Positions 1 to 64,000 of a DNA stretch of 64,000 bases are shown one piece after another. The notes under the pieces are model-generated. The model saw nothing but the letters and a program-made list of their open reading frames with translations. It ran no database searches and had not been told where the DNA came from. The stretch is from an uncultured Litoreibacter sp. (lineage in GTDB: Bacteria; Pseudomonadota; Alphaproteobacteria; Rhodobacterales; Rhodobacteraceae): contig CANLVO010000001.1 in NCBI GenBank assembly GCA_947494645.1, forward strand, positions 372,001-436,000, given 5' to 3'. The position numbers and the translations under genes are program-made. The first letter of the stretch is position 1; each line of letters opens with the position of its first letter.

Positions 1-77
1 GCACGATCTCGCAAGAGGAATTCGACGCCATGAAAAAGCACCGTCAAAGCGCTCGTCACAAGCGCGCATCCGAATAA
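1..77 (+). CDS. EF-hand domain protein, C-terminal end only
   Basis: An open frame entering from the left edge (codons from base 3) ends at TAA 75-77. The visible tail begins TISQEEFDAMKKH, which matches the second half of an EF-hand calcium loop (Ile at loop position 8, Glu at position 12) followed by a basic tail. Small EF-hand proteins often sit just before the ECF sigma factor / metal-sensor-like operon in Rhodobacterales, which is what follows here. Only about 24 residues are visible, so the family call is moderate and the function cannot be judged. Confidence 0.6.
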   Translation, partial: TISQEEFDAMKKHRQSARHKRASE

Positions 78-90
78 GGCGCGCAACGTC

Positions 91-126
91 GTGGCCCGGC
101 TGGACCCTCCCCGCCAGCCGGGCCAC
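91..126. terminator. Strong inverted repeat after the EF-hand gene
   Basis: GTGGCCCGGCTGG (91-103) is perfectly complementary to CCAGCCGGGCCAC (114-126), with a 10-nt loop. It lies 14 bases after the stop codon. There is no T-run, so it may be a terminator-like or mRNA-stabilising hairpin. A second GC-rich hairpin (CGCCGCC 144-150 / GGCGGCG 156-162) lies just before the sigma-factor gene. Confidence 0.5.
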
Positions 127-177
127 AGCGACCAAGCATTGTGCGCCGCCAACCCGGCGGCGTAGTCTGAACCCGGC

Positions 178-753
178 ATGGACATGGCATTGGATCACAG
201 CTCTCAGGTCACGGATGACGCCTTGCTGGCGCTTTATGCGGCTGGCGATCCGCTGGCCGCTTCCGAGCTGACCGCCCGGCTTGCGCCGCGCCTGCTGTCC
301 TTCGCGAACCGCATGTTGCGCGATCTGGCAGAGGCCGAGGATGTCGTCCAGGACACCATGTTGCGGCTTTGGAAAATGGCCCCTGACTGGGTGCCCGGCG
401 CCGCGAAGCTTTCCACCTGGACGTTTCGCGTGGCCTCCAACCTCTGCACGGACCGACTGCGCAAGAAACGAGGCGTCGGGCTCGATGACATTGCCGAGCC
501 GGTCAGCGAAACCCCAGGGGTCGAGGCACAATTGATGCAGGATGAACGGGCCACCGCCTTGGATGCGGCCCTTCAGACCTTGCCGGATCGGCAGCGGCAG
601 GCCGTGGTCCTGCGCCATATCGAGGGGCTGTCCAACCCCGACATTGCCGAGATATTAGAGATCAGCACCGAGGCGGTCGAAAGTCTGACCGCCCGGGGCA
701 AACGCGCGCTGGCCGCCACATTGGCCAGCCGCAAAGAGGAGCTGGGACTATGA
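178..753 (+). CDS. ECF-type RNA polymerase sigma factor
   Basis: A 191-residue sigma-70 family protein of ECF size. Region 2 covers about residues 30-100 and carries the typical AEDVVQDTMLRLWK stretch. Region 4 covers about residues 125-180 (LPDRQRQAVVLRHIEGLSN followed by the helix-turn-helix). It should direct RNA polymerase to a small stress regulon, probably including this operon. The stop overlaps the next start in an ATGA, so the next gene is translationally coupled. An alternative ATG lies at 184. Function is confident; the inducing signal is unknown. Confidence 0.93.
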   Translation: MDMALDHSSQVTDDALLALYAAGDPLAASELTARLAPRLLSFANRMLRDLAEAEDVVQDTMLRLWKMAPDWVPGAAKLSTWTFRVASNLCTDRLRKKRGVGLDDIAEPVSETPGVEAQLMQDERATALDAALQTLPDRQRQAVVLRHIEGLSNPDIAEILEISTEAVESLTARGKRALAATLASRKEELGL

Positions 754-1118
754 CAAGACCCCCGAAACCCGACCCGCTGGATGATGCTGCGCTCGATGCG
801 CTCCTCAAAGCCGCGCCTAAACCGCAGCCCTCAGCTGCGCTGACCGCGCGCATCCTGCGCGACGCCGCCACCCACCAGCCTCAAACACCGGCCCCCGTGG
901 TGCCGGAACGCGGCCTCTTTGCCGCGCTGGCGGATGTGCTTGGTGGCTGGCCCACGGTTGGCGGGCTCGCCACGGCCACGCTGGCCGGGCTCTATATCGG
1001 GTTCGCCCAGCCCGATCTGCTCAGCCCGGCTGACACCGATTTTGTTTTCGACCTCACCGAGGAAGACGCCCTGTCGGGCCTGCTTCCGGGTGACGCATTG
1101 TTTTTTGAAGAAGGGTAG
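750..1118 (+). CDS. Small single-pass membrane protein, putative anti-sigma partner
   Basis: A 122-residue protein whose start overlaps the sigma-factor stop. The N-terminal half is Pro/Ala-rich and cytoplasmic in character. A hydrophobic segment at about residues 69-86 (VGGLATATLAGLYIGFAQ) is followed by an acidic C-terminal tail. There is no zinc-binding HxxxCxxC anti-sigma motif. Position directly behind an ECF sigma gene suggests an anti-sigma role; that is inference from context, not from a recognisable domain. Confidence 0.7.
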   Translation: MTRPPKPDPLDDAALDALLKAAPKPQPSAALTARILRDAATHQPQTPAPVVPERGLFAALADVLGGWPTVGGLATATLAGLYIGFAQPDLLSPADTDFVFDLTEEDALSGLLPGDALFFEEG

Positions 1119-1124
1119 CTTGCC

Positions 1125-1625
1125 ATGAGCGACACCAACCTCCCCCCGGACGCCCCGCAGCCCAAAACCGCTGGCACACCCTGGATGCGCATCCTTCTGG
1201 TGATCTCGCTGGGGCTGAACCTTGCCGTGCTTGGCATGGTCATCGGCGCGAAAATGTCGGGCGGCGATCAGCGCGGCTGGAACCGTGGCGGCGAAGACGC
1301 CCGGATCGGGCCCTATGGCCGTGCATTTTCCAAGGAAGACCGCGCCCAACTGCGCCGCAGCTTTGGCGCACGTGAGAAAAACTTCAGAGCGCACCGCCAA
1401 AACATGCGTGCCGCAGCCACAGCACTTGTTGAAACTCTGCGCGCCGAACCCTTTGACATAGACGCCGTCCGCGCCGTGCTGGCCACCCAGCGCGGGGCCC
1501 AGATCGCGCTGCAGGATGAGGGGCAAGAGGTGATGCTGAACCATCTGGCCAACATGACCCCCGAGGCCCGCGCCGCCTTCGCCGACAATCTGGAAAAAGG
1601 CCTCAAGCGCCGCAAACCCCGCTAA
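1125..1625 (+). CDS. Periplasmic heavy-metal sensor-like protein (CpxP/Spy-like)
   Basis: A 166-residue protein with one N-terminal membrane anchor (about residues 22-42, ILLVISLGLNLAVLGMVIGA) and a helical, charged periplasmic domain in which Arg/Gln-rich helices alternate with LVETLRAEPFDIDAVRAVL. This is the layout of the heavy-metal-resistance/CpxP-like family (LTXXQ-type proteins), which bind misfolded protein or metal in the periplasm. It follows the membrane gene by six bases, so the sigma factor, membrane protein and sensor form one operon. The ligand is unknown. Confidence 0.75.
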   Translation: MSDTNLPPDAPQPKTAGTPWMRILLVISLGLNLAVLGMVIGAKMSGGDQRGWNRGGEDARIGPYGRAFSKEDRAQLRRSFGAREKNFRAHRQNMRAAATALVETLRAEPFDIDAVRAVLATQRGAQIALQDEGQEVMLNHLANMTPEARAAFADNLEKGLKRRKPR

Positions 1626-2261
1626 CCTGCCGAGCGATCAGATGGCAACACCAGCCGCAATCGTTCCGCTGGTCGGCCAACCGCCACGGGACCCGCCCAA
1701 GAAATCACCGCTGGTCCCCTCAAACGCCGCTGCGTCGCAATATCTCCAGACGCGACCATGCCGGCCAATTGCAACGCAACTCTTCGACGCGGAACGTTAG
1801 CCAATTGTGAAAGCTGACAACTGGCTCTTTGGGAAAGGGCAAAAGAGCCATGCGCGAAGTATGATGCAAGCCCTTCAAGCAAAGCCTAATCAAACAAAGC
1901 CTGCTCCCGCAGACCCGATCACGTCGGGACGAGTGGCGCGGTGCTTGAACACTGCGTGCTGGGCTTATGCCCCAAACCAACGCCAGCCCAAACAAACTCA
2001 AGCCGCCTTGCGATAGCTCACCCAGTGCCGCCATGCGCCTTAAGCCCACACAGCGCTGTATCCGCCCGCACCACCAGCGCGCCGACCTCGAAGCCTGCCC
2101 GCCCAACTGCAACATCTGGGGTTCTTTCAAAGGTCTCCCAATCCCGCCGCAAAACTCGATTGCTGGCTCCCAAGACACGGCCACCGCCATGCGACAGCCT
2201 CACCAACCTGATCAAACGGCAACCGACAGCCCGCCCAAGCTTGCCCGCCCACCGGCAGGCC
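1626..2261. other. Long intergenic stretch, no intact gene
   Basis: About 640 bases between the metal-sensor-like gene and the diguanylate cyclase gene. Open frames here have atypical composition (Trp-, Cys- and Arg-rich) and no start-site signals. The right half holds the decayed cyclase 3' copy described separately; the left half (1626-1990) is unusually rich in CAA/AAG on the plus strand and shows nothing I can name. Confidence 0.6.
1998..2098 (-). pseudogene. Decayed copy of the 3' end of the adjacent GGDEF gene
   Basis: On the minus strand this stretch encodes FEVGALVVRADTALCGLKAHG, clearly related to IEVDELLARADTALYRSKAHG at the end of the intact cyclase (2262-3650). The DNA similarity runs through the intact gene's stop: the pattern around CATGCGC at 2032-2038 matches that at 2297-2303, an offset of 265 bases. 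A one-base deletion just after the KAHG codons brings in an early TGA, while the ancestral stop triplet survives out of frame at 1998-2000. It looks like a degenerate tandem duplicate or a remnant of a second diguanylate cyclase. Confidence 0.7.
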
Positions 2262-3650
2262 TCAGGCTGCCTTGCTGATGCTCACCCGGTTGCGCCCATG
2301 CGCTTTGGATCGGTACAGCGCCGTGTCCGCCCGCGCCAACAGCTCGTCGACCTCGATTGCCGCGCCAGTGCTGTGAAACAGACCGATGCTCATCGTCACT
2401 TTCAACGCAGGTCCGCCTTTGCTCAGCGGTATCCGGGCGCGGTCGATGATCTTGCGTAGCCGCTCGGCAGTGGCCACGGCCTGTGCGCGGGTGGCGCCGG
2501 GCAGGGCCACGAGAAATTCCTCCCCGCCGATCCGGGCCAGAAGGTCGCTGTCGCGCAAATTCGCGCCCAAGGCGTCAGAAATATAGGTCAAGACGTCGTC
2601 GCCCGCTGCGTGGCCATGCAAATCGTTGATCTTCTTGAAATGGTCCAAATCCAGCATCAACAGCCCGTAGGCGTCGCCCGCCCCGGCGATCTGGGCCAGT
2701 TTGCGGGTGGCGTAGCGGCGGTTGTAGAGCCCGGTCAGCGGGTCGGTCACGGCCATGCGCAGCCCGTCATGCAGCGATTGCCGCCGCGCGTCCTGCCCTT
2801 GCTTGTATCGCGCTTGCTTTCGGGCACGGATCGCGAGTTCAGCCGCCGATATGTCGCTGGAGACCACGTTATCCGCGCCCAGATCAAACGCCCGCGCGGC
2901 AAAGATCGAGCGGTCCTGGTCCAGCGTCAGAATCAGCCCCGCCTCAGAGCCCGCCGAGCTGCTGCGCAAGTCAGACAGCTGCGTCAGTGCGGCCTCTTCT
3001 TCGCCTGCGGCAACCATCAGAACAATCGTATCAATCGCCGCGTCCGAGGCGCCAGGGCCATCCTCGACATCCAGCAGGACGCGGCCAAAATCGCGGACGT
3101 CCAGCACCATCGCAGCGCCCGAAGCCTCTTTGATCTGATCCGCGCAGCTTTGCGCCTTCGCGCGAGTCCGCGCGATCACGGAGATGCGGGCAGGGCGCGC
3201 CGTGTCGTCCCGCACCCCGTCGCTCAACTCATCAAGCATCAGCTGGTCCTCGCGCCCGCCACCATCGGCGGCGCAGCGTCGCATCACCGCCCGCAATTGC
3301 GCCAGCAAGACCCGCTCACCCACCGGGCGGCGGATCACCTCGTCAAACCCTGCCCGGAAAGCGGCGATCATTTGCGCGTCGTCGCCCGTGTCGGTCGTCA
3401 TGATAACCGGCACGGAGCGAGTCAGCGGGTTGGTCTTTATCGCGGTGCAAAAGGAAAACACGGTCTTGCCGTCCATCCCCTCAAGGCCGGCATCCATGAA
3501 AATCACGTCGCATGGCGCGGACTTCAGCTTGGTGCGAGCTTCACTCAGGTCGCAGGCCATCACCACGTCGTAATGGGCGGCACCCAGTTTGGCCTTCATC
3601 ACAATCCGGCGCGTCGGCAGCGCGTCTACGATCAAAATGCGTCGGCCCAT
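2262..3650 (-). CDS. pleD: PleD-type response regulator diguanylate cyclase
   Basis: A 462-residue protein with two receiver-like domains followed by a GGDEF domain, the PleD layout; it makes cyclic di-GMP from two GTP. The first receiver has the acceptor Asp53 (FMDAG), but the usual KP pair reads RRP (Arg108-Pro109). The second receiver (about residues 155-280) lacks a clear acceptor Asp and probably serves as a dimerisation adaptor. The catalytic loop is GGEEF at 375-379, and the product-inhibition site RxxD is present at 366-369. PleD links phosphorylation to attachment and motility in alphaproteobacteria. Divergent from the DUF3572 gene. Confidence 0.9.
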   Translation of the reverse strand: MGRRILIVDALPTRRIVMKAKLGAAHYDVVMACDLSEARTKLKSAPCDVIFMDAGLEGMDGKTVFSFCTAIKTNPLTRSVPVIMTTDTGDDAQMIAAFRAGFDEVIRRPVGERVLLAQLRAVMRRCAADGGGREDQLMLDELSDGVRDDTARPARISVIARTRAKAQSCADQIKEASGAAMVLDVRDFGRVLLDVEDGPGASDAAIDTIVLMVAAGEEEAALTQLSDLRSSSAGSEAGLILTLDQDRSIFAARAFDLGADNVVSSDISAAELAIRARKQARYKQGQDARRQSLHDGLRMAVTDPLTGLYNRRYATRKLAQIAGAGDAYGLLMLDLDHFKKINDLHGHAAGDDVLTYISDALGANLRDSDLLARIGGEEFLVALPGATRAQAVATAERLRKIIDRARIPLSKGGPALKVTMSIGLFHSTGAAIEVDELLARADTALYRSKAHGRNRVSISKAA

Positions 3651-3733
3651 AAAGGGGATACCTTCTGCTTGTGTTACCTCCCCCCAAAGGTAAATGTGAG
3701 TCTCTTAAATAAGTCTTTACGAGGGGAGAGATC

Positions 3734-4012
3734 ATGAATGCAGACGCCGCCCAAGCGCTTGCCCTACAAGCGCTGGCCTGGATTTTGGCCACGGATGATC
3801 TGGCAGGCGTGTTCATGGGCTCCACCGGTGTCAGCGCCGATGATCTGCGTGCGCAGGCGGGCGATCCGGCCTTTCAGGGCTCGGTGCTCGACTTCATCTT
3901 GATGAATGACGAGTGGGTCACGGGCTTTTGCGACAGCGCGGGCTTTGACTATCACGACCCGCTGCGCGCCCGGCAGCTGTTGCCGGGCGGCGATTTGCCA
4001 AACTGGACTTAA
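3734..4012 (+). CDS. DUF3572 family protein
   Basis: A 92-residue acidic, mostly helical protein. The core ALQALAWILATDDLAGVFMG and the closing WVTGFCDSAGF are characteristic of the DUF3572 family, which is common in alphaproteobacteria and has no known function. The start is supported by GAGGGGAGAG a few bases upstream. Its TAA overlaps the convergent lumazine synthase stop by four bases. Confidence 0.85.
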   Translation: MNADAAQALALQALAWILATDDLAGVFMGSTGVSADDLRAQAGDPAFQGSVLDFILMNDEWVTGFCDSAGFDYHDPLRARQLLPGGDLPNWT

Positions 4013-4446
4013 GCCGCCTGCACGGCGCTTTGCGCGTTCTCCAGCATCAAAGCCGCCCGCGCGGCTTCCCGGCCTTTCTCCACGAAATGGGCTTTGAAAA
4101 TGCCGATATGATGCGCGGTTTCCTGGAAATGATGCGGCGTCAGCGACACTGACAGCACCGGCACGCCGGTGCTCAACCCCGCCTGCATCAGCCCATCCAC
4201 CACGGCCGAGGCCACAAAGTCGTGCCGGTAAATCCCGCCATCGACCACCAGGGCCGCGCAGATCACGGCGCCGTAGGCCCCGGTGCCTGCAAGTTTCTGC
4301 GCCATCAAAGGCATCTCGAATGCGCCCGGGACGTCGATCACGTCCACCTGTGCGCGCGGTATCAGCTCGCAAAACCCGGCCAGCGCCTGATCAACGATCT
4401 CGGCATGCCAATTGGCTTTCACGAACGCATATCGGGTGAGTGTCAT
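4009..4446 (-). CDS. ribH: 6,7-dimethyl-8-ribityllumazine synthase
   Basis: Condenses 5-amino-6-ribitylaminouracil with 3,4-dihydroxy-2-butanone 4-phosphate in riboflavin synthesis. The start at 4446 (MTLTRYAFVKANWH) gives 145 residues and has AAAGGAG upstream; the longer frame runs into untranslated leader. Visible family motifs are the substrate loop VPGAFEMP near residue 45 and ALVVDGGIYRHDFV near residue 75. The sequence is like the RibH2-type orphan synthases of alphaproteobacteria and it is not next to ribBA or ribE. An FMN riboswitch lies directly upstream, so it is repressed when FMN is abundant. Confidence 0.93.
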   Translation of the reverse strand: MTLTRYAFVKANWHAEIVDQALAGFCELIPRAQVDVIDVPGAFEMPLMAQKLAGTGAYGAVICAALVVDGGIYRHDFVASAVVDGLMQAGLSTGVPVLSVSLTPHHFQETAHHIGIFKAHFVEKGREAARAALMLENAQSAVQAA

Positions 4447-4542
4447 TGCATGGGTCTCCTTTCGCAACAAAAACACGTCACCAAGGCGATCCCGTTTGAA
4501 CGCGGCCCGCCCCCTTGAATTAGGGAAGGCCCCGCCCACACG

Positions 4543-4667
4543 CTCTCTCTCATCCGGACTATGACCGTCGGCTCAGGAATTACACCTGATCTGCTGACAC
4601 CTCTCATCAGAAAGGCCGCTCGCGGGCTATCACCGCCGGTGGGGAATTGCACCCCGCCCTGAGAACG
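4543..4667 (-). promoter_or_regulatory. FMN riboswitch (RFN element)
   Basis: On the minus strand, from 4667 down to 4543, the conserved parts of the RFN element appear in order: AGGGCGGGGTGCAATTCCCC, ACCGGCGGTGATAGCCCGCG, a variable hairpin, CAGATCAGGTGTAATTCCTG, AGCCGACGGTCATAGTCCGG and ATGAGAGAG. It lies about 100 bases before the ribH start on the same strand. The element binds FMN and shuts down expression. The spacer between it and the start includes CCCTAATTCAAGGG, which could act as the switching hairpin. Confidence 0.95.
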
Positions 4668-4758
4668 CCCTCAATCTCGCGCCAAATCGCCGCTGGCGCA
4701 AGCGGTGATCGAGACATACTCTGTTTCCAAAACGACGAAACCCAAGCTGAGGCGCGCC

Positions 4759-5445
4759 ATGATCGCAGGCATATTGTTCGACAAGGACGCGACCTTGCTC
4801 GATTTCACCAAAATGTGGGGCGACTGGGCCTACACCCATCTGGGCGAGCTGTCGGGCGGCGACGCCGCGCTGTTCCGCCGTTTGGCCGACGCGGTGCAAT
4901 ACAACCCCGAGACGCGGGATTTCGACCCCACCAGCCCGGTCATCGCAGGCACGCCTGAAGAAGGCGTCGACCTCATTCTGCCGCATCTGCCCAACTGGAC
5001 CCGCGCAGCGCTCATCGCCCATTCCAACGAGACCGCCCGCACGGCCCCGGTCCACGCCATCGTGCCGCTCGATCCGGTGCTCACCGCGCTGGGCCAAACC
5101 GCCAAACTGGGCATTGCCACCAATGACAGCGCCCGCTCCGCCCGCGCTCATATGGAGACACTCGGCATCGATCACCATTTCACCGCCATTATAGGCTCCG
5201 ACAGCGGCCACGGCGGCAAACCCGCCCCGGGCATGTGCCTGGCCTTCGCCGATCACATCGGGGCGGAGCCCGCCAACATCGCAATGGTCGGAGACAGCCT
5301 CCACGACCTCCAGGCCGGCCGCGCCGCCGGCATGATCTGCATCGGCGTCACCTCCGGCTTCGCCACCACCAAAGACCTGTCCCCCTTTGCCGACGTGGTG
5401 CTGAAAGACGTCTCCCAACTCCCCGCCTGGGTGGCCGCGAGGTAA
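4759..5445 (+). CDS. HAD-superfamily phosphatase (phosphoglycolate phosphatase-like)
   Basis: With the start at 4759 the protein is 228 residues and begins MIAGILFDKDATLLDF. This holds HAD motif I (nucleophile Asp8, second Asp10), although the usual DGT reads DAT. A cap domain follows at about residues 20-85. Motif II is ATNDSARSA, and motif IV is MVGDSLHDLQAG with the metal-binding acids. The family hydrolyses small phosphate esters; phosphoglycolate is the common guess but the substrate cannot be read from sequence. The first 18 residues of the longer frame are probably not translated. Confidence 0.85.
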   Translation: MIAGILFDKDATLLDFTKMWGDWAYTHLGELSGGDAALFRRLADAVQYNPETRDFDPTSPVIAGTPEEGVDLILPHLPNWTRAALIAHSNETARTAPVHAIVPLDPVLTALGQTAKLGIATNDSARSARAHMETLGIDHHFTAIIGSDSGHGGKPAPGMCLAFADHIGAEPANIAMVGDSLHDLQAGRAAGMICIGVTSGFATTKDLSPFADVVLKDVSQLPAWVAAR

Positions 5446-5513
5446 GCTAGCGCCTTGCGCGTAACCGGCTGGGAATGTCTGCTGTGCGGACTAAGTTGAC
5501 CCACCGAAAATGA

Positions 5514-6275
5514 TCATGTTTGACCACTTTTGATTTTGCATCCTAGATACGCGTTACTGAGACGTCGCGCGGCACCACTTTTTGCAAGCTCGACTGTGCG
5601 CACAGAACCGAATCCGCAACGTTGCAACCACCCTACTGCCGTTTGCGCATCAACACGATGCGTCCGCCATTTCAATTGAATGTATGTGCCTGCTGACGAA
5701 CGCTTTGTTATACATGCAATCACAATGCCACCAGGTTTGAGAACTCGGTAGAGTTCCGCAAGGGCCCGTTCGGGCTCAGGCATATGTTCGATGACATGGG
5801 CAACAAGGATGACATCAAAGCTATCATCCGGAAACGGCAGACTGTTCACATCACCCCGCAGGAGATGCGCCGCGAGGTTGCGATCTAGCAAGTGGCGTTC
5901 AGCTTGTCGTAACATCTCATTCGAGACATCCACACCCGTCAGTTCAAATGTGCGCGGACAACGCGCGGCAAATGCTGCCGCAAACGCGCCTGTCCCGATA
6001 CCAGCATCCAAGACCTTTAGTGGACCTGAATTTTCAATCATGGTGACTTCCGGGAGCGCCTTATCGACTAGTTCAGCATATGCGGGTTCAAATCCCAAAT
6101 TTGATATAGTCGTGTGCCAACTATCAGATGCCCTATCGTAGTGGCCTTCAAGTTCGTCCGCCGCGAACGCGCGACGGCCTATCGAGAAATTCCAGCTTCC
6201 TAGGGAGCCGGCCCAGACGGGGATGATCCCCGCGTGCGAAGGATTGCTCATCGCGCTGTGTAGGCTATGCGGCAT
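5514..6275 (-). CDS. Class I SAM-dependent methyltransferase
   Basis: Contains the Rossmann SAM-binding motif I VLDAGIGTGAFA near residue 90, motif II ELTGVDVSNEML, and the post-motif region DSFDVILVAHVIEHMPEPER, as in UbiE/Coq5-like methyltransferases. I place the start at 6275 because GAGG lies seven bases upstream; ATGs at 6287 and 6251 are alternatives. It overlaps the membrane protein gene upstream by 11 bases, so the two form an operon. Codon use is visibly lower in G+C than the flanking genes, suggesting acquisition by transfer. Substrate unknown. Confidence 0.82.
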   Translation of the reverse strand: MPHSLHSAMSNPSHAGIIPVWAGSLGSWNFSIGRRAFAADELEGHYDRASDSWHTTISNLGFEPAYAELVDKALPEVTMIENSGPLKVLDAGIGTGAFAAAFAARCPRTFELTGVDVSNEMLRQAERHLLDRNLAAHLLRGDVNSLPFPDDSFDVILVAHVIEHMPEPERALAELYRVLKPGGIVIACITKRSSAGTYIQLKWRTHRVDAQTAVGWLQRCGFGSVRTVELAKSGAARRLSNAYLGCKIKSGQT

Positions 6276-6699
6276 AACGCACCTCACGCATGCTGCCGGC
6301 CTTAGCGGTTGTTTGCCAAAACCACGAGGTTACGAAGATGGTCAAAATCGCAATGGCCGACACGCCGCCAAGCAAGTAGTCGTCCGGATCATTTGGGACG
6401 AGATAAAAGATGCCGCCAAGGGCTATCGGTGCGACTGCGAGATTCAAGCGTCTCGCGGCATAGGGCTTCAACAACACAGAAAGCTGCGACGTCGCCAATA
6501 GAACGATCAAAGCGACGCCGCCAAAGAACAATCCTGCGTCAGTGACGGGATTGCCTTCGTAAACGCCGTCCAGAATGCCTTGGATCGTACTGGCCGTGGC
6601 CATTTCATGGATGTCACGAAAAGCCATGATGAACAGTGTGAACACCCAAAGGCGCGAAATCGTGTCGCCAGTGGTGATGGGGTCTTGTCGTTTGAACAT
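6265..6699 (-). CDS. Four-helix membrane protein (DUF6326-like)
   Basis: A 144-residue protein with about four hydrophobic segments (near residues 15-35, 55-75, 85-102 and 110-130) and short charged loops. The N-terminal pattern RLWVFTLFIMAFRDIHEM and the overall size resemble the DUF6326 group, but I recognise this only loosely. It is first in the operon with the methyltransferase and divergent from the LysR gene, whose product probably controls it. Function unknown. Confidence 0.6.
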   Translation of the reverse strand: MFKRQDPITTGDTISRLWVFTLFIMAFRDIHEMATASTIQGILDGVYEGNPVTDAGLFFGGVALIVLLATSQLSVLLKPYAARRLNLAVAPIALGGIFYLVPNDPDDYLLGGVSAIAILTIFVTSWFWQTTAKAGSMREVRYAA

Positions 6700-6799
6700 G
6701 TCAATTGCCTTTTCTCAGACGCAAAGCTCACCAGCCGAGAAACGGGGGCGGTAAGAATGAAACGTGAAGAAAGATGTTTCTCGGCGCGGCTTTTGACCC

Positions 6800-6814
6800 A
6801 TTCGACAAACGAAT
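6800..6814. promoter_or_regulatory. LysR-type T-N11-A operator
   Basis: ATTCGACAAACGAAT is a perfect inverted repeat with five-base arms and five-base spacer, matching the T-N11-A rule of LysR boxes. It lies 39 bases before the lysR ATG in the divergent intergenic region, where a LysR protein would repress itself and control the opposite operon. Confidence 0.6.
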
Positions 6815-6853
6815 AGAATTGACGAAAATCTTATCAGAGATATAGAAAAATGC

Positions 6854-7771
6854 ATGAACTGGGATGCGATATCATTTGACTGGAACCACATCCGGGCGTT
6901 TCTCGCTACGGTTGAGAATGGGTCGCTATCAGCCGCTGCGCGCGCGTTGAAACAAACTCAACCGACGCTTAGTCGACAGATTTCCTTGTTGGAGGAGGCG
7001 CTTCAACTGACGCTGTTCGAACGCGGGACGCGGGCGATGCGGCTGACCGACGCTGGGGCGGAGTTGCTGTCTCACGTTCGAGGCATGGCTGATGCGGCCA
7101 CCCAAATATCGCGGGTCGCTGCGGGTCAAAGTCAGTCGATTGAAGGAACGGTGCGGATCACATCGAGCGATGCTCTGGCTGCTTATGCATTGCCGCCATG
7201 TCTGATCTCACTGCGCCAAAAACACCCCGGTATCAGCGTTGAACTGGTTCCATCCAATGAGATGAGCGACTTGACCAGACGAGACGCCGATATCGCGATC
7301 CGGCACGTCCGACCAGAACAGCCTGACTTGGTCGCCAAGCGTATCGCAGACATCGAAATCTCGCTCTTTGCCTCAGTTGAGTATCTGAACACCCTTGGTC
7401 CTATTGATCGGCTGACGGACTTCTCAGAGGCAAACTTTATTGGCTATGGGCATCCAGAGCGCCTGGTCCCACAAATCAATGCCATGGGGATCAAGGTAAC
7501 TAAGGCGAACTTTGGGATCACGACAACAAACGGCAGCACCATGTATGAGCTTGTTCGCGAAGGTGCAGGTATCGCCTTTCTGCCAACGGTTGTGGCCGAA
7601 GGGCGGTTAGGCCTACGTCGTATTGTGCCGGATGCACCAGTGTTCAATATGGAAACGTGGCTTGTGACGCATCGCGAAATTCAAACAAATCGCAGGATAC
7701 GTCTCACATTTGACCATCTCGCAAAAGAAGTAGCCCAAGGCGGTTGGTCCAATCTAATCGCGAGGTCTTAG
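6854..7771 (+). CDS. LysR-family transcriptional regulator
   Basis: A 305-residue protein with the N-terminal winged helix-turn-helix (about residues 10-65: FLATVENGSLSAAARALKQTQPTLSRQISLLEEAL) and a C-terminal periplasmic-binding-like effector domain beginning near residue 95. It is divergent from the membrane protein / methyltransferase pair, the classic layout in which a LysR protein controls the opposite operon, and a T-N11-A palindrome sits between them. The effector is unknown. Composition is as A+T-shifted as its neighbours, so the three genes likely arrived together. Confidence 0.92.
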   Translation: MNWDAISFDWNHIRAFLATVENGSLSAAARALKQTQPTLSRQISLLEEALQLTLFERGTRAMRLTDAGAELLSHVRGMADAATQISRVAAGQSQSIEGTVRITSSDALAAYALPPCLISLRQKHPGISVELVPSNEMSDLTRRDADIAIRHVRPEQPDLVAKRIADIEISLFASVEYLNTLGPIDRLTDFSEANFIGYGHPERLVPQINAMGIKVTKANFGITTTNGSTMYELVREGAGIAFLPTVVAEGRLGLRRIVPDAPVFNMETWLVTHREIQTNRRIRLTFDHLAKEVAQGGWSNLIARS

Positions 7772-8077
7772 CTAAGGCCGCCGTTCGCTACCTCGGGGCA
7801 ACTCGGTAGGTCTGGCCTCAAAGCGGACTTTGCCACACCCAGCTTCCAACCTTTCTCGACCCATCAAGTGTCCCCCGCTGGCGTCCCGACCACATCTCCC
7901 CATTCCATCTCTTGCCAAATCCTTAACAATCCAGCCCGAGAGTTTTGTACAAAATGGGTTTCGGGGTCCAAAAATTGACCCCGTTTTGTACAAAACGACC
8001 AATTCCGTCGGAAAATGCCGTTTTGCGCCGGCCAACCAGTGTCACCCTTAGATCAGCGATTGACGAAGGGAAGACCC
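7772..8077. other. Intergenic region before the MttB-like gene
   Basis: About 306 bases without a convincing gene. The notable content is the double TTTTGTACAAAA dyad at 7942-7996. The leader of the next gene then follows, with GAAGGGA before its ATG at 8078. Short frames here have no coding character. Confidence 0.6.
7942..7996. repeat. Paired TTTTGTACAAAA dyad, copy A
   Basis: TTTTGTACAAAA occurs at 7943-7954 and again at 7984-7995, centre to centre 41 bases. The 29-base spacer is itself near-palindromic (TGGGTTTCGGGGTC ... GACCCCG). A second copy with the same spacing and spacer length lies at 17354-17407 before recJ. This copy ends 82 bases before the MttB-like gene start. It could be a tandem operator for a dimeric regulator, or a short dispersed palindromic element. 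Confidence 0.7.
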
Positions 8078-9634
8078 ATGGCAAAAGACGCCCCCCGCAG
8101 GACCCGCAGTGGCGGCCGCAAAGGCAATGCAAGGCGCACCACATCCTTGCTTCCCCCACAAATGCCATGGTCCCCCCCGGTCAACCGAGACCGCCCTACA
8201 GAGCCGCTGGACGGCGAGGGGGTTGAGGCCATTCACAAAGGTTGCATGCGCATTCTCAGCGAGATCGGGATCGAATTTCTGAACCCTGAAGCTTGCGAAA
8301 TCCTACGCAAGGCGGGCTGCAAGGTGGACGGCACCAACGTCAAGATGGACGAAGATTTCGTAATGGAAATGGTGGGTTACGCCCCGTCCGAGTTCACCAT
8401 CACCCCCCGAAACCCCGACCGCGCCATCACCTTTGGCGGCAAGAACCTGCTCTTTGGCAACGTGTCGTCACCCCCCAATTCATGGACGCTGGAACGCGGC
8501 AAAGAGTCTGGCAGCTTCGAGATGTACAAGGACTTCATCAAGCTCACCCAGTTCTTCAACTGCATCCATTTTGCAGGCGGCTACCCGGTCGAGCCCATCG
8601 ACATCCACGCAGGCGTCCGACACCTTGATTGCCTGTTTGAAAAACTCACCCTCACCGACAAGGTCGTCCACGCCTATTCACTGGGCCGTGGCCGCGTCGA
8701 AGACGTCATGGAAATGACCCGCATTGCTGCCGGCATTTCCCGCGAAGAGTTTGATTCTAAACCATATATGTACACCAACATCAATTCTGTCTCCCCTCTG
8801 AAACATGACTTCCCGATGCTGGAAGGCGCCATGATCCACGCCCGCCGCAACCAACCGGTGATCGTCACGCCCTTCACCCTCGCAGGCGCCATGGCCCCGG
8901 TCACAATGTCGGGCGCGGTGACGCTTTCTCTGGCCGAGGGGTTAGCCGCTATCGTGTTGTTACAATGCGTAAATCCCGGTGCGCCCTGCGCCATTGGCAC
9001 CTTCACATCCAACGTCGACATGAAGACCGGTGCACCCGCTTTCGGCACCCCTGAATACATGCGCGCCACCCAGATGACCGGTCAAATGGGCCGCTTCTAC
9101 GGCCTGCCCATCCGATCCTCCGGCGTCTGCGCGGCAAATGTTCCCGACGGACAGGCCATGTGGGAGACGTCAAACTCTCTCTGGGCCGCGGTCCAATCTG
9201 GCACCCATGTGGTCTATCACGCCGCTGGCTGGCTCGAAGGTGGGCTCATCGCGAGCCCAGAGAAATTCATCATGGATTGCGATGTTCTTCAACAAATTCA
9301 ACGGTATATGGAGCCTGCCACCTATGCCACAACCCCGGATGATATCGCGGTGGAGGCCATCAAGGAGGTCGGCCCCGACGGTCATTACTTCGGCTGCCAG
9401 CACACTCAAGACCGCTACGAAACCGCCTTCTACAGCCCGCTCATTTCCGACTGGTCCAACTATGAGGCATGGGACCTGAACGGCGCCACATGGACCGCAG
9501 AACGGGCCCACAAGATGTACAAAGGCATCATGGCAGAGTTCGAGGCACCCCCGATGGAGACAGCCATCCTCGAAGAACTGACAGATTTCGTCGCGCGCCG
9601 CAAAGCCGAGGGTGGCGTGGAAACCGATTTCTAA
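8078..9634 (+). CDS. MttB-family methyltransferase, non-pyrrolysine type
   Basis: With the start at 8078 (MAKDAPRRTRSGGRKGN, GAAGGGA upstream) it is 518 residues, the normal length for the trimethylamine methyltransferase (MttB) superfamily. There is no in-frame TAG, so it belongs to the non-pyrrolysine branch, whose characterised members demethylate quaternary amines such as glycine betaine to a corrinoid protein. Visible core stretches are GNVSSPPNSWTLERG and FGTPEYMRATQMTGQMGRFYGLP. No corrinoid protein or corrinoid methyltransferase lies next to it. Substrate unknown; quaternary amine is inference. Confidence 0.88.
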   Translation: MAKDAPRRTRSGGRKGNARRTTSLLPPQMPWSPPVNRDRPTEPLDGEGVEAIHKGCMRILSEIGIEFLNPEACEILRKAGCKVDGTNVKMDEDFVMEMVGYAPSEFTITPRNPDRAITFGGKNLLFGNVSSPPNSWTLERGKESGSFEMYKDFIKLTQFFNCIHFAGGYPVEPIDIHAGVRHLDCLFEKLTLTDKVVHAYSLGRGRVEDVMEMTRIAAGISREEFDSKPYMYTNINSVSPLKHDFPMLEGAMIHARRNQPVIVTPFTLAGAMAPVTMSGAVTLSLAEGLAAIVLLQCVNPGAPCAIGTFTSNVDMKTGAPAFGTPEYMRATQMTGQMGRFYGLPIRSSGVCAANVPDGQAMWETSNSLWAAVQSGTHVVYHAAGWLEGGLIASPEKFIMDCDVLQQIQRYMEPATYATTPDDIAVEAIKEVGPDGHYFGCQHTQDRYETAFYSPLISDWSNYEAWDLNGATWTAERAHKMYKGIMAEFEAPPMETAILEELTDFVARRKAEGGVETDF

Positions 9635-9666
9635 CTCAAGCCAGTTTCATATAAGCTGCGCGGTAG

Positions 9667-10299
9667 ATGCAGAAAACAGCTACATATCAGAGCTCTACGC
9701 CCTATGCGCTGGCGGATTGGCGGCGGCGGATCAATGACCTTTACGCTCAGATCCGCGCAATCCCGGACCCTGAAGAAGCCTGGCAGCTTTGGCGGTCAGA
9801 ACGCACCAACCTCTATCAAAACCATCCAATGTCACCTGTTCCCGACGACCGCCGCGAGACATTTGAGCGGATAAGAACCTTCGACTACGCCCCGCGTTAC
9901 CGGCTCCACGTCACTTTGGACGCGCTCGACGCCCCTGCTTTGCGCTTCCAGCTTGGCGCTGACGGCGACATGCAAGCGCGTCCGGTCGCGCTGACCAACG
10001 GGCTTGCGAAGGCTTTGGGGTCTGAGCTCACCGTCTATTGGATCACAGGCTATGGTGGTGGATTGTTCATTCCGTTCAAAGACTTAACGTCGGGCGATCA
10101 AACGTATGGTGGCGGGCGATATCTTGTCGATGCGATCAAAGGCTCCGACCTTGGTCTGACGGAGAGCGGCGACCTCATCCTTGACTTCAACTTCGCTTAT
10201 TCACCGTCCTGCGCTTGGAGCCCCGATTTCGTTTGTCCCCTTTCGCCTGCTGAGAATACGTTAGGCCACATGATTGAAGCCGGGGAGAAAACCCCTTGA
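9667..10299 (+). CDS. DUF1684 domain protein
   Basis: A 210-residue protein with the conserved DUF1684 features: an N-terminal WRSERTNLYQNHPMSP segment, FIPFKDLTSGDQTYGGGRY near residues 137-155, and the closing LDFNFAYSPSCAWSPDFVCPL with AENTLGHMIEAGEK. Function is unknown; proteins with this domain are widespread and soluble. It follows the MttB-like gene by 32 bases and precedes the DNA glycosylase by nine, so the three may be cotranscribed. Confidence 0.85.
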   Translation: MQKTATYQSSTPYALADWRRRINDLYAQIRAIPDPEEAWQLWRSERTNLYQNHPMSPVPDDRRETFERIRTFDYAPRYRLHVTLDALDAPALRFQLGADGDMQARPVALTNGLAKALGSELTVYWITGYGGGLFIPFKDLTSGDQTYGGGRYLVDAIKGSDLGLTESGDLILDFNFAYSPSCAWSPDFVCPLSPAENTLGHMIEAGEKTP

Positions 10300-10308
10300 G
10301 AGGCCCAT

Positions 10309-10977
10309 ATGCGCTCCTTTGACGAGATTTTTGAGATTTCCGCCAGCCGACATGGCGGCCGCGACGCATTAGAGCGTATGCTCACAAAACCCAAATCCGC
10401 CAATGACTTAGCGAAAATTCCAGATCACCGCTGGCTTTCCCAGATGACGCGCTCGGTCTTTCAGGCGGGGTTCAATTGGAAGGTGGTCGATGCGATGTGG
10501 CCAGGTTTTGAGGAGGCCTTCAAGGGCTTCGACATCGGCACTTGCGCTTTGATGGATGACGAATGGTTCGACCGGCTGGTCACCGACACCTCTATCGTGC
10601 GCTACCCCGCCAAAATCATGTCAGTGCGCGACAATGCTGCCTTCTTGAGCGGTCTCGCCCGCGAACACGGATCAGCTGCAAAGGTTTTGGCCGAATGGCC
10701 GTCGGAGGATTTCGCGGGGCTTCTGGCAATGCTCAAGAAAGACGGCAACCGTTTGGGCGGCTCCACCGGGCAATACTTCCTGCGCTTCATGGAGCGCGAC
10801 AGCTATATCCTGTCCCGCGACGTGGTGGGGCGCTTGGAGGCAGAGGGCGTGATCGACAAAGCCCCGACGTCAAAGAAAGCGATGACAGCGGTGCAAGACG
10901 CATTCAACACGTGGATGGACCAATCCGGCCGCTCCCTGACGGAGATCAGCCGCGTCTTGGCGATGAGCACGGGCTAA
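10309..10977 (+). CDS. DNA-3-methyladenine glycosylase I family protein
   Basis: A 222-residue protein of the TagI/HhH-GPD-like family that excises alkylated adenine in base-excision repair. It shows FQAGFNWKVVDAMWPGFEEAFKGFD near residues 50-73, and GGSTGQYFLRFMERDSYILSRDVV near residues 150-173. This is the longer Rhodobacterales-type member, about 30 residues longer than E. coli Tag. The classical Cys/His zinc ligands of Tag are not obvious, so substrate range may differ. Confidence 0.8.
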   Translation: MRSFDEIFEISASRHGGRDALERMLTKPKSANDLAKIPDHRWLSQMTRSVFQAGFNWKVVDAMWPGFEEAFKGFDIGTCALMDDEWFDRLVTDTSIVRYPAKIMSVRDNAAFLSGLAREHGSAAKVLAEWPSEDFAGLLAMLKKDGNRLGGSTGQYFLRFMERDSYILSRDVVGRLEAEGVIDKAPTSKKAMTAVQDAFNTWMDQSGRSLTEISRVLAMSTG

Positions 10978-10984
10978 GCCGAAG

Positions 10985-11578
10985 TTAACTGGGGCAGGGC
11001 GCCCCGGCGGCGGTCCATTTCAGCACGAAATCTGCCAACTCGGCAGCGGAGTAGGGCGCAGGCTCACGCCCCGGTCCCGGCTCCCACCCCCAAAGCACCA
11101 GCGGATCGCCTGCGACATGTTCTGCGACTTCCAGCAGCGTCTTGTCGCCATTGCGCTCAGGGTCTTGAATTTGCGCACAAATTTCGGCGCTGGTCTTGCC
11201 GTGCCATGCCATCTCGACCGGTGGCAGCAACCACACTTCAGCTCCCGGTGCGCCATGCAGTTGTGCAGAGTTCTCCGGCCCGTGGCAAGTGGAGCACGCC
11301 AGATATTCCGCCCCGATGCGGCTGTCTCCGGCGGAGATAAACATCCCATGCGGCCGCGCCTCGCCGCCATAATGCGGACCGGACCAGAGCGGGATATTGT
11401 CCTCGCCCACATGGCAATTGATGCAGCGGGGATGGGTGAACACCTCGTGGATATTCTCCCACATCTGTGCGCCTTCGGCGGCGCTGACAGAACCCTCGGG
11501 CAGCGGTTCAAGCGTGACATTGCTTTCAGCAAAGGCGGGCAGGGCAAAAAGCCCAACGGCAAAGATAATGCGTTTCAT
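10985..11578 (-). CDS. Periplasmic dihaem cytochrome c
   Basis: Signal peptide at residues 1-17 (MKRIIFAVGLFALPAFA), then two haem c attachment motifs, CINCH at 52-56 and CSTCH at 95-99; 197 residues. It follows the molybdo-subunit gene by eight bases on the same strand. It is therefore likely the physiological electron acceptor of the periplasmic iorAB-type hydroxylase, passing electrons to the respiratory chain. Function is assigned from motifs and context. Confidence 0.85.
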   Translation of the reverse strand: MKRIIFAVGLFALPAFAESNVTLEPLPEGSVSAAEGAQMWENIHEVFTHPRCINCHVGEDNIPLWSGPHYGGEARPHGMFISAGDSRIGAEYLACSTCHGPENSAQLHGAPGAEVWLLPPVEMAWHGKTSAEICAQIQDPERNGDKTLLEVAEHVAGDPLVLWGWEPGPGREPAPYSAAELADFVLKWTAAGAPCPS

Positions 11579-11586
11579 GGCGGACC

Positions 11587-13824
11587 TCAGACGAAATCGA
11601 TGTGCTTGTTGAACGGCATCTCGCGGATGCGCTGGCCGGTGGCCGCGAAGATCGCATTCGCCAAAGCGGGCGGGGCGGCAGGCACAGGCGGCTCGCCAAT
11701 GCCACGAATTTTCTCAGCGTTCTCAAGGCCTTTGACGATGATCTCCGGCGTCTGATACATCCGCATGCCCTCGGAAGCGTGGTAGTTGGTCTGCTCCGCC
11801 ATGCCGTCGGAATAGGTGATTTCCGAGTTGATCGCGTGGCCCAACGCCCAGACCACGCCGCCCTGCACGAGGTTTTCAAAATTCACAGGGTCAATCACGC
11901 GACCCACGTCTGCGGCCACGTAAACGCGGTCGATCTTGATGCCCGCGTCCGTGTTGGTGACCTCGATCACTTGCGCCACCGGCACGCCGAAGCTTTCGAC
12001 CAGCGCGACGCCACGCCCTTTGTTCGCGCCCATGGCGCTGCCCCAATTCGACATCTCGGCAACCGCCTCCAGCACCTTGCGGTGTACATCGTTGTTGCAA
12101 AGGCGCATGCGTTCCTCGATTTGGTCTGCCCCGGCGGCGTGGATCAGCTCGTCCAGAAAGCTTTCGGCAAAGAACCCGGCGGTGGAGGCTCCGACAGAGC
12201 GCCATGAACTTGTCGGTGCCAACTCCGGCACCGCATAGGCGCGCACCCGCAGGTTCGGGATGCCGTAAGCCATAGCCCAGGCTCCGGCGGCGATTTGGGT
12301 GTCTGGCCCGGGCACGGGCACACCCAAGCGCCCTGACATGGATCTGGTGGCGGAGACGGTTGCAATGTCCAGGCTCCAGCTGTCCACCTTGCCGTCTTTC
12401 ACGGTGCCTTTGGATCTGCTCATGCCGATCTGGCGGGGGTAATCCGTCGCGAAATCCTCCTCGCGAGACAGGGTCAGCTTCACAGGGGTTCCGCGCATTT
12501 GTACCGCGATCTCAGCGGCTTGGGTGATGTTGTCCCATTCCAGCCGGTGGCCGAAACTGCCCCCAGAATACTGGTTGTGATAGACCACGTCGTCGGGTTC
12601 GCAGCCCACAATCGCCGCCACTTTCTGCTGCAAGAAGCGGGGCAATTGGTGGCCGGTCCAAACCTCAGCGCCGTTTTCATCGGCCCGCACAATGGCGTTC
12701 AGCGGCTCCAACGGTTGGTGCGCGACGTAACCGGCGCTGTACTCGGAACTGATCACCTCGGCCCCGTCCATCGCGGCATCCACATCGCCATCGGCCCGCC
12801 ATTCCTTGTCAAGACGTTCCTCGGTGAAGCTGGCGGCGACCTCGGCCCAATGGGCGTCTTGCTCCGCCGGGTAGGGGGCGTCGGCCCAGTCAAATTCGAT
12901 CTGGTTCACCGCGTTCATCGCCCGCCATGTGCTGTTGGCCACGACGGCCACGCCACCGGTGATAGGCAGGATGGAGGACACGCCGGGCATGGTATCGGCC
13001 CCGTTCGCCTCATAGCCATTCATCGCGCCGCGGCGCGGGCTGACGCGGGTGGAGGCATGGACCATTCCGTCTATCTTCAGGTCGATCCCGTAGATTTGCG
13101 CACCGGTGGTCTTGGCCGGAATATCTTTGCGCGCCATGGGCTTGCCGATCAGCCGCCATGTGCTGGGGTCGCGCAAAGTGACGTCAGTTACCGGATCCAG
13201 CCCAGACGCGGCCTCTGCCAAATCGGTATAGGTCAGGGACGACCCGTCTGGCAGTTGCACCGCGCCATTTGCGGTCTTTAATTCACCGACCGCGACGCCC
13301 GATTGTTGCGACGCCGCCAGCTTCAGCGTCTCCCGCGCGACCGCACCGGCGGCACGTAGTTTTTCGTATTGATCGGGCACGGAGCTGGACCCGCCAGTCC
13401 CCATCAAGCCCATCAGTTTCGCCATGCCATCAACCGCGCCGCGCATGGTGCGTGCGCCGAAGCTATCGTCAAAGGAGGCGAACGGGACCGCTTCCGCCGA
13501 CAAGGCGGTGTTCCAGTAGGCGGGGTCTGGTGCGCCGAAATCTGTCTCGAACTGGCCGAACTCCACGTCCAGTTCTTCCGAGATCAAAGCGGCCTGCATA
13601 TGCACAACACCCTGGCCAATATCGGCGTGCGGGGTGATCAGGGTGATCGCCTCCGGCGTGATTTTGACGAAGGGGTTGAACGTGGCCTCCCCCTCGCCAA
13701 GACCCTCGGCCAGCGGGTTGTCATGCGGGGTTTTGACTTTGTAGACCCCGAAGGCCACGCCCCCGGCGACAGCGGCGGAGCCGATCAGGAAGGTGCGGCG
13801 GGCAATTGTTCTGGCGCGTCCCAT
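11587..13824 (-). CDS. iorB: Molybdopterin subunit of an isoquinoline 1-oxidoreductase-like enzyme
   Basis: The start at 13824 (MGRARTIARRTFLIG) is preceded by GGGAG and gives 745 residues. The N-terminus is a twin-arginine signal (ARRTFLIG, then a hydrophobic run to about residue 32), so the folded cofactor enzyme is exported. The body is the large-subunit fold of the xanthine dehydrogenase superfamily, with YSGGSFGHRLEWDN and ELAPTSSWRSVGASTAGFFAESFLDEL. It pairs with the small [2Fe-2S] subunit two bases upstream, the two-subunit IorAB layout. It hydroxylates N-heterocycles or aldehydes using water; the actual substrate is unknown. Confidence 0.9.
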   Translation of the reverse strand: MGRARTIARRTFLIGSAAVAGGVAFGVYKVKTPHDNPLAEGLGEGEATFNPFVKITPEAITLITPHADIGQGVVHMQAALISEELDVEFGQFETDFGAPDPAYWNTALSAEAVPFASFDDSFGARTMRGAVDGMAKLMGLMGTGGSSSVPDQYEKLRAAGAVARETLKLAASQQSGVAVGELKTANGAVQLPDGSSLTYTDLAEAASGLDPVTDVTLRDPSTWRLIGKPMARKDIPAKTTGAQIYGIDLKIDGMVHASTRVSPRRGAMNGYEANGADTMPGVSSILPITGGVAVVANSTWRAMNAVNQIEFDWADAPYPAEQDAHWAEVAASFTEERLDKEWRADGDVDAAMDGAEVISSEYSAGYVAHQPLEPLNAIVRADENGAEVWTGHQLPRFLQQKVAAIVGCEPDDVVYHNQYSGGSFGHRLEWDNITQAAEIAVQMRGTPVKLTLSREEDFATDYPRQIGMSRSKGTVKDGKVDSWSLDIATVSATRSMSGRLGVPVPGPDTQIAAGAWAMAYGIPNLRVRAYAVPELAPTSSWRSVGASTAGFFAESFLDELIHAAGADQIEERMRLCNNDVHRKVLEAVAEMSNWGSAMGANKGRGVALVESFGVPVAQVIEVTNTDAGIKIDRVYVAADVGRVIDPVNFENLVQGGVVWALGHAINSEITYSDGMAEQTNYHASEGMRMYQTPEIIVKGLENAEKIRGIGEPPVPAAPPALANAIFAATGQRIREMPFNKHIDFV

Positions 13825-13826
13825 GC

Positions 13827-14288
13827 TCAAGCTCCCTTGATCTTTGCGGCGGCGTCGTGGATCGCGGCGCGAATGCGCGGGTAGGTCCCGCAGCGGCAAA
13901 GGTTGCCCGACATCACCCGGTCAATGTCTTCATCCGTTGGGCTGTCGTTCAACTCCAACAGCGCGGTCGCCTGCATCACTTGACCCGATTGGCAATAGCC
14001 GCATTGCGCAACCTGATGGTCGACCCAAGCCTGTTGGACCAAGGACAGTTTGTCGGGGGAGCCGAAGCCTTCGATGGTGGTCACCTCCGCGCCTTCAAGG
14101 TCGCCGATTTGCACTTGGCAGGACCGCCGTGCCTCGCCATCGACATGCACCGTGCAGGCTCCGCACTGCGCGATGCCGCAGCCGTATTTGGTGCCCGTCA
14201 GCCCGATCTCATCGCGCAACACCCATAAAAGGGGCGTATCCGGCTCGATCTCTATGTCGTGGGGGGTGCCGTTGATGGTCAGCTGCAT
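13827..14288 (-). CDS. iorA: [2Fe-2S] subunit of an isoquinoline 1-oxidoreductase-like enzyme
   Basis: A 153-residue iron-sulfur subunit with both expected clusters: a plant-type ferredoxin set Cys37, Cys42, Cys45, Cys57, and a C-terminal four-helix set Cys96, Cys99, Cys131, Cys133 (CGYCQSG and CRCG). It has no signal of its own and is presumably exported with the Tat-tagged partner. First gene of the iorA-iorB-cytochrome operon, divergent from an araC-type gene 172 bases away. Confidence 0.93.
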
Positions 14289-14460
14289 GGGGTTTGCTCC
14301 TACATGTCGCGATTGCGAAAAGAATAACGCGGGTCACTGTGCAAATGAACTATCACTTCGCGTCAAGCGTCTATCAAATCGCGCCAGGCCCTTTTCGGGA
14401 TGGCAAGACGCGTCTTATGACAGATGCTAGAACGTCTCCGCGGATCGGAAAGGGTCGGGC

Positions 14461-15444
14461 ATGCAAAGGTACCACGTTTCTAGCTCTGCGGATCAGCTTT
14501 GTGGCCTGCTGGGGTTGTCGAAAGAGAGCGTTCTGGCGCAAGCGGGCCTGCCTGCGGATCTTGGCGACGGGACGAAGGGGGTCACAGCGAGAGAGTATTT
14601 TGCCTTCTGGTCGGCAGCGAACAGAGCGGCAGGACGTGAAGATATTTCGCTGTTCCTAGGACAGATGACCTCCGCCGCGCCACATAACTCCGAAACCGCC
14701 GCTTTTGCGCTGAGCCCTGATGTGCGCACTGGCCTGCAACGTCTGGCTATTTTCAAGCCTTTGCTTTGTCCGGTGCGAGCAAGCTGTGAAGAGACGCCGA
14801 GAGGCCTCAGGATAAGCCTGCATTCCACGGACCCGTCGACACCGCTGCCCTTGGATTTCCAAGCGTTGCACCCAATTTTTATCACAGAACTGATCCGCGC
14901 CTGCACGGGCGTCCGGGTCGTGCCCTTGGAAGTGGGCTTTGACGGGCCAGAACTGGCTCAACCCGCAATAGCAGAGTATTTCGGTCAAGCCCCGAAACGC
15001 GCACCGTTCATCTCGTTGCTGATATCGCACAAGGACGCAGCGTTGCCTCTGACCTCTGGAAATGCTGAGAAATGGGGGTGGCTGGAGCCCGGCTTTCGGG
15101 CGCGATTGGAGGCGATGCAGGGCGGCCAAACTGCAGTCGAACGGGTCGCCGGTGTGGTGATCGAGATACTGCCTGCCGGATTGTCCGGGATCGATGTGGC
15201 TTGCGAACGGTTGCATATGAGCAAACGCAGCCTGCAAAGACTGTTGAAAGCCGAAGGCGCGAAGTATCAAGATATCCTGACCAAAACGCGACGCGATTTG
15301 GCCTTGGGGTACCTGAGGATGCCACAGCTGACAGTTGAGGAGATTTCCCACCTGCTGGCCTACCGTGAGACCAATTCATTTTACCGCGCGTTTCAGGGCT
15401 GGACAGGCATGACCCCGCAACAGGCACGTTTCGAACAAGTCTGA
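14461..15444 (+). CDS. AraC-family transcriptional regulator
   Basis: A 327-residue protein with an OruR-like N-terminal sensing domain (to about residue 220) and a C-terminal AraC double helix-turn-helix (about residues 228-325, ending in YRETNSFYRAFQGWTGMTPQQAR). It is divergent from the iorAB operon and is the obvious candidate activator for it, responding to the substrate or its precursor. The effector is unknown. Confidence 0.92.
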   Translation: MQRYHVSSSADQLCGLLGLSKESVLAQAGLPADLGDGTKGVTAREYFAFWSAANRAAGREDISLFLGQMTSAAPHNSETAAFALSPDVRTGLQRLAIFKPLLCPVRASCEETPRGLRISLHSTDPSTPLPLDFQALHPIFITELIRACTGVRVVPLEVGFDGPELAQPAIAEYFGQAPKRAPFISLLISHKDAALPLTSGNAEKWGWLEPGFRARLEAMQGGQTAVERVAGVVIEILPAGLSGIDVACERLHMSKRSLQRLLKAEGAKYQDILTKTRRDLALGYLRMPQLTVEEISHLLAYRETNSFYRAFQGWTGMTPQQARFEQV

Positions 15445-15459
15445 GGGGGAATAAACTGC

Positions 15460-15534
15460 TGGTACTCCCTAGGGGAATCGAACCCCTCTTTCCAGGTTGA
15501 AAACCTGGCGTCCTAACCGATAGACGAAGGGAGC
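15460..15534 (-). tRNA. tRNA-Glu (TTC anticodon)
   Basis: On the minus strand the sequence folds into a full cloverleaf: acceptor GCTCCCT with AGGGAGT, anticodon stem CCAGG/CCTGG enclosing TTTTCAA (anticodon TTC), and T-loop GTTCGATTC within a GGGG/CCCC-type stem. The 3' CCA is encoded (15460-15462). It lies downstream of recJ on the same strand, in the 162-base gap before the AraC gene. Confidence 0.96.
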
Positions 15535-15606
15535 ATCAGCAGTGAGAGGCTATTTAGGCGAGCAATCCCTGTCTGACAAGTCGAAAACCGCGCAATTTTC
15601 GAATTT

Positions 15607-17355
15607 TTAATGCGAGGCGGGTGCGGCGTCTTCCAGCCGCAACTGGACCGACTGTCGGCCTTGCCAAGTGTTGATTTCAACGCGTCCTGCAAGGTGGAAC
15701 CGTGCGCCTTTGTGGTTGCTAAGTGCTTGCAACAGCCCGTTTTCCGCAGCTCCAAAGCTGATCGCGTCGATTTTGGCGCCCATACCGTCGGAGAAGCTGA
15801 GCTTGAGGTGGCCTTGGCCGACTTCCTTGGTGAATCCGATTTGCTGGTCGGGAAATGCGAAGCGGGGGGCGGCGGCGCCTGCGCCGAAAGGGCCTGCTTT
15901 TTCCAATTGCTCAACCAAAGGCACGCTGGCGGCACTTGCCATCATCAACCCGTCGAGCCTCAAATCGCGCGGGCCCAGCTTTCCGGTCCCCTGTTTTTCC
16001 ATCAGCTCAGACAGTCGGACCATCGCGCTTTCGAGCTTGTCTTCGGCCACCGTCAGCCCCGCCGCCATCTTGTGGCCACCACCCTTGATCAGGTGACCTT
16101 CCATGGCAAGCCTTTGAATTTGCGCGCCTAAATCGATGCCAGTGATAGACCGGGCCGAGCCTTTGCCGATGCCGTCCTCCAACCCGATAACCACGGAAGG
16201 GCGGTTGGTGGCCTCTTTCAAACGGGACGCCACGATTCCGACGACGCCGGGGTGCCAGCCTTGGCCTGCGGCCCAGACTAAAGGGGTGTCGAAACCGCGT
16301 GTTTCGGCTTGGGCGAGGGCGGCGATGCGGACCTGTTCTTCGATTTCGCGGCGCTCGGTGTTCAGTGCGTCGAGGCGTTCAGAGAGCGCTTCTGCCTCAG
16401 AATTATCCAATGTAGACAACAGCCTAGCACCCAGATCGGGCGTGCCGACGCGGCCTCCGGCGTTGATGCGAGGGCCAAGTAGGAAGCCCAGATGGTAAGA
16501 CGTGGGCGCGGTGTCCATGCGGGCAATATCGGCTAAAGCTTTGATCCCAATACGATTTCGTTGACCCATGACCTTGAGGCCCTGTACCACCAAGGCGCGG
16601 TTGACGCCGATTAGAGGGGCCACATCAGCGACGGTGCCAAGGGCCACCAGATCGAGCAGCGCGATCAGGTCTGGCCCGGTTTTTCCCTGATTTTTCAATA
16701 GCCTATTAAGGGCGACCAAGGTCAGAAACACCACGCCAGCGGCGCAGAGATGGGCGAGATCTCCGGTCTCATCCTGCCGATTTGGGTTCACGACGGCCAA
16801 AGCTGGGGGCAGGGTTTCGCCGCCAAGATGATGATCTAAAACGATAATATCGGCGGCGGAGCCTGCGTCGAGGGCGTCGTGGCTAAGCGTCCCGCAATCG
16901 ACGCAGATGATCAGGTCATGCTCGGCTGCCAAGGCTTGCATGGCAGGCTCGTTGGGGCCGTAACCCTCGTCGATACGGTCGGGAATGTAGAGCGTGGCCG
17001 ACAGCCCCATGTCGCGGAGCCAGTTGATCAACAGGGCAGCAGAGGTTGCGCCATCCACATCGTAATCGGCAAATATCGCTATCTTTTCAGATGCTTGCGC
17101 GGCCCTCAAAATCCGCTCTGCCGCAATATCCATGTCGCGCAGGACGGATGGATCGGGCAAAAGCTCTTTCAAGGTGGGCGTCAAATACCGCTCTGCCTGA
17201 GCCGCAGGAACGCCCAAGCGGGAAAGGGTTTGGCACAAAGGTTGCGGCAGATTTGTTTGTTGAGCCATAGCTTGCGCCATGCGGTCTTGCTCCGGGTCGA
17301 GCCCGACCCAGCGCCGCCCCGTCAGGGAGGCCTCAACATTCAGAAAACTGCTCAT
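15607..17355 (-). CDS. recJ: Single-stranded-DNA-specific exonuclease RecJ
   Basis: A 582-residue 5'-3' single-strand exonuclease of recombination and mismatch repair. DHH-family motifs are present: DYDVDG at 97-102, CVDCG at 151-155 and DHH at 174-176. The DHHA1 domain with GGGHKMAAGLTV and an OB-like C-terminal domain follow. The start codon abuts the TTTTGTACAAAA dyad, and no Shine-Dalgarno sequence is visible between them. The start is kept because the N-terminal SLTGRRWVGLD stretch is as expected for the family. It follows glpX on the same strand. Confidence 0.95.
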   Translation of the reverse strand: MSSFLNVEASLTGRRWVGLDPEQDRMAQAMAQQTNLPQPLCQTLSRLGVPAAQAERYLTPTLKELLPDPSVLRDMDIAAERILRAAQASEKIAIFADYDVDGATSAALLINWLRDMGLSATLYIPDRIDEGYGPNEPAMQALAAEHDLIICVDCGTLSHDALDAGSAADIIVLDHHLGGETLPPALAVVNPNRQDETGDLAHLCAAGVVFLTLVALNRLLKNQGKTGPDLIALLDLVALGTVADVAPLIGVNRALVVQGLKVMGQRNRIGIKALADIARMDTAPTSYHLGFLLGPRINAGGRVGTPDLGARLLSTLDNSEAEALSERLDALNTERREIEEQVRIAALAQAETRGFDTPLVWAAGQGWHPGVVGIVASRLKEATNRPSVVIGLEDGIGKGSARSITGIDLGAQIQRLAMEGHLIKGGGHKMAAGLTVAEDKLESAMVRLSELMEKQGTGKLGPRDLRLDGLMMASAASVPLVEQLEKAGPFGAGAAAPRFAFPDQQIGFTKEVGQGHLKLSFSDGMGAKIDAISFGAAENGLLQALSNHKGARFHLAGRVEINTWQGRQSVQLRLEDAAPASH

Positions 17356-17407
17356 TTGTACAAAATGGGGTAATTCAGAAGGGCCGAAAACCCATTTTGT
17401 ACAAAAC
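17354..17407. repeat. Paired TTTTGTACAAAA dyad, copy B
   Basis: Read on the minus strand (direction of recJ), TTTTGTACAAAA at 17406-17395 is followed by a 29-base spacer starting TGGGTTT and ending ACCCCA, then TTTTGTACAAA at 17365-17355, which runs into the recJ ATG. Centre-to-centre distance is 41 bases, the same as copy A at 7942-7996. The CAAAATGGG and CCCATTTTG arms could also form an mRNA hairpin over the recJ start. Confidence 0.7.
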
Positions 17408-17428
17408 TTTTGAGCCCTCTGGCCCGGT

Positions 17429-18388
17429 TCACACCGGGTTGCGGTAGATCATGCGCCGGACAGAGCCGGTTTTGGAGCGCATCAGAATCGTCTCGGTCGT
17501 CATGAAGCCGACCTCGCGTTTGATGCCGGAGACGATGGAGCCGTCGGTGACGCCAGTGGCGGCAAAAATCACGTCTTGGGTGACCATGTCGTCACGGGCG
17601 TAAATCTTGTCGAGATCCGTGATGCCGGCTTTCGCCGCGCGGCCGCGTTCGTCGTCGTTGCGGAAGAGCAGTCGGCCGTACATTTGCCCGCCCATACATT
17701 TCAAGGCAGACGCCGCGAGCACGCCCTCGGGGGCGCCGCCCTCGCCCATATACATGTCGATCCCGGTGATGGCAGCTTCGGCGCAGTGCATCACGCCTGC
17801 CACGTCACCGTCCGTGATCAGCCGGATGGCCGCCCCGGTGGAGCGGATGTCTTCGATGACCTGCTCATGGCGCGGGCGTTCCAGCACGCAGACGGTGATG
17901 TTGTCGGTGTTGCAGCCTTTGGCCTTGGCCAGCGCGGCGACGCGTTCCTTGACGGACATTTCCAGCGTGACGACATCTTTGGCGTAGCCCGGGCCGATGG
18001 CCAGCTTGTCCATATAGACGTCAGGCGCATGCAACATGGAGCCGCGTGGGCCCATTGCGATGACGGTCAGCGCGTTGGGCATGTCTTTGGCGGTCAGCGT
18101 GGTGCCTTCCAGCGGGTCCAGTGCAATGTCCACACCGGGGCCTGTGCCAGAGCCGACTTCCTCGCCGATATAAAGCATCGGGGCCTCGTCGCGCTCGCCT
18201 TCGCCGATCACCACCACGCCAGCAATGTCGAGCATGTTGAGCTGTTCGCGCATCGCGTTCACAGCGGCTTGGTCGGCGGCTTTCTCGTCGCCGCGCCCGA
18301 TCAATTTGGCTGAGGCCAGAGCAGCGGCCTCCGATACGCGGGCCAGGCCCAGGGACAGCAAGCGGTCCTGAAAATCTACTTTGCTCAT
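17429..18388 (-). CDS. glpX: Class II fructose-1,6-bisphosphatase
   Basis: Start at 18388 (MSKVDFQDRLLSLG, AAGGA upstream), 319 residues. The GlpX metal/phosphate motifs are present: IGEGERDEAPMLYIGEEVG near residues 60-78 and DIALDPLEGTT near 88-98. It dephosphorylates fructose 1,6-bisphosphate in gluconeogenesis. It lies between hom and recJ on the minus strand, an order I know from other Rhodobacterales. It fits with maeB as part of growth on organic acids. Confidence 0.95.
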   Translation of the reverse strand: MSKVDFQDRLLSLGLARVSEAAALASAKLIGRGDEKAADQAAVNAMREQLNMLDIAGVVVIGEGERDEAPMLYIGEEVGSGTGPGVDIALDPLEGTTLTAKDMPNALTVIAMGPRGSMLHAPDVYMDKLAIGPGYAKDVVTLEMSVKERVAALAKAKGCNTDNITVCVLERPRHEQVIEDIRSTGAAIRLITDGDVAGVMHCAEAAITGIDMYMGEGGAPEGVLAASALKCMGGQMYGRLLFRNDDERGRAAKAGITDLDKIYARDDMVTQDVIFAATGVTDGSIVSGIKREVGFMTTETILMRSKTGSVRRMIYRNPV

Positions 18389-18612
18389 AAGGAAATCGTC
18401 CTTTGTGTGGTTCGGATCAGCGCACGCAAGCCGCGGCGCGATCATGGTGCCGCCCGGCAGGGCCGGGGAGCGGGTGGGCCAATTCAAGGCTTGGCAGGCA
18501 AGCCTTATGCGTCAGGGCCATAGCGAATGAATCGCCTTGAAGCGAGACAAAAATATGATGAATCCGGGGCAGTTGCGGACGTGTCGCGGCGGGTTTTGGC
18601 AGGGTCTTGGGG

Positions 18613-19899
18613 TTAGACCTGCTCGATGCGCAGCGCCACGGGGGCGCCGTTGACCACACCTGTGGCAGGCAGCGCATCCAAAGCCGCCACCAGCGCCTCT
18701 GACGAGGTCGTGTGGGTCACGATCAGCACCGGGGCCGAGGCATCCGCGTGGTCATATTGGCGCATCCGGTCAATGGAGACCCCAGCATCGCCCAAAGCGG
18801 TCGCCACTTTGGCCAACGCGCCCGGTTTGTCGTCGAGCGCCATGCGCAAATAATAGGGCGCGGGGGCGGCAGAGCCGGCAGCTTTGGCCTTCTCAAGCGT
18901 CGCGGCGGGTTGGCCGAATGTGGGCAAGCGAATGCCACGCGCCAAATCCATGACATCGGACATCACCGCAGAGGCCGTGGGGCCTTCGCCCGCGCCAGCC
19001 CCGCGCAGCACGATCTGGCCCACATGATCGCCTTCCAGCACGATCATATTGGTACCGCCATCAAGCTGACCCAAGGGCGAGGTGGCAGGCACGAGGCAGG
19101 GCGCCATGGATTGCTCAAGGCCGCGACCCGTCATTTGCGCGGAGCCCAAGAGCTTGATTTTAAAGCCCATATCGGCGGCGGCGTTGATATCCTCGATAGT
19201 GACATTCTCGATGCCTTCCAGCGCGATGCCCGCGAAATTGACCTGCGTCCCAAAGGCAATGGAGGACAGAATGGCCAGCTTATGGGCCGCATCGATGCCG
19301 CCCACATCAAGCTGCGGATCGGCCTCGAGATAGCCCAGCCCGTCGGCTTCGGCGAAAACCTCTTCATAGGTCAGGCCAGCGCTTTGCATGCGGGTCAGGA
19401 TGTAATTGCACGAGCCGTTCATCACGCCCATCACGCGGGTGATGGAATTGCCCGCAAGGCCTTCTGTTAGCGCCTTGATCACCGGGATACCGCCAGCCAC
19501 TGCGGCCTCGAACCGGATGACCTTGTTGTTTTCTTCAGCGAGCTCGGCCAGCGCCTGACCGTGCATCGCCAGCATCGCCTTATTGGCGGTGACCACGTCC
19601 TTGCCTGCCTTGATCGCGGCCTCGGTGGCGGCTTTGGCAGGGCCGTCTTCGCCGCCCATGAGTTCGACAAACACGTCGACATCATCGCGCAGAGCCAGCT
19701 TGACCGGGTCATCCTCCCACGCATAAGCGCTGAGGTTCACGCCGCGATCTTTCGACTTGGACCGGGCGGAGACGGCGGAGATGACCACCTCGCGGCCTGC
19801 GCGCGCCCCCAGAAGATTGGCCTTTTGGCGCACGATCTTGACCACACCCGCACCGACCGTGCCCAGCCCCGCGATTCCAAGACGTAAAGGGTCAGCCAT
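18613..19899 (-). CDS. hom: Homoserine dehydrogenase
   Basis: A 428-residue enzyme reducing aspartate semialdehyde to homoserine for threonine and methionine. It has the N-terminal Rossmann motif GLGTVGAGVVKI (residues 11-22), the catalytic domain with AVAGGIPVIKALTEGLAGN and GSCNYILT, and a C-terminal ACT domain (about residues 350-425, KPGALAKVATALGDAGVSID) for allosteric feedback by threonine. Stop precedes the glpX start by about 220 bases. Confidence 0.96.
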   Translation of the reverse strand: MADPLRLGIAGLGTVGAGVVKIVRQKANLLGARAGREVVISAVSARSKSKDRGVNLSAYAWEDDPVKLALRDDVDVFVELMGGEDGPAKAATEAAIKAGKDVVTANKAMLAMHGQALAELAEENNKVIRFEAAVAGGIPVIKALTEGLAGNSITRVMGVMNGSCNYILTRMQSAGLTYEEVFAEADGLGYLEADPQLDVGGIDAAHKLAILSSIAFGTQVNFAGIALEGIENVTIEDINAAADMGFKIKLLGSAQMTGRGLEQSMAPCLVPATSPLGQLDGGTNMIVLEGDHVGQIVLRGAGAGEGPTASAVMSDVMDLARGIRLPTFGQPAATLEKAKAAGSAAPAPYYLRMALDDKPGALAKVATALGDAGVSIDRMRQYDHADASAPVLIVTHTTSSEALVAALDALPATGVVNGAPVALRIEQV

Positions 19900-19975
19900 G
19901 GGGGGTCTCCAATTGGGGTCGGTTCAGGTTTCGAGACCTGTTAGCGCCGAATGGGGCGGGGTGCAATGTGGCGGT

Positions 19976-20299
19976 TTACTGGGACAGCCGGGTGGCGTTG
20001 CGTGCGCCTGCACGTTGCAGCCTGAGCCGGTCGGCCCCGTCAAACACAGAGCGGCCCTGAAGCGCGGCGGCGCGGGCCTTGAGCCCTGCCACGCGGGCGG
20101 CGAGCGCATCAGTGTCGTCCTCGATGCTGGAACCCGCATTGGCGCGGGCCAGCAACTGGTCCAGCGGCTCAAGGTTGGGGTAGGGTGCGTTGCGCGCGGC
20201 TGCGCTGATGGTCTCCCGCGTGTCCGGCAGACCGGGGGCGCAGGCCGCGAGGGCGGCGCACAGGCAGAGGTTTGGGGCAAGGCGGAGCAGCAGGCGCAT
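19976..20299 (-). CDS. Small lipoprotein, function unknown
   Basis: With the start at 20299 (MRLLLRLAPNLCLC) it is 107 residues with a lipoprotein signal ending in the lipobox LAAC. The mature part is helical and alanine-rich and suggests a short coiled coil (DALAARVAGLKARAAALQGR). It is divergent from the tetR gene. A longer competing frame on the same strand (19924-20772) lacks any such signature. No family recognised. Confidence 0.65.
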   Translation of the reverse strand: MRLLLRLAPNLCLCAALAACAPGLPDTRETISAAARNAPYPNLEPLDQLLARANAGSSIEDDTDALAARVAGLKARAAALQGRSVFDGADRLRLQRAGARNATRLSQ

Positions 20300-20426
20300 G
20301 GGGCAGGGGTCCAAGTGTCAGAGCCCCAGACTAGGGGCATCGGCGGTGGCGGGCAAGCGGCGCGGGGGCTCTTTGGGCGGGGAACAGCGCAGAAGAATGC
20401 GGGCGCAAGATGCAGAAAGGCTTGAA

Positions 20427-20442
20427 CTGAACGAGCGTTCAG
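20427..20442. promoter_or_regulatory. TetR-type operator
   Basis: CTGAACGAGCGTTCAG is a 16-base inverted repeat (CTGAACG/CGTTCAG around AG) located 37 bases before the tetR ATG. It has the form expected of TetR-family operators and is the likely autoregulation site; it may also control the divergent lipoprotein gene. Confidence 0.65.
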
Positions 20443-20478
20443 ATCAGGATGACCCCATGGTATGTATTGACTGTGCCC

Positions 20479-21090
20479 ATGGCACGTAAAACCGGCTCCC
20501 ACTCTGACATCACCGGGCCAAAGGTCCGTGAAGCCGCCATGCGGCTGTTCACCGAGCACGGCTACGCCGCCGTGTCGATGCGCCAGATCGCGGCCGATGT
20601 GGGCGTGCAGGCGGGGGCGTTGTACCTTTACACGCCCAACAAACAGACATTGCTGTTCACCTTGCTTTTCGAGCAGATGCAGGGCGCGGTGGAGGCGATG
20701 AAGGCGGCTGACCTGAAGGGCCCGCCCGAGGCGCAACTGGAGCAGTTTGTCCGTGCGCATCTGCGGTTCCATATGGGCGGCGAAAGCGGCAGCTTCATCC
20801 CCTATACGGAGCTGCGCAACCTGACGCCCGCCAACTATGAAAAGGTCGAGGTGATGCGGCGCATCTACGAGACGGCGCTGGAGGATATCGTTGCGGCGGG
20901 TGCGCGCTCGGGCGTGTTTGCCGTGGAGGACAGCAAGCTGACGACGCTGGTGCTGATTTCGATCCTGAATGGGGTTTTGGCGTGGTACCGCCCCGGCGGC
21001 CGGGTCAAGCTAGACACGGTCGAGGCGCATTACGTTGATATCATTGGCAAAGCCGTGCGACCTGCGCGGGTGGACGTCCCCGCCGAATAG
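20479..21090 (+). CDS. TetR-family transcriptional regulator
   Basis: With the start at 20479 (MARKTGSHSD) it is 203 residues. The N-terminal helix-turn-helix is typical (AAMRLFTEHGYAAVSMRQIA, then VGVQAGALYLYTPNKQTLL). The C-terminal ligand domain contains FIPYTELRNLTPANYEKVEVMRR, as in regulators of acyl-CoA and branched-chain catabolism. The ten residues of the longer frame (from 20449) would overlap the operator region and are probably untranslated. Target genes are not evident from the neighbours. Confidence 0.9.
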   Translation: MARKTGSHSDITGPKVREAAMRLFTEHGYAAVSMRQIAADVGVQAGALYLYTPNKQTLLFTLLFEQMQGAVEAMKAADLKGPPEAQLEQFVRAHLRFHMGGESGSFIPYTELRNLTPANYEKVEVMRRIYETALEDIVAAGARSGVFAVEDSKLTTLVLISILNGVLAWYRPGGRVKLDTVEAHYVDIIGKAVRPARVDVPAE

Positions 21091-21093
21091 AAA

Positions 21094-21123
21094 CGCGGCC
21101 CCGCTTTTGAGGGCAGAGCCGCG
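21094..21123. terminator. Hairpin between convergent tetR and glyA
   Basis: CGCGGC (21094-21099) pairs with GCCGCG (21118-21123), with further CCC/GGG pairing inside. It sits in the 54-base gap between two converging genes, so it may end both transcripts. There is no long T-run on either strand. Confidence 0.4.
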
Positions 21124-21144
21124 GTTCGTCTTTCAGACCAGCTA

Positions 21145-22440
21145 TTACAGATCCGCGTAGATCGGGAACTGGCCGCAAAGTGCCAGCACCTCGGCTTTCA
21201 CCTTCGCCTCAATCGCGGCGTTGCCGTCCTCGCCATTGGCGGCAAGGCCGTCGACCACTTCAACGATCCAGTCGGCAATCTGACGGAACTCAGGCTCGGA
21301 GAAGCCGCGGGTCGTACCTGCCGGGGAGCCCAGACGCAAACCGCTGGTGATCATCGGCTTTTCTGTGTCGAACGGGATGCCGTTCTTGTTGCAGGTGATA
21401 TGCGCGCGGCCCAGCGCCTTCTCAGCCGCGTTGCCTTTGACGCCTTTGGGGCGCAGATCGACCAGCATGACGTGGCAATCGGTGCCACCGGTGACGATGT
21501 CGAGCCCGCCTTTGATCAGCTGGTCGGCCATGGCCTGCGCGTTCTTGATGACCTGGGTCTGGTAGTCCTTGAAGCCGGGTTCCAGCGCCTCGCCAAAGGC
21601 CACGGCCTTGGCGGCGATGACATGCATCAAGGGCCCGCCCTGGATGCCGGGGAAGATGGCGGAGTTGAACTTCTTGGCCAAGGCCTCGTCATTTGTCAGG
21701 ATCATGCCGCCTCGGGGGCCGCGCAGCGTTTTATGCGTGGTGGTGGTGGCGACATGCACATGCGGGAAGGGCGAGGGGTAGACGCCCGCCGCGATCAGGC
21801 CCGCAAAATGCGCCACGTCAGCCAGCAGATACGCGCCGACTTTGTCGGCGATGGCGCGGAAGCGGGCGAAGTCCAGCTGGCGCGGGATGGCGGAGCCGCC
21901 GGCGATGATCATCTGAGGCTTGTGCTCCAGGGCCAGCGCTTCGAGCTGGTCGTAATCGACGTCGAGCGTGTCTTGGCGCACGCCGTATTGCACCGCGTTG
22001 AACCATTTGCCCGATTGGTTGGGCTTGGCGCCGTGGGTCAGGTGACCGCCTGCGTCCAAAGACATGCCGAGGATCGTGTCGCCGGGCTGCAAAAGTGCTT
22101 GGAACACGCCTTGGTTGGCTTGGCTGCCGGAGTTGGGCTGGACGTTTGCAAATCTGCAATCAAACAGCTTGCAGGCGCGCTCAATCGCGAGGTTTTCGGC
22201 CACATCCACATATTGGCAGCCGCCATAGTAGCGCCGACCCGGATAACCTTCGGCATATTTGTTAGTCATGACGCTGCCCTGCGCCTGCATGACGGCTTTG
22301 GAGACGATGTTCTCGGACGCAATCAGCTCGATCTCGTCGCGCTGGCGACCAAGCTCGGAGGTGATGGAGCCGAAAAGCTCCGGGTCGCGCTCGGAGAGCT
22401 CTTGGGTGAAAAATCCGGTGTCACGATGCGAGGCGTTCAT
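21145..22440 (-). CDS. glyA: Serine hydroxymethyltransferase
   Basis: A 431-residue PLP enzyme interconverting serine and glycine with tetrahydrofolate, the main one-carbon source. The PLP lysine lies in [14 protein letters not shown], and [16 protein letters not shown] near residue 64 is conserved. Length is normal. Start supported by AGGAGC upstream. Divergent from nadK across 199 bases; I see no glycine riboswitch or other clear regulatory element there. Confidence 0.97.
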
Positions 22441-22639
22441 GGGGCAGCTCCTTTAGCGGTCACGCGCAATGGTGCGCCTCCCTTAAGCTGAAACGGGCAA
22501 ACGGTGAAGCGGTTAATACGACGCAGGTGATGGCAATTGCGGCGGGTCATTATGAATTCCGCTCAAGTGGCGCGGCCTATCTGGGGACTTGTGTTTTCAG
22601 TCCGGGGGCGCAATCAATTGGGCAGGGAGCCGCTAAATC

Positions 22640-23407
22640 ATGCCCAATGTTGAAAAAATTGCCTTTCTGGCCTCCGACACACATGTCGCCGAAGACGCGC
22701 TGAGGGCGCTGAAATCGCGCTATGGGCATGTCGCGCTGGAAGAGGCCGAGGTGATCGTTGCCTTGGGCGGCGACGGCTTCATGCTGCAAACGCTGCAATC
22801 GACACAAAGCCTCGACACGCCGGTTTATGGCATGAACCGCGGAACGGTCGGCTTCCTGATGAACGAATTCAACGACACCGGGCTGACCGAACGGCTGGCC
22901 GCGGCGGAAGAGGCTACGATCAACCCGTTGCGGATGGAAGCCGAGTGCGAAGACGGCACCACGCGCAGCGCGTTGGCGATCAACGAGGTGTCCTTGCTGC
23001 GCGCAGGCAGTCAGGCGGCGCGGTTGAAAATTTCCGTCGACGGGCGCGAGCGGATGGCAGAACTGATCTGCGACGGCGCACTTGTGTCCACGCCTGCGGG
23101 CTCGACCGCCTATAACTACTCGGCGCATGGACCGATTCTGCCCATCGGCTCGGATGTTCTGGCGCTGACCGCGATGTCGGCCTTCCGGCCCCGGCGCTGG
23201 CGGGGAGCCTTGCTGCCAAAATCGGCGCGGGTGCGCTTTGACGTGTTGCACCCTGAAAAACGCCCGGTGATGGCAGATGCGGACGGGCGTTCGGCGGGCA
23301 ATGTGTTGTCAGTTGAAATTCTGTCGGATCCAAGCGTCACGCACCGCATTCTGTTTGACCCCGGCCACGGGCTGGAGGAGCGGCTAATCCGCGAACAGTT
23401 TGTCTAG
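22640..23407 (+). CDS. nadK: NAD kinase
   Basis: A 255-residue ATP-NAD kinase making NADP. The GGDG motif is at residues 43-46 ([11 protein letters not shown]), and the nucleotide-binding NEVSLLR and [18 protein letters not shown] follow. The order NAD kinase then NADP-malic enzyme (70 bases downstream) suits a link to NADPH supply. Confidence 0.95.
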
Positions 23408-23438
23408 ATCGGATGGTTTCTGGTCGGGGTTTTCGAGA

Positions 23439-23456
23439 TAGTTTAATATTAAACTA
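23439..23456. promoter_or_regulatory. 18-base AT-rich palindrome before maeB
   Basis: TAGTTTAATATTAAACTA is a perfect palindrome in an otherwise GC-rich region, 21 bases before the maeB ATG, with its Shine-Dalgarno (AAGGGGAG) in between. It looks like an operator for a repressor acting on maeB alone. The regulator is not identified. Confidence 0.6.
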
Positions 23457-23477
23457 CTTTTCAAAAAGGGGAGTCAC

Positions 23478-25799
23478 ATGGCAGGCAAAAAGAGCGGAAA
23501 GACCGGTGACGCCACTGCAGAGGCGCGGCGTCAAAAGCAGCGGCAATCGGCGCTGGATTACCACCAATTCCCCAAACCCGGTAAGCTGGAGATCCGTGCG
23601 ACCAAGCCCCTGGCCAATGGCCGCGATCTGGCGCGGGCCTATTCGCCGGGCGTGGCCGAGGCCTGTCTGGAGATCAAAGCCGATGCGGCGACCGCGCGGG
23701 ACTACACCTCGCGGGGCAATCTGGTGGCTGTGGTTTCCAATGGAACGGCGGTGCTGGGACTTGGCAATATTGGTGCGCTGGCCTCCAAACCGGTGATGGA
23801 AGGCAAGGCGGTTTTGTTCAAGAAATTCGCCGATATTGACTGTTTCGACATTGAACTGAACGAGACCGACCCCGAAAAGCTGGCCGATATTGTCTGCGCG
23901 TTAGAGCCGACATTTGGCGCGATCAACCTCGAAGATATCAAATCGCCGGACTGTTTCGTGGTCGAAAAGCTGTGCCGCGATCGGATGAATATCCCCGTCT
24001 TTCACGACGACCAGCACGGCACCGCGATTGTGGTTTCTGCTGCGGGGACCAACGCGCTGCGGCTGTCGGGGCGGAAGTTTGAGGACATCAAAGTGGTGTC
24101 GACCGGTGGCGGGGCGGCGGGGATTGCCTGCCTGAACATGCTGCTGAAGCTGGGGGTGAAGCGCGAAAACGTCTGGCTGTGTGACATTGCCGGGCTGGTC
24201 TATGAGGGCCGCACGGAGGAGATGACGGAGCAGAAGGCGGAGTATGCGCAGGCCTCGGACCTGCGGACGCTGGATGACGTGATCGAGGGGGCGGACTTGT
24301 TTCTGGGCTTGTCGGGACCCGGGGTTTTGACGCAGGACCATGTGAAGAAGATGGCGGCGCAGCCGATCATATTTGCGTTGGCCAACCCGACACCTGAGAT
24401 TTTGCCCGACCTTGCCCGCGCAGTCGCCCCGGACGCGATCATCGCCACCGGGCGCAGCGATTTTCCCAATCAAGTCAACAACGTGCTGTGTTTCCCGTTT
24501 ATTTTCCGCGGGGCATTGGACGTGGGTGCAACTGATATCAACGACGCCATGAAGATCGGCTGCGTGGAAGGCATTGCCGCGCTGGCGCGGGCCACCACAT
24601 CTGCCGAGGCGGCGGCTGCGTATCGCGGCGAAGAGATGCTGTTTGGCCCCGACTACCTGATCCCGAAACCCTTTGACCCGCGCCTAATGGGGGTGGTTGC
24701 GACCGCTGTGGCCAAGGCGGCGTGTGACAGCGGCGTGGCGACGCGTCCGATCAAGGATTTGGAGGCGTATAAGGAAGGGCTCGATGCCTCGGTCTTCAAA
24801 TCGGCCCTGATCATGCGGCCCGTATTTGAGGCGGCCGCGACGCAATCGCGGCGCATCGTCTTTACCGAAGGCGAAAGCGAGCGGGTGATGCGCGCGGCCA
24901 ACGCCATGCTGGAGGAAACCACGGACAAGCCGATCCTGATCGGACGGCCTCGGGTCATTGAGGCGCGGGCGGAGAAGCTGGGGCTGAACATGAAGCCCGG
25001 CGTTGATTTTGAGCTGGTGAACCCCGAAAAAGACGCGCGCTACCGCGACTATTGGCAGACCTACCACAAGCTGATGGCACGGCGCGGTGTGACGCCGGAT
25101 CTGGCCAAGGCGATCATGCGCACGAACACCACGGCCATTGGCGCGGTGATGGTGCACAGGGACGAGGCGGATTCGCTGATCTGCGGCACGTTCGGGCAAT
25201 ATCTGTGGCACCTGAATTATGTGTCGCAAATTCTGGGCGGGGGGGCGGAGGCCTTGCACCCGGTGGGGGCGCTGTCGTTGATGATCCTCGAAGATGGGCC
25301 GCTGTTTATTGCCGACACGCATGTGCATGCGGCGCCGTCCTCTGAGCAGATTGCGGAAACGGTTTGCGCGGCCGCACGCCACGTGCGCCGGTTCGGTGTG
25401 GAGCCGAAAATTGCGCTTTGCTCAAACTCGCAATTCGGCAATCTGGACTCGGCCTCGGGCCGCCGGATGCGCGAGACCCTGGCCATTCTCGACAGCACCG
25501 AGCGTGATTTTCAATATGAAGGCGAGATGCATGCGGATGCGGCTTTGGACGCCGATGTGCGGGCCAGATTGTTCCCGGGCTCGCGGCTGGAAGGGGCGGC
25601 CAATGTGCTGGTCTTTGCCAATACGGACGGGGCCTCGGGCGTGCGCAATATTCTGAAAATGAAGGCGGGCGGATTGGAAGTGGGGCCGATCCTGATGGGG
25701 ATGGGCAATAAGGCCCATATCGTCACGCCGTCGATCACTGCGCGTGGATTGCTGAATGTCTCGGCCATCGCCGGAACCCCGGTGGCCACATATGGCTGA
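23478..25799 (+). CDS. maeB: NADP-dependent malic enzyme with phosphotransacetylase-like domain
   Basis: A 773-residue MaeB-type protein. The N-terminal malic domain (about residues 20-430) has [12 protein letters not shown], the metal/substrate region [12 protein letters not shown] and the NADP-binding [16 protein letters not shown]. The C-terminal half (about 440-773) is a phosphotransacetylase-like domain, usually inactive and regulatory (acetyl-CoA sensing). It decarboxylates malate to pyruvate with NADPH production, important for growth on organic acids. A perfect palindrome lies just before its start. Confidence 0.96.
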
Positions 25800-25820
25800 C
25801 CAACAGGGGCGGGCTGCCGC

Positions 25821-25912
25821 CCGCGCGTGATGTTTTGCGCTCTTTGAGGATGCTCCGCATCCTCAGCAGCGCGGGCAAACTCCTTGGGAGTATTTTTGAA
25901 GCAATGATGGGG
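25821..25912 (+). repeat. Dispersed hairpin element, copy 1
   Basis: Between maeB and prpE. Contains GAGGATGC-TCC-GCATCCTC (25846-25864), then ACTCC-TTG-GGAGT followed by ATTTTT (a weak intrinsic terminator), and ends in the core TATTTTTGAAGCAATGATGG. A second copy lies at 34131-34222 with a differently spelled but still paired first stem, and the core recurs inverted at 54436. Confidence 0.65.
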
Positions 25913-25980
25913 TGAGTTGGGCCTTGTCACTGCGAAGGCTTGGCGGCAAAACTGGCGGCGCGATCTCGGGAGGATATGTG

Positions 25981-27873
25981 ATGGGTTACGCGGACGTCTA
26001 CCAAAGCTGGAAAAACGACCCTGAAGGGTTCTGGATGGCGCAGGCGGAGGCGATTGACTGGGACCGTGCGCCCACGAAAGCGCTGTTTGACGAGGCCGCC
26101 CCGATTTACGAGTGGTTCAAGGACGCGCAGGTCAACACCTGCTGGAACGCGATCGACCGCCATGTCGCGGCTGGACGCGGCGCGCAGACCGCCATCATCT
26201 ATGACAGCCCTGTCACCGACACGGTGCGCCATATCTCTTATGCGGATTTGCAGGGCGAGGTGGCCCAACTGGCAGGCGCGCTGGCGGCCAAGGGGATCGT
26301 GGCAGGCGACCGGGTCATCATCTATATGCCGATGGTCCCGGAGGCGCTGGTCGCGATGCTGGCCTGCGCCCGGATCGGCGCGGTGCATTCGGTTGTCTTC
26401 GGCGGATTTGCCGCCAATGAGCTGGCCGTGCGCATTGATGACGCCACGCCCAAAGCGGTGATTGCAGGCTCTTGCGGGATCGAGCCGGGGCGGGTTGTCG
26501 AGTACAAACCTCTTTTGGACGGCGCGATAGAGCTGGCGGCTCATAAACCGGACTTCTGCGTGATCTTGCAGCGTGAGCAGGCGGTGGCCACGATGGTGCC
26601 GGGCCGTGACTTTGACTGGCACGAGATGCAGCAAGGGGTTGCGCCTGCCGATTGCGTCCCCGTCTCGGGCGATCACCCGGCCTATATTCTGTACACCTCA
26701 GGGACCACCGGGGCGCCCAAAGGGGTGGTGCGCCCGACGGCGGGCCATCTGGTGGCGCTGAACTGGACGATGAAAAACATCTACAATGTCGAGCCGGGCG
26801 AGGTGTTCTGGGCGGCTTCCGACGTGGGCTGGGTCGTGGGCCACAGCTATATCTGCTACGCCCCGCTGATTGCTGGCAACACCACGGTGGTCTTTGAAGG
26901 CAAGCCGGTCGGCACGCCCGATGCCAGCACCTTTTGGCGGGTGATCTCGGACCATAAGGTGAAAAGCTTCTTCACCGCCCCCACGGCGTTTCGTGCGGTC
27001 AAGCGCGTGGACCCGAAAGGCAGCTTCATGAAGGGCCATGATCTGTCGGAGCTGCGCGCGATTTACCTGGCCGGTGAACGGGCTGATCCTGACACGATCG
27101 AATGGATCGAGGAACTGACCGGCAAGCCTGTCTATGATCATTGGTGGCAGACCGAGACGGGGTATACGATTGCGGGCAACCCCGCAGGGTTGGAGGCCTT
27201 GCCCGTCAAGATCGGCTCTCCGACGGTGGCGATGCCGGGCTATGATGTGCAAATCCTCGACGAGGGCGGCCATGAGATGCCTGCGGGCGAACTGGGGGCA
27301 ATAGCCGTCAAACTGCCTCTGCCGCCGGGCACTCTGCCCACGCTCTGGAATGCAGAGGACCGTTTTCGCAAGAGCTACCTGACCACCTTCCCGGGCTATT
27401 ACGAGACGGGGGACGCGGGCATGAAGGATGAAGACGGCTATCTGTGGATCATGGCGCGCACCGATGATGTGATCAACGTGGCGGGGCATCGGCTGAGCAC
27501 GGGCGGCATGGAAGAGGTTCTCGCAGGCCATAAGGACGTTGCCGAATGCGCGGTGATCGGCGTGGCAGATGAGCTGAAAGGCCAGTTGCCGCTGGGGCTT
27601 TTGTGCCTCACGGATGGGGTGAACCGCCCACATGCCGAGATCGTGGAGGAGGTCGTGGCGCGGGTGCGCGACAAGATCGGCCCGGTGGCGGCCTTCAAGC
27701 TGGCCTTGGTGGTCGACCGGCTGCCGAAAACACGCTCTGGCAAAATTCTGCGTGGCACAATTGCGGCCATTGCCGACGGGCGCGATTTCAAACCGCCCGC
27801 GACGATTGACGACCCGGCCATTCTTGATGAGCTGACCGAGGCGTTGAAAACCCTGGGCTATCCACGAGGCTAG
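25981..27873 (+). CDS. prpE: Propionate-CoA ligase
   Basis: Start at 25981 (MGYADVYQSW) with GGGAGG upstream; 630 residues. An acetyl-CoA-synthetase-like AMP-forming ligase, with ILYTSGTTGAPKGVVR (ATP-binding P-loop-like), DHWWQTETG, and the acetylatable lysine in KTRSGKILRG near the end. The stretch SDVGWVVGHSYICYAPLIAGN with GKPVGTPDASTFWRV is the PrpE type rather than Acs. It activates propionate; meaB further along the window fits the methylmalonyl route. Confidence 0.9.
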   Translation: MGYADVYQSWKNDPEGFWMAQAEAIDWDRAPTKALFDEAAPIYEWFKDAQVNTCWNAIDRHVAAGRGAQTAIIYDSPVTDTVRHISYADLQGEVAQLAGALAAKGIVAGDRVIIYMPMVPEALVAMLACARIGAVHSVVFGGFAANELAVRIDDATPKAVIAGSCGIEPGRVVEYKPLLDGAIELAAHKPDFCVILQREQAVATMVPGRDFDWHEMQQGVAPADCVPVSGDHPAYILYTSGTTGAPKGVVRPTAGHLVALNWTMKNIYNVEPGEVFWAASDVGWVVGHSYICYAPLIAGNTTVVFEGKPVGTPDASTFWRVISDHKVKSFFTAPTAFRAVKRVDPKGSFMKGHDLSELRAIYLAGERADPDTIEWIEELTGKPVYDHWWQTETGYTIAGNPAGLEALPVKIGSPTVAMPGYDVQILDEGGHEMPAGELGAIAVKLPLPPGTLPTLWNAEDRFRKSYLTTFPGYYETGDAGMKDEDGYLWIMARTDDVINVAGHRLSTGGMEEVLAGHKDVAECAVIGVADELKGQLPLGLLCLTDGVNRPHAEIVEEVVARVRDKIGPVAAFKLALVVDRLPKTRSGKILRGTIAAIADGRDFKPPATIDDPAILDELTEALKTLGYPRG

Positions 27874-28000
27874 CGGGCCTTCGCGCAAAAACGATCTGCC
27901 AGATGGGGTTCTTGTGGGTGGGGGGCAAAAATACTCGCGGCGGACCATTGAACCCGGATGCGGCGGCGATCACTATGGGGCATCACCGAAAGGAGCCTCC

Positions 28001-28387
28001 ATGGAGCTGATCGATCACGCGCGCAAGGTTCGCGAAAACGCGCATGCACCCTATTCGAACTTCAAAGTGGGCGCGGCACTGCGCAGCGCGTCGGGTGCGG
28101 TGTTCACCGGCTGCAATGTCGAGAATGTCGCCTATCCCGAAGGCACTTGTGCCGAGGCTGGCGCAATTGCCGCCATGTGCGCGGCGGGCGAGTATGAAAT
28201 CTCGGAAATCGCAGTGATTGCTGACAGCCCGACGCCTGTGCCGCCCTGTGGCGGCTGCCGCCAGAAGATCGCGGAATTTGCCAATGCAGCTGTCCCGGTG
28301 ACGCTGGCCACGACGGGGGGCGAGAGCCAAGTCACGTCCGTATCGGCCCTGCTTCCGGGCGCGTTTGACGCGAGCCATATGAGCTGA
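28001..28387 (+). CDS. cdd: Cytidine deaminase
   Basis: Start at 28001 (MELIDHARKVREN) with AAAGGAG upstream; 128 residues, the size of tetrameric enzymes. Zinc and catalytic motifs CAEAGAI near residue 50 and PCGGCRQ near residue 84. It converts cytidine and deoxycytidine to uridine forms. First gene of the salvage operon; its stop overlaps the deoA start (TGATG). Confidence 0.95.
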   Translation: MELIDHARKVRENAHAPYSNFKVGAALRSASGAVFTGCNVENVAYPEGTCAEAGAIAAMCAAGEYEISEIAVIADSPTPVPPCGGCRQKIAEFANAAVPVTLATTGGESQVTSVSALLPGAFDASHMS

Positions 28388-29697
28388 TGGATGTCCGCGC
28401 GATCATTGCGAAGATCCGTGATGGCGGTGGGCTGGCCCCTGATCAGGCGCGTTGGTTTGGGGAGGCGTTGACGGGCCCGGCAATCAGCGACGCGCAGGCG
28501 GGCGCGTTTGCGATGGCGGTTCGTCTCAAGGGGCTCGATGGCGCGGCCCGCGTGGCGCTGACGGAAGGGATGCGCGACAGCGGCGATGTGTTGAGCTGGG
28601 ATTTGCCGGGGCCGGTGCTGGACAAACATTCTACGGGTGGGGTTGGTGATCCGGTGTCATTGATCCTGGCCCCCGCGCTGGCGGCGTGCGGGGCGTTCGT
28701 GCCGATGATCTCGGGGCGGGGCTTGGGCCATACCGGCGGCACGCTGGACAAGCTGGAGGCCATTCCGGGCTATATTTGCGAGATCGGCCCGGCACGGCTG
28801 GATCACGTGGTGCGCAACGTGGGTTGCGCCATTGTCGGGGCTACGGGGCGGGTCGCGCCGTCCGACAAGCGGCTCTATGCAATCCGGGATGTGACGGCGA
28901 GCGTGGACAGCGTCGACCTGATCACGGCCTCGATCCTGTCGAAGAAGCTGGCAGCGGGGCTGGACGGGCTGGTGCTGGACGTCAAGACGGGCTCGGGCGC
29001 GTTCATGGCCAAGATGGCGGACGCCAAGGCGCTGGCGAAAGCGCTGGTTGATGTGGCGAACGGGGCGGGGTGCCAGACCTCGGCGCTGATCACGGATATG
29101 TCGCAGCCATTGGCCTCGGCGGCGGGCAACGCGGTGGAAATCCGCGCGGTGATGGAGGCCTTGACCGACCCCAAAGCGCAGACCCGTTTGCGAAAGGTCG
29201 TGATAGCACTGGGCGGTGTTGTTCTGACCGGTAGCGGGTTGGCCAAGGACGCAAAAGCGGGCGGCAAGGCGATAGAGGCGGCGCTCACCTCGGGCCAAGC
29301 GGCGGAGGTGTTTGCCAAGATGGTACACGCCATGGGCGGGCCATCGGGTTTTGCACAAAACTGGCAGCATGTCTTGCCGGAGGCCACTGTGCTGCGCGAG
29401 GTCAGCCTCGGAAAAGCGGGATATATCAAGGCGGTAGACACCCGCGCCTTGGGCGAAGCGGTGGTGCATCTGGGCGGCGGGCGGATGCGCGACGGCGACC
29501 GGATCGACCCGGCGGTTGGGCTGTCCGGGATTGCGCGGATCGGGGAAAAAGTCTCGGCCAAGTCGCCTGTTGCGATGGTGCATGCCTCCGATGAGGCGCG
29601 TGCAGAGCAGGCGGTGGCGGCGGTGCGGGCGGCGTTCAAACTGGGGACGAAGGCGGTCAAAGCGCCAGAGCTGATCCATGCGCAGGTGACGGCGTGA
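28387..29697 (+). CDS. deoA: Thymidine phosphorylase
   Basis: A 436-residue phosphorylase splitting thymidine or deoxyuridine to base and deoxyribose 1-phosphate. The phosphate-binding loop KHSTGGVGD is near residue 79, and SGRGLGHTGGTLDKLEAIPG follows. It overlaps cdd by one base and deoB by four, giving tight translational coupling. Length is normal for the family. Confidence 0.96.
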   Translation: MDVRAIIAKIRDGGGLAPDQARWFGEALTGPAISDAQAGAFAMAVRLKGLDGAARVALTEGMRDSGDVLSWDLPGPVLDKHSTGGVGDPVSLILAPALAACGAFVPMISGRGLGHTGGTLDKLEAIPGYICEIGPARLDHVVRNVGCAIVGATGRVAPSDKRLYAIRDVTASVDSVDLITASILSKKLAAGLDGLVLDVKTGSGAFMAKMADAKALAKALVDVANGAGCQTSALITDMSQPLASAAGNAVEIRAVMEALTDPKAQTRLRKVVIALGGVVLTGSGLAKDAKAGGKAIEAALTSGQAAEVFAKMVHAMGGPSGFAQNWQHVLPEATVLREVSLGKAGYIKAVDTRALGEAVVHLGGGRMRDGDRIDPAVGLSGIARIGEKVSAKSPVAMVHASDEARAEQAVAAVRAAFKLGTKAVKAPELIHAQVTA

Positions 29698-30827
29698 GGG
29701 CGTTTCTGGTGGTGATGGATTCCGTGGGCTGCGGCGGCGCGCCGGATGCGGCAGAATTTGGTGATGCGGGCGCGGATACGCTGGGCCATATCCATGCGCG
29801 GGTCGGCCTGAAGATGCCAAACCTGATGCGGCTCGGGCTGGGGCAGGTGATGGGGCTGGGCGGTCCGGCCACGGGCCTTCATGGCCGCGCGACAGAGCAT
29901 TCGCCGGGCAAGGACACGCCCTCGGGCCATTGGGAATTGGCAGGCGTGCCGGTGCCGTGGGACTGGCACTATTTCCCGGACAAAACCCCGTCATTCCCGG
30001 CTGAGGTCACCGACATGGCTGCGGCGTTTTGCGGGACCTCGGGAGTGCTCGGCAACTGCCACGCATCGGGCACGCAGATCATTGCGGAACTGGGGGCTGA
30101 GCATATGCGCAGCGGCCAGCCGATTTGCTACACCTCTGCCGACAGCGTGTTTCAGATCGCCGCGCATGAGGAGACATTCGGGCTGGAGCGCCTGCTGGAT
30201 TTGTGTCGTCACATGGCCCCGGCCTTGCACGACATGAAAGTAGGGCGCGTGATCGCGCGTCCTTTCATAGGCGACGAGACGTCCGGGTTCACCCGCACGA
30301 AAAATCGCCGTGATTTTGCGATAGAGACGCCTGCGCCGACGCTTCTCGACTGGGCCAAGGCGGCGGGGCGCGAGACCTATGCGGTTGGAAAGATTGACGA
30401 TATTTTCTCGGGGCGGGGCATCGATGAGACCCGCAAAGGGGCGGACGCAGCTTTGATGGACCATTTGGTCGATCTGGTGCACGAGGCCAAAGAGGGCAGT
30501 CTCACCTTCGCCAACTTCGTGCAGTTTGACAGCGATTTCGGGCATCGCCGCGACCCGGAGGGCTACGCGGGACATCTGGAATGGTTCGACAGCTGCCTGC
30601 CGGATCTGTTCGAGCAGCTTCGCGCGGATGATCTGATGCTCTTCACCGCCGATCATGGCAACGATCCGACATGGCGCGGCTCGGATCACACGCGCGAGCA
30701 GGTGCCTGTGATTGGCATTGGCGCGGGCGCGCGCGATATTGGGGCTGTGGATTTCGTGGACGTCGCGGCCTCGCTCGCGGATCATCTGGGGCTGGCGGAG
30801 CGCGGCCCGGGCAGGAGCTTTTTATGA
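29694..30827 (+). CDS. deoB: Phosphopentomutase
   Basis: GTG start overlapping the deoA stop (GTGA). 377 residues of the alkaline-phosphatase-like mutase family, with the N-terminal metal motif VVMDSVGCGGAPDA and a C-terminal FTADHGNDPTWRGSDHTRE that supplies further metal ligands. It converts (deoxy)ribose 1-phosphate to the 5-phosphate, linking deoA to central metabolism. Confidence 0.96.
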   Translation: MRAFLVVMDSVGCGGAPDAAEFGDAGADTLGHIHARVGLKMPNLMRLGLGQVMGLGGPATGLHGRATEHSPGKDTPSGHWELAGVPVPWDWHYFPDKTPSFPAEVTDMAAAFCGTSGVLGNCHASGTQIIAELGAEHMRSGQPICYTSADSVFQIAAHEETFGLERLLDLCRHMAPALHDMKVGRVIARPFIGDETSGFTRTKNRRDFAIETPAPTLLDWAKAAGRETYAVGKIDDIFSGRGIDETRKGADAALMDHLVDLVHEAKEGSLTFANFVQFDSDFGHRRDPEGYAGHLEWFDSCLPDLFEQLRADDLMLFTADHGNDPTWRGSDHTREQVPVIGIGAGARDIGAVDFVDVAASLADHLGLAERGPGRSFL

Positions 30828-31804
30828 CACCATTGGTTGAGCTGCATTTGCATCTGGAAGGCGCGGCCCCGCCCGCCTTTATCCGTGGATTGGCGCAGGA
30901 GAAGGATGTCAATCTGGACGGCGTGTTTAACGAAGATGGCTCCTACCGCTTCGAGACATTCGAGCAGTTCTTGCGGACCTATGAGGCGGCCACAACGGTA
31001 CTGACGGGCCCGGAGGAATTTCGTCGCTTGACCAAGGCCGTGCTGGAGCAATCCGCAGCGCAGGGCGTGATCTATACGGAGGCCTTTCTGAGCCCGAATT
31101 TCTGCGGCGGAGGTGATCTGGGCGCGTGGCGCGACTATCTGGCGGCGATCCAGGAGGCCGCAGAAGAAGCGCAGCGCGACAGCGGGATCATCATGCGCGG
31201 CATCGTCACCTGCATCCGCCATGAAGGGCCGGACGCGGCCAAGCCCGACGCATTGTGCGCAGCGGAAACCATGGGCGATTTCATCACCGGTTTTGGCATG
31301 GGCGGCGCGGAAGATGTGGGCCATCAGGGCGACTATGCCTACGCGTTTGATCTGGCGCGGGAGGCAGGTTTGCGGCTGACGACACATGCCGGCGAATGGG
31401 GCGGGGCGGCTTCCATTTGGGAGGCTGTGCGCGACCTGAAGGTCGAGCGGATCGGCCACGGTGTGCAATGCGTTGAGGACCCGGCGCTTGTCGATCATCT
31501 GGCTGAAAACGGGATTGTCCTGGAGGTCTGCCCGGGCTCGAACGTGGCGCTGGGCGTGGTGCCGTCCTGGGATGCGCACCCGATTGAAAGGTTGCGGGAC
31601 GCGGGCGTCAAGGTCACAGTGTCGACCGATGACCCGCCGTTCTTCCACACCACCCTGACCCGCGAATATGACATGCTGGCGGAGACGTTTGGATGGGACG
31701 ACACGGTGGTGCGCGACGTCAACCTGACAGCGGCAGAGGCGGCTTTTTGCGACGCCGACACCAAAGAAATATTGCGACAGAAACTGGAGCCGAAACATGT
31801 CTGA
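30824..31804 (+). CDS. add: Adenosine deaminase
   Basis: Start at 30824 overlapping the deoB stop (ATGA); 326 residues. Zinc and catalytic residues are visible in ELHLHLEGA (HxH, residues 6-8), THAGEWGG and the STDDPPF motif near residue 269. It deaminates adenosine and deoxyadenosine to the inosine forms. Its end overlaps the upp start by eight bases. Confidence 0.93.
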
Positions 31805-32429
31805 TCACTTAACGGTCGTGGACCACCCGCTGGTGCAGCACAAGCTGACTTTGATGCGCGAGACGAGCACCTCGACGGCGGTCTTCCGGCAGCTTCTGCG
31901 CGAGATCAGCCAGTTTCTGGCCTATGAGGTGACGCGCAACCTGGAGATGGAAACCAAGCGGATCGAAACCCCGATGGAGGCGATGGACGCCCCGACGCTG
32001 GCCGGGCGCAAACTGGCGCTGATCTCGATCCTGCGGGCGGGCAATGGGTTGCTTGATGGGATGCTGGAGCTGATCCCAAGCGCGCGCGTTGGGTTTGTGG
32101 GTCTCTACCGCGACGAGGAAACGCTGAAGCCGGTGCAATACTACTTCAAGGTTCCCGATGCGCTGGACGAGCGGATGGTGATTGCGGTGGACCCGATGCT
32201 GGCGACGGGGAATTCGTCGGTGGCCGCGATTGATTTGCTGAAAAAGGCGGGCGCGAAGAACATCCGGTTCCTGTGCCTGCTTGCCGCGCCCGAGGGGATT
32301 GCCCGGATGAAAGAGGCGCATCCCGATGTGCCGATCGTGACAGCCTCCGTCGATAGCCATTTGAATGAAAACGGCTATATCGTCCCGGGTTTGGGCGATG
32401 CGGGCGACCGGATGTTCGGCACCAAGTAG
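31797..32429 (+). CDS. upp: Uracil phosphoribosyltransferase
   Basis: 210 residues. It makes UMP from uracil and PRPP, thus recovering the base released by the upstream enzymes. The PRPP-binding motif [16 protein letters not shown] lies near residues 128-143, and the C-terminal [17 protein letters not shown] is characteristic. Last gene of the five-gene salvage operon. Confidence 0.97.
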
Positions 32430-32521
32430 CGCATCGGACGACGCCCGCCTGTGGATAAGTCTGGGCTTTACGAATCTGCGCCCAGAGGGCAAGATTTCCA
32501 CAACATTTAGTGGGGATGACT

Positions 32522-33016
32522 ATGCGCGTATACAAATTGATGGCTGCTGCCTGCCTTACCTTTGCGATGAGCAACACCGGGATTGTGGCTCAGAAATTTC
32601 AAGGACCCGCCGAGCTGCCACCGGCGTCTTACACCGGCGCTCAGTTCGTCGATAGCAATGGCTGCGTCTTTGTGCGCTCGGGTTTTGATGGGGCGGTCAC
32701 ATGGGTGCCGCGGGTGACGCGCTCACGCGAGCAGCTTTGCGGCGTGCAGACCAACTCCGTGCGGCGCAGTGCGCCCGTGGCGGCGGTCACCTTGGCAAGC
32801 ACCACGCTGTCGAGCCAGACCCGCGTTGGGCCAAAATCCGCGCCGCGCAAAATTCAGGAAGCCCGCACCATCCGCCCACCTCGCGGCTACAAGTTCTCAG
32901 GCATTGTGAAGCAGATGAACCCGTATTCAGGCGTCGGCACGCTGGAAGGTCGCGACAAGATGCGGCTGATCTGGACCGACACGGTGCCGCGCCGTCTGGT
33001 TGCCGAAAGCGAGTAG
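32522..33016 (+). CDS. Secreted hypothetical protein
   Basis: With the start at 32522 (MRVYKLMAAACLTFAMSNTG) the protein is 164 residues with a signal peptide. The mature N-terminal part PAELPPASYTGAQFVDSNGCVFVRSGFDGAVTWVPRV resembles the head of Rhodobacterales SPOR-domain proteins, but no full SPOR domain is seen. The tail, ending LIWTDTVPRRLV, also occurs in that group. It may be a shortened relative. GTG at 32510 and ATG at 32516 are alternative starts. Confidence 0.65.
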   Translation: MRVYKLMAAACLTFAMSNTGIVAQKFQGPAELPPASYTGAQFVDSNGCVFVRSGFDGAVTWVPRVTRSREQLCGVQTNSVRRSAPVAAVTLASTTLSSQTRVGPKSAPRKIQEARTIRPPRGYKFSGIVKQMNPYSGVGTLEGRDKMRLIWTDTVPRRLVAESE

Positions 33017-33026
33017 GCCTTACGGG

Positions 33027-34046
33027 TTAGCCGTTGCAGATTTCCTGCAGGCTGATCCAATCCCCGTCTGACAAAAGCCGTGGCGCTTCTGCGCCGCGGA
33101 ACGGGTCCGCCTCGATCAAGGGCAGGGTGTCCTCGCCTGTCACATCGACGCCATAGGCGAACGGCGTGGCGGAAACACGGGCGGACTTGAAGAGCGGGAT
33201 GATCTTGGACTTGTCCAAGGCGGGCTCTTCGGTTTTCAGCAGCACTTCTGAGTAGCTGGCCAGCGTCTCGTTGGACATTTGACCCGTGGTGAGCAGCTTG
33301 AACGTGGTCAGGAACCCCGCATGTTCCAGAAGCGGGAACATCGGGTCGGCGTCGCGCCTGTCGCCTAAGGCTTTGAGCATATAGCCCGCCGCCACATCTG
33401 GGCTGTCATGGTCTTCGACCAGCGTGGCGTCCAGCAGCAGCAGGCGGCCGGGCAGGACCAGCGTGTCGCGGGTGCCGAGCTTGGGGACCACGTAGGATTT
33501 GCGCAGCTTGCCTTGCAGCGTGCGGGTCTTCAGCCGGGCCAGTGCTGTGGCCCCGAGGGTCGCGCGGCAAGTGTCGCCGGTGATGCGCGTCATATGGCCC
33601 AAGAGGCTGGTGCCGATGGCCAACCGGGTGCTTTCAGGCAACACCGCGACGGTGTTGCGCACCAGCGCGCCGGGCAGCCAGATGACGCCCACGGCCAGAA
33701 GCACGGCGGCAATGCCGCCGGAGACAGCGAGGCGCAACCGGCCCGAATGCGGCCGGGCGCGTTCAATGAGTTTGCGGATTTTCTCGACCGCTGCGATCAT
33801 CTCGGGATCTGCGATTTCAAGCTCTTCCTCGGCATCCGCGGCGGGTTTGAACAGCGCCGGACGTTTGCCCGGATTGACGCGGTGGATGGCGGGCAGCGAC
33901 CAATGGGCCACGGGCGTGTCGCCCTTGTCGCGGATGATCAGGGACGCGTCGCCAAAGCTGACCACCACGTCGCGCCGCTGGGCCTGGCCGCTTTCGCGCC
34001 ACAGCCCCATCGTCTCCAGCCGGTCATATTTGTCGAGCGCCGTCAT
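33027..34046 (-). CDS. Hypothetical single-pass membrane protein
   Basis: A 339-residue protein. The N-terminal 100 residues look like a PH-like soluble region (VVVSFGDASLIIRDKGDTPVAHWSLPAIHRVNPG). One membrane helix follows at about residues 106-130, then a large external domain with the two cysteines of ITGDTCRATLG and LQEICNG. This looks like a conserved Rhodobacterales hypothetical of unknown role. Convergent with the preceding gene. Confidence 0.7.
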   Translation of the reverse strand: MTALDKYDRLETMGLWRESGQAQRRDVVVSFGDASLIIRDKGDTPVAHWSLPAIHRVNPGKRPALFKPAADAEEELEIADPEMIAAVEKIRKLIERARPHSGRLRLAVSGGIAAVLLAVGVIWLPGALVRNTVAVLPESTRLAIGTSLLGHMTRITGDTCRATLGATALARLKTRTLQGKLRKSYVVPKLGTRDTLVLPGRLLLLDATLVEDHDSPDVAAGYMLKALGDRRDADPMFPLLEHAGFLTTFKLLTTGQMSNETLASYSEVLLKTEEPALDKSKIIPLFKSARVSATPFAYGVDVTGEDTLPLIEADPFRGAEAPRLLSDGDWISLQEICNG

Positions 34047-34130
34047 TTCTCGCGGCTTGCCTGTTTTTTGTTTTTGCTTGGAACGAGCCTAGCGGGGAAC
34101 GCAGGGCGGCTCAATTAAAAGGTGCGGCTG

Positions 34131-34222
34131 CGCCGCGCATGGTGTTTTGCGTTCTTTGAGGACGTTCCGTCCTCAGCCACGCGGGCAAACTCCTAGAGAG
34201 TATTTTTGAAGCAGTGATGGGG
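34131..34222 (+). repeat. Dispersed hairpin element, copy 2
   Basis: Same layout as the element at 25821-25912. The first stem here is GAGGACG-TTC-CGTCCTC (34158-34174), with a T-A pair of copy 1 replaced by C-G. Then ACTC-CTAGA-GAGT with ATTTTT, then the core TATTTTTGAAGCAGTGATGG. It lies between the start of the membrane protein gene and the end of the acyl-CoA synthetase gene. Confidence 0.65.
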
Positions 34223-34223
34223 G

Positions 34224-35849
34224 TCAGAGGGTTTTTGCCTGATTGCGCAGCTCGAACTTTTGGATCTTGCCGGTGGAGGTCTTAGGCAGCTCCTGAAAGA
34301 CGACCTGTTTGGGGGTTTTGAACCCTGCGAGTTTTGCGCGGGCATGGGCGATGAGCGCGTCCGCGTCGGGTGTGGCGCCTTCCTTCAACTCGACAAAGGC
34401 GCAGGGCACCTCGCCCCATTTTTCATCCGGTTTGGCGACCACGGCGCAGAGCGAGACATCTGGATGCGACATGAGCACGCCCTCGACCTCGACGCTGGAG
34501 ACGTTCTCGCCGCCCGAGATGATGATGTCTTTTGCGCGGTCGGCGATCTGGATATGGGTGTCTGGATGCTGGATGGCGATGTCGCCGGAGTGGAAATAGC
34601 CGCCAGAGAAGGCCTCCTGCGTGGCATCGGGGTTCTTGAGATAGCCTTTCATCACCGCGTTGCCGCGCATCACGATCTCGCCCTGGCTTTTGCTGTCCAT
34701 CGGCACTTGCGCGCCTGCCTCGTCCAGCACGGTGACATGTTCCATCATCGGGAAGGCCACGCCCTGACGGGCTTTGAAGGCGGCGATTTCTTCCGCTGGG
34801 GCCGTGTCCAGTGCAGGGTTCCAGATGTTCTCGGTCACGTGGCCATAGGTTTCCGTCAGCCCGTAGACATGCGTGATATTGAAGCCAAGCTTCTCGATCT
34901 TGGCCAAGGTGGCGGGCGCGGGCGGGGCGCCAGCGGTGTAGACCTCGACCGTGTGCGAGAACGGCTTGCGCACGGAGGCATCGGCATTGACGATCATGTT
35001 CAGAACAATCGGCGCGCCGCCGAAATGGGTGACGCCCTCCTCGGCGATGGCCGTGTAGATGGCCTCAGGGGTGATGTCGCGGCAGCAATGCACAGTGCCG
35101 CCCAGAACCGGCATCATCCATGTGTGGTTCCAGCCATTGCAGTGAAACAGCGGCACGATGGCGAGGAATTTCGGGTGCAGCTGCATCCGCCATGAGATCA
35201 CCGTGCCCATGGTCATCAAATAGGCGCCGCGGTGATGATAGACCACGCCTTTGGGCCGGCCTGTGGTGCCGGACGTGTAGTTCAGCGCAAGGCTTTCCCA
35301 TTCATCTTGCGGCATGATCCACGCGAAATTTGGATCGCCACCTGCCAGCACGTCTTCATATTCAGGAAAACGCCCGGTGGCGGGGTAGCTGCTTTGCGCG
35401 TCGCCCACTTCGATGATCTCAGGGCCGTCGCCATCGCAGGCCTCTTTGGCGGCTTCGGCGAGAGCCAGGAATTGCGTGTCGCAGAGCACGATCCTGGCCT
35501 CGCCGTGATCAAAGATATAGGCCACCGTGTCTGTGTCGAGCCGCGTGTTGATCGTGTTCAGCACCGCGCCGCAGGCGGGCACGCCGAAATGGGCTTCGGC
35601 CTGTGCTGGCAGGTTGGGGATAAGCGTGGCCACGACGTCACCGGGCTTGATGCCGCGCTGGTGCAGGGCGGAGGCCAGTTGCGAGACGCGGGCATGGTAT
35701 TGCGCATAGCTGTAGCGGCGGGTGCCGTAGACAACGGCTTCGAGCTCCGGGAAGACCGATTTGGCGCGGTTCAAATGGCTCAACGGTGTCAGCGGCACGT
35801 AGTTTGCGGCGCATTTGTCCAAACCTGTTTCGTCTGACAACCAACCCAT
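34224..35849 (-). CDS. Acyl-CoA synthetase (AMP-forming)
   Basis: A 541-residue ANL-family ligase. The ATP-binding loop LNYTSGTTGRPKGVVYHH is near residue 190, VYGLTETYGHVTENIWNP near residue 330, and the C-terminal catalytic lysine lies in LPKTSTGKIQKFELR. The sequence type is that of medium-chain fatty acid or 3-methylthiopropionate (DmdB-like) CoA ligases of marine bacteria; substrate cannot be fixed here. It stands alone on the minus strand. Confidence 0.88.
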   Translation of the reverse strand: MGWLSDETGLDKCAANYVPLTPLSHLNRAKSVFPELEAVVYGTRRYSYAQYHARVSQLASALHQRGIKPGDVVATLIPNLPAQAEAHFGVPACGAVLNTINTRLDTDTVAYIFDHGEARIVLCDTQFLALAEAAKEACDGDGPEIIEVGDAQSSYPATGRFPEYEDVLAGGDPNFAWIMPQDEWESLALNYTSGTTGRPKGVVYHHRGAYLMTMGTVISWRMQLHPKFLAIVPLFHCNGWNHTWMMPVLGGTVHCCRDITPEAIYTAIAEEGVTHFGGAPIVLNMIVNADASVRKPFSHTVEVYTAGAPPAPATLAKIEKLGFNITHVYGLTETYGHVTENIWNPALDTAPAEEIAAFKARQGVAFPMMEHVTVLDEAGAQVPMDSKSQGEIVMRGNAVMKGYLKNPDATQEAFSGGYFHSGDIAIQHPDTHIQIADRAKDIIISGGENVSSVEVEGVLMSHPDVSLCAVVAKPDEKWGEVPCAFVELKEGATPDADALIAHARAKLAGFKTPKQVVFQELPKTSTGKIQKFELRNQAKTL

Positions 35850-35945
35850 ATCCGGCCTCCCCTGTGCCTGCGCGAAGCATCAATTCGATGGACACAGATA
35901 CTGCCTAAATGTCAGACATATGAAAAGAGAAAATAGAGCCGCCCC

Positions 35946-36863
35946 ATGTCCTCTTCGCGCACCCTGCATGCCGCCCTGTTTGCCGTCACCGGCATGGCGC
36001 TCCTGGGCTTCATCGACAATTTCGTGAAGCTGATGGCGCAAGAGATCGGGCTGTGGCAATTCCATCTCGCGCGCAGCGCACTGGTTCTGGCCGTGTTGCT
36101 GCCTGTGGCCTTGGTTCTGGGCTGGCGGGTGCGGCCACAACGTCTTGGCGCGGTGGCGTTTCGCAGCTTCTTTGTGGCCACAGCAATGATCTTCTATTTC
36201 GGCGCCGTGGCGGTCTTGCCGATCGCACAGGTGGGGGCAGGGCTGTTCACCGCGCCGATTTTCGTGCTGGTAATCTCGACACTGTTTTACGGCATGCAAA
36301 TCGGGCCGACGCGCAAGCTGGCCGTAGCGCTGGGCTTTGCCGGGGTTTTGTTGTTGCTGAGGCCGGATGCGGGCAGCTTTAGCGCCTTCTCGCTGATCCC
36401 GGTGCTGGCAGGGCTGTTCTATGGCTATGGCGCGGTTTGCACGCGGGTCTATTGCGAAGGCGAGAGTACCGCCGCACTAGTGATTGGCTTCTTCATCGTG
36501 CTGGGGCTGTGGGGGCTGGCGGGCGTGGTCTATTTCTGGGCCACGGGCGCGGTCACCGATCCCAAGCTGGACGGGTTTTTCGGCACCGGCTGGCAGCCTT
36601 GGACGCAAGCTGGGCTGTTCTGGACCGTCGCGCAGGGCTTGGTGTCGGTGGTGGGGATTGCCTGCCTGACCCGCGCCTACCAAATCTCCGAGGCCAGCCG
36701 GGTGGCGGTGTTTGAATATGCGTTCCTGATTTCGGGCGGCGGTTGGGCCTATGTCTTGTGGGGCGAGGCCCCGGACCTGCTGGGCTTTCTGGGCATGGGG
36801 TTGATCGTGCTGGCAGGTGTGGTGATCCTGAGCCGTGGCGAAGAGGGCGCGCAACCGGCATGA
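35946..36863 (+). CDS. EamA-type drug/metabolite transporter
   Basis: A 305-residue protein with ten hydrophobic segments in two repeats of five, the DMT (EamA) architecture. It is an inner-membrane exporter or importer of small metabolites; the substrate is unknown. Its stop overlaps the sulfotransferase start (ATGA), so the two are cotranslated. Confidence 0.9.
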   Translation: MSSSRTLHAALFAVTGMALLGFIDNFVKLMAQEIGLWQFHLARSALVLAVLLPVALVLGWRVRPQRLGAVAFRSFFVATAMIFYFGAVAVLPIAQVGAGLFTAPIFVLVISTLFYGMQIGPTRKLAVALGFAGVLLLLRPDAGSFSAFSLIPVLAGLFYGYGAVCTRVYCEGESTAALVIGFFIVLGLWGLAGVVYFWATGAVTDPKLDGFFGTGWQPWTQAGLFWTVAQGLVSVVGIACLTRAYQISEASRVAVFEYAFLISGGGWAYVLWGEAPDLLGFLGMGLIVLAGVVILSRGEEGAQPA

Positions 36864-37510
36864 TTTACTCCGCACGGCACAACTATATCTTCATTCACAT
36901 CCCCAAGACCGGCGGCACCTCTTTGGCGCGGGCGCTGGAGGCGCGGGTCGGTGCGGATGACATTTTGCTGGGCGACACCCCGAAGGCGCTGAAGCGGCGA
37001 CATCGGGTGAGGGGCGTGCAGGCGGCGGGGCGGCTTTGGAAACACGCGACGTTGAGCGACATTGTGGGGCTTGTCACGCCGGAGCAGGTTGCTGCGGCAC
37101 GGGTCTTCACCATGGTGCGTAACCCGTGGGACCGGGTGGTGAGCTATTACCACTGGTTGCAGGCGCAAAGTTTCGACCACCCGGCGGTGGGGCTGGCCAA
37201 GACGCTTGGCTTCTCCGACTTCCTCAATCACCCGGCCAATGTCGCGTCGCTGAAGGCGCATCCTTACGGCTCTTACGTGACGGATGCGGCCGGGCAGGAA
37301 CGGTGCGACCTGTTCATCCGTCTCGAGCATCTGGAAGAGGACATTTCGCGTCTTGAGACGCTTCTTGATCTGCGGATTGCCCCATTGGGTCACGACAATC
37401 GTTCGGATCGGGAAAAATCCTACGCCGCCTATTATTCCGAGAAAGATCAACATCTTGTGGGTGATATGCTGCAAGAGGACATAAATCGGTTCGGCTACAA
37501 ATTCGGGTAG
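36860..37510 (+). CDS. Sulfotransferase-family protein
   Basis: A 216-residue soluble protein. The 5'-phosphosulfate loop is IFIHIPKTGGTSLARALE near residue 10, and the 3'-phosphate-binding region is MVRNPWDRVVSYYHWLQAQ near residue 87. These are the PAPS-binding motifs of carbohydrate and lipid sulfotransferases. It would add sulfate to an unknown acceptor. Coupling to the EamA transporter suggests the product or acceptor may be moved across the membrane; that is inference. Confidence 0.85.
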   Translation: MIYSARHNYIFIHIPKTGGTSLARALEARVGADDILLGDTPKALKRRHRVRGVQAAGRLWKHATLSDIVGLVTPEQVAAARVFTMVRNPWDRVVSYYHWLQAQSFDHPAVGLAKTLGFSDFLNHPANVASLKAHPYGSYVTDAAGQERCDLFIRLEHLEEDISRLETLLDLRIAPLGHDNRSDREKSYAAYYSEKDQHLVGDMLQEDINRFGYKFG

Positions 37511-37642
37511 GCAGGCACCTGATTCAATTGTTCTCATTCTGGACACAGTTCGCCTCAAAATGGTCCTTTTGCTGCCGAACCCCTGTCGTCTTTTGCCCGC
37601 ATCAATGTCTAAATTGATGGAAAAAAAGAGCAGGTGGGCCTG

Positions 37643-38269
37643 ATGTTTTTCAAACCAAACCGCAAGATGACCAAAGGGGCGTCCCCCTTGGTGCTGAACG
37701 TGGCTCCCGCGCCGGGTTTCTTCGCCGGAACGCGGATCGCGACGCGCTATGCGTGGACCGCCGTAGAAGACCTGCAGGTGGGCGACACCGTCCTGACCGC
37801 AGAGAACGGCGAGCAGCCGATTGCTGACCTTGAACGTGGTGAGTTGAGCGTGTCGTCACACGCCGCTGCCGCCGCGCATTGGCCCTTGATGGTGCCTGAC
37901 GCGGTGCTTGGAAATGACGCACCCCTTTTGATCTCACCTGCCACGCGGCTGGTGATCGAGCATGAGCAGGCAAGTGAACTATTTGGCCAGCCGCGCGTCT
38001 CTGTGCGTGGCGAAAGCTTGATCGGGTTTCGCGGCATCGCCCGCGCCCGGATCGGCACATCCCTGCCACATGTGACCTTGCATTTCGACACGCCGCAGAC
38101 GCTTGTCGCGCATGGCAGCCTGTTTTTCGATGTGCCCTGCACCAACCGCATTCACAGCTTCATGCCGCTTGACGCGCGTCAGGCCCGGCTGCTGCTGCAC
38201 CATATGGGGGAGGATGACAGCATCCGTCGTGCCTCCGCGCCAAGCCCGGATAGCCCTGGTCTGAACTGA
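37643..38269 (+). CDS. Hint (hedgehog/intein) domain protein
   Basis: Start at 37643 (MFFKPNRKMTKG) or GTG 37634; about 208 residues. It contains the Hint-fold start GFFAGTRIATRYAWTAVEDLQVGDTVLT, in which the usual Cys nucleophile after the Gly-Phe pair is replaced by Ala-Gly, and the later WPLMVPDAVLGNDAPLLISPATRLVIEH block. Rhodobacterales carry many such proteins, often as the tail of RTX-type secreted proteins. Here the domain is almost the whole protein with no repeats. Function unknown. Confidence 0.75.
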   Translation: MFFKPNRKMTKGASPLVLNVAPAPGFFAGTRIATRYAWTAVEDLQVGDTVLTAENGEQPIADLERGELSVSSHAAAAAHWPLMVPDAVLGNDAPLLISPATRLVIEHEQASELFGQPRVSVRGESLIGFRGIARARIGTSLPHVTLHFDTPQTLVAHGSLFFDVPCTNRIHSFMPLDARQARLLLHHMGEDDSIRRASAPSPDSPGLN

Positions 38270-38325
38270 TAGTTACCCTCTGATATCCCGCCTCTGAGCG
38301 ATCCAAACCGGTTCGCGGTTTCCAC

Positions 38326-38363
38326 AAAAAGAGCTCCAGCCACAGCACGGTTGGGGCTCTTTA
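38326..38363. terminator. Bidirectional hairpin terminator
   Basis: AAAGAGC (38328-38334) pairs with GCTCTTT (38356-38362), flanked by an A-run on one side and T's on the other, in the gap between the Hint-domain gene and the convergent small membrane protein gene. Confidence 0.6.
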
Positions 38364-38382
38364 TGATTGAGCTGTCAGGGGG

Positions 38383-38568
38383 TTACGGGCGTGGCAACAG
38401 ATCAATCAACCCCCGCAGAACCAGCGCGGAGGCGAGGGAGGTTAGAAAGCCGTACATGGCGTAAAGCGTGAACAAGCCCATGAAGACCAGCAACCCGGCC
38501 ATCCACAGGAAAGGCACGGTAAAATTCTCGACACGACCGGCGGGTTGGCGGGGCTCATAATCACGCAT
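38383..38568 (-). CDS. Small two-helix membrane protein
   Basis: 61 residues: a polar N-terminus (MRDYEPRQPAGRVENF), then two hydrophobic segments (about residues 18-40 and 42-57). Composition is protein-like, and it is bounded by a terminator downstream and the aminotransferase gene upstream on the same strand. No function can be assigned. Confidence 0.6.
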   Translation of the reverse strand: MRDYEPRQPAGRVENFTVPFLWMAGLLVFMGLFTLYAMYGFLTSLASALVLRGLIDLLPRP

Positions 38569-38619
38569 GGCAGAGAGATTAGCATTCCGGCTCGGCTTGG
38601 CCAGCCCCCTGAACGCCCC

Positions 38620-39729
38620 CTAGGTCTGGGCAGCCGCTTTCAGCGCCTCGGGCAGGGCCTTTGCAAAGGCGTCAAGGTCGCTGTCACGCCCGCAACTGAC
38701 CCGAATACAGCGGTCCTGTGGGGCCACGAAGGGCATGCGGATGAATATGCCGCGCGCGATCAGCTCCGCCAAGACGGCGCGGGCAAAATCGCCGTCCCGG
38801 CCGCAATCAATGGTGACAAAATTCGTGGCTGAGGGCAGGGCCGTCAGCCCGTTTGCAGCGGCAATCTCGGTCAGCCTGGCGCGGGCATGTATGACCTTTT
38901 GTCTGATATCGTTCAGATAATCCTGATCTTGCAAGGCGGCCAATGCGCCGGCCTGTGCAATGCGGTTCATGCCAAAGTGGTTGCGGATTTTGTTGAATGC
39001 CATGATCAGGTCAGCATGTCCCAGCGCATAACCCACCCGCGCCCCCGCCATGCCGTAACCTTTTGAAAAGGTACGCATTCGAACGAGGTTCGGGGTGGTC
39101 ATATCCAGCGGTGGCAGGCTGTCATCAGGCGCCAGATCGCTATAGGCCTCGTCCAACAGCAACACCGCGCCAGACGGCACGCGGGCGATCATTTGCGCAA
39201 CTGTGTCGGCAGAGTGCCAGCTGCCCATGGGATTGTCCGGGTTGCAGAAATAGATCAGCTTGGCCTGCGTGTCTGCGGCGCACGACAGCAACGCGTCCGG
39301 GTCCTGATGATCACCCTTATAGGCCACCTTGTGCAGCGTGCCGCCAAAGCCCGCGACATGGTAATTGAAGGTCGGATAGGCCCCGTCGCTGGTCACCACC
39401 GCGTCGCCGGGCCCGATCAATAGCCGCACCAGATAGCCCAAAAGCGCGTCGATGCCTTCGCCGATCATCACATTTTCGGGCGCGACCCCATGATGGGCGG
39501 CAATGGCGTGGCGCAGATCATGGCTTTCCGGGTCGCCATATTGCCAAACCTCACTTGCTGCTTTTCGTATGGCCGCGATGGCCTTGGGCGAAGGCCCAAA
39601 GACGCTTTCATTCGCACCCAGCCGCGCGGTGAACACAGCGCCGCGCGCCCGTTCCTGCGCCTCTGGCCCCACAAACGGGACGGAGGCGGGCAAGGATTGT
39701 GCAAGCGGGGTCAGGGTGGGTTTACTCAT
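38620..39729 (-). CDS. PLP-dependent aminotransferase, HisC-like
   Basis: A 369-residue class I/II aminotransferase. Substrate-side motifs are LGANESVFGPSP and CNPDNPMGS; the PLP lysine lies in RTFSKGYGMAGARVGYA. It resembles histidinol-phosphate aminotransferase, but no other his gene is nearby, so it may act on aromatic or other amino acids. Divergent from the small Tat-signal gene. Confidence 0.85.
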   Translation of the reverse strand: MSKPTLTPLAQSLPASVPFVGPEAQERARGAVFTARLGANESVFGPSPKAIAAIRKAASEVWQYGDPESHDLRHAIAAHHGVAPENVMIGEGIDALLGYLVRLLIGPGDAVVTSDGAYPTFNYHVAGFGGTLHKVAYKGDHQDPDALLSCAADTQAKLIYFCNPDNPMGSWHSADTVAQMIARVPSGAVLLLDEAYSDLAPDDSLPPLDMTTPNLVRMRTFSKGYGMAGARVGYALGHADLIMAFNKIRNHFGMNRIAQAGALAALQDQDYLNDIRQKVIHARARLTEIAAANGLTALPSATNFVTIDCGRDGDFARAVLAELIARGIFIRMPFVAPQDRCIRVSCGRDSDLDAFAKALPEALKAAAQT

Positions 39730-39824
39730 GGCCCGAGATCAAAACAGATCGCAGGCCGGGCGCAAGGTTGAATTGCGTCAGACGCACTCTTACATGCAAG
39801 TCATTCGCAACAGGAGGGCGCATC

Positions 39825-40004
39825 ATGCCTGACCTCATCCCAAAAGGCCTGACCCGCCGGGGATTTATCGCGGCCACGCTGGCGGCAAGCTCTGCCCGCG
39901 TCCTGCCGCAGATCGGCAAAGCGCCGCCCGCGCGCCGGGTTCTCACGCTGGTTTACGACCGTTCCATCGGGGCCATGCGGGCCATCGACAAACTGGTTCG
40001 CTGA
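39825..40004 (+). CDS. 59-residue protein with Tat signal
   Basis: Start at 39825 with CAGGAGGG upstream. The whole protein is 59 residues: a twin-arginine signal (LTRRGFIAATLAASSARVLPQ) followed by only about 35 residues ending RAIDKLVR. The RBS and Tat motif support a real gene. A Tat substrate this small would probably be a subunit or regulator rather than an enzyme. Function unknown. Confidence 0.7.
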   Translation: MPDLIPKGLTRRGFIAATLAASSARVLPQIGKAPPARRVLTLVYDRSIGAMRAIDKLVR

Positions 40005-40017
40005 TCAGCTAAAAACA

Positions 40018-40140
40018 GAGGCGGCTGAGGCCCCGCCCCAACCGCCTCAAGGAAAAGACGGGATCAATGATCCCTGTCTCCATCCGGTCCGGTCATCGGC
40101 TCTCCAGCCTGTACCGGACGCTCAGAGAGCACCGATTCCC
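40018..40140. other. Structured intergenic region
   Basis: Several hairpin-forming pairs follow the Tat-peptide gene: GAGGCGG/CCGCCTC early on, then GGGATCA-A-TGATCCC. It could hold the gene's terminator or a small RNA; no T-run is clear. Confidence 0.35.
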
Positions 40141-40223
40141 GTTTCCATTTGGTTAAAAATACTCATGGACCCAGCGCCGGTTGCACAGGCAGGAGTGTGA
40201 GTATTTAACAACCAAATGGAGAC
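40141..40223. repeat. Long inverted repeat downstream of valS
   Basis: The left arm 40141-40165 (TCCATTTGGTT then AAATACTCA) is complementary to the right arm 40198-40223 (TGAGTATTT then AACCAAATGGA), with a one-sided bulge, one mismatch near the outer end and a 32-base loop. It sits eight bases after the valS stop (minus strand) and would form a long hairpin at the end of the valS message, with GAGTATTTTT in its 3' arm. Confidence 0.7.
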
Positions 40224-40230
40224 AGGGCGT

Positions 40231-43200
40231 CTATCCCAGCTCAGCCAGCCGGGCGAGGGCTGCGGTCAGTTTCGCCTCTTCCTCTTCGCGGGCCGCAAGG
40301 TTTTCCTGCGCCTCGGCCACCACCTCATCGGGCGCGGAGGCCACGAATTTCGGGTTGTTCAGCCGCCCGCGCAGCCCGCCGAGCTCTTTGGCGAGCTTGC
40401 CAAGGCTTTTCTCCAACCGCGCTTTTTCCGCGCTGACATCGACGATACCGTCCAAGGGCAACGCGAAGCTGCCGCCCGCCACGGGGATCGAGACGGACCC
40501 TTTTGGGGCGTCGCCTTGCGTAATCTCGCCCAGCCGCGCCAGTTTTCTGATCAGGGCCGCATTGTTGGCAAAAGCGGTTTCGCCTGCCGCGTCCAGATCG
40601 ACCTGCACCAGCGGCACCTCTAGCGAGGCGGGCACATTCATCTCGCCCCGCGCGGAGCGGACGGATTCGATCAGCGTAATCACCCAGTTCATTTCCCGGT
40701 CGGCGCCTGCGTCGACCAGCTCAGCGCCGTAGGTTGGCCAGTCGGTGACGGCTAGCATTTCCGCGCGTTTGGCGGTCTCGCCCCACAGCTCCTCTGTGAT
40801 GAACGGCATCATCGGGTGCAGCAGGATCATGCACTGGTCCAGCACCCAGCCCATGGTCGCGCGGGTCTCGGATTTTTGAGCCTCTGTGCCATCGTAGAAC
40901 AGCGGCTTGGACAGCTCGACATACCAGTCGCAGACCTTGCCCCAGACGAATTTATAAAGCGCGTCGGCAGCATCGTTGAAGCGGTAAGCCTCAAGATTGG
41001 CGTCAACGGTTTCGCGGACCTTGGCGGTCTCGCCGATGATCCACTTGTTGACGGTCTGCTGAGGGGAGGGCAGCGGGAAAGTTTCCGCGCCCTCGAACAC
41101 CTCGTTCATCTCGGCAAAACGGACCGCGTTCCACAGCTTGGTGCCGAAATTGCGATACCCCGCGATGCGCTGCGTATCCAGCTTCAACACCCCGCCCAAC
41201 GCCGCCATGGCAGCAGAAGAGAAGCGCAGCGCGTCAGCGCCGTATTCGTCAATGATATCAAGCGGGTCGACCACGTTGCCGGTGGATTTCGACATCTTCT
41301 TGCCCTTGGCGTCGCGCACGAGGCCATGCAGATAGACGGTATCGAAGGGGACCTGATCGACCACGGCCAACTGCATCATCATCATGCGGGCGACCCAGAA
41401 GAACAGAATGTCCTGCCCGGTGATCAACGTCGAGGTGGGGAAGTACTTTTTGTACTCTTCCGTTTCCTCGGGCCAGCCGAGCGTGCCGATGGGCCAGAGG
41501 CCGGAGGAGAACCATGTGTCGAGGACGTCGGGGTCTCTGAAAACCGGAACCGAGTTAGGATCAATCTCTTGGCCTTTTCCGAGGCCGGCAATGACAGTCT
41601 GGACAGATTTCGACGGGAACAGTTGGTCAAACTCTGCTCGGGGCATATGCTCCGCATCGAGCGGAACGATAGGACGGTCGTAGATCGCAGCTAGTTGCGC
41701 AACAGCATCTTTTTCATTCGAAGCGCAGACCATGATTGGCTTCGAGGCGTCGTAATACCTGTTGCCGTCCTGTCTATCCTCAAAACTTGGTCCATACCAA
41801 ACCGGAATCTGATGCCCCCACCACAGCTGCCTTGAAATACACCAAGGCTCGATGTTCTCCAGCCAGTGGAAATACACCTTCCGGTCGCCCTCCGGCATGA
41901 TCCGGGTGCGGCCATCATTGACGGCGTCCAGCGCGGGCTGGACGATCTGGGCCGTGTCGACGAACCATTGGTCGGTCAGCATGGGCTCGATCACCACTTT
42001 GGAGCGATCACCAAACGGCTGCATGATGGGCTTGCTCTCGATGTAAGGCTCAAGGCGGCTGCTTTCCTGGCCGTCCTCTTCGTCAATGACGGGGACGGAG
42101 TGCATAACGGCCAAGCCTTCGTCGGTAATGTCCTGGACAACCTTCTTGCGCGCTTCGAACCGGTCGAGGCCACGGTAGGCCTCCGGCACAAGGTTCATCG
42201 CCGCGATCATCGCTTCGTCAAAGGACTGCTCACCATTTGCGATGGCCTGCGCGGTGGCGGCCTCCTCCGCATAGGGTTTGCCATCGGCGCGCATCGCGCC
42301 TTTGGTGTCCATCAGCGAATACATCGGGATGCCGCCGCGCTTGGCGACTTCGTAGTCGTTGAAGTCATGCGCGCCGGTGATCTTCACCGCACCCGAGCCG
42401 AAAGTCATGTCGGGGTACTCGTCCGTGATGATCGGGATCAGGCGGCGATGCTCTTTGGGCCCGACCGGGATTTCGCAGAGTTTTCCAACAATTGGCGCAT
42501 ACCGTGCGTCATCTGGATGCACCGCAACCGCGCCGTCGCCGAGCATGGTTTCGGGCCGCGTCGTGGCGATGGAGATGTAGTCCCGCGTCTCGCGCAGCGT
42601 GACGTTCCCGTCCTCATCCTTCTCGACATATTCATAGGTTTCGCCGCCCGCCAACGGGTATTTGAAGTGCCACATATGGCCCGGCGTCTCGATATTCTCG
42701 ACCTCCAGATCGGAGATCGCCGTCTCGAAATGCGGGTCCCAGTTGACCAGCCGCTTGCCGCGGTAGATCAGGCCCTTGTTGTACATCTCGACAAAGACCT
42801 TGATGACGGCGTCGTGGAAATTGCCTTCGTTTCCGTCAGGCGCACCTGGCGCTCCGGACATGGTGAAGGCCTCGCGGGAATAGTCGCAGGACGCGCCGAG
42901 GCGCTTGAGCTGGTTGATGATCGTGCCGCCGCTCGACGCTTTCCAGTCCCAGACTTTCTCGAGAAATTTCTCCCGGCCCAACTCCGTGCGCTTGGGCTGC
43001 TGGGTCTCAGACAGCTGGCGCTCCACCACCATCTGGGTGGCGATGCCTGCGTGATCCGTGCCGGGCTGCCACAGCGTGTCATAGCCCTGCATCCGCTTCC
43101 AGCGGATCAGGATGTCTTGCAGCGTGTTGTTAAACGCGTGGCCGATATGCAGGACGCCGGTCACGTTGGGGGGCGGGATCATGATGCAGAAGGTCTCGGA

Positions 43201-43302
43201 CCGGGACGCATTTGCGCCAGCCTTGAAACAGCCTGCGGCCTCCCATGCGGCTGACAGCCGGGCCTCGGCTTCCTCCGCGTTGAACGTTTTTTCCATCGCC
43301 AT
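40231..43302 (-). CDS. valS: Valine-tRNA ligase
   Basis: Start at 43302 ([16 protein letters not shown]) with AAGGAAG upstream; 1023 residues. Class Ia signature HIGH at 52-55 ([14 protein letters not shown]), KMSKS in [10 protein letters not shown], an editing domain in the middle, and a C-terminal coiled coil ([23 protein letters not shown]). It charges tRNA-Val. The first 22 residues of the longer frame are not needed. Confidence 0.97.
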
Positions 43303-43432
43303 CTGCGTCTTCCTTGAAACTCTTGGGGCTCGTTTACCCAAACCCATCCCGAAGGGGAAGGTGGCCAAAGGCGGGAAGTTGCGTATTTGGGTTGAAACGA
43401 AGCCGTTAAGCGTCTTTGCTCGGGCGAGATAC

Positions 43433-44038
43433 TCAGTCGGGGTTGGTCACAAGCGGCTCGCGTGCGCCGGGGCGGATGACTGCGGGGTCGTATGGCGCGC
43501 GGGCAAAGACGTCGCGCACCATGTCGCGGAAAAAACCTATGCCCTCGTGGACGTAGTCCGGATCAAAGGAGCATTGATCCCAACGCTCACAAAACGTCGC
43601 ACAATCGTCAAAATAGAGATGGCCCTTAAAGGCATCACGCTTGTGCTGGTTTCCGCCCACATGATGGCCGTAGTAAAGCATCTGAAAATCGCCGTGTTTC
43701 TCGACCACCCATGTGCATTGCTCGCGCACGAAGGGCTTCAGGATCGAGGCCGCGTATTCGTCGTGGTTATACGGCGCGAAGATGTCGCCGATATCGTGCA
43801 GCAGGGCGGAGACGACCCAATCGACATCCGCCCCGTCGCGATGCGCGCGGGTGGCGGATTGCAGCGAATGGCCCAGCCGCGTCACCCGGTACCCCGACAG
43901 GCTTTCATCCAGAGTGACGAGGGCGTCCAGCAGCCTGTCTGCCGTGCCAGACGCATATTCCACCTCCAGCGGGTGCAGCAGATCGTAATCGGCCTTGTCG
44001 CCGTCCTTCATTGCCGTGAATTTCACCGTTTGCGTCAT
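43433..44038 (-). CDS. HD-domain protein, candidate diiron oxygenase (PhnZ-like)
   Basis: A 201-residue HD-superfamily protein. Candidate metal ligands in order are His57, His81-Asp82 (LLHDIGD), His92, His115 and Asp154, the pattern seen in mixed-valent diiron oxygenases such as PhnZ and inositol oxygenase. The stretch [17 protein letters not shown] matches the start of the PhnZ-type fold, but the position I align with the PhnZ lid glutamate is Tyr50, so the substrate may differ. Its ATG overlaps the stop of the dioxygenase gene, so the two proteins are made together. Catalytic role is inference. Confidence 0.75.
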
Positions 44039-44910
44039 GCGTAGATCCCTTTGTTTTTCGCAGCCCCTTCCATCATGACCTTGGCCTGCGCGGCGCGGAT
44101 TTCTTCATATAGCGCCAAGGCGTCGGGCTCGAAATTTGCCTTGGGGGCAGGGATAAGCCGCGCCCGCCCAGCCGTGTCAGACCCGCGTGCCAGCATCGCG
44201 TCGGTGCGGCCCTCAGAGGGCACCACATCAGGGCGCATATAACGGATCACGGCGGCGATCCGGCGGTCATCAGAAATATTGGGCCCCGACCCGTGGATGG
44301 TCAGCCCGTGATGCAGGCTCATCTGGCCCGGGTGAATTTCGATATTCACCTTGTCCTCATCCGCCACATCCACGGCCACCTCCTGCCCGCGCGACAAAAG
44401 GTTGTTGTCGTCGAACGTGTCCTCATGCGGCAGGATGGCCTGTGTGTGCGATCCGCGCACAAAATCCATGCAGCCAGAGGCAGGCGTGGCGGGTGACAGC
44501 GGCACCCATGCGGTGACCAGCCCGTCAATCGCGCCCAGCCCCCAATAGGTCAGGTCCTGATGCATCGACACGATCTGCGTCGTGCGTGGCTCCTTGATGA
44601 AAAACTCGGCGGCGAAGATCAGGATGTCCGGCCCCAGAATGCCCTCGACCGCGTCCAGCACGCCTTTATGGGTGGCAATCCGGTGCGCCAGCGGCATCAC
44701 GATATTGGCGTTGATCCGTTTGTAGGTGTTGAGCGGCAAAGGCAGGCCTGCGTCGAGCCAGTCGCGCTCAATGGCCTCCAGCTCTGCGCGCATCTCGGCG
44801 GCCTCGGCCGCCTCCATCACCGGCACCGGGAACAAGAACCCGTCCTTCCAATATTGCTTGGTCAGCGGGGCGGGCAGGTGGCCGTTTTCTAGGGTCAATG
44901 ATGCCAGCAC
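44035..44910 (-). CDS. Phytanoyl-CoA dioxygenase-family 2-oxoglutarate oxygenase (PhnY-like)
   Basis: A GTG start at 44910, preceded by AAGGAGG at good spacing, gives 291 residues; the longer frame has no such signal. Fe(II) ligands are His117 and Asp119 (SMHQDLTYWG) and His206 (LTIHGSGPN); a 2-oxoglutarate-binding Arg lies among residues 216-217 or 223. This is the PhyH family. Paired with the HD protein it mirrors PhnY-PhnZ, in which PhnY hydroxylates an aminophosphonate and PhnZ cleaves it. The substrate here is not known. Confidence 0.82.
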   Translation of the reverse strand: MLASLTLENGHLPAPLTKQYWKDGFLFPVPVMEAAEAAEMRAELEAIERDWLDAGLPLPLNTYKRINANIVMPLAHRIATHKGVLDAVEGILGPDILIFAAEFFIKEPRTTQIVSMHQDLTYWGLGAIDGLVTAWVPLSPATPASGCMDFVRGSHTQAILPHEDTFDDNNLLSRGQEVAVDVADEDKVNIEIHPGQMSLHHGLTIHGSGPNISDDRRIAAVIRYMRPDVVPSEGRTDAMLARGSDTAGRARLIPAPKANFEPDALALYEEIRAAQAKVMMEGAAKNKGIYA

Positions 44911-45060
44911 GGGATCGTTCCTCCTTGAGGTGAGCAAACAAAGAATGCGCGTTGCGGTCTTTCCAGAATGCGACACATATCCATGTCGCGAAAGGGCTTG
45001 GGCTTCATCTTGGCAAAAATACCTAAGTCCCGACAGTGGCAATCACGCAAGGACAACGCC

Positions 45061-46254
45061 TTAGTTGCCGGGCCCATCCAGCGTGACCGTTTGTTGCAGG
45101 TCGCGTGTCTTGGGACGCCTGACCCATGGCAGGCGACGAGACCATCCGTCGTGACGGGCCAGCACACTGTCATGCAGCGATTCAGACGGGTCGCGGCCGA
45201 CCTTGCGGGCGCGGCGCTGCAAGAACAGCTTGCCCCACCCGCGAAACGTGCCGACCGAAGGTGCGTTGACGTCAAGCGGGTATCTGGATCGCCAGTCTTC
45301 GGGCAGGGGCAGGCCGCATCGCTCAGCATTGGCCAGCATCCAGACCAGCGGAATATTGGCCAAAGGGCGTGCCGGCTCATACCCGGTCAGATGCCCGCCA
45401 ACATCGCCATGGCTGCCCGCAAACCAGACCTGCTTCAGCGTCCCGGTATAGCCGGGTTCATTGTCCCACAGGACCGGAGAAAACGCGTTGCGGGTCTCGT
45501 TCAGCGCGAGGGCCTGAAAGCCGTGACGGACCGTGTCGCCCAGATGATGGCTGTGAAACCCATGCTCAACCGGGGACAGGCGCCACAAGACAGGGGCGCG
45601 GAACCCCAGGGCGCGCACGGTGTCCCACACGCCCACCATTTCCACGGGCGCGTCGTCGTAGCAATGCACCGCGCTGAAGGATTTGGCGGCCAGACTGTCG
45701 GGGTCAACGCGGTAATGGCGAAAGGCCTGGCGCACGTTGCGTTCTGTCGCGTTGTCAGCTTTGAGCAAGCCAACCCGGTCGATCACACCCGCAAGCGAAC
45801 GCACCGCATACGCGCCGCGCGAATAGCCGAACAGAAATATCTTGTCGCCGGGGCGGTAGCGCGAGGCGATGAAGCCGTAGGCGCGGCGGATTTGACGGTT
45901 GATGCCCACCCCTGCCAGCACATCAATGGCGCGGCGAAAGCCCTGCCATTGGATCCCGGCCTCGTATTTCAGCGACACCGCCTTGTTCGGCCCCATCTCC
46001 GACAACAGGCGGAACGTTCGCCCGGCATTGGTCTCGAACCCTTCCTCCAGCGAGGACATGGTGCCATCAAGAATGATCACATGGGTGATGGGCTCACGCT
46101 TGCCCGCGCCAGAGGGGTGCAGCGTCTTGTCGCCCGGCCCGAAGCCCGCGAGATGTTTGAGGCTGTTGGACATGGACAACCCATGGCCGAGCAGTCTTTT
46201 CATCAGCTTAGGCAGGCGCACGGTCAAACTTCCCTTTGGCAACGCGTTACGCAT
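45061..46254 (-). CDS. DUF2235 alpha/beta-hydrolase-like protein
   Basis: A 397-residue protein of the DUF2235 (uncharacterised alpha/beta hydrolase, Tle1-like) group. The nucleophile elbow is FLFGYSRGAYAVRSLAGVI, the early conserved Asp is in HVIILDGTMSS, and GVWDTVRALG and WFAGSHGDVGGH provide the acid/His region. Members are lipases or phospholipases, some of them type VI effectors; no VgrG or immunity gene is seen here. Internal ATGs at 46203 and 46173 are possible starts. Confidence 0.82.
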   Translation of the reverse strand: MRNALPKGSLTVRLPKLMKRLLGHGLSMSNSLKHLAGFGPGDKTLHPSGAGKREPITHVIILDGTMSSLEEGFETNAGRTFRLLSEMGPNKAVSLKYEAGIQWQGFRRAIDVLAGVGINRQIRRAYGFIASRYRPGDKIFLFGYSRGAYAVRSLAGVIDRVGLLKADNATERNVRQAFRHYRVDPDSLAAKSFSAVHCYDDAPVEMVGVWDTVRALGFRAPVLWRLSPVEHGFHSHHLGDTVRHGFQALALNETRNAFSPVLWDNEPGYTGTLKQVWFAGSHGDVGGHLTGYEPARPLANIPLVWMLANAERCGLPLPEDWRSRYPLDVNAPSVGTFRGWGKLFLQRRARKVGRDPSESLHDSVLARHDGWSRRLPWVRRPKTRDLQQTVTLDGPGN

Positions 46255-46331
46255 GCCAGATTAGGGCAGCCTTTGCACCATGTCAGCCGTATCTGCGGTA
46301 ACGTTTCCCGTGCGTGATGTGTCACAAATGC

Positions 46332-46763
46332 CTATGAAATGATCGTGGCAAACATCACCGATGCCGCGCCGTAGCCGATCAGCATCTCCAACACCACGAT
46401 GTTCAGGAGCATATTGCGAAACTTGTGGGCCATGGCGGTAATCGCCAGCCCGGCCAGCAGCAGGTGAAAGCCCGACGTGAAGGCCAGCGCGGTGAAGTAG
46501 TAAAATACATCTGGCCCAAAATCCGGCGACATCACCACTTGTGTGTCGACTCGCGCGGCAAAGGACAGGGGCACCAAAATGAGCCCCAAAAGCACGGCCA
46601 GAAATATGGACCATCCGCGCGACCGGGCGGAGTGGTCGCGTGGCGAAATTGGCGGTGGAGTGACCCGTTTGGGCGAGATCTGCGCCTCAGCACTCGGTTG
46701 GGAGGCCGAGCGGGGCTGCTTGTTTATGCGGCTCATGCGTTCTTCAAATGTGATCTGCGTCAT
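46332..46763 (-). CDS. Hypothetical membrane protein, three helices
   Basis: 143 residues: a Pro/Ser-rich cytoplasmic N-terminus (about 1-48), then hydrophobic segments at about 51-70, 89-110 and 118-140. Same strand as the DUF2235 gene, 77 bases upstream of it. No recognised family. Confidence 0.65.
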   Translation of the reverse strand: MTQITFEERMSRINKQPRSASQPSAEAQISPKRVTPPPISPRDHSARSRGWSIFLAVLLGLILVPLSFAARVDTQVVMSPDFGPDVFYYFTALAFTSGFHLLLAGLAITAMAHKFRNMLLNIVVLEMLIGYGAASVMFATIIS

Positions 46764-46914
46764 CGGGCACCTATGGTGGTAAACCGTGCTTAAAAATACT
46801 CCTCAGCAGGTGTAAACCCCGTCTTCGGCCAAAATATGGCCATCCCGCGACACAAGAATTGGCACGCAAGCCTCTGTTTTTATGTCGAGAAATCAGCGAC
46901 CGTCCGGCACTCAC

Positions 46915-49203
46915 CTAGCTCTTGTGCATCCAACCCCAGACCCGGTGTGGCGTGAAGGGCATATCAACATGGCGCACGCCATCTTCCCAAAGCGCGTCCA
47001 GCACGGCGTTCGACACCGCCGCCAAGGCCCCAACCGTTCCTGCCTCGCCGCAGCCTTTCATGCCCAGCACATTGGCAGTGGAGGGCACGCATTCCGTGTG
47101 AAAACCAATCATCGGCACGTCGGCGGCCCGCGGCATCCCGTAATCCATGAACGTGGCGGTCAGAAGCTGGCCGTCCTCATCATAGACCACATGTTCGCTG
47201 ATCGCCTGCCCGATGCCTTGGACCACGCCGCCATGCACCTGACCTTCGGCCAGCATCGGGTTCATCAACACGCCGAAATCATCGACCACGCTGAACTTGT
47301 CCACGCGGGTTTCGCCAGTGTCCGGATCAATCTCGACTTCAGCCACGTGGCAACCATTGGGGAAAGAGCGGCCGGGCAGGGTGGTGGTTTTGCTGGTGGT
47401 CAACAGGGCGCTCTCGCCAGCCGCCGCCGCCGCATCCGCGGCCTCGATCAGCGTCATTACGGTGTTGGAGCCCTCGGCGCGGAATGTGCCGTCTTCAAAG
47501 GCCACCTCCTGCACGCCCAGCTGATCGGCCACGAAAGGTTTGAACCGGTCAATGATCGCCTCAGACGTGGCGCGGATCGCGGTGCCCTGCGTGGTCACTG
47601 AACGCGACCCCCCGGTGCCGCCGCCCTTGGCAATCCGGTCGCTGTCGCCTTGCACGATCTCAACCTTGTCGAGCGGGATGCCGGTGAACTCGTTCAAGAG
47701 CTGCCGGTAGACCGTTTCGTGCCCCTGACCATTGGATTGCGTGCCAACGTAAAGCCGCGCGGTGCCTTCGCCGGTGAACGCGACTCTGGCGGTTTCATCC
47801 GGGTCGCCAAGGATGCTTTCGATGTAATAACAAATCCCTATGCCGCGACGTTTACCCTCCTTGGCGGAGGCCGCCTTGCGGGTCGCAAAGCCTGCCATAT
47901 CGGCGTGGGCCTCGGCGCTGGACAGCACCATGTCGAAATCACCCACGTCGTAGATTTCGCCGGTCACGGTTGTGTAGGGAAATTGATCTTTTGCCACAAA
48001 GTTGCGGCGGCGCAGCTCCAGAGGGTCGACACCCAACTGACGCGCCGCGTGATCCATGGCGCGCTCCAGCTTATAAATCGCCTCGGGCCGCCCCGCGCCG
48101 CGATAGGCGTCGATCTGCGTGGTGTTGGTATAGACGCCTGCGTTGCGGAACCACGCCGTTTTGATGTCATAGGCCCCGGCCAGCACGCGGGACGCCAGAT
48201 CGGACTGAATAAACTGCGCAAAACCGGAGTTGTAGGCGCCCATATTCGACAAAGTATCAACACGGTAGCCGGTGATCTTCAAGTCAGCGTCAAAGGCCAG
48301 CTCCACTACGGAATGCAGGTCCCGGCCTGAATTGTCCGACAACATGGATTCCGTGCGCTCCGCCTGCCAGCGCACCGGCTTGCCCAGCGTGTGCGTTGCA
48401 TGGCCAACCATGAAATATTCAGGGTAATCAAAGGCTTTCATGCCGAAGCCGCCACCAACGTCGGGCGTGGTGACATGCACGTCCTCCTTGCTCAGCCCCA
48501 GTGTCGAAGCCAACGAGCCCTTCAACCCCCAGACGCCTTGCCCGCTATAGGCCATGTGCAGCCGGCCTTCAGTCATCTCCGCAAAACAGCCGCGCGTCTC
48601 CATCGCGTTGGCGATGATGCGGTTGTCTGCAACCTCTAGCCGGGTGGTGTGCGTCGCGTTGGCGAAGGCGGCCTCCGTCGCGTCTTTGTTGCCCACAGCC
48701 CAGTCATAGGCGACATTGTCCGGCGCCTCCGGATGGATCGCTGGTCCGCCGGGCTGCAACCCCATCGAGGTTTCCAAGTCGTCATAGTCAAACATCACCA
48801 GATCGGCAGCATCCTTGGCCTGCGCCAGCGTTTCCGCCACGATGAAGACCAGCGGCTCGCCCACAAACCGCACCCGCCCAGTGGCCAGGATAGGCCGCGT
48901 CGGGGCCGCGCCCTTCGTGCCGTCCTGATTGTCGATGATGGAGGCCCCCATCTCGTTCTTGCCCCCCGCCGCCGTGAAGCTGTCGGCGGTCAAAACCATA
49001 TGCACGCCCTCGGCCTCCGCCGCGTCGGATACATCCAGCTCGGTGATCTCAGCATGGGCCACTGAGGAGCGCAGCACATAGCCATAAAGCGCCCCCTCAG
49101 GCGCAGCATCATCCACATAAGAGCCAGTGCCGGTCAGAAACCGCGTATCCTCCATCCGGCGCACAGGCTGGGAGGTTCCAAATTTCGAGGCATGCTGGTT
49201 CAT
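46915..49203 (-). CDS. Aerobic CO dehydrogenase large-subunit-like protein, type II
   Basis: Start at 49203 (MNQHASKFGTSQ) with AAGGAGC upstream; 762 residues. Xanthine dehydrogenase-superfamily molybdopterin subunit with GGGFGMK at 250-256 and a C-terminal Glu in GCGEAGTVGAL. The active-site loop is AYRGAGR at 366-372, the type II (BMS/OMP) form, not the AYxCSFR loop of true CO dehydrogenase. No FAD or [2Fe-2S] subunit gene is adjacent, so it must pair with subunits encoded elsewhere. Substrate unknown. Confidence 0.88.
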   Translation of the reverse strand: MNQHASKFGTSQPVRRMEDTRFLTGTGSYVDDAAPEGALYGYVLRSSVAHAEITELDVSDAAEAEGVHMVLTADSFTAAGGKNEMGASIIDNQDGTKGAAPTRPILATGRVRFVGEPLVFIVAETLAQAKDAADLVMFDYDDLETSMGLQPGGPAIHPEAPDNVAYDWAVGNKDATEAAFANATHTTRLEVADNRIIANAMETRGCFAEMTEGRLHMAYSGQGVWGLKGSLASTLGLSKEDVHVTTPDVGGGFGMKAFDYPEYFMVGHATHTLGKPVRWQAERTESMLSDNSGRDLHSVVELAFDADLKITGYRVDTLSNMGAYNSGFAQFIQSDLASRVLAGAYDIKTAWFRNAGVYTNTTQIDAYRGAGRPEAIYKLERAMDHAARQLGVDPLELRRRNFVAKDQFPYTTVTGEIYDVGDFDMVLSSAEAHADMAGFATRKAASAKEGKRRGIGICYYIESILGDPDETARVAFTGEGTARLYVGTQSNGQGHETVYRQLLNEFTGIPLDKVEIVQGDSDRIAKGGGTGGSRSVTTQGTAIRATSEAIIDRFKPFVADQLGVQEVAFEDGTFRAEGSNTVMTLIEAADAAAAAGESALLTTSKTTTLPGRSFPNGCHVAEVEIDPDTGETRVDKFSVVDDFGVLMNPMLAEGQVHGGVVQGIGQAISEHVVYDEDGQLLTATFMDYGMPRAADVPMIGFHTECVPSTANVLGMKGCGEAGTVGALAAVSNAVLDALWEDGVRHVDMPFTPHRVWGWMHKS

Positions 49204-49342
49204 CGCGTGGGCTCCTTCTTGCGTGCAGCAGACAGTAGCGGGCGGCGCGGGGCTGTCCAGACAAATGCGGCGCACGGGCCCCGGTGACAGGGTTTCGCGC
49301 CGCATGCTAGGCTCGGACAACGCTTCTCGAAGGACCATTCTC

Positions 49343-50179
49343 ATGTCGGACACCTTGCGGCTCTGCCTTGCGCAAATGACCTCGTCGAACCGCTACGCGC
49401 CCAACATCGCCTTTGTCGAGGACGCCGCCGCCCATGCCGCACGTGAAGGCTGCGATCTGCTGGCGCTGCCGGAGGTCTCCGGCCTGATGACGCTGACCCC
49501 CGAGGACCCGGAGGCCCCCATCGGCGCGGCAAAGGACAACCCGTTCATCACCGCCTGCAAGAGGCTGGCGAAAGAGCACGGGCTGTGGATACATGCCGGG
49601 TCTTCGCCGGTCACGGGGCCGCAGGAAAAAACCGGTGGGCGCTTCTACAACCACTCCGACCTGATCAACCCCGACGGCCAAGCCGTTGCGTCCTATAACA
49701 AAATTCATCTCTTCGACATCCAGCTGGAGGGCAAGCCGCCTACGGGCGAGTCGCAGCGCTACGCCCCCGGTGACGCGGCGACGCTGGCGCAGACCCCGTG
49801 GGGGCCGTGGGGCCTCAGCATCTGTTATGACCTGCGCTTCCCGCATCTCTATCGTGGCTATGCGCAGGCAAGCGCAGGCGTGCTCTTTGTCCCTTCCGCT
49901 TTCACCGTGCCGACCGGGGAGGCCCATTGGCATGTGCTGCTGCGTGCCCGCGCGATCGAGAACGGCGCTTTCGTCATCGCCTCAGCACAGGTGGGTCACC
50001 ACGATGACGGGCGCAAAACCTATGGCCATGCCTTGGTGGTCGACCCGTGGGGCGAGGTCATCTGCGACATGGGCGGGGACGCGCCGGGTTTGGCGGTGGT
50101 AGACCTAGACCTGAGCCAGATTGCCCGCACCCGCCGCCAAATCCCTGCCCTGACGCATGACAGGCCCTACAAAAGCTAA
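49343..50179 (+). CDS. Nitrilase-superfamily carbon-nitrogen hydrolase
   Basis: Start at 49343 (MSDTLRLCLAQMTSS); 278 residues. The Glu-Lys-Cys triad is visible in LLALPEVSGL, SYNKIHLFDI and SICYDLRFPHLYRG. The fold and TVPTGEAHWHVLLRARAIENG match the Nit-type amidases (Nit1/YafV-like, including deaminated-glutathione amidase). Likely a metabolite-repair or amide-cleaving enzyme in the cytoplasm. It converges with hrpB, overlapping it by four bases. Confidence 0.9.
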   Translation: MSDTLRLCLAQMTSSNRYAPNIAFVEDAAAHAAREGCDLLALPEVSGLMTLTPEDPEAPIGAAKDNPFITACKRLAKEHGLWIHAGSSPVTGPQEKTGGRFYNHSDLINPDGQAVASYNKIHLFDIQLEGKPPTGESQRYAPGDAATLAQTPWGPWGLSICYDLRFPHLYRGYAQASAGVLFVPSAFTVPTGEAHWHVLLRARAIENGAFVIASAQVGHHDDGRKTYGHALVVDPWGEVICDMGGDAPGLAVVDLDLSQIARTRRQIPALTHDRPYKS

Positions 50180-52560
50180 GTCCTGCGGGACTTTGCTCGC
50201 ACCGTCGGCTCTGCCTGCGTCGGGTCTTCCGGCCAAGGGTGCTTGGGATACCTCCCACGCATATCCTTGCGCACATCGGCATAGGAATTGGTCCAAAACC
50301 CCGGCAGGTCCCGCGTCACTTGCACCGGCTTTTGCCCCGGCGACAGAAGCGTGATTTTCAACGGAACGCGATCCGGCCCCACAGTGGGGTGGATTGTGCA
50401 GCCAAACATCTCCTGCAGCCGCACCGCGATGCCCGGCACGTCCTCAGAGTAATCGACTGCCGCTTTGCGCCCCAAAGGCGTGGTGATGGAGGCGGGCACC
50501 AGGTGGTCCAACTGCTGCTGTGTCTCCCAGTCGAGGCTGTTCCTCAACGCCTGCGCCACATCGACCGTTTTCAGCTCTGCCGCCGTTTTGAGCCCCGTAA
50601 GATAAGGGGCCAGCCAATGCTCCAAACTGTCCAAGAGGCCTGCGTCGGACCAGTCAACGGTCTCGCCCAGATACTGCCCCCGCGCCCGCAGCAGCGACGC
50701 GGGCTTTGACCAGTTCAACGCGCCCAAGCCAAGGTCCCGCACACCGTCAAGCAAAGCCCGCGTCACCGCATCTGGGTCGGGGTCCGGCAACAGCCTGTCT
50801 TCCAATGCCAACGCGCCAAACCGCTCTTGTTTGCGGGTCAACACGCGGCCCTCACGCCGCGACCAGGCGCAGACGTCATGCCACGCGATCTGGTCGTCAA
50901 ACAGCCCGCGCAGCTCTGCGTCGTTCAGCACGGCGGCGGCCCGGACCCGCGCCTCTCGCGTGTCGCCGTCCAGATCAGCCACGGCCAGCAGCCGCTGCCC
51001 TGCCAGCGGATCGTCTCCCGGCACCACCGCGCCCTTGCCGCCTGAAAGATGAAACCGCGCGTCGCCGCCCTTACGCCGCAGCGCAATCCGGTCGGGATAG
51101 GCCAGCGCCACCATCTCGCCGGTACTGCGATCAGGCCCTTTTGAGAACTGCGCCAACCGCTTCGCTTCCGCCTTGATTTCATGGGGCAGGGGGCCGCGCA
51201 TGCGCTGGCCAAGATCAAGGCTTTGCGCAGGTCCGGGCCGCGCCGCCAGAACTGCCGCCAGTTGCGCGGCTCCAGCGCCAGAGCGGCTCAGCATATGGCC
51301 CAATCGAGGGTGCAGCGGCAAGCGCGCGAGCGCGCGGCCATGCGGCGTGACCCGCCCATCTGCATCCAAGGCACCAAGCATGCGCAGGACATCCCGCGCA
51401 TTGGCCAAAGCGCCCTCAGGCGGTTGGGTCAGCAGCGCCAAATCCGCAGGCTCCGCGCCCCAGGCCGCCAAATCCAACGCGAGCCCCGCCAAATCTGCCG
51501 TCTCGATCTCCGGCGGCGCGAACGCGGCCATCGCGCCCTCTTCGGCGCGGGTCCACAGCCGGTAGCACAGCCCTTCAGCCACCCGCCCAGCGCGGCCCTG
51601 CCGCTGTGTGGCCTCCGCCTTTGAGGCACGTTCCGTCACCAGCCGCGACATGCCAGAGCCCGGATCGTATCGCGCCCGCCGCGCCAGCCCCGCATCCACC
51701 ACAGCCCGGACGTCTTCGATGGTCAACGATGTCTCCGCAATGGCCGTCGCCAACACAACCTTGCGCCGTCCCTTAGGCGCGGGCGCAATGGCGGCGCGTT
51801 GCTCGGCATAAGGCATTGCGCCGTAAAGTGGCCTGATATCCACGTCCGTTGGGGTCTTCAGCGCGCCCGCCACCCGCCGAATTTCGCCTGCCCCGGGCAG
51901 AAACGCCAGCACAGAGCCCGTGCTCTCCCCCAAAGCTCGCTCAATCAGGCTGGCCATATCCACCTCTAGCCGCGCCCCCGGCCTGCGCGGCCGCTCCAGC
52001 CAGCGGGTTTCCACTTCAAAGCTGCGCCCCTCCGAGGTCACCACCGGCGCGCCGCCCAAAAGCGCCGCGACCGGTGCCGCGTCCAACGTGGCCGACATGA
52101 CCAGCACCTGAAGATCATCGCGCAACGCGGCCCGCGCTTCCCAGACCAGCGCCAGCCCCAGATCGCCGTTGAGGGAGCGCTCGTGAAACTCGTCAAACAC
52201 CACGCATCCCACGCCGGGCAGCTCCGCATCGGCCTGCACCATCCGCGTCAGCACGCCCTCTGTCACCACCTCGATCCGTGTCGCACTCGAGACCTTGCTC
52301 TCGCCCCGTATCCGGTAACCCACGCGCCCGCCCACAGGCTCGCCCAGCAGCGCGGCCATCCGCTCTGCCGCCGCACGCGCGGCCAGACGGCGCGGCTCCA
52401 ACATGATCAAGCGGTCTTGAAACACGCCCGCCTCCAGCAAAGCCAGCGGCACACGGGTTGTCTTGCCCGCGCCCGGAGGCGCTTGCAGCACACAAACCCC
52501 GCCCGCACGCATCCGCGCGACCAGCTGGGGCAGCACCTCTTCGATTGGCAGATCACTCAT
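50176..52560 (-). CDS. hrpB: ATP-dependent helicase HrpB
   Basis: Start at 52560 (MSDLPIEEVLPQL); 794 residues. DEAH/RHA-type helicase: Walker A in APPGAGKTTRVPLALL, motif II in VVFDEFHERSLNGDLG (DEFH in place of DEAH), motif III MSATLD, motif VI QRQGRAGR. The HrpB-specific C-terminal domain follows. An RNA helicase-like protein of uncertain task in most bacteria. Confidence 0.93.
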   Translation of the reverse strand: MSDLPIEEVLPQLVARMRAGGVCVLQAPPGAGKTTRVPLALLEAGVFQDRLIMLEPRRLAARAAAERMAALLGEPVGGRVGYRIRGESKVSSATRIEVVTEGVLTRMVQADAELPGVGCVVFDEFHERSLNGDLGLALVWEARAALRDDLQVLVMSATLDAAPVAALLGGAPVVTSEGRSFEVETRWLERPRRPGARLEVDMASLIERALGESTGSVLAFLPGAGEIRRVAGALKTPTDVDIRPLYGAMPYAEQRAAIAPAPKGRRKVVLATAIAETSLTIEDVRAVVDAGLARRARYDPGSGMSRLVTERASKAEATQRQGRAGRVAEGLCYRLWTRAEEGAMAAFAPPEIETADLAGLALDLAAWGAEPADLALLTQPPEGALANARDVLRMLGALDADGRVTPHGRALARLPLHPRLGHMLSRSGAGAAQLAAVLAARPGPAQSLDLGQRMRGPLPHEIKAEAKRLAQFSKGPDRSTGEMVALAYPDRIALRRKGGDARFHLSGGKGAVVPGDDPLAGQRLLAVADLDGDTREARVRAAAVLNDAELRGLFDDQIAWHDVCAWSRREGRVLTRKQERFGALALEDRLLPDPDPDAVTRALLDGVRDLGLGALNWSKPASLLRARGQYLGETVDWSDAGLLDSLEHWLAPYLTGLKTAAELKTVDVAQALRNSLDWETQQQLDHLVPASITTPLGRKAAVDYSEDVPGIAVRLQEMFGCTIHPTVGPDRVPLKITLLSPGQKPVQVTRDLPGFWTNSYADVRKDMRGRYPKHPWPEDPTQAEPTVRAKSRRT

Positions 52561-52638
52561 CGCGCCCACGGCTATCAAACCCGGGCAGACCCGTCACCTT
52601 CCCATGTTCGGAAATATCCTCGCCGAAGGCATAAAATC

Positions 52639-53340
52639 CTAACGGCGGGTCATCGTCGCGTTGCCGTAAAGCGTCTGGGTGATGACTTTCTCGACGCGGT
52701 AACGCCCATCCGCGGTTTTGGCGTAAAACAGGTTGAACGGGAACCGCGTTTTCTCCGCCATATCTTCCGCCGAGAACCCTTTCAGCCGCCGATACTCGCC
52801 GTCGCATCTGATCATCCCGCCCTCGTCCCGAGGGTTGGCCAGCCGCACTTGCGAGCGACGCTTGCCGTCAAACATCTGCACATTGAGCTTGCAGACCTCT
52901 TCGGCATTCACATCACGAAACGCCGCATAAATCGCGGTCTGAGGGTCCACAGTGCCTTTCTGCGTGGCCGGGTTCAGTGTGCCGGTCTCGCCCGCCACCA
53001 CGCGCGGCACGCCGCCTGAATAGGTCATTGTCGTCTTCGACTTGCGCTTGCCCGTGTCAGCATTCTCGTCATAGCGGCTGGGTTGGAACCGGGCCCCATC
53101 CACGCGGCCTTTCGCTGCCGCCGTGTATTTCAGCCGCGCCACCAGCCCGACCAGCCCGCCGGATTGCAGCACACCGGTGGTCGAATAGCTGCCGGACTGC
53201 TCGGTGCCCTTCACCGTCAGCGTGCCTGCGTTGATGCCCCGGATGGCCACGTTGAACACCGCATTGGTGCTGCCATCGGCCCAAACTGGCGCGCCCCAAA
53301 GCCCCGCGATCATCGCCAAAACGGTAAAGCTGCGTGTCAT
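52639..53340 (-). CDS. DUF3108 family secreted protein
   Basis: Start at 53340 (MTRSFTVLAMIAG); 233 residues with a signal peptide cleaved near VWA. The mature part is beta-rich with YSTTGVLQSGGLVGLV and KSKTTMTYSGGVP, typical of the DUF3108 outer-membrane/periplasmic family. Function unknown. Divergent from meaB. Confidence 0.75.
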   Translation of the reverse strand: MTRSFTVLAMIAGLWGAPVWADGSTNAVFNVAIRGINAGTLTVKGTEQSGSYSTTGVLQSGGLVGLVARLKYTAAAKGRVDGARFQPSRYDENADTGKRKSKTTMTYSGGVPRVVAGETGTLNPATQKGTVDPQTAIYAAFRDVNAEEVCKLNVQMFDGKRRSQVRLANPRDEGGMIRCDGEYRRLKGFSAEDMAEKTRFPFNLFYAKTADGRYRVEKVITQTLYGNATMTRR

Positions 53341-53455
53341 CCTATCACCTCGCAAATGCAATTCGTGCTTGCCCCTTTATATTGGGGCTTCCAAAAAGGG
53401 TCACCAGCCCCCTACCGGATCCGGGGGCGATTGACAGGCGAAAGACCGCGCAGCA

Positions 53456-54433
53456 GTGAAACAATTGGATGACTTGGCCAAAGACGTCGCGGCGCAGGAC
53501 CGCCGGGCACTCGCGCGCGCCATCACCTTGGTGGAAAGCGCGCGAACAGATCATCAAGAGCAGGCGCAGGCCTTGCTGCAAAGGCTGTCAGGCCATGGCC
53601 ACCAAGCGCTCCGCATCGGTCTGTCCGGCACGCCGGGTGTCGGCAAATCCACCTTTATCGAGGCGTTCGGTATACTTCTGACAGGGCGCGGCCTGAAAGT
53701 CGCCGTTTTGGCTGTAGATCCCAGCTCAACCCGCTCGGGTGGCTCCATTCTGGGCGACAAGACGCGCATGGACCGGCTGTCACGTCACCCAAACGCGTTC
53801 ATCCGGCCCTCCCCATCGCAATCTCACTTGGGCGGGGTGGGGCGGCGCACCCGGGCAGTGGTGGCGCTCTGCGAGGCGGCCCGGTTCGACGTGATCCTGA
53901 TCGAGACCGTCGGCGTCGGCCAATCCGAGACGATGGTGGCCGAGATGTCGGATATCTTCACGCTCCTTCTGGCGCCTGCAGGCGGTGACGAGCTGCAAGG
54001 CGTCAAGCGCGGCATCATGGAAAGTGCCGATCTGATCCTCGTCAACAAGGCGGATGGGGACCTCAAGCCCGCCGCCATCCGCACCACTGCAGATTACGCG
54101 GGCGCGTTGCGGCTGCTCCGCAAACGCGCTCAGGATCCCGATGGCTTTCCCAAGGCGCAGCCCGTCTCAGCCCTGCATGAAGAGGGGCTCGCGCAGGTCT
54201 GGGACGATATGACCACCCTCGCGCAGTGGCGCAAAGACCACGGCCACTGGGACAAGACCCGCAAACGTCAGGCCGTGCATTGGTTCGAGGAAGAGGTCCG
54301 CACCGGGCTTCTTGCCCGCCTGAAAGACGACCCTGAAATCAGCGCGAAGATGCAGGCGCTGGCCCTTGAGGTGCAGGACAACGCGCTGGCGCCGGACCTT
54401 GCCGCCCAAACCCTGCTCGATGCGCTGCGTTAA
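53456..54433 (+). CDS. meaB: Methylmalonyl-CoA mutase-associated GTPase MeaB
   Basis: GTG start; 325 residues. G1/Walker A is GTPGVGKST at residues 58-66, followed by [22 protein letters not shown] (G2 region), ETVGVGQSE (G3) and NKADGD (G4). It is the G-protein chaperone that protects and reloads B12-dependent methylmalonyl-CoA mutase. The mutase gene is not in the window; together with prpE it indicates a propionyl-CoA to succinyl-CoA route. Confidence 0.94.
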
Positions 54434-54435
54434 CC

Positions 54436-54505
54436 CCCATCATTGCTTCAAAAATACCTCCGGGGGGCGAGCGTAGCGAGCGGGGCAGAGCCCCATAAAA
54501 CAAAG
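54436..54505 (-). repeat. Dispersed element, copy 3 (inverted)
   Basis: Read on the minus strand it ends GGAGGTATTTTTGAAGCAAT then GATGGGGG, the same core as the elements at 25821 and 34131. Upstream of it in that orientation are GGGGC-AGA-GCCCC-type hairpins and a GCGAGCG direct repeat rather than the GAGGA stem. It lies between meaB and rpmB. Confidence 0.6.
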
Positions 54506-54639
54506 GCGACCTGCGCAGCAGGGCATTTTGGCTGCATTTGCCCATTCCGGGTTGACGCCCGAAGACTCACTGGCTACATCACGCGGACAGAATTTCAGGG
54601 GCGGGCCACCGCCCTTTTACGTTATGAAAAGGAAACGTC

Positions 54640-54924
54640 ATGTCTCGCGTTTGCGAACTCACTGGTAAAGGTCCGATGGTCGGCAACAATGTCAGCCACG
54701 CCAAGAACAGAACCCGTCGTCGTTTTCTGCCGAACCTCAATGATGTGACGCTGACCTCCGACACGCTGGGCCAGTCTTTCAAGTTCCGCATCTCGGCAGC
54801 GGCGCTGCGCACCGTGGACCACCGCGGGGGCCTCGACGGCTTCATGGCGAAAGCCAAAGACGCAGAGCTTTCCGCGAAAGCGCTCAAAGTCAAAAAAGAC
54901 ATCGCCAAGCAGGCCTCGGCTTAA
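54640..54924 (+). CDS. rpmB: Ribosomal protein bL28
   Basis: 94 residues, the alphaproteobacterial length. The N-terminus [27 protein letters not shown] is the L28 signature, with [11 protein letters not shown] next. Component of the 50S subunit. A clear intrinsic terminator follows. Confidence 0.97.
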
Positions 54925-54954
54925 CCGCCACTGCTCCGGCACACTCGAATAATG

Positions 54955-54984
54955 GCCCCGCTTCGCAAGAGGCGGGGCTTTTTT
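54955..54984 (+). terminator. Intrinsic terminator of rpmB
   Basis: GCCCCGC (54955-54961) pairs with GCGGGGC (54972-54978), followed directly by six T's; 30 bases after the rpmB stop. Confidence 0.9.
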
Positions 54985-55102
54985 GTATGTCTGGCCCTGC
55001 GCGCTCACGAAAACTGGCCTGCGGCAAAATTTCGCGTGATCAGGCCCCCTCAAACGCTCCCATCTGCTTCACAATGATGGGGTAGGGGCGTATCGCTAGA
55101 GA

Positions 55103-55447
55103 ATGAGCATCTTGCGCAGACTTCTCACAACTCTGCTGGTTTTTGCGACGCTGGCGGCGTCCGGGCCAATGGCGGTGGCGCGGGCCACGCCGCAGGGTCA
55201 GATCATCGTGATCTGCACCGGCGATGGTCCGCAAGAAATCATGCTCGGCGCGGATGGCACCCCAATGACGCCGGTGCCGCATTGTCCCGAGTGCAGCCTT
55301 CAGTTGCTGGCAACCCTGCCTGCTGCGGCCAGCCACACAAGACCCGATGTTACGCTCAGCTGGCTTGAGCCACATCGTGAGACTGTCGCAAATACGTCCC
55401 GGCGACCCTGGGTTGCCAATGCCCGCGCGCCGCCGCGCCTGTCTTGA
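55103..55447 (+). CDS. DUF2946-like small secreted protein
   Basis: 114 residues with a signal peptide (residues 1-25). The mature part has IVICTGDGPQEIMLGADG and a PHCPECS motif, the layout of DUF2946-type proteins that accompany copper and metal uptake genes. It is 41 bases before the PCu(A)C gene and probably shares its operon. A metal role is inferred from the Cys/His motif and the neighbour. Confidence 0.65.
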   Translation: MSILRRLLTTLLVFATLAASGPMAVARATPQGQIIVICTGDGPQEIMLGADGTPMTPVPHCPECSLQLLATLPAAASHTRPDVTLSWLEPHRETVANTSRRPWVANARAPPRLS

Positions 55448-55488
55448 CCGAAACTCTCCTCAAGACCCGCATATAAAGGACGACACAG

Positions 55489-56064
55489 ATGTCTCTCAAA
55501 TCTCTCGCGGCAGCCCTGGCGCTGTCAGTTTTCACGCTTCCCGCATTGGCCGGGGAGGCCAAGATCAAAGTCATGGACCCCTATGCACGGGCCTCCACCC
55601 CAAGCTCTACCTCGGGCGCGATCTTTTTCGAGGTGATGAACCACGGCGCAGCAGATAGGCTCATCGCGGCCTCCACGCCTGCGGCCAACATGACCATGCT
55701 GCACACCCATGAAGAAGACGCCAACGGCGTTATGAAGATGCTCCATGTCGAGGAGGGCTTCGAAGTGCCCGCCAACGGCACTCTGACGCTGGAGCGCGGC
55801 GGCAATCACGTCATGCTCATGGGTCTGACAGGGTCGCTGGAGCAAGGCGACACCGTGCCGCTCACCCTGATTTTCGAGCAAGCCGGTGAGGTCACCGTCG
55901 AGGTTCCAGTCGATCTCAAGCGCAAGCCGGGCGCTCATGGTGCTCATGGCGGGCACGGTGATCATGGGGAAGATCATGAGGAATACGACGGCCACGACAT
56001 CCACGGCCATAACCAAAGCGGCGGGTCAGAAACCGCGCCAACCACGGTTAAGCATAAAGTTTAG
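55489..56064 (+). CDS. Copper chaperone PCu(A)C family protein
   Basis: 191 residues: signal peptide (1-21), then a PCu(A)C domain with the copper-binding set spread over MTMLHTHEEDANGVMKM and GGNHVMLMGLTG (His and Met ligands). The C-terminal tail (about 150-191) is very rich in His, Gly, Asp and Glu (HGAHGGHGDHGEDHEE), an extra metal-binding arm not found in short family members. It delivers Cu(I) to cytochrome oxidase in the periplasm. Confidence 0.92.
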   Translation: MSLKSLAAALALSVFTLPALAGEAKIKVMDPYARASTPSSTSGAIFFEVMNHGAADRLIAASTPAANMTMLHTHEEDANGVMKMLHVEEGFEVPANGTLTLERGGNHVMLMGLTGSLEQGDTVPLTLIFEQAGEVTVEVPVDLKRKPGAHGAHGGHGDHGEDHEEYDGHDIHGHNQSGGSETAPTTVKHKV

Positions 56065-56085
56065 GCGTCTCTACCCAGTTTTAGG

Positions 56086-56110
56086 GAGGGCAATCCCAAT
56101 TATTGCCCTC
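56086..56110. terminator. Hairpin after the copper chaperone gene
   Basis: GAGGGCAAT (56086-56094) pairs perfectly with ATTGCCCTC (56102-56110) around a seven-base loop, 21 bases after the stop codon. No T-run follows, so it may be a processing or stabilising hairpin. Confidence 0.5.
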
Positions 56111-56171
56111 TCTGCAATCACTTAAGCGAGAAAATCCGCAATTTCGCGTTTTTTGTGGTTCTCAGAATACA

Positions 56172-56205
56172 TTCCAAAAGGTAAGGAAAACCATACCTTT
56201 TGGAA
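56172..56205. promoter_or_regulatory. Perfect inverted repeat over the phosphatase start region
   Basis: TTCCAAAAGGTA (56172-56183) and TACCTTTTGGAA (56194-56205) are perfectly complementary with a 10-base spacer. The repeat ends five bases before the phosphatase ATG at 56211, and the only SD-like GGA lies in the right arm. It could be a regulator operator, or an RNA hairpin that hides the ribosome-binding site. Confidence 0.65.
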
Positions 56206-56210
56206 ATGCT

Positions 56211-56672
56211 ATGTCCCCTAGTGTCCTCTTCGTTTGTCTTGGCAATATTTGCCGGTCACCACTTGCTGCTGCCATCCTGCGCAAGCAAGCGGCGGAGCTT
56301 GGCGCGTCGATCAAAATCGACAGCGTCGGAACTGGCGGCTGGCACATAGGGCAAGGCGCTGACGCACGTGCGGTCGTGGCCGGACGGGTGCATGGGTTCG
56401 ACCTCGCTGACCACGTCGCCCGGCAGCTTTCGGAAAAAGACCTCGAAGCGTTCGACCTCATTTTGGTCATGGACCGCGAGAACCACGGACAAGTCGCCAA
56501 AATGGCCTCCGACGCGCAGATGAAAAAGGTCGCCTATGTCGCGTCCTTTGGCACAAATCCCGATGATCTAGATGTGCCGGACCCATACTACACAGGCCGA
56601 TTTGACCCGCTGATTGCAAAGCTTGAGGACTGCGTCGCGGGTATCCTGCGTCAGGTCACCGCAGAGCAGTAA
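56211..56672 (+). CDS. Low-molecular-weight protein-tyrosine phosphatase
   Basis: Start at 56211 (MSPSVLFVCLGNICRSP); 153 residues. The catalytic P-loop CLGNICRSP is at residues 9-17, and the acid-loop Asp is in DVPDPYYTG near residue 125. It removes phosphate from tyrosine or small arsenate/phosphate esters. The upstream inverted repeat suggests its expression is controlled. Its 3' end overlaps the convergent lipoprotein gene by 22 bases. Confidence 0.93.
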   Translation: MSPSVLFVCLGNICRSPLAAAILRKQAAELGASIKIDSVGTGGWHIGQGADARAVVAGRVHGFDLADHVARQLSEKDLEAFDLILVMDRENHGQVAKMASDAQMKKVAYVASFGTNPDDLDVPDPYYTGRFDPLIAKLEDCVAGILRQVTAEQ

Positions 56673-57037
56673 CGCCGCGCATCCTCGACATAAAGCTTGT
56701 AGCGATCCCAAAACGCCTCATTTGATCGGTTGTCCGACTGCCGCACATCCTGAGCCCGTTGCGGGTCGGCGTAAAACCCGGCTGACAGCCGTTGATCCGC
56801 CTCCGACAAATGCCGGTTCGCCATCGCTTGGACGCAGCCACACAGGGCGCGGTTTGCTGCATCACGCCCGGACCGGTTGCACGCCTGCGAGATCGGCCCG
56901 CTGGCCACCTGAACCGACGCGCCCGCGGACGGCGTACTCAGCCGTGGGCTTGGCCCGCCGCCACATGCCGCAAGGCTCAACACAAGGCCCAAAGCGGCCG
57001 CACGAAAATAGGGGGACTGCATGTTCTCTAGAGCCAT
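56651..57037 (-). CDS. Small lipoprotein, Rhodobacterales type
   Basis: Start at 57037 or 57022; about 128 residues. Lipoprotein signal with lipobox LAAC then GGG. The mature domain has four cysteines in CNRSGRDAANRALCGC and a final RYCSAV, and AFWDRYKLYVEDA near the end. Proteins of this pattern are common in Rhodobacterales and are sometimes named arginine transporter without evidence. Function unknown. Confidence 0.75.
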   Translation of the reverse strand: MALENMQSPYFRAAALGLVLSLAACGGGPSPRLSTPSAGASVQVASGPISQACNRSGRDAANRALCGCVQAMANRHLSEADQRLSAGFYADPQRAQDVRQSDNRSNEAFWDRYKLYVEDARRYCSAVT

Positions 57038-57147
57038 GTTTCTTGCCTCTCTCGCCTCTGATGTCGGGGTCACGCTGCCAATACCACCGCGCCGCCGATC
57101 CGGGTTCGCCCGCATATTCTGGCGCGGGTCATTGCCCTGCATCATGC

Positions 57148-57179
57148 AAAAAATCCTGCCAAATGACAATTGGCAGGAT
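57148..57179 (-). terminator. Intrinsic terminator, minus strand
   Basis: On the minus strand ATCCTGCCAA and TTGGCAGGAT pair over 10 bases around a seven-base loop and are followed by a T-run (complement of the A's at 57148-57153). It ends transcription of the small secreted protein gene at 57223-57537. Confidence 0.85.
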
Positions 57180-57222
57180 GCTCACAATCGCGATGTCAAA
57201 GCTGGGGCAGGCGGGCGGTCGC

Positions 57223-57537
57223 CTAGTGCGTAGCGCCGTCTTTCACCAAGATCAGTTTACCGGTGCTGTGCCGTCCCGGCTTGGTGACGCCGGGTCCGGG
57301 CAAAACGCTGGTCCCGGTGGTCACGCCAACAGTACTGGAGCGCACGATCTTGGTATTGGCTTCGCTAAACCCCTGAGGTCTGACAAGCAGACGTCCTTCA
57401 CCATTATTGGGACGGTAATTGATCGGCGACGAGTAGCTCGCCACCACACCGTGGCTATGTGCCCCATGTTTGGGATCACCCGCAATGGCGGGGGAAACAG
57501 AGCAGGCAAGAGCGGCAACAAGAGCAAAACGCAACAT
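57223..57537 (-). CDS. Small secreted hypothetical protein
   Basis: 104 residues with a signal peptide (1-19, ending PAIAG). The mature part is short, with HGAHSHG near its start and NTKIVRSSTVGVTTGTSVLPGPG. No family recognised. It is followed by a strong terminator, which supports it as an independent transcription unit. Confidence 0.65.
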   Translation of the reverse strand: MLRFALVAALACSVSPAIAGDPKHGAHSHGVVASYSSPINYRPNNGEGRLLVRPQGFSEANTKIVRSSTVGVTTGTSVLPGPGVTKPGRHSTGKLILVKDGATH

Positions 57538-57767
57538 CGGAAAAACCTTGGAACAGGTGAGGGGTAACAGCGCGAGGCTTTACCTTCTGTTAACTCTTTC
57601 AGGCCGTCAAGTTTTCGCCACATTTGGACGGGAATGTCCGGAGATTGCCTTTATTTCCAAGGCCAGAACGCAAAATTCAGGCTCATCGTTTCACAAGTGG
57701 AAACAACCGCGCCATCTTCTCGCCTCAATTCACGGCGCCATTCCGACGAAGTGAGTCGCGCTCAGCG
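57538..57767. other. Intergenic region
   Basis: About 230 bases between the small secreted protein gene and the end of the MT-A70 gene. It should hold the promoter of the minus-strand secreted protein; nothing else is distinct. Confidence 0.5.
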
Positions 57768-58400
57768 CTACTCCGCAGCTTGGCCCGATTGCGAGTGGTT
57801 GGCGTAGGTGTCCCATGTCGGCGCGTAGTCATCTGACTGGTTGCCCCAGACTGTCCAACCCTTGCGTGGCCCTCGGGCAAACAGCTCTAGCCGGGAGCCA
57901 AAACTGCAGGCCTCGATCAGGTCATATTGCTCGTCCGGTTTGCGGCTGTGCTCGCGTTTCTGGGTGGAGATGATGTTCTCTTGCGACCGCCCCGGCTGCA
58001 GCGTCCGCGCATTCTTGCCGCGCACCCCAAAGAGCAGCACCTCGGTGACATTGCGGAAGTAAAACCCCACGCCACGCCGGTCCGGCCCGCCATCTTTGCG
58101 GATTTTGTACCAGATGATGTTCGACTTATAGGCAAAGCCCCAGGCCTCCATCACGCGCAGCCCCTCGGGCAGCAGCGCATTGGGCACCCACATATACAGA
58201 TGCGCCGGATCGCCCGCAAAATCGGCCACCGGCATCTCGCATATCTCATCAAGCGCCATCGTGGGATACCGCGCCAGCCGTTTATGCTCAGGCGCCATCT
58301 TCCCGGTGCGGTTTTGAAACTGCCAGGGCGGGTCGGCCAGAATGGTCTGGAAGGTTTGCCCCTTGAGGTCGGCGCGCAAGGCGTCGGCGGCGCTGGTCAT
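57768..58400 (-). CDS. MT-A70-family adenine methyltransferase (modification enzyme)
   Basis: 210 residues. The catalytic DPPW is at residues 23-26 (ILADPPWQFQN), followed by YPTMALDEICEMPV and VTEVLLFGVRGK, the bacterial MT-A70 N6-adenine DNA methyltransferase pattern. Its start overlaps the stop of the restriction enzyme gene (ATGA), so it is the likely protecting methylase of that enzyme. Confidence 0.88.
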   Translation of the reverse strand: MTSAADALRADLKGQTFQTILADPPWQFQNRTGKMAPEHKRLARYPTMALDEICEMPVADFAGDPAHLYMWVPNALLPEGLRVMEAWGFAYKSNIIWYKIRKDGGPDRRGVGFYFRNVTEVLLFGVRGKNARTLQPGRSQENIISTQKREHSRKPDEQYDLIEACSFGSRLELFARGPRKGWTVWGNQSDDYAPTWDTYANHSQSGQAAE

Positions 58401-58990
58401 GTCTCATCATCCTCAAATAGCTTGGGCGATATGCCGAACACCAAAAGCGGGCAGCCCGCGCCGCCGCCGCCCTCGATCCGGGGCAACAGCTTGCCCATAT
58501 GCGTCGTCGACGCCCCGTAGGACGTGCCGCGCCCGATCTCTTTGAATATGGTCTGCAAGTCGTCGCACCGTGTGATGATCACGCCCACACTAACCGCGTG
58601 CAGATCAAACAACAGCCGAAAATTGTTCAGGTCGCGGTCAAAAAACGGGTCCTTGTTGTTCCACTCGATCTCAAGCGCCACGCGGTTGCGAAAACAATCG
58701 ACCGAATGAGTGGGGCTGTCGGTATAGGAGCCGTCCACATAAACGCCGGTCTTGAAATCCTTCTCCACCCAGCCGCGCCCATAAAGCGCTCCGTCAATGA
58801 ACTCCGACACCTTCGACTTGCGCCCGCCCCCTTGGGTGATCCACGACTTCTTTAGCCGAAAGTTTGAGAGCACATCCAGGATGTCCTCCCACTCGTTAGG
58901 AAAGTCCTGCGACAAGATCGCCGACGCATGCCGCCACTCATGGCACTCGTAATGCGCAGCGATAAAAGGAGGCAATCGGTCTTGCAACAT
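58397..58990 (-). CDS. BglII/BstYI-like type II restriction endonuclease
   Basis: 197 residues resembling the BglII family. The active-site spacing D-X8-E-X-E is present as Asp98, Glu107, Glu109 (DCFRNRVALEIEW), compared with Asp84-Glu93-Gln95 known for BglII. The final segment LLVFGISPKLFEDD is less conserved. BglII relatives cut AGATCT or RGATCY; the actual site here is a guess. Coupled to the MT-A70 gene. Confidence 0.8.
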   Translation of the reverse strand: MLQDRLPPFIAAHYECHEWRHASAILSQDFPNEWEDILDVLSNFRLKKSWITQGGGRKSKVSEFIDGALYGRGWVEKDFKTGVYVDGSYTDSPTHSVDCFRNRVALEIEWNNKDPFFDRDLNNFRLLFDLHAVSVGVIITRCDDLQTIFKEIGRGTSYGASTTHMGKLLPRIEGGGGAGCPLLVFGISPKLFEDDET

Positions 58991-59164
58991 CTAGCGGGTC
59001 CCTCGTGAGTGGCCCACATTAGCTTGTAGCAGGGCAGGGGTTCAATGGGGAAGTCGGGCCTGAATCTTGAGCGGCAATGATTCAATTATCCGCGCTTTGA
59101 GAATGCTGACTGGCAGTCCACACCGAAAGCTGAAAGGCTCGCTGAATACCTGCTTGGGAAAGTC

Positions 59165-60301
59165 ATGGCAAAACTTGACTGGAGAACGCATCTAAATCGG
59201 AAGTGGCGGGAACGTGTTTTTCTGGCGGCTACCCGAGAGTTCGGCAAGTCCAAAGCAAGCTCCGTCGGAATTGGTGCTGTTGTGGCGTTGGCGGTCGCCT
59301 TTTTGGTTTTCGCTTTGTCGGCGATGTTTTTGGCGGCTGGCTTGTATTTGATAATGTTCGACTTCCCGAATTTGGTTGCGGCCCTCATAGGCCTTGTCCT
59401 TTTGGCCTTAGCATTGCTTGCCTTCCCCCGTGTCCGAACTCAGGGCGAGGGTTACCCAAGAGGCAGTTTCCCGAGTTTAGAGGCAACGCTCGACAGCTTA
59501 TCCGAAGAGATTGGCGCACCAAAGATATCAACCATTACACTGACCTCTGACTGGAACGCGGGTGTCCGGCAGTCAGTTCTCGGCCGCAGTTCGCATATTA
59601 CCCTAGGTTTGCCGTTCTTATATGCGGCTCAAGGCTGCGCACGCTCGGCAATCTTGGCTCACGAACTGGCACATTTGGTGAACGGCGATCCTCAACGCGG
59701 TGCTCTTGTTTCAAGAGCGGGCCAAACCCTCGACGGGTGGCTTCGAACGCTGGGTTTTGGTCCAGCTGATCCGTACGGATCAGGCATTGCAGGAGCCGGG
59801 GAGGCGGTTCGGCAGGTATTAGCATTTGTGCTCATCGGTCTGCGGTCCGTCATGGAGCGCTCGACCTTTTTTGCGTCGCAGAAGGCGGAGTATGTAGCGG
59901 ATGGATTATCTGCAAAGGTTGCGGGCAGTGCAGCAATGCGATCAGCTTTACTACTAAGCGCCATAACGGACGACTTGGACCGCGAATTGCAGTCCTTCAT
60001 CCCGAAAACCGAGAGGCGCGGGCGCGAAACTCTGGAATTCCTTCGGGAACACGTCAGAGGCAAAGAAAGCGCCGATCACGATCTGCGCGCTCAATTAAGC
60101 CGCAGCCTGTCACGCACGGACAGGTCTCATCCTCCGACGGCATACAGGCTGGCGTTTCTGGAAACCCTTGGTGAAAAGGGACGGCCAGCGGTCGTGGATG
60201 ACGAGACATGGAGCAAGATTTGGCGCGAGTTGGAGCCGCATCTGGAAGCTGCGGGGGCAGAGGTTCTAAGTCGCCGCGAGCTCCAAGCCCCGATTCACTG
60301 A
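59165..60301 (+). CDS. M48-family membrane metallopeptidase
   Basis: 378 residues: two membrane helices (about 33-65 and 67-88), then a zinc protease domain with HELAH at 166-170 and the third ligand Glu242 in QKAEYVADGLSA. Htpx/Ste24-like enzymes of this kind cut membrane or misfolded proteins. Codon use is less G+C-rich than the core genes. Divergent from the restriction pair, so it may have been acquired with it. Confidence 0.82.
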   Translation: MAKLDWRTHLNRKWRERVFLAATREFGKSKASSVGIGAVVALAVAFLVFALSAMFLAAGLYLIMFDFPNLVAALIGLVLLALALLAFPRVRTQGEGYPRGSFPSLEATLDSLSEEIGAPKISTITLTSDWNAGVRQSVLGRSSHITLGLPFLYAAQGCARSAILAHELAHLVNGDPQRGALVSRAGQTLDGWLRTLGFGPADPYGSGIAGAGEAVRQVLAFVLIGLRSVMERSTFFASQKAEYVADGLSAKVAGSAAMRSALLLSAITDDLDRELQSFIPKTERRGRETLEFLREHVRGKESADHDLRAQLSRSLSRTDRSHPPTAYRLAFLETLGEKGRPAVVDDETWSKIWRELEPHLEAAGAEVLSRRELQAPIH

Positions 60302-60320
60302 ACATTCACGCCTTGGTAGC

Positions 60321-61037
60321 CTACTCAATCTTCACATCCGTCCGGACCTGAAACCGCTCGGCGTCGAAGATGGCGACGGAGACTTCCATGAGTGACCCGT
60401 CCTCCACGAAAAGCTGGGCCTCGATCTCGAGCGCCGGGCTGGCGGGGGGCAGGCCCATGATGCGGGCGGGGGCGTCGGGGCAGGCGATGGCGCGCACGGA
60501 CTGGCTGACGCGGCTCACAGAGACCGAAAACGTCTGCTCGATCATCCGGTAAACGGAGGCCTCGCCCGTGTTCAGCAAGGGTTCAATCGCTGCAAACCGC
60601 GCGGGCACATAGACGCGGTTGACGCTGAACGGGTTGACCTCGCCCGCCATTGTGCGCGCGCCGGTGACCTCCAGCCAATGCCCCGTTTCGCTGACCAGAC
60701 CGCTCAAAGCTGCCACGTCTTCGGTGCGCACGGTGCGGGTGTCGTGGATGACAAACTTGGTCTCCCGCCCCAGGCTCAACAGCTCCTCGATCCCGGTGGT
60801 GGCCATGTTGAAGCGCTGCTTGGGCGTGTCAGAGATAATCTCCGTGCCCGCCCGCTTCTTGCGCCGCAGCACGCCAGAGGCCTCCAGCTCGGCAAAAGCC
60901 AGACGCAAGGTGGAGCGGCTGACGCCAAGCTCGGCGGCATAGTCCCCCTCGGGCGGCAGGCGGTCACCCACCTTCAGGGCGCCGGACTGAATCTCGCCCA
61001 GTATCTGGTCGCAAACGCGTGCGTAAAGTGTGCTCAT
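60321..61037 (-). CDS. GntR-family regulator with UTRA domain
   Basis: Start at 61037 (MSTLYARVCDQIL), overlapping the dctM stop in ATGA; 238 residues. The winged helix is at about residues 3-65 (GDRLPPEGDYAAELGVSRSTLRLAF), followed by a UTRA effector-binding domain (about 85-235), as in HutC-type regulators. It is last in the TRAP operon and probably senses the transported compound. Confidence 0.9.
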   Translation of the reverse strand: MSTLYARVCDQILGEIQSGALKVGDRLPPEGDYAAELGVSRSTLRLAFAELEASGVLRRKKRAGTEIISDTPKQRFNMATTGIEELLSLGRETKFVIHDTRTVRTEDVAALSGLVSETGHWLEVTGARTMAGEVNPFSVNRVYVPARFAAIEPLLNTGEASVYRMIEQTFSVSVSRVSQSVRAIACPDAPARIMGLPPASPALEIEAQLFVEDGSLMEVSVAIFDAERFQVRTDVKIE

Positions 61038-62323
61038 CTCAAGGTCCCCGGCAGCCACAAGGCCAGTTGCGGGAAAATAGCGAGTATCAGCGCGAATACG
61101 AGCAGCAAAATGAAAAAGGGCACAGCGGCGCGGGCAATGGTGCCGATGCCTTCGCCGGTTTGCGACTGGATCACGAAGAGGTTGAACCCGATGGGCGGGG
61201 TGATCTGGCTGATTTCTACGGCGACCACCACGAAAATGCCAAACCAGATCGGGTCATAGCCCGCAGCCGTGACCAGCGGCAAAGTGATCGGCAGCGTCAT
61301 GACGATGATCGAGGTGCCATCAAGAAACATGCCGAGGATGGCGTAAAAAGCCAGCAGCACCACGATCAGCGCAAAGGGCGACAAGCCAAGGGCCGCGATC
61401 TGCGCGGCGATGGCTTTAGGGATGCCCAGAAACCCAAAAGCGGAATTCAGCAACGCCGCGCCCACGATGATCAGGCCGATCATGGCCGAGGTGCGCACGG
61501 CGCGACGCCCGGCACGGATCATGGTGGGCAGCGAAAACCGCCCCATCAGGATCGAGATCACAACCGCCCCCAACACCCCGATTGCGGCGAGTTCGGTCAC
61601 GCTGGCCAACCCCATGTAGAGCGAGCCCATGATGGCCGCGATCAATGCAGCGACCGGTCCGATGTCGCGCAGCCCGCGCATTCGGTCGGCCCAGCCCGGC
61701 GTTTCTGCCTTGGGCTGCGACCCGGTCATGACCTGATGCGCGGCGATGTAGCTCATATAGAGCGCCGCCAAAGCAAGGCCGGGAATGACGCCTGCAATGA
61801 ACAACTCCAGAATGGATTGCTCCGCCACGACGCCGTAAATGATCATGATAATCGAAGGCGGGATCAGGAACCCCAACGTGCCGGCACCCGCCAACGAGCC
61901 CATGGCCAGTTGGCGGTCGTAGCCACGTGCCTCCAGTTCGGGCAGGCTGACCTTGCCCACGATGGCGGTGGTGGCGGCCGACGATCCGGACACGGCGGCA
62001 AAGAGCGTCGAGCCCACCACATTTACGTGCAGCAACCCGCCCGGCAGTCGGCCCAGCCACGGGGCCAGCCCGGAAAACAGCGACCGGCCCAGACCGGCGG
62101 CGACCAGCACCTCGCTCATCAAGATGAAGAGCGGCAGCGACAGCAATGGCGTCGGGATCACCGAGCCCCAGATGACGCCGCTGGAGAAGATGTCCATTGG
62201 GATATTGGGCTTGAAGATCGACAGCAGCACATAGCCGGTGGCAAACAGCGACAGGCCGATCCAGACCGACCCCGCCAGCAAGGCCACGAACAGCAAAATT
62301 GTGACGACGGCGATCTCAAACAT
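61034..62323 (-). CDS. dctM: TRAP transporter large permease
   Basis: Start at 62323 (MFEIAVVTILLF), 429 residues with about 12 hydrophobic segments. DctM features: VSGSSAATTAIVGKVSLPE and the related second-half motif TPPIGFNLFVIQSQTG. It carries the substrate through the inner membrane by Na+/H+ symport. Overlaps dctQ by eight bases. Confidence 0.94.
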   Translation of the reverse strand: MFEIAVVTILLFVALLAGSVWIGLSLFATGYVLLSIFKPNIPMDIFSSGVIWGSVIPTPLLSLPLFILMSEVLVAAGLGRSLFSGLAPWLGRLPGGLLHVNVVGSTLFAAVSGSSAATTAIVGKVSLPELEARGYDRQLAMGSLAGAGTLGFLIPPSIIMIIYGVVAEQSILELFIAGVIPGLALAALYMSYIAAHQVMTGSQPKAETPGWADRMRGLRDIGPVAALIAAIMGSLYMGLASVTELAAIGVLGAVVISILMGRFSLPTMIRAGRRAVRTSAMIGLIIVGAALLNSAFGFLGIPKAIAAQIAALGLSPFALIVVLLAFYAILGMFLDGTSIIVMTLPITLPLVTAAGYDPIWFGIFVVVAVEISQITPPIGFNLFVIQSQTGEGIGTIARAAVPFFILLLVFALILAIFPQLALWLPGTLR

Positions 62324-62837
62324 CTGACGGCTCCGCGTCAGCGTCGCGCCATTCGAACCTTTGCCCAAGGACGCGCCGGGCAAGCCGCGCAAACAGGTCC
62401 AGCCACAGCTGCGTCAGGCCCCAAAGCACCACGGCCTGCGGCATCCAGAGCGGCGTTTTGGTGACGCTGGTGGCCAGAATATTGCGCTCGAAAGAGGTGG
62501 AGACCTTGGTCCACATCGCCCAGACGATCAGCGCCACAATGACCAGAGCGACGATGTTGGCCACGATATCGAGACCCTTGCTCAGCCGCTCAGGCAGGAT
62601 TTCCGCCAGCAGCGTGATGCGCACATGGGTGCCCGCACGAATGGCAGGCCCCGAGGCCAAGGCGAAGACGGCGGCCATGGCGTATTGGCTGAATTCCCAG
62701 GTGAACGAAAAGCTTTGCGCCTGCGCACGCGCTACCAGCTCGGTCAGCATCAAAGCGCAATAACCGAAGATCAGGGCCACGGCGGCGGTCTCCGCCAGCC
62801 GGGACAGGCGATCAATGAGGGTCAGGATAGGGGTCAT
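62316..62837 (-). CDS. dctQ: TRAP transporter small permease
   Basis: Start at 62837 (MTPILTLIDRLSRLAE); 173 residues with four membrane helices, including FSQYAMAAVFALASGPAIRAGTHVRI, the usual DctQ motif. It forms the membrane complex with DctM. Confidence 0.92.
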   Translation of the reverse strand: MTPILTLIDRLSRLAETAAVALIFGYCALMLTELVARAQAQSFSFTWEFSQYAMAAVFALASGPAIRAGTHVRITLLAEILPERLSKGLDIVANIVALVIVALIVWAMWTKVSTSFERNILATSVTKTPLWMPQAVVLWGLTQLWLDLFARLARRVLGQRFEWRDADAEPSDV

Positions 62838-62879
62838 CAGACATGTCCGCCGGGGCAATCTCTGCCCCGGCGGTTTGGC

Positions 62880-63866
62880 TTATTTGCCGACCTTGGCGGC
62901 GTAGCTTTCGACCACGGCCTGCGCTTCAGGCACTTTGGCGAAGAACTCGCCCCACATTGCCTTGCCAGCCTCAGCCATTTTGGTTTTCAGGCTGTCATCG
63001 GCTTGCGAGATGGTCATGCCATTGTCGACCAGTACCTTGGTCTGCGCGCTGTCTTCAGCCGCGGATGCTGCCCAGAAATCGGCCTCCATCTTATCGGCGA
63101 GGCCCTGGATGACGCCGCGCTCCTCGTCGCTGAGCGCGTTCCACGCGTCCAGATTGACAGTCACCGCGTCAGGCGACATCGACCAGTTCAACGGGTTGAA
63201 ATGGCTGGTGAACTGATAGAGCTTCGAGTTCGCGCCGGTGGAGGTCGACGTCGCCGCCCCGTCCACGGTACCAGCGGCTACGGCAGCGGCCAGCTCGCCA
63301 AAGGGCAGCTCGACCGGAGCCGCGCCGAGGCGTTCAAGGAAGTCGAACGAGGTGGCATTGAACGCGCGGATGCGCTGGCCGTTCATGTCATCCGCGCTGA
63401 CCACGGCCTCCTTGGTATAGACGCCCGGTGACGGCCACGGCACGTAGTAGAGCACCTTTTGATTATGCTTGGCGAAGATCTCGTCATAGGTGGGGCCTGC
63501 GACCTCCAGCCATGTTTTCATCTCGTCTTGGCCTTGGATCAGGTAGGGCAGGGTGTCGACCCCCAGAAACGGCGCGTCGCCGGCTTGCAGGAACAGCAGC
63601 ATGTCGGCCATCTGGATGATGCCGTTCTCAACAGAGGACAGCTTCTCGGTGATCTTCACGCCGATCTCGCCCGACAGATGCACGGTGATGTCGACGGAGC
63701 CGTTCGTCCCCTCGCGCACGGCGTCGGCAAAGGCGATGGCGCTTTCGGCGTGGAAGTTATTGGCGCCCCAAGCGGTGCTCAGGTCCCATTTGGTCTCTGC
63801 CAAAGCGGCCCCGCTGCCGAGTACAAGGGCCGTGCTGGCGGTCAGTATGGTTTTCATCAGTGTCAT
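62880..63866 (-). CDS. dctP: TRAP transporter substrate-binding protein
   Basis: 328 residues with a signal peptide (1-23), start at 63866 supported by GGGAGG. DctP-fold features: GEIGVKITEKLSSVENGIIQ, and the ligand-binding arginine region QRIRAFNATSFDFLERLGAAPVELPF. Binds the substrate in the periplasm. The adjoining hydantoinase-B-like gene suggests a cyclic amide or amino-acid derivative, but that is inference. Confidence 0.93.
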   Translation of the reverse strand: MTLMKTILTASTALVLGSGAALAETKWDLSTAWGANNFHAESAIAFADAVREGTNGSVDITVHLSGEIGVKITEKLSSVENGIIQMADMLLFLQAGDAPFLGVDTLPYLIQGQDEMKTWLEVAGPTYDEIFAKHNQKVLYYVPWPSPGVYTKEAVVSADDMNGQRIRAFNATSFDFLERLGAAPVELPFGELAAAVAAGTVDGAATSTSTGANSKLYQFTSHFNPLNWSMSPDAVTVNLDAWNALSDEERGVIQGLADKMEADFWAASAAEDSAQTKVLVDNGMTISQADDSLKTKMAEAGKAMWGEFFAKVPEAQAVVESYAAKVGK

Positions 63867-64000
63867 GTCGTCGTCCTCCCATTGGGTTTGAATGCGTAAA
63901 GGGATGTGGCTGCCTCGGTCGAGATCAGCCCGTCTGACAGATCGCGTGCGACCACGTCCCTGTCCCGGTCAGCGGGTATCCCAAACCCGCCACCGCCCGG
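63863..64000 (-). CDS. Hydantoinase B/oxoprolinase-family protein, C-terminal end
   Basis: The frame enters from the right edge and ends at a TGA that overlaps the dctP ATG. The visible 45 residues begin PGGGGFGIPADRDRDVVARD and continue LSDGLISTEAATSLY, the typical C-terminus of HyuB/oxoprolinase beta proteins (GGGGxGxP then VxxDVxxGxIS). The full gene lies beyond the window. Confidence 0.8.
   Translation of the reverse strand, partial: PGGGGFGIPADRDRDVVARDLSDGLISTEAATSLYAFKPNGRTTT

Follow-up and report, generated by a model that had tools for sequence, protein, structure and literature searches.

A PhyH-family hydroxylase gene coupled to the gene of a predicted HD-domain diiron oxygenase: a candidate two-step module for quaternary-ammonium carboxylates rather than phosphonates

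Background

Which bond, and in what class of substrate, would be broken by the products of two overlapping genes in a 64,000-nucleotide stretch of DNA from an uncultured Litoreibacter sp. (the window, by which we mean that whole stretch)? The initial annotation took the products for a PhyH-family Fe(II)/2-oxoglutarate oxygenase and an HD oxygenase related to PhnZ and TmpB, and regarded them as a possible system for cleaving organophosphonates or a new C-X bond; the assignment of the two proteins to these families is upheld by profile, fold and alignment comparisons. Three HD-domain oxygenases, MIOX, PhnZ and TmpB, are named in an excerpt of a 2020 review (PMC8177086), and two of them act on phosphonates. 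NCBIfam also holds PhnZ1, which is likewise for a phosphonate.

Organization and conservation of the gene pair

Re-reading the sequence returned both ORFs with the coordinates (Table 1) and the four-base ATGA overlap originally claimed for them, along with every residue that had been singled out: H117, D119 and H206 in the PhyH protein, and H57, H81-D82, H92, H115, D154 and Tyr50 in the HD protein. Downstream of the pair lie valS and then the gene for a HisC-like aminotransferase, and upstream are those for a Tle1-like protein and a molybdopterin-binding dehydrogenase; the annotated window neighbors further include a Hint-domain protein and a CN-hydrolase, and none of them is a phosphonate transporter, just as the initial annotation had remarked. 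In the 120 loci grouped by neighbor clustering, the valS cluster occurs near HD in 19. The Tle1-like protein contains a phospholipase domain (PF09994; window 45061-46254, minus strand), and the cluster to which it belongs is found again close to HD and valS in 18 loci of relatives.

Table 1. Coordinates of the gene pair, its signals and the loci of the same genome referred to in the text
Feature	Position	Strand	Details
HD gene	43433-44038	minus	201 aa; ATG start; HD-domain oxygenase (predicted)
PhyH gene	44035-44910	minus	291 aa; GTG start; PhyH-family Fe(II)/2-oxoglutarate oxygenase
ATGA stop/start overlap coupling the PhyH and HD genes	44035-44038	minus	sequence
Ribosome-binding site AAGGAGG, 9 bases ahead of the PhyH GTG	44920-44926	minus	read by eye
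Valyl-tRNA synthetase (valS) ORF, downstream neighbor	40231-43368	minus	position marker, outside the system
TmpA/TmpB pair of the window genome (G000)	L195:6761-8469, contig C1 ~1738060-1739768		NCBIfam cut-offs passed
Carnitine locus of the window genome	L196:5545-10289		aldo/keto reductase, BKACE, lipocalin-like protein, carnitine dehydrogenase::thioesterase, SDR (partly named by eye)

The sequence supports the reading of the two genes as a single predicted transcription unit, encoding a PhyH-type 2-oxoglutarate hydroxylase and a putative HD-domain diiron oxygenase that is kin to PhnZ and TmpB. The family was surveyed in 198 genomes from 197 genera, 69 of which gave an HD match (counted as 68, the weak match of G076 being left out). 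Among the loci L001-L060, which include the window's own and were taken with flanks of 1.5 kb or less, a PhyH gene lies directly upstream on the same strand in 29 of 60, and hence the pairing is not chance. The other 31 comprise 29 without any of the labels tested and two that lie in carnitine operons. Among the 48 PhyH-HD pairs measured, counting the window's own, the overlap is precisely 4 bases in 30, a script having been used to set the HD starts. The initial annotation had made its proposal depend on a conserved neighborhood with the PhyH gene, and the pairing does recur in other genomes. The distances of the PhyH and HD proteins correlate across 33 pairs (Mantel r 0.88, a value reached by 0 of 5000 permutations), mostly because the pairs split into two subgroups, within which the correlation is weak (group A, 19 pairs, r 0.34, 3/5000; group B, 14 pairs, r 0.40, 61/5000). 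PhyH proteins of this type (E<=1e-60) occur in 43 of the 198 family genomes, a count that includes some at 242-314 bits which are perhaps other PhyH proteins.

The PhyH protein itself matches the Pfam PhyH profile with an E-value of 1.2e-26. Of its facial triad (HxD...H), H117 and H206 are present in 33/33 sequences and D119 in 32/33, the remaining one having Asn, and R216/R217 are invariant. The closest solved structure is not ectoine hydroxylase but ThoJ (6zyl/6zyk; Foldseek E 1.1e-26, TM 0.81), with which the window protein shares the fold at just 33% identity. ThoJ is a natural-product non-heme monooxygenase that hydroxylates a methylated, cationic histidine; a literature search on 6zyk/6zyl found no paper.

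The HD protein and its structural relatives

Pfam recognizes an HD domain in the second protein (E 2.3e-05) and a sub-threshold match to MIOX (E 8.4e-5, 22.7 bits against a cut-off of 25), and proteins of this kind are presumably in most cases annotated merely as HD or phosphohydrolase. None of the six predicted diiron ligands (H57, H81, D82, H92, H115 and D154) varies in any of the 92 aligned relatives, which reach down to 31% identity, and this six-ligand set is given as the HD-oxygenase motif in the excerpted review (PMC8177086). A profile of the 92 members run against PDB sequences placed PhnZ (4e-13) and TmpB (1e-10) on top, with MIOX at the edge (0.68), and the Phn-HD model is matched by all 92 members at E<=0.001. 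When the AlphaFold (AF2) model of the HD protein (mean pLDDT 96.3) was compared with the PDB using Foldseek, the hits at E<=0.001 were exclusively PhnZ and TmpB chains (10/10), with PhnZ best at 3.6e-7, TmpB (6npa) at 6e-6 to 1.5e-5, and chains of tRNA-processing enzymes appearing from 0.018. As the ligand set, the profile search and the fold search all favor PhnZ/TmpB, we place the protein among the oxygenases, and on the strength of sequence and model it is likely to be a diiron enzyme with oxygenase chemistry.

A housekeeping HD phosphohydrolase or nucleotidase that merely adjoins an unrelated PhyH gene would bear the same Pfam label, and some HD phosphatases also possess dinuclear sites according to the excerpted review (PMC8177086); however, the fold search reaches phosphohydrolases only at E>0.4, as against 1.5e-5 or better for PhnZ/TmpB, and the HD gene overlaps that of an oxygenase, so that we hold this explanation to be highly improbable. 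A plain phosphohydrolase is thus rejected on the result of the fold search. The initial annotation had named membership in a phosphohydrolase clade devoid of the diiron ligands as the outcome that would speak against it; we find the six ligands conserved and the fold far from phosphohydrolases.

The predicted oxygenase differs from PhnZ and TmpB around the substrate. The YxxE substrate loop, which the excerpt of PMC8177086 describes for both enzymes, is missing: in the profile alignment L47 and Y50 occupy the positions of Y24/E27 in PhnZ and Y30/E33 in TmpB, and the earlier observation by eye that Tyr50 stands in place of the lid glutamate of PhnZ thereby holds. This position is aromatic in 92/92 members (Tyr in 69, Phe in 23). 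The window protein further has the motif HDIGD (with D85) as opposed to HD[LI]GH in PhnZ/TmpB; the third residue after the HD aspartate is Asp in 90 of the 92 members, Lys in two (L184 and L185) and His in PhnZ/TmpB. L184 and L185 are also the most distant aligned members (31-32% identical), carrying Lys at the Asp85 position and lacking Trp110, and may represent a different kind of HD protein. A scan of a viral collection returned distant HD relatives on two viral contigs (L216:3001-3372, 28%, and L217:3001-3333, 27%).

Relation to phosphonate catabolism

The window HD protein fails the NCBIfam cut-offs of Phn-HD (TIGR03276, 31.2 against 214.6 bits), PhnZ1 (NF052439, 28.8 against 300) and TmpB (NF049941, 24 against 300), and the PhyH protein scores 11.5 bits with the methylphosphonate hydroxylase model NF052437, the cut-off of which is 500. 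The genome of the window contains a separate TmpA/TmpB pair that passes its cut-offs (TmpA 573.9 against 400, TmpB 351.2 against 300) and the C-P lyase gene phnJ. Across the family phnJ is not associated with HD, being found in 29 of 68 HD-positive and 59 of 130 HD-negative genomes (odds 0.9, p 0.76), and no phosphonate gene was recognized beside HD in the neighborhoods of relatives that were inspected, most neighbors there lacking annotation.

A third organophosphonate system, of the PhnY/PhnZ or TmpA/TmpB type and with altered specificity, would agree with PhnZ and TmpB being the nearest solved relatives of the HD protein, with the identical layout of hydroxylase plus HD gene, and with the fact that its three best NCBIfam matches, though weak, are all to phosphonate families. 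Against it stand the scores far below the curated cut-offs, the absence of the YxxE loop, HDIGD in place of HD[LI]GH, the existing TmpA/TmpB pair and phnJ, the lack of association with phnJ, and the absence of recognized phosphonate genes in the inspected, mostly unannotated neighborhoods; taken together we regard such a system as very unlikely. Organophosphonate cleavage is thus not supported, given the failed curated models, the genome's own phosphonate genes, the phnJ null result and the presence of relatives in carnitine operons described below, and of the two halves of the initial proposal the 'new C-X' one is the better.

Gene neighborhoods and distribution of relatives

Named genomes were scanned for further relatives, of which the best 80 of at least 562 were taken; the genes neighboring relatives were called by a codon-score method and labeled by tblastn with reference proteins as PhyH, carnitine (BKACE or CDH), BBOX/TmpA-like or Rieske. 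As the label search covered these four alone, 'other' denotes loci with none of them. The context counts exclude the 15 loci L141-L155, and L197-L215, which are from genomes already counted, are not added to the totals.

In all 24 carnitine-labeled loci of group A, the HD gene lies between the genes for BKACE and carnitine 3-dehydrogenase on the same strand, with gaps of up to ~1.1 kb, and the HD proteins encoded in these operons are 67-75% identical to that of the window. Twenty-two of the 24 are found among the 60 named loci L061-L120 (from the best 80 of at least 562) and two among the 60 loci L001-L060. Carriers include Mesorhizobium, which contributes 15 of the 24 (again among the best 80 of at least 562 named relatives), Hoeflea, Tabrizicola, Pseudotabrizicola and some MAG relatives. 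Neighbor clustering recovered the same order in most of these operons, and those scanned also hold an acyl-CoA dehydrogenase, a CoA ligase, a crotonobetainyl-CoA-hydratase-like protein and an AraC/DJ-1 regulator, with an alpha/beta hydrolase as well in L072; one scanned operon (L066) encodes a carnitine 3-dehydrogenase::thioesterase fusion (NF005716, 742.6 against a cut-off of 592). Around the Mesorhizobium carnitine loci, a search of the 8 kb flanks gave no PhyH homolog of the window type. In the Mesorhizobium loci L067, L079 and L095, HD occurs near an amidohydrolase gene (PF04909 in L095, the same cluster in the others), with a LysR gene in L067 and L095 and a Rieske ferredoxin in L095.

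The remaining close named loci in L061-L120 (from the same best 80 of at least 562) comprise 16 of 60 with PhyH, two with Rieske and 20 with none of the four labels, and the 20 intermediate loci L121-L140 comprise 15 other, two BBOX/TmpA-like, two PhyH and one Rieske. L156-L194 are 39 loci, of which 36 are at 31-51% identity to the window HD protein and three are closer (L157 55%, L192 70%, L193 58%); 35 of the 39 are other, two are BBOX/TmpA-like, one is BBOX/TmpA-like beside carnitine genes (L174) and one is PhyH (L193), and a search for a theme common to the neighborhoods of these distant members mostly found none. Altogether a BBOX/TmpA-like partner was detected by tblastn in five loci, that of L174 adjoining BKACE and carnitine dehydrogenase; the upstream partner in L126 scores 346.8 against the TmpA cut-off of 400 and 265.7 against the gamma-butyrobetaine dioxygenase cut-off of 414.75. 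A Rieske oxygenase adjoins HD in L116, L117 and L136, and the best match of the one in L116 is GbcA (glycine betaine monooxygenase), far under the cut-off (153.7 against 670). Neighbors of sarcosine-oxidase, GbdR-type and MttB-like kind were recognized by eye in L159/L162 and left out of the counts.

A tree of 140 rows (138 non-redundant of 179 members plus the window protein, with TmpB of the same genome as outgroup) recovered a set of 69 with an SH-aLRT of 99, which unites the window protein with 25 PhyH-paired, 11 carnitine-operon, 3 Rieske-neighbor and 28 unlabeled rows; no carnitine-operon row of group A lies outside this set. The 11 rows can be explained by 3 changes on the tree, compared with a mean of 10.7 after shuffling, and the 4 BBOX rows also require 3, hardly under the shuffled value of 4.0. 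The placement of L174 and other long branches, above all that of the outgroup, is unsure.

Carnitine dehydrogenase exceeds its cut-off in 63 of the 68 HD-positive family genomes as against 78 of the 130 HD-negative ones (odds 8.4, p 4e-7, a test that ignores shared ancestry). The control gene soxB is itself mildly associated with HD (52/68 against 76/130, odds 2.3, p 0.013, likewise ignoring shared ancestry), and therefore part of the co-occurrence with carnitine dehydrogenase reflects lineage or lifestyle. In the window genome's own carnitine locus (Table 1) the HD gene that relatives carry there was not found; a direct tie of the pair to this locus was sought without success, the pair adjoining valS instead.

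These neighborhoods could also be read differently, with HD as a diiron oxygenase for a substrate unrelated to quaternary amines and its place in carnitine operons as a local recruitment. In keeping with such a role, none of the four labels applies to 35 of the 39 loci L156-L194 or to many of those closer to the window protein, and the family reaches widely across the phylum, with matches at E<=0.001 in 72 of 398 genomes (a figure that takes in weak hits to other HD proteins). However, carnitine genes keep reappearing, as do BBOX/TmpA-like and Rieske partners; the carnitine and the BBOX/TmpA-like contexts each occupy about three places in the tree, and we consider local recruitment rather unlikely.

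Proposed function of the gene pair

Based on these observations we propose, at roughly even chances, that the pair constitutes an O2-dependent two-step catabolic module whose substrate is most likely a quaternary-ammonium carboxylate of the carnitine/betaine type and not a phosphonate; the substrate class is moderately supported. Iron loading and oxygenase activity, as well as substrate class and products, are inferred in what follows. The PhyH protein, with Fe(II) and 2-oxoglutarate, would hydroxylate one carbon of a small molecule, and the HD protein, with a mixed-valent diiron center of the MIOX/PhnZ/TmpB kind, would then break the bond that joins the carbinol carbon so formed to its neighbor, according to R-CH(OH)-X + O2 -> R-COO- + HO-X. 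In PhnZ, TmpB and MIOX, as described in the excerpt of PMC8177086 and in general knowledge, the carbinol is bound on one iron and O2 on the other, and abstraction of a hydrogen atom from the substrate is followed by scission of the C-X bond; in PhnZ/TmpB, which act on phosphonates, the carbinol carbon becomes a carboxylate.

In its most specific form, which we infer and place first, gamma-butyrobetaine would be converted to L-carnitine by PhyH and L-carnitine to glycine betaine and glycolate by HD; in the form placed next, beta-alanine betaine would yield its 2-hydroxy derivative and then glycine betaine and CO2. By CIP geometry L-carnitine appears to be a spatial isostere of (R)-OH-TMAEP, with CH2COO- replacing the phosphonate; TmpB converts (R)-OH-TMAEP to glycine betaine and phosphate, and the same chemistry on L-carnitine would therefore yield glycine betaine and glycolate. 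The hydroxyl would be supplied by PhyH in the window, and in the Mesorhizobium operons carnitine is already the central intermediate. The weak point of this proposal is redundancy: because a CDH/BKACE route to glycine betaine is present in the carnitine operons, HD is redundant there unless it serves another substrate.

One such role would be the clearance of a side product, for instance D-carnitine or acetonyl-trimethylammonium, into which dehydrocarnitine decays spontaneously, and not the cleavage of L-carnitine. This would account for HD accompanying the CDH/BKACE route but leaves the PhyH, BBOX-like and Rieske partners elsewhere unexplained, and we think it quite unlikely. In a broader and rather doubtful generalization of the two-step module, the pair would be the carboxylate counterpart of TmpA/TmpB, and its HD protein would belong to a new HDIGD-type subfamily of HD diiron oxygenases that use O2 to split L-carnitine or a hydroxylated betaine at a C-C bond into glycine betaine and glycolate (or CO2), with the PhyH, BBOX/TmpA-like and Rieske enzymes as interchangeable upstream partners. 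Marine Rhodobacterales and rhizobia would then possess an oxygenolytic branch of quaternary-amine catabolism that has so far gone undescribed.

Comparison with known systems

A literature search over titles and the beginnings of abstracts found neither a carnitine operon with an HD oxygenase nor an HD oxygenase acting on carnitine or betaine. If the proposal is true, a widespread further kind of HD oxygenase, tied to carnitine/betaine genes, would stand beside MIOX, PhnZ and TmpB; the chemistry of these enzymes would extend to abundant marine and plant quaternary amines, and ocean surveys would have to be wary of scoring a PhyH-HD pair as a sign of phosphonate degradation.

With the known carnitine catabolic operon (CDH, BKACE and a CdhR-type regulator) the link lies in the relatives of HD encoded inside it, between BKACE and CDH, whereas the window pair stands apart beside valS. 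MIOX is likewise an HD diiron oxygenase, one that cleaves a C-C bond, and the window protein has a sub-threshold Pfam match to it; however, the profile search gave an E-value of just 0.68, and at the position three after the HD aspartate MIOX has Lys, in contrast to the Asp of 90/92 family members. PhnY/PhnZ similarly combines an HD oxygenase with a hydroxylase, PhnY being of the PhyH type, and PhnZ is the best fold match of the window HD protein. Nevertheless, the structural alignment shows 24% identity, the YxxE loop is absent from the window protein, the profile alignment makes it about 11 residues shorter than PhnZ in the stretch from the HD pair to the ligand His that follows, and many of its close relatives adjoin carnitine genes. 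Unlike TmpA/TmpB, which lies elsewhere in the same genome, the window pair has a PhyH and not a TauD-like hydroxylase, and its HD protein scores 24 against 300 bits with the TmpB model, lacks YxxE and has HDIGD for HDIGH. What the two systems share is a 2-oxoglutarate hydroxylase predicted to act before an HD diiron oxygenase, with adjacent genes, the six-ligand set and a matching fold, and some members of the window HD family have a TmpA/BBOX-like partner.
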